Of a stretch of DNA of 12,924 nucleotides, positions 1 through 12,924 are shown in pieces. Origin of the DNA: Clavulina sp. PMI_390 (Eukaryota; Basidiomycota; Agaricomycetes; Cantharellales; Hydnaceae); NCBI GenBank assembly GCA_015039315.1, contig WIDE01000224.1, forward strand, positions 1 through 12,924, given 5' to 3'. The notes under the pieces are model-generated. The model was not told where the DNA came from. It worked only from the letters and a program-made list of their open reading frames with translations, and did no database searches. The first letter of the stretch is position 1. Each line of letters begins with the position of its first letter. Both the position numbers and the translations under genes were made by a program.

Positions 1-870
1 CCTCAATACGTAGATGATGGCTTTTGGGCATATTACATTGAAGGAGACTATTTAGTGGTTCATGATGGCAGATCTATTACTTTATGGAACTGGAGAGAAG
101 ACAAGATCTGCAACATTGAGGACGATCGCGATGAATGGGTGCGAGATTAGTTTTCTCTACGCTCACTCCATGTACTTATCCTCCTTGGCCAGGCTGACGG
201 CTCGGATTTCTCAATTGCCACCAGCCCACCATACATATTTATCTTCCCTCGTCGGGATAGACGAATATTTGTCGTCGAGATTGGTCCGCTGTATCCTGCG
301 GGCAGCTCTGCCTCCCTCGACCCAACCCGCCCGGTTTCCAAGTTCTTGTACCAGTTTTTGAATGACGGTCAAGGTATTGGGACCTCTAACGTTTATATAA
401 TGGATAGATGGAAGCCCCAATCTCATCGTTCCGAGAAAGTGATTCTTCGTTTAACTCCCGAGCCAGGGACTGTTGGATCTTTCGACGGGCCATTCTGCAT
501 GGTTTCCCTCAGTCCAACCGATGCAGCCGTTCCCATACCTCTCTACACGAAAGGGTCATGGTTGGAGAGCGATTACAACGAGACATTGACGCCTATAAAC
601 GGTGTTGGAGTTGTGCACTTGTTTCCGGCGGCCTGGGTTGGTGACAGGGTGCCTCTTGTCACTGAATTCTATCGTTTTTCTGAGAGTGGAGGTCTGGTTG
701 CTCCAGTTAGACGGGAATTCGAGAATGTATTCCTGAAGGGAGGGGACCGGATGAAGCTTTGTTTCGTGTCAGGCACAGCGCTACTGGAAAGGAGAATGGC
801 GGGTCCGGAACTATATACCCAGAAGGCCGAGATTCTCTCATTCGATTTCCAGGATGCAGAAAATCTGTAA
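1..870 (+). CDS. F-box-family-like protein, C-terminal part (5' end outside window)
   Basis: Reading frame 1 is open from the window edge to TAG at 148-150 and again from 151 to the stop at 868-870. Its early part contains LVVHDG and SITLWNWRED, a pattern I associate with the C-terminal beta-rich region of many Agaricomycete F-box proteins; the F-box itself would lie upstream and is not visible. The best gene model joins 1..138 and 193..870, removing a 54-nt intron that starts GTGCGA and ends GGCCAG, has a CTCAC branch-like site, keeps frame and removes the TAG. It leaves 271 visible residues. The alternative is that the TAG is a true nonsense mutation, because the skipped segment also reads like protein (HVLILLGQ). 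The downstream half (YIFIFPRR, IFVVEIG) looks coding in either model. The gene converges on secreted gene A. It is not an obvious relative of the F-box genes on the other strand. Family assignment is tentative. Confidence 0.55.
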
Positions 871-1227
871 CCGCAATGATTACTCGATGATACGGGAGTG
901 AAATATAGTACAAAGCTTCTTCAAATGATAGTAACAGCTTATCACTTATACTTAGTATTCCATGAAATTACGTCCCTCACAGAACTCGTCACAGCGATGG
1001 TGCAATTATCTCCTTCCCAGGCCAAGAGTCTGATAAGTCCAATACGCCACGTTTCGTGAAGAGCAACTCAAGCATCAATGAAATACAATAGATTCTATGA
1101 ATATCATCCCTAAAGGGAGTATCATTGGCAGTATTCTAGGAGAGTCAAGTATGAGATGCGGCACACCGGTTCACATAGAGCTTGACGCGCGAGAGCTAGC
1201 AACTCAAAGCAGCCGAATATCTATCCA
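871..1227. other. Convergent intergenic spacer
   Basis: This 357-bp spacer lies between the stop of the plus-strand F-box-like gene and the stop of secreted gene A on the minus strand. It should hold both 3' untranslated regions. It is AT-rich in its first part. I see no convincing polyadenylation hexamer, repeat or conserved ORF. The open frame on the plus strand from 1097 is mostly antisense to the last exon of secreted gene A. Confidence 0.6.
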
Positions 1228-2373
1228 CTATGGGGCAACGAAAAAGGCCCCGGCGCCCAGTAACACCGCGGCTGCAGCTGTGATCAATGGTAGAACCTCA
1301 AAACTGACACCTATCGTCCCGCTGCTCATCGAGCTTGTCGCAGTGCCAGTTGACGCGGCGAGCGTATTGGTAGCAACGATGATGCCCGCTGGCTTTGTTG
1401 CATCTGTCACAGTAATAAAAACAAGGATAATTACATCCGAGTGAATAATTCGGAGGCACATTCCAGTATCGTCGGGGAGAAGAGACACTCACTGACGCTT
1501 TTCATTCCGCAGATACTATCAAAAGCAGTATCCACAGCTAGAGTCAGGTTTCCCAGTTGAGGTCGCACGATAGCATACGCGCCCTGAGCACACGAGTCGC
1601 AAGCGAGTGCCTTTTGAAGGGTTGTGTTCATCAGGAGGTCAGACGTGGCAGGGATGATGGTGCTTGTGGTGAGGTTTGTCTTGAGACTACATTCCAAGGC
1701 GGTGAGAGCCTCGACGACGCAGTGTTGGTCATTTTGATTCACGCTGTGGGAGTAAGGAGAGCGAGACGATAGGGAGTGAAATAGTGTATATGAAGGAGAT
1801 GCGACCAGGGAGCTCGTCAACGACGGTTGAAGGAGAGCTGGTGGACGTACTTACTCTCGCGTACACAGAGCGCCGCCGCCTACATCAAACCATCTCGCCA
1901 AGAAGCCGGGGAGAGACTGGACAACGGTACTAGGCACGCCATTTGTAATCATATCCGCGCCGCAAGAATTTGTGATTTTCTGTCCCAGATCCAGCACTGA
2001 GGCATTTGTGCACCGACCTGAAGGCGTGAGGCCTGTGAAGTTGGTGCAAAATCCGTCGAGAAAATTGTCTACGGCTGTTATGATCGATTCGTTGGGCTCA
2101 AGGCCCGCAAACTGAAAGAGGCCGCCGATGTAGACACAACTGCCTTCAGGGCTGAGGGCTAGGTCAGCAATGGTAGAGGTGCAGTTTGGGGAGATTGTGA
2201 CGCTGAACCCACGGAAAAGGGAACGTAGGACGGAGAGAGCGGTGAGGAAGTAGATCAGGCCTGATGAAAGCATAATAATAGTGTTGACGATGAGCTTGCC
2301 TGGCCCCGAAAGATGTTGTATCGAAAACAGATCGAGCCCAAAGCCAGGTGGCGATAGCGTTGATAGCGACCAT
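1228..2373 (-). CDS. Secreted cysteine-rich protein A, probable GPI anchor
   Basis: Four exons: 2300..2373, 1855..2202, 1493..1743 and 1228..1403 (849 nt, 282 residues). Introns are 97, 111 and 89 nt; the first is GC-AG (GCAAGC), the others GTAAGT and GTGAGT. The model was fixed by comparison with copy B, whose first three exons have the same lengths. Residues 1-24 are the signal peptide region, but it is poor here, with FDTT in place of a hydrophobic core. The ectodomain has 11 cysteines, including a CDSC pair, and about eight N-glycosylation sequons (for example NFT, NAS, NLT). A Ser/Thr/Ala stretch (ASTGTATSSMSS) leads to a hydrophobic C-terminus (LITAAAAVLLGAGAFF), as expected for a GPI-anchoring signal. 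Inferred location: cell surface or wall; function unknown. It resembles a family of fungal secreted proteins whose name I cannot confirm. It is the last gene of the left block. Confidence 0.75.
2203..2299 (-). other. GC-AG intron 1 of secreted gene A
   Basis: The donor reads GCCAG then GCAAGC, and the acceptor is GGTTCAG. The matching intron of copy B (7283..7375) reads CTAG then GTAAGA and ends GGTTTAG. Both exons keep phase 2 across the junction and give S(V/I)TISPNC directly after the signal peptide region. GC-AG introns are a known minor class that is normally spliced, so this is probably functional, but a T-to-C donor mutation that weakens splicing is also possible. Confidence 0.7.
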
Positions 2374-2839
2374 AAGAGTGTTGTAATAAGGTATGAGGAT
2401 GGAATAGATGTAATGTGTGATAGAGATATATGGTGGTAAGAGGTAGAGCAGGAGGTGCAGAGAATTGTGTTCGGGGATGGCGGTGGTGTCAGATGTACAC
2501 AACAGTCAACGTGATGGTTCGAGGTGGCAAGTGTCCAGGAGAGGCTGCCAGCGGTGCTCCGTGGGAAGGATCGCTTGATAGTATTTCTTGAGTAGAAAAC
2601 GTCCAATGAAAACCGGTATGTTGCGGTCTACATGGTTCGACCTGTCGTCGGCGACCGCGAAAATTCTTTGTCTTGCAATAGTTTTGTAGTAGATTTTAGG
2701 GGAGATGATCTGATATTCATATACCTATATAAGCTGATATGGCAGAATCATCAATCAGTGGAAAGCTATGAATGAGATATACGGCAGGGGCTTACTGTCG
2801 AACATCGAACATATCTCCCAAGATAACTGGAGGGTATGT
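2374..2839. other. Spacer: promoter of secreted A and 3' flank of membrane A
   Basis: On the minus strand, the roughly 90 nt upstream of the secreted A start are CT-rich and contain CCATATATCTC, a possible TATA-like element. A block at 2488-2511, read on the plus strand as GTCAGATGTACACAACAGTC followed by AACG, recurs at 7561-7584 at almost the same distance from the start of copy B (115 and 112 nt). There is no canonical CACGTG here, only ACGTTGAC. An ATG-led open frame over this spacer and intron 1 is considered chance. Confidence 0.5.
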
Positions 2840-3938
2840 TCAGATCTGAATTTTGTACTCTCCAGCTGGTGGTGGAGTGTATCCAGACTTCTGGATCATG
2901 GGTGGGAGGAGCGTGTGCGATATGACGACGGCAAGGGAGGCAACAACAAAATGACCAATAAGGGACGCCACGAGATCCTTGACTTGGGCAGTGATGATCC
3001 CCTTCAGAGTTTGAACCAGCAGCGTCACGAATGTCGTTACGGCGTGTCGAGCGAGGTCTTGCACAGCTAAGTGATAATGCATATGCATGGGTGAGTGACA
3101 CAAACTCATCCACCGACTTTGGTGCTTTCAACTTACTGTTCCAAATGAACATGGCAAGTTGAACGAGTGGCAAACGTAGGGTTTCGGCTCTCTGCCATAT
3201 CGGCGAAGGAAGAGATGGCGGGGGTTGGACGGCTGCCATTATCTGAGGGTTCGCCGACTTCTCGCCTAATGTTGTCATTGACGCTTGGCTATCGTCGGGC
3301 GGGACTAGAGCGCCAGATGAGCTACTAGGGCGATAAAGATTCTCATGCAGATACCACTGCAGTACCATCGGGCGTACTGGACGGACGAGGCTGAGTGTAT
3401 ATTGTCTGCGAAGACAAAATGACATCGGGATCAGCAAGTGGGCTGGTGAGTAACCGTGCTAGGAAGATGTCACAAGAGTAATCGGGAACTTACAGAGAGA
3501 AGCCCCAAAGAAACGCAAATCTGATAATGATGGGTAATAGACTCGTCGGTGGCGAGAGGCGACGTGCGAGAAGCTCAGCGATAGGATAAGCGAGTCCGAG
3601 AAGGATAGTGACGACGTCGTAGAGGGTGATATTGAGTGGTACAAGGTGGGGAACTGGTGACCTGTAGATGTGATATAAAGGCATTAGGTCAATGGTGGTT
3701 ACAGAATCATCCTGAATGCAGTCGTGGATGCGTACAATGGTTTCGAAATAGTATCAGTCAAAGGAGTCATCGAGACTCCTTGACTAGGGAGGTTCAATGC
3801 GTTGTGAGGACCCAGATGTTGCTACTATCAGACATCATCGACGAGGGATAAAGAGAGTATGACGGTGGCGTACTCTGGGTTTGCTGTTGACTGGGATGGG
3901 ATTGCCTGCATCCCTAGCGAAGTAGTCTCAAGGCTCAT
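2840..3938 (-). CDS. Multi-pass membrane protein A, unknown function
   Basis: Five exons: 3874..3938, 3736..3783, 3494..3661, 3137..3405 and 2840..3066 (777 nt, 258 residues). Introns are 90, 74, 88 and 70 nt with donors GTACGC, GTACGC, GTAAGT and GTAAGT. Copy B gives the same five exon lengths, which is the main support for this model. The N-terminus (about 1-46) is polar and Ser/Pro/Thr-rich (PSQSTANP, MTPLTDTISKP). Hydrophobic segments lie at about 47-69 (VVTILLGLAYPIAELL), 79-101 (LLPIIIRFAFLWGFSL), 173-204 and 215-240 (LIGHFVVASLAVVISHTLL), so three or four membrane passes are likely. A polar, proline-rich loop (about 119-165) separates the second and third. The tail YTPPP-GEYKIQI is conserved between copies. 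I recognise no enzyme motif or transporter family. A CACGTG site lies 115 nt upstream of this start, matching the spacing of neighbouring genes and supporting the upstream ATG. Confidence 0.72.
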
Positions 3939-4052
3939 ACTACTTCCGCGAGGTAGGAGTTCTATTTGAAGGATGATACGATAGAAGGGAAAATGCAGCC
4001 GTTCAACGTTGTGGACGGTGCAAGGGTGAACACGTTGTTGAACATCGAGCGG

Positions 4053-4058
4053 CACGTG
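4053..4058. promoter_or_regulatory. CACGTG E-box upstream of membrane A
   Basis: The context is GGCACGTGACT, 115 nt upstream of the chosen ATG at 3938. The same context occurs at exactly the same distance in copy B. CACGTG is the palindromic core bound by bHLH factors of the Cbf1/USF type in fungi; binding here is inferred. A possible TATA-like CAAATAGAAC lies about 30 nt upstream of the ATG. Confidence 0.5.
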
Positions 4059-4232
4059 ACTACTAGCCTCTTCAGGTTGAATCATTGTCCCGCGATTTTG
4101 GGATCATGAAGCGAGAGGGGCTCATCAAATACCGAGCGTAATCATCCCTGATTTCTTCGTAGCATACTTGTGCAACAGGAAAGCAGAAACGGCCCTAGAA
4201 TTAGTGACTAACAACGGTTGAAGCTACTTTTG

Positions 4233-5549
4233 TCACTGGTTGGGGAACATAATGAGTCGCTCGTTATATTGACACCTCTGCGCATCCACCATCCATTTTT
4301 CCTCTACCTTGTCCGCACGAAAACGAAGAGCATGCTTGATGCATGAATCCGAGCTAGCATGCTCATGTCTACTGCCGCAATCAATCCATACACGCTCCAG
4401 AGATAACGCCGAGCTGAAAGGCTCCGCGTCAAGGAACGATTTGAGAGCCTCTGTGTTGATCTCGATGGCCTCTACGTCCCATGGGACGCTGTTCGGATCC
4501 ATAGTGATGAAGCACGCAAAATCGGCGTGGTAGAGCACAATGTGCAGAAATTTCAGCGACGGAAACGAGCGTAGAAGGACATCATTTTGGAGAAACATAA
4601 GGAGGTAGTGTGTATCAAACCCAGAGTCCCCCTGGTAATCGAGCCTGACGAATATTTCGAGGGCTTCAACAGTGGGATGGGCAATACTCTCGAGTAAGCT
4701 GTCGGGCTCATCGGCCATATACTCAGTGTTATAGGACAAGCTAAGAGCCTTAAGTCCTTGACACTTCCGAGCGACATCTCCCAGCGCAATTGCGTTGTGC
4801 TCCCTGAGGCGGGCTTGATTGTGAATGAATGTGGTAAGTCCAGCAGCCCCAGCTCCACGCGATACCGATGCCAGGAGGTTGGTGTCTCCATATAGGGCTG
4901 TGACACGTGAGAGAGCTCCAGATCCAGTATCGACATCCGGCGTCTCGGGGGAGAACCTGTCAACTGAGCCAGTCCGAATCCCCACGATATTAGGCCACGC
5001 TTCGAGGAATGGAACGAGGCGGGATGGAGGACCTAGGTAACGCAAAGTGGATAGTGTGTCCCTGAGGGGAGCAGAGAGGAGCACGGAGCTTATCTCTTGA
5101 AGTGATGATTGATCGAAAGGGGAAGGGCTTTCGAAATCTAGCTCTAGTCTTTGTAGCCCACTCAATAAAGCGAAGGCTCTTTGGACTCGAGCCCAGAACG
5201 ACGCAGGATCCTCTGGTTCGGAGGGGATAACGCGCCATCTATCTTCCGATGGACTTGAAAGGTCATATATCGTGATTGAAAGAGACCTGACCGATGCCGC
5301 TCGTTGCGGAGAGTCCAACAAGAAGCTAGAGAAATGGGAGAGACGCTCTCCTGAGACCTCATTATTTGTTGGCGACAGCCTGATGCTCGTCCACATATAG
5401 TGAGACGCATCGTGATGGAACGCGGCGCAGCAAAGCGAATATCTTTTGAGATCATCAAGGTCTAGATGTGAGGTGATTTCGGTTCTGAGCTCGGGTAGGA
5501 AATGTTTAGAGAACTTGGTGATTGCACGACGATTGGTGGTGGAGTCCAT
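4233..5549 (-). CDS. F-box protein A with leucine-rich-repeat-like C-terminus
   Basis: A single exon of 438 residues. An F-box-like motif occupies about residues 18-58: it opens LPELRTEITSHL and continues DLKRYSLCCAAFHHDA and MW. F-box proteins link substrates to SCF (Skp1-cullin) ubiquitin ligases. The rest contains irregular leucine-rich segments (LQRLELDF, LSTLRYLG, LKALSLSY, LKFLHIVLYH, LERVWIDCG) that would form a curved substrate-binding surface, as in other fungal F-box/LRR proteins. The substrate is unknown. F-box B is co-linear over the whole length (438 against 437 residues), and F-box C is a more distant relative. The start is set by alignment of MDSTTN with MNSTSN in copy B. A CACGTG lies 122 nt upstream, and CAAAAATACC is a weak TATA-like element about 45 nt upstream. 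Large alternative frames inside the gene are shadows. Confidence 0.85.
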   Translation of the reverse strand: MDSTTNRRAITKFSKHFLPELRTEITSHLDLDDLKRYSLCCAAFHHDASHYMWTSIRLSPTNNEVSGERLSHFSSFLLDSPQRAASVRSLSITIYDLSSPSEDRWRVIPSEPEDPASFWARVQRAFALLSGLQRLELDFESPSPFDQSSLQEISSVLLSAPLRDTLSTLRYLGPPSRLVPFLEAWPNIVGIRTGSVDRFSPETPDVDTGSGALSRVTALYGDTNLLASVSRGAGAAGLTTFIHNQARLREHNAIALGDVARKCQGLKALSLSYNTEYMADEPDSLLESIAHPTVEALEIFVRLDYQGDSGFDTHYLLMFLQNDVLLRSFPSLKFLHIVLYHADFACFITMDPNSVPWDVEAIEINTEALKSFLDAEPFSSALSLERVWIDCGSRHEHASSDSCIKHALRFRADKVEEKWMVDAQRCQYNERLIMFPNQ

Positions 5550-5670
5550 GGAGATTCCCGTTCCACTAAGATCGAATTACTTTGGTATTTTTGGGTCAAT
5601 AGAAGGAACCCGCATCATCACGTAGCAAAACACACTTGTGGTGGTGGAAGAGTAGGGTTCAGGCACCAGT

Positions 5671-5676
5671 CACGTG
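5671..5676. promoter_or_regulatory. CACGTG E-box upstream of F-box A
   Basis: The motif TCACGTGATC begins 122 nt upstream of the ATG at 5549, exactly as for F-box B. The flank GGCACCA-TCACGTGATC is shared with copy B. It overlaps the region just downstream of the stop of the chimeric ORF (5681), so that gene's 3' end and this promoter are nearly contiguous. Confidence 0.5.
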
Positions 5677-5680
5677 ATCA

Positions 5681-7449
5681 TCAGACCACCGAAACTGGCC
5701 TTGGTGCAAGCGCGATATTGATGATTGTCCTAAGTCCTCGCGTCTCTATGCCGAGAGGGACATAATCTCGCATATATAAAGGTTTCCACAATATATTGAT
5801 ACTGAAACATATCTCGTCATCCAGGAAACGTAACAAATCGCTGATTGTAATTGCATACATGTGCATCGACCGTCCAATTTTTTTCCACCTTGTCTGCGCA
5901 AAAGGGAGAGCATTTCCAGTGAAAGACTCCCAAAAAAGGCGGAATTTTGGGAGGCCACAGTCAAACCACAAGCGATTCAGTGGTAGCACCGAGCTGTTGA
6001 GTGCTGCATCAAGAAAATCTTTCAACTCACGTAAATTCAGCTTGACGGCGTCTATGTCGTATGAGAGGGTGTTAGGCTCCATCGTAATTAAACCTGCGAA
6101 GTTGTTGTGAAACAGCAGGACATGTAGAGTTTTGAGCGATGGGAGGGATCGAAGTAAGACGTTGTCCTGCAGAAACATAAGCAGGTAATGCATATGGAAA
6201 TTTTGGTCCGGATCCTCAAACGATACGGATAATTCGATGGTTTCGAGCGTTGGGTGCGCAATCATCTCGAACAAATGGTTAGGCTGCCCAAACCTGTACT
6301 CCGTAACGTAAGAGAAGTTGAGATTCTTGAGGCACTGGCACTTTCGAGCCAGATCTCCAATTTTAAGCGCCACATCGTCCCTTATGTAAGATTGGCTGAG
6401 GATAAAAGTGGCAATGACGTTTGCTGCGCTGCCAATAGAGCTCGTAACAGTCCCAGTTGACGCAGCGAGGCTGTTGGTGGCGACAATGATACCCGCTGGC
6501 TTCGTCGTATCTATCATAGCACATTAGTGAGGCTATTTATGTAGATTTAGGTGGGATAATGAAATGCTCACTAGCGACCTTTGTTCCACATATATCTTCA
6601 TATTCGGTATCCGCCACGACAGTAAGATTCCCCAGCTGTGGTCGCACAAGAGCATACGCGTTCTGTGCACACGAGTTACATGCCAGTGCATTTTGAAGCG
6701 TCGTGTTTATCAGCAGGTCGGATGTGGCAGGCATGATAGTGCTTGTTGTGAGGTTTGTCTTGAGACTGCACTCGAGGGCAGTGAGAGCTTCGACGACACA
6801 GTGTTGGTCGTTCTCATTTTCACTGTGAGAGAAAGGAGAAGAGGATAATCAGGAGAGGATATTGTGTAGGAAGGGAGGTGTGATCGATGAGCTTGTCAGT
6901 GACAAGTGAAGAAAGGCTCGTCCCTCATACTCACTCCCGCGTACATAGAGCCTCTCCACCGACATTAAACCATCTCACCAAGAAGTTGGGGAGAGACTGA
7001 ACCGCGGCGCTCGGCACGCCATTAGTAATCATGTCTGCGCCACAGGAGTCTATGATTCTCTGTCCCAGATCGAGCACTGAGGCATTTGTGCACCGACCCG
7101 AAGTTGTTAGGCCTGTAAAGTTCGTACAGAAACCGTCCAGGAAGTTGTCAACTGGTGTTATGATGGAATCGTTGACCCCGAGGCCGCCAAACTGTATGAG
7201 GCCGCCGATATAGAGACAATTGCCCTCAGGGCTAAGGGCTAGGTCAGCAATGGCAGATGTGCAATTCGGGGAGATAGTGATGCTAAACCCGTAGGAAGGA
7301 GAGATAAAGAGGCGAGAATTGCGAGGAAGTGTATCAGACATGATGAGACCGTGATATGGTCGGCGGTGATCTTACCTAGCTGCCAAAGATGCAACACTGA
7401 CGATCGATCGAGGCCAGAGCGAGGTGGCGATGGTCGTGATAGCGACCAT
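5681..7449 (-). CDS. Chimeric gene: secreted cysteine-rich protein B fused to F-box D tail
   Basis: Four exons: 7376..7449, 6935..7282, 6572..6822 and 5681..6510 (1503 nt, 500 residues); introns 93, 112 and 61 nt with donors GTAAGA, GTGAGT and GTGAGC. Exons 1-3 match secreted A in length and sequence. The signal peptide is better than in A (residues 1-24, SIVSVASLAA before SITISPNC), followed by the same cysteine-rich ectodomain with sequons. Exon 4 starts like A (TTKPAGIIVATNSLAASTG) but near residue 250 leaves that homology and continues in frame as an F-box-type tail (IATFIL, GDLARKCQCLKNLNFSY, HYLLMFLQ, RLWFDCG). The GPI-type hydrophobic end is lost and no F-box is present. From about residue 429 the frame is shifted relative to the F-box relatives by a 1-nt deletion. 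If made, the protein would enter the secretory pathway carrying a repeat-like domain that evolved for the cytosol or nucleus. It may be a new gene or a decaying fusion. Confidence 0.62.
5817..6434 (-). pseudogene. 5'-truncated C-type F-box gene remnant (D)
   Basis: This stretch aligns with the C-terminal 200 or so residues of F-box A, B and C. It lacks the first half, including the F-box (about 237 residues by comparison with A). Its 3' end is most like F-box C (shared GGAAACGTAACAAAT near the stop; LKNL-FSY and LETIE-SVS in the protein). Near 5899 one nucleotide is missing: TGTCTGCGC-AAAAG here against TGTCCGCACGAAAAC in A. In the ancestral frame the end would fall at 5817-5819, as judged from the matching ends of A and C. 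Its position directly upstream of F-box A equals that of F-box C relative to F-box B. It is now read as the tail of the chimeric gene. Confidence 0.7.
7283..7375 (-). other. GT-AG intron 1 of secreted B, with degenerate hydrophobic frame
   Basis: The donor is CTAG then GTAAGATC, and the acceptor GGTTTAG. Unspliced, the region carries a hydrophobic reading frame that could be mistaken for a signal peptide, as in copy A. In B that frame lacks an in-frame ATG and does not join the ectodomain frame, which shows it is intronic. Confidence 0.7.
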
Positions 7450-7911
7450 AAGCGTGTCAAGATAGTGGATTCAGACAAGATAGACGTGTTGTACGGTGTA
7501 AGTGGGTAGAGAAAGGTAAAGCAGGAAGCGTAGATGAATGTATGCGGGAAGGCGGGAGGTGTCAGATGTACACAAGAGTCAACGTAACAGATCAAGGCGG
7601 CAAATAACGATACGACCCTGGCAGAAGAGGTATACGATCTATGTGATTGATCGCTTGGCGTTATTCCAGCGGAGGATCGAATCATGAAAGCGGATAGGCC
7701 GAAGCCAACATTGGTTCATGTTTGCGGTGGCTGCAAATTCTTCTCGCCTCTCAACAGCCCTATGGCCGATCCGGAGGGAGAGAGAGCCGTACATTCATAT
7801 GTATTCATAGGATATGACCTAGCAATGTAAAATTCATTCGTGAGTCTAGGGCTCGAATGGAGTGAGGGAGGGACTCCTGTCGAACAACGAACATCTCCGC
7901 AAACGAAGTGT
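7450..7911. other. Spacer: promoter of secreted B and 3' flank of membrane B
   Basis: This is the duplicate of 2374-2839 and nearly the same length (462 against 466 bp). It is CT-rich on the minus strand just upstream of the start at 7449. The block at 7561-7584, sharing GTCAGATGTACACAA with copy A, is the most conserved stretch I could see by eye. There is no canonical CACGTG. Sequence beyond about 7690 differs more from copy A. No gene was recognised. Confidence 0.5.
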
Positions 7912-9010
7912 TCAGATCTGAATTTTGTACTCTCCCTCAGGTGGTGGAGTGTACCCGGACTTCTGGATCATGGGTGGGAGGAGCGTGTGCGAGATGACAA
8001 CGGCAAGGGAGGCGACAACAAAATGACCAATAAGGGACGCCACAAGATCCTTGACCTGAGCAGTGATGATCCCCTTCAGAGTCTGTACTAGCAGTGTCAC
8101 GAATGTCGTGATGGCGTGTCGGGCGAGATCTTGCACAACTATATGAGAATGCGTATGCTCGTGTGAGTGTCACAAACCCAAAATAGACTTTGGTGCAATC
8201 AACTCACTATTCCAAATGAATAGGGCAAGTTGGGTGAGTGGCAAACGTAGGGATTCGGCTTTCTGCCAGATCGGCGACGGAAGAGATGGTGGCGGTTGGA
8301 CGACCGCCATCGTCTGAGGATTAGCCAACTTCTCGTCCAATGCTGCTGGTGACGCCTGGCTATCGCTAAGCGCGACCAGAGAGCCGGATGGACTACTAGG
8401 CCGATACAAATTCTCATGTAAATACCACTGCAGCACCATTGGGCGTACTGGACGGACGAGGCTAAGTGCATATTGTCTGCGAAGACAAAACGACATTTGG
8501 ATCAGCAAGTGGGTCGATAAATAGCTGTGCCAGCAATACAGTAGGCCTTGCAGCCGCCAAAACTTACAGAGAGAATCCCCAGAAGAACGCGAATCTGATC
8601 ATGATGGGCAATATACTCGCTGAGGGCAAGAGGCGCCGTGCGAGAAGCTCAGCGATAGGATAAGCGAGTCCGAGAAGGATAGTGACGACGTCATAGAAGG
8701 TGACCTTGAGTAGAACAAGGTGGGGAGCTGGTAACCTGTAGATGTGACGCAGAGACATTATGTCAATGGTGATTGCAAAACCCTTCGGAGTGTGGGTTGT
8801 GGATGGCACACAATGGATTCGGAGTAATATCAGCCAAAGGAGGCGTTGACACCGCTTGACTAGGAGGGTTCGAGGTATCGTGAGGACCCAGAGGTTGATA
8901 GCATCAGACATGTCGCCGAGGGCTGAAGAATGTGTGGTGGCGTACTCTGGGTGTGCTGTTGACTGGGAAGGGATTGCCTGTAGCCCAAGCGAAGCGGTCT
9001 CAACGCTCAT
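7912..9010 (-). CDS. Multi-pass membrane protein B, unknown function
   Basis: Five exons: 8946..9010, 8812..8859, 8568..8735, 8208..8476 and 7912..8138 (777 nt, 258 residues), each with the same length as in copy A. Introns are 86, 76, 91 and 69 nt with donors GTACGC, GTGTGC, GTAAGT and GTGAGT, so intron lengths drifted while exons did not. The polar N-terminus (MSVETASLGLQAIPSQ, then STPPLADITPNP) is followed by the same three or four hydrophobic segments, a proline-rich loop (QPPPSLPSPIW) and the tail YTPPPEGEYKIQI. An unspliced reading gives a long frame starting at 9151, but its extra residues are not conserved in copy A, where that frame is interrupted. A CACGTG lies 115 nt upstream of 9010, and CAAATATACG is a TATA-like box about 30 nt upstream. 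Function is unknown; association with the secreted gene next to it is only positional. Confidence 0.72.
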
Positions 9011-9317
9011 AGCACTTCTATGGCACGAAACGTATATTTGAAGGAAGATACGATAGAAAGGAAAATGCAGCAGTACAATATCGTGGATGATGCAAGGCGA
9101 ACACGTTACTGAACATCGGCGCGGCACGTGACTCCACATCTTCAAGAACACCTCCTGGCAGCAGAGAGTTCAAGCAGCGTTCAGGGATTCAAAATCAAGA
9201 AACGAAGGGCGCCTATCTAATAGCAAGCGAGGCCATCTCCAGACTGGGCATAGTATACGTGTTTGTAGAATAAAGCAGTAATAGGCCCTGGCTTCAATCA
9301 TTGAAGCTACGTCGTTC
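9011..9317. other. Spacer: promoter of membrane B and 3' flank of F-box B
   Basis: This spacer is 307 bp and corresponds to 3939-4232 in the left block. The half nearer membrane B (to about 9140) is clearly shared with the left copy and contains the CACGTG. The remaining part near the F-box B stop has diverged. No gene was recognised. Confidence 0.5.
9125..9130. promoter_or_regulatory. CACGTG E-box upstream of membrane B
   Basis: The context GGCACGTGACT is the same as in copy A, 115 nt upstream of the ATG at 9010. The core and its spacing are kept while the surrounding DNA has diverged. Confidence 0.5.
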
Positions 9318-10631
9318 TCAATCAGGAATTGTAACGAGTCGCTCGTTGTATTGACACCTCCGCGCATCCACCATCCATTCTTCATCTACTCTGTCCGCAC
9401 GAAAACGAAGAGCATGGTTAACGCAATACTCCGAGCGAGTATGCTCGTGTCGACTCCCGCAGTCAATCCACACACGCTTCAGGGATAATGCAGAGCTGAA
9501 CGGCTCTGCGTCAAGGAACGATTTGAGAGCCTCTGTGTTAATCTCTATGGCCTCCACATCCCAAGGGACGCTGTTCGGATCCGTAGTGATGAAGCACCCA
9601 AAGTCTGCGTGGGAGAGCACAATGTGCAAAAATGTCAGGGACGGGAACGAGCGCAATAGCACATCGTTCTGGAGAAACATGAGGAGGTAGTGCGTATCGA
9701 ATCCTGAGTCGCCTTGATAGTCAAGCCTGACAAATATCTCTAGGGTTTCAATGGCTGGATGGGCAATACTTTCTAGTAAGGTGTTGGGCTCATCGTCCAT
9801 ATACTCGGTGTTGTAGGACAAGCTAAGAGCCTTCATTCCTTGGCACTTCCGAGTGACATCTCCGAGCACAATTGCGTTGTGCTCCCTCAGGCGGGCTTGA
9901 TTGTGAATGAACGTGGTAAGTCCGACAGCCCCAGCTCCACGAGATACGGATGCGAGGAGATTCGTGTCCCCATATAACTCTCTAATACGTGAGAGGGCTC
10001 CAGATCGGGTATCAACATCCGGCGTCTCCGGGGAGAACCTTTCCACTGAGCCAGTGCGAAGCCCCGTGATGTTGGGCCAGGCTTCGAGAAACGGAATGAG
10101 GCGGGATGGAGGACCCAGGTACCGCAATGTGGATAGCGTATCCGTGAAAGGAGCGGAAAGGAGTACAGAGCTTATCTCCTGAAGTGATGCTTGATCAAAC
10201 GGGGAGGGGCTTTCGAAATCTAGCTCCAGTCTTTGTAGTCCACTCAATGAGGCGAACGCTATTTGGACTTGAGCCCATAATGATGTAAAATCATCTGGTT
10301 CAGAGGGGATGATGCACCATCTATCTTCCGATGGGCTGGAAGGGTCGTATACAGTGATCAAAAGAGATCTGATTGATGCCGCTCGTGGCGGAGAATTCAG
10401 CAAGAAGCTGGAGAAATCAGAGAGACGCTCTCCCAAGACCTCATTGGTCGTGGGCGACAGTCTGATATTCGTCCACATATGGCGAGCCGCATCGTGACGA
10501 AAGGCGGCACAGCAAAGGGAATATCTTTTTAGGTCATCAAGAGCGAGGTGTGAGGTGATTTCGGTTCTGAGCTCGGGGAGAAAATGTTTAGAGAACTTGG
10601 CGACTGGAAGCCGATTGGAGGTGGAGTTCAT
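9318..10631 (-). CDS. F-box protein B with leucine-rich-repeat-like C-terminus
   Basis: A single exon of 437 residues, the direct duplicate of F-box A. The F-box-like motif (LPELRTEITSHLALDDL, then YSLCCAAFRHDA) lies at about residues 18-58. The same irregular leucine-rich segments follow (LQRLELDF, LSTLRYLG, MKALSLSY, LTFLHIVLSH, LKRVWIDCG). Substitutions relative to A are scattered, with no stop or frameshift, suggesting both copies were kept under selection; the rates would have to be measured. An ATG at 10682 would add 17 residues, but it lies upstream of the TATA-like box and has no counterpart in A or C, so 10631 is preferred. CATATAAATC lies about 35-40 nt upstream of the start and a CACGTG 122 nt upstream. 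The likely role is an SCF ubiquitin ligase substrate adaptor; the substrate is unknown. Confidence 0.85.
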   Translation of the reverse strand: MNSTSNRLPVAKFSKHFLPELRTEITSHLALDDLKRYSLCCAAFRHDAARHMWTNIRLSPTTNEVLGERLSDFSSFLLNSPPRAASIRSLLITVYDPSSPSEDRWCIIPSEPDDFTSLWAQVQIAFASLSGLQRLELDFESPSPFDQASLQEISSVLLSAPFTDTLSTLRYLGPPSRLIPFLEAWPNITGLRTGSVERFSPETPDVDTRSGALSRIRELYGDTNLLASVSRGAGAVGLTTFIHNQARLREHNAIVLGDVTRKCQGMKALSLSYNTEYMDDEPNTLLESIAHPAIETLEIFVRLDYQGDSGFDTHYLLMFLQNDVLLRSFPSLTFLHIVLSHADFGCFITTDPNSVPWDVEAIEINTEALKSFLDAEPFSSALSLKRVWIDCGSRHEHTRSEYCVNHALRFRADRVDEEWMVDARRCQYNERLVTIPD

Positions 10632-10752
10632 GAAAAGTCCTGTTTGCCTGAGGTGTGAAATAGATTTATATGTGCAAATCAATGGAGTGAACCCTCATCA
10701 TCACGCAACGAAACACACTTGGGGGGGAGGAAGGAGGAGGTCAGGCACCAAT

Positions 10753-10758
10753 CACGTG
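10753..10758. promoter_or_regulatory. CACGTG E-box upstream of F-box B
   Basis: The context is CACCAATCACGTGATCC, 122 nt upstream of the ATG at 10631. A CCAAT sequence abuts it on the plus strand; copy A has CCAGT at that place. Confidence 0.5.
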
Positions 10759-10800
10759 ATCCTTGAGGAGATATTTGGGTGCGAAGCTGCCGAAACATAA

Positions 10801-11113
10801 GGGCCTGTCTGGAGGTAGCAACGGCGAAATCATAAAACGCTGCTACGATTCCGCCTCGGAGCCGAACACCCCGGGATTTGCGGTCCTGGCGCAAGCTACT
10901 CACTAAGCCAGTAGGCGAGATTGAAGGTGTCTGAGAGCCCCGCATCCAAATTTCAAGCTAGACTAGTACGGAATCTGAGGCATAAAAGTACGCCTCTGTG
11001 GAGCCAAACAAGTCATCGCCGATCTTCGTAAAAACCTCCCACGACAGCACCAGGCACGGTTTTATGATTTTCAGGTTGTAGCAACTTTGCTACGATCGCA
11101 TCCAGACAGGCCC
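10801..11113. mobile_element. Tourist/PIF-Harbinger-like MITE, non-coding
   Basis: The element begins GGGCCTGTCTGGA and ends with its exact reverse complement TCCAGACAGGCCC (13 bp). An inner inverted match follows, AAATCATAAAAC at 10827-10838 against 11059-11070. It is flanked by a TAA target duplication (10798-10800 and 11114-11116). A 3-bp TAA duplication with GGGCC-type ends is typical of Tourist elements mobilised by PIF/Harbinger transposases. There is no open frame of useful length, so it is non-autonomous. The right arm contains a perfect hairpin GTAGCAA-CT-TTGCTAC (11078-11093), and the left arm has the same GTAGCA/TGCTAC pair set apart (10815-10820, 10841-10846). The matching place near F-box A looks empty. 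Confidence 0.82.
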
Positions 11114-11228
11114 TAATATCTTGGCGTGAGCACGACATTTCATATTTTACGGCCGTCTCCGTATATCAATAGAAGCGTCTGACACTGCAAGTACATGGCT
11201 GTCTCCACCATACCACGCAGTTGCCTAA

Positions 11229-12509
11229 TCATTGAGGAAACGTAACAAATTCCTCAGTGCAATTGCACCTACGTGCATCCACCTCCCACTCTTTTCCCGC
11301 CTTCTCCGCGCGAAATCGGAGAGCGTGGTTACTACATGATCCTGAAGGGGTGTGCATATGTGGGCGTGCGCAGTCAATCCATAGCCTCTCCAGTGATTGT
11401 GCAGAACAAATGAATTCCGCATCAAGGAAGCTTTTAAACTCACTCATGTCCAGCTCGATGGGATTCGCATCCGAATCGAGAAATCTCTCGAAATCGTCAT
11501 GGAATAGCAGAATGTGTAGAAATTTGAGGGAAGGGAGGATTCGGGTAGGGGCGTCATCTCGCAGAAGCATTAACAGGTCGTGCACATAGGGACCATAGTC
11601 TGAATGACCGAGGCTTACGGATATTTCGATGGTTTCGAGCGATGGGTGTGCAATAGTCTCGAATAAATAGTGGGGCTCCCCAGAAATGCAGTTTGTGCAA
11701 TAAGAGAAGCTGAGGTTCTTGAGGCCCTCACACATCCGAACCATGTCCCCCAGTGAAAATACTGCATCTTCTCTCAAATAGTCTTGACCATGGATATAAG
11801 TGGTAAGTCTGGCTGCTCCATCTCCTTGAGCTATGAAGCTAAGTAGAGTTAAGTCTCCCACAACAGTTGTGACGCGTGCTAGCGCGCTCGACGGGATATT
11901 AATATCTGGGGGGCTATAGGGATAAGGCTCAATGGTACGAGCGTGGAGCAATGAAATATCGGGCCAACCCTCAAGGAGGGGGACAAAATGGGATACTGAA
12001 CCGCTGTACCGTAACGTAGACAGCGTGCTCTTGAAGGGAGCGGAGAGGAGCGCAAAGACCATCTCATCAAGGGACATCAAAGGGATAGAAGGGCACCGAA
12101 AGTCTAGCTTTACTTTTTGGACAGCATTGAGCAAACCAAGGGCCGTTCGGAATCGAACCCATAGCTCCGTGTGATTTTCGGATATGGGAGGGATTGTATA
12201 ACATCTGATTGGTCCTAGGTAGGAGCATGCAATGATCGTTAGTGATCTAATCAGTGCCGCTCGCGCGGGGGACTCCAGCAGGAAGCTGGCAAAATTAGAG
12301 AGACACTTCTCAGGGGTATTTCTGGGCATCGGTGTAAGCCAAACACGCCTCCACATGTATCGGCTTGCATCACGATGGAATGCGGTGCAGCAAAGCGAAT
12401 ATGATTTCAAATCGTGAAGAGGTAGATGCGAGGCAACCTCAACCCTGAGCTCGGGGAGAAAGCGCCTGGAGAACGTGGTGATTACAAGTTGATCTTCCGT
12501 GGACGTCAT
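11229..12509 (-). CDS. F-box protein C (C-type) with leucine-rich-repeat-like C-terminus
   Basis: A single exon of 426 residues. The F-box-like motif is at about residues 18-58 (LPELRVEVASHLPLHDL, then YSLCCTAFHRDA and MW). The leucine-rich-like body follows (VQKVKLDF, LSTLRYSG, LKNLSFSY, LKFLHILLFH, LERLWIDCA). It is clearly homologous to F-box A and B but diverged through the middle, with several short gaps. It is the intact relative of remnant D. The start MTSTEDQ aligns with the starts of A and B; CATATAATTC lies about 35 nt upstream and a CACGTG 111 nt upstream. Its 3' flank is separated from F-box B by the MITE. The role is inferred as a substrate adaptor of an SCF ubiquitin ligase. Confidence 0.83.
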   Translation of the reverse strand: MTSTEDQLVITTFSRRFLPELRVEVASHLPLHDLKSYSLCCTAFHRDASRYMWRRVWLTPMPRNTPEKCLSNFASFLLESPARAALIRSLTIIACSYLGPIRCYTIPPISENHTELWVRFRTALGLLNAVQKVKLDFRCPSIPLMSLDEMVFALLSAPFKSTLSTLRYSGSVSHFVPLLEGWPDISLLHARTIEPYPYSPPDINIPSSALARVTTVVGDLTLLSFIAQGDGAARLTTYIHGQDYLREDAVFSLGDMVRMCEGLKNLSFSYCTNCISGEPHYLFETIAHPSLETIEISVSLGHSDYGPYVHDLLMLLRDDAPTRILPSLKFLHILLFHDDFERFLDSDANPIELDMSEFKSFLDAEFICSAQSLERLWIDCARPHMHTPSGSCSNHALRFRAEKAGKEWEVDARRCNCTEEFVTFPQ

Positions 12510-12827
12510 ATAAGTCTCAATTCCCTGCGACTGTGGATTGAATTATATGACAGAGTTATCTCTAACAATGGGTGCAGAACGATGGGGAAGATGGGAAGCA
12601 AACGCTGCCGCAAGTGTGGCACGTGATCACTTGCAAGGTTTCTTTTCGGCTTGCCACTGCCAACCAAATTGTAATCAACATGCCAAAATGGGCCGCAGAA
12701 ACAAAAATAATCCATCGCACTATTGTGAGCAATAATGATGAGATGCTATCTCGAAATCCGTTACATTGTGAGAGGAGTCAGTTCGTGAAGGTCCACGCAA
12801 TATGGTTTTTGCCTCAGGCATCCCTCC
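12510..12827. other. Spacer: promoter of F-box C and 3' flank of next secreted-type gene
   Basis: The part next to F-box C has a TATA-like TTATAT (12543-12548 on the plus strand) and GCACGTGATCAC (12619-12630). The rest is featureless and AT-rich. The small open frames crossing it are not supported by any copy. It shows the spacing expected between a secreted-type gene and the F-box gene that follows it. Confidence 0.5.
12620..12625. promoter_or_regulatory. CACGTG E-box upstream of F-box C
   Basis: The context is GGCACGTGATCAC, 111 nt upstream of the ATG at 12509. The surrounding DNA is not visibly similar to the promoters of A and B, so keeping the motif and its distance suggests function. 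GTGATCAC next to it is a second palindrome. Confidence 0.5.
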
Positions 12828-12924
12828 TTAGTCAATGATAATCATCGTGACGCCCACTGCCCCAATCGCCACGACCAGGGCCATGACAGCGCCTTCCAAT
12901 GAAAGTGCGCTCCGGACTAGTAGG
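12828..12924 (-). CDS. Hydrophobic C-terminus of a possible third secreted-type protein (partial)
   Basis: On the minus strand one frame is open from the window edge to TAA at 12828-12830, giving 31 residues. Of these, EGAVMALVVAIGAVGVTMII is a hydrophobic tail like the GPI-type end of secreted A (LITAAAAVLLGAGAFF). It lies upstream of a C-type F-box gene, where a further secreted gene would be expected if the block is repeated. The sequence is too short to prove the family; a chance open frame or a membrane anchor of another protein cannot be excluded. Confidence 0.42.
   Translation of the reverse strand, partial: LLVRSALSLEGAVMALVVAIGAVGVTMIIID

Follow-up and report, generated by a model that had tools for sequence, protein, structure and literature searches.

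A putative in-frame chimera of a cysteine-rich secreted-type gene and an F-box/LRR-type gene in a tandem array of Clavulina sp. PMI_390

Chimeric genes generated by tandem duplication followed by deletion constitute a general class. Another point of reference is provided by the FBXL-type F-box/LRR proteins, among them the F-box protein D3 of rice (with ASK1, PDB 5hyw). Here we describe a gene from the basidiomycete Clavulina sp. PMI_390 in which the beginning of a cysteine-rich secreted-type (Sec) gene runs into the end of an F-box/LRR-type gene, and we discuss its structure, probable origin and likely fate. A literature search that included PMC7550596 and PMC6634985 returned no paper on this locus; the term Clavulina is absent from the main text of PMC7550596, where JGI genomes are described as assembled from Illumina reads with ALLPATHS-LG, from PacBio reads, or from both.

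The window, that is the whole stretch of DNA analysed, corresponds to the entire contig C138 (12,924 bp) in a genome of 39.4 Mb and 301 contigs; this contig measures 26,578 bp in the source listing, of which the analysis spans about half. Contigs C138, C114 and C97 are all shorter in the analysed sequence than in the source listing, and runs of N open seven contigs (C97, C114, C115, C137, C140, C142 and C155). Two NCBI entries for proteins of the window are assigned to Clavulina sp. PMI_390 (Hydnaceae, Cantharellales). From the left in plus-strand coordinates, the minus strand carries SecA, a membrane-protein gene, FbA, the chimera, a second membrane-protein gene, FbB and FbC (Table 1). The array comprises a left and a right block, tandem copies of each other at a spacing of 5.07-5.08 kb. 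Only two sets of membrane-protein and F-box genes were found in the genome search, every genome match of the membrane-protein gene falls within the window contig, and its hand-joined product has no Pfam match. The plus-strand gene at the left edge is a member of a larger family, of which C156 carries several copies and C45 two.

Table 1. Coordinates of the features discussed (positions in the window unless a contig is named)
Feature	Position	Strand	Description
Plus-strand gene	1-870	+	left edge of window
SecA	1228..2373	-	intact relative, GPI-type end, 282 aa; NCBI protein P0002
Membrane-protein gene, left copy	about 2837-3720		tandem copy
FbA	4233..5549	-	F-box/LRR-type gene, left unit; NCBI-scaffold protein P0006 inside
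Chimera exon 4 (spliced model)	5681..6510	-	
Out-of-frame chimera end	5681..5899	-	residues 429-500 + stop; family alignment
F-box/LRR-type tail, family frame	5900..6433	-	residues 251-428; family match; groups with FbC
P0001 55-nt intron	6167..6221	-	GTTTGA..TGCAG; conserved coding stretch in FbA, FbB
Fusion junction	6419..6433	-	GGCAGCGCAGCAAAC; compared with SecA, SecX, FbC, FbA, FbB
Chimera exon 4 linker, Sec type	6434..6510	-	Ser/Thr; 57/72 identical to SecA exon 4
37-nt identity	6489..6525	-	end of intron 3 + start of exon 4; = C156:23390-23426; possible assembly branch point
Chimera exon 3	6572..6822	-	cysteine-rich ectodomain; 193/251 identical to SecA
Chimera exon 2	6935..7282	-	cysteine-rich ectodomain; 285/348 identical to SecA
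Chimera exon 1	7376..7449	-	MVAITTIATSLWPRSIVSVASLAA-; weak to moderate signal-like start; 74 nt
Membrane-protein gene, right unit	7909..8762	-	tandem copy
FbB	9318..10631	-	right-unit counterpart of FbA
FbC	11229..12509	-	sister of chimera tail
Plus-strand gene family copies	C156 about 11044-14148 and 18780-19600		sequence match

The spliced model of the chimera consists of four exons separated by GT-AG introns and encodes 500 residues. The initial annotation had matched exons 1 to 3 to SecA in length and sequence, and this is borne out: lengths of 74, 348 and 251 nt are common to the chimera (whose Sec part is hereafter SecB), SecA and the paralogues on C114 and C97, and the nucleotide identity of SecB to SecA, given for exons 2 to 4 in Table 1, amounts to 53/74 in exon 1. 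Exon 2 is found at four places in the genome search. The cysteine-rich glycosylated ectodomain proposed at the outset is likewise supported by 11 cysteines and seven N-glycosylation motifs in exons 1 to 3, positioned as in SecA. The signal peptide, initially qualified as good, is present as a signal-like start of only moderate strength; its best 10-residue hydropathy mean, the sole measure used, is 2.01 and lies after Pro-Arg. An earlier candidate, the loss of the SecB start codon with a frameshift in the signal region, was dropped because the stretch proved to be intron 1 and all four paralogues have the 74-nt exon 1. SecA intron 1 is of the GC-AG type (GC donor; 2300-2373) and that of SecB has GT, the exon length being kept in both. 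At its other end, the chimera has indeed lost the GPI-type terminus: the best 14-residue hydropathy within the C-terminal 30 residues is 1.54, versus 2.06-2.33 in SecA, C114, C97 and SecX, a Sec exon 4 located on C156. The chimera thus carries the exon lengths and the 11 cysteines of the Sec family and lacks its hydrophobic C-terminus. The identity of the exon 4 linker to SecA resembles that of exon 3, and the linker therefore looks native to SecB.

The Sec family (P0001-P0004) is an orphan cysteine-rich family: a profile search of limited reach, with 7996 candidates scored, retrieved four proteins, all from Clavulina sp. PMI_390. P0003 is the C114 model, and P0004 is a different model of the C97 gene. 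Pfam gave nothing usable for the family, a weak match to a reovirus model (E 0.61) being taken as chance, and a predicted structure of SecA from a four-row alignment (pLDDT 35.8) was left unused.

Within exon 4, the Sec linker switches in frame to the C-terminal half of an F-box/LRR-type protein, as first proposed for positions 6425-6440; comparison with the relatives places the switch at 6419-6433. Beyond it, the tail is identical to FbA at 86/178 residues, to FbB at 82/178 and to FbC at 77/171, and the genome-search matches of exon 4 to FbA (E 1.5e-49), FbB (5.2e-46) and FbC (1.6e-40) are far beyond chance. This family frame ends at residue 428. The remainder of the product, residues 429-500, is not F-box-like, and the C-terminus of the family lies in another frame, reading FCADKVEKNWTVDAHVCNYNQRFVTFPG and then a stop. 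The tail has undergone a net one-base shift near 5900 relative to the F-box family, so that the C-terminal hairpin of the family is lost from the chimera. The F-box/LRR-like tail announced initially therefore holds for residues 251-428 and fails for residues 429-500. A join of this kind has about a one-in-three chance of being in frame, and since the frame past it is that of the F-box gene itself, its openness is inherited. The F-box has been lost, as had been suggested: Pfam finds no such domain in the chimera or in its exon 4, and the front half of the F-box gene is missing.

In trees of eight sequences over 159 codons, the tail groups with FbC with a support of 99 (DNA) and 91 (protein), although plain identity puts it slightly nearer FbA. 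The neutral distance between the tail and FbC (0.90) is similar to that between SecA and SecB (0.82), as would be the case had both pairs arisen in one duplication; that between FbA and FbB is lower (0.49). In view of this grouping, the tail appears to be what remains of the F-box 2 gene of the left unit (FbD) and, the membrane-protein gene being confined to the window contig, the simplest layout is two four-gene units. Relatives of the FbA/FbC kind that score above E 1e-60 or sit in the window contig are limited to the tail and the genes FbA, FbB and FbC; the next-best relative, on C124, is 38% identical (E 2.9e-58). An F-box profile search of proteins, of limited reach, returned two, one of them the FbA of the window. 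The Pfam F-box match is below the cut-off in FbC (E 0.0053) and FbA (0.023), with none in FbB. The AlphaFold model of FbC (pLDDT 70.3, pTM 0.74) displays F-box-type helices, at a confidence below 50, followed by an LRR-like solenoid, and its best PDB match is 5hyw_A (E 7.0e-06, TM-score 0.38). On this model the junction corresponds to residue 229, and the match stays in frame up to residue 399, hence the loss of the hairpin 395-416; about five strands would be retained. The sequence match of the tail and the predicted fold of FbC raise the possibility that the chimera keeps the C-terminal half of an LRR-type solenoid, with its alternating strands and helices.

In a codon model using six of the eight tree sequences, the tail branch has an omega of 0.97 against 0.18 elsewhere (LRT p 0.0023), and the fit is no worse with omega=1. 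Within 1.92 log units the admissible range extends from about 0.34 to more than 4, which leaves room for positive selection on the tail. The branch of FbC is also raised (omega 0.57, p 0.07), and the dN/dS contrast is therefore not unique to the tail. For exons 1 to 3, with four sequences, SecB has an omega of 0.41 to 0.63 according to the model and omega=1 is not rejected (p 0.67), whereas it is rejected for SecA (p 0.0038); the Sec outgroups are distant, which makes this split weak, and a low omega (0.16) is obtained when SecA and SecB are compared pairwise. The out-of-frame end and the tail omega hint at a pseudogene, yet the 178 tail codons contain no stop, an outcome seen in 3.5% of 1000 runs of a neutral simulation over the whole estimated branch (P 0.035). 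Constraint before the fusion followed by relaxation afterwards fits both the raised omega and the stop-free tail.

The assembly offers a possible branch point close to the fusion. Contig C156 (23,426 bp) terminates within SecX, whose GPI-type end is intact, and over its final 37 nt the contig is identical to the end of intron 3 and the start of exon 4 of the chimera. An exact pattern search finds this 37-mer at two places in the genome; past it, SecX and the chimera share 40/60 positions. When 24 contig ends (seven of them N) were compared with part of the genome sequence, only that of C156 overlapped anything. SecX can be read in three ways: it may be a third Sec gene bearing either an artefact at the contig end or a tract of recent conversion; SecB exons 1 to 3 may be common to two alleles or copies; or the window may contain a wrong join. 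Exons 1 to 3 may belong to the chimeric end, to the intact C156 end, or to both, and because of the branch at 6489 their cis arrangement with the tail is putative. A gene labelled protein-kinase-like from its sequence (L010, about 1200-2260) lies on C156 between a plus-strand-gene copy and SecX, and has many weaker relatives in the genome.

The NCBI model P0001 of the chimera gene, with 341 residues, takes as its start the ATG at 7341, which falls in intron 1, is spliced within the tail at 6221/6167 and stops at 6088. It is reproduced exactly from the window sequence, but it skips an exon 1 of equal length in four paralogues, relies on a GTTTGA donor and cuts out a stretch that FbA and FbB conserve as coding sequence; read-through of this doubtful intron is to be preferred on sequence grounds, and expression in the form predicted by NCBI appears very improbable. 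An assembly or haplotype effect carries more weight, while still being unlikely: the true continuation of SecB exons 1 to 3, whether in a single nucleus or in every one, would be the intact 3' end found on C156, the window having joined these exons at the 37 nt to another piece made of a Sec linker and the F-box tail. C156 stops exactly at these 37 nt and diverges afterwards, an identity very improbable between such distant paralogues (3e-7 from local identity, 5e-5 from SecX/SecA identity). Exons 1 to 3 for SecX were found nowhere beyond the four known places, in either the genome DNA search or the exon 2 search; a 78% copy of the plus-strand gene of the window lies to the left of the Sec end on C156; and the two membrane-protein and F-box sets would make two complete units if the C156 end were that of SecB. 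Against it, the paralogues on C114 and C97 have no membrane-protein or F-box neighbours in the stretches read, so that the C156 gene may be a solitary third Sec gene, and searches for near-identical second copies of window 1-900, 12700-12924 or C156:20500-23219, which can miss copies, found none. Moreover, the join between linker and tail lies in gap-free sequence at least 55 nt from the branch, in a linker that is Sec-like and as near SecA as SecB exon 3 is; a fusion consequently exists under each reading of SecX unless the join itself is an artefact.

The initial annotation had balanced a newly formed extracellular repeat protein against a neutral by-product left by a deletion; the chimera itself stands, and it is the second option that gains. 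A working protein, in which the SecB ectodomain, freed of its anchor, would display a short LRR-like tail outside the cell, is improbable in our estimation. Its 500-residue frame is open with intact splice sites, its ectodomain keeps the cysteines and glycosylation motifs, and an omega above 1 on the stop-free tail is compatible with the data. This reading is weakened by the out-of-frame end, by an omega raised on the tail and indistinguishable from 1 there and in the SecB exons, and by the NCBI prediction, which has no signal-like start and omits exon 1 and most of the tail; the start of the spliced model is itself only moderately signal-like, and no other Sec::F-box fusion appeared in protein searches of about 8000 candidates each. 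Bolder, and very improbable, would be a gene in birth, where positive selection reshapes a cytosolic LRR tail for display on an anchor-free, glycosylated, cysteine-rich ectodomain while an intact copy with the same exon 4 start may persist on C156 as the other form. As far as the assembled sequence goes, the in-frame fusion is real, and we consider it rather probable that it was formed as a deletion by-product in a tandem array and is now decaying. In favour of this explanation stand the tandem copies, the grouping of the tail with FbC, the confinement of the membrane-protein gene to this contig, the neutral distances, the Sec-like linker, the raised tail omega, the failure of SecB to reject omega=1 and the one-base shift with its lost hairpin. 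The absence of stops (P 0.035), the admissible tail omega of up to more than 4, the raised FbC branch, the low pairwise SecA/SecB omega, the slightly closer plain identity of the tail to FbA and the branch at 6489 all argue against it.

According to the decaying-fusion reading, about four genes (Sec, membrane protein, F-box 1 and F-box 2) would have undergone tandem duplication as one block. We infer that a later deletion removed the front half of FbD and the 3' end of the right-unit Sec gene, along with the spacer, and that FbD and Sec were joined in frame within exon 4 at a short run of bases common to both (GCAGC). The product, if transcribed, would have neither F-box nor GPI-type end, with about half of an LRR-type solenoid and a broken last hairpin; it would probably be misfolded and degraded, or released without function. 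As a new protein, the chimera is of little importance unless expression is shown. The fusion is instructive as a still legible case of unrelated genes being spliced in frame by tandem duplication and deletion and, if reads were to establish both the chimeric 3' end in the window and the intact one on C156, they would represent the states before and after within one fungus.

The chimera resembles the Sec family of Clavulina sp. PMI_390 in exons 1 to 3, cysteines and glycosylation motifs, and differs from SecA, C114, C97 and SecX by the lack of a hydrophobic GPI-type C-terminus. Its tail derives from a gene type whose FbC model is similar to LRR proteins such as rice D3-ASK1; compared with FBXL-type F-box/LRR proteins, however, the TM-score is only 0.38, the Pfam F-box match of FbC is below the cut-off, and the chimera is devoid of the F-box part. 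As in chimeras formed by tandem duplication and deletion, two neighbouring tandem paralogues appear fused in frame at a short shared run of bases, but here one part belongs to a secreted family and the other to an F-box/LRR family, and the end is already out of frame.
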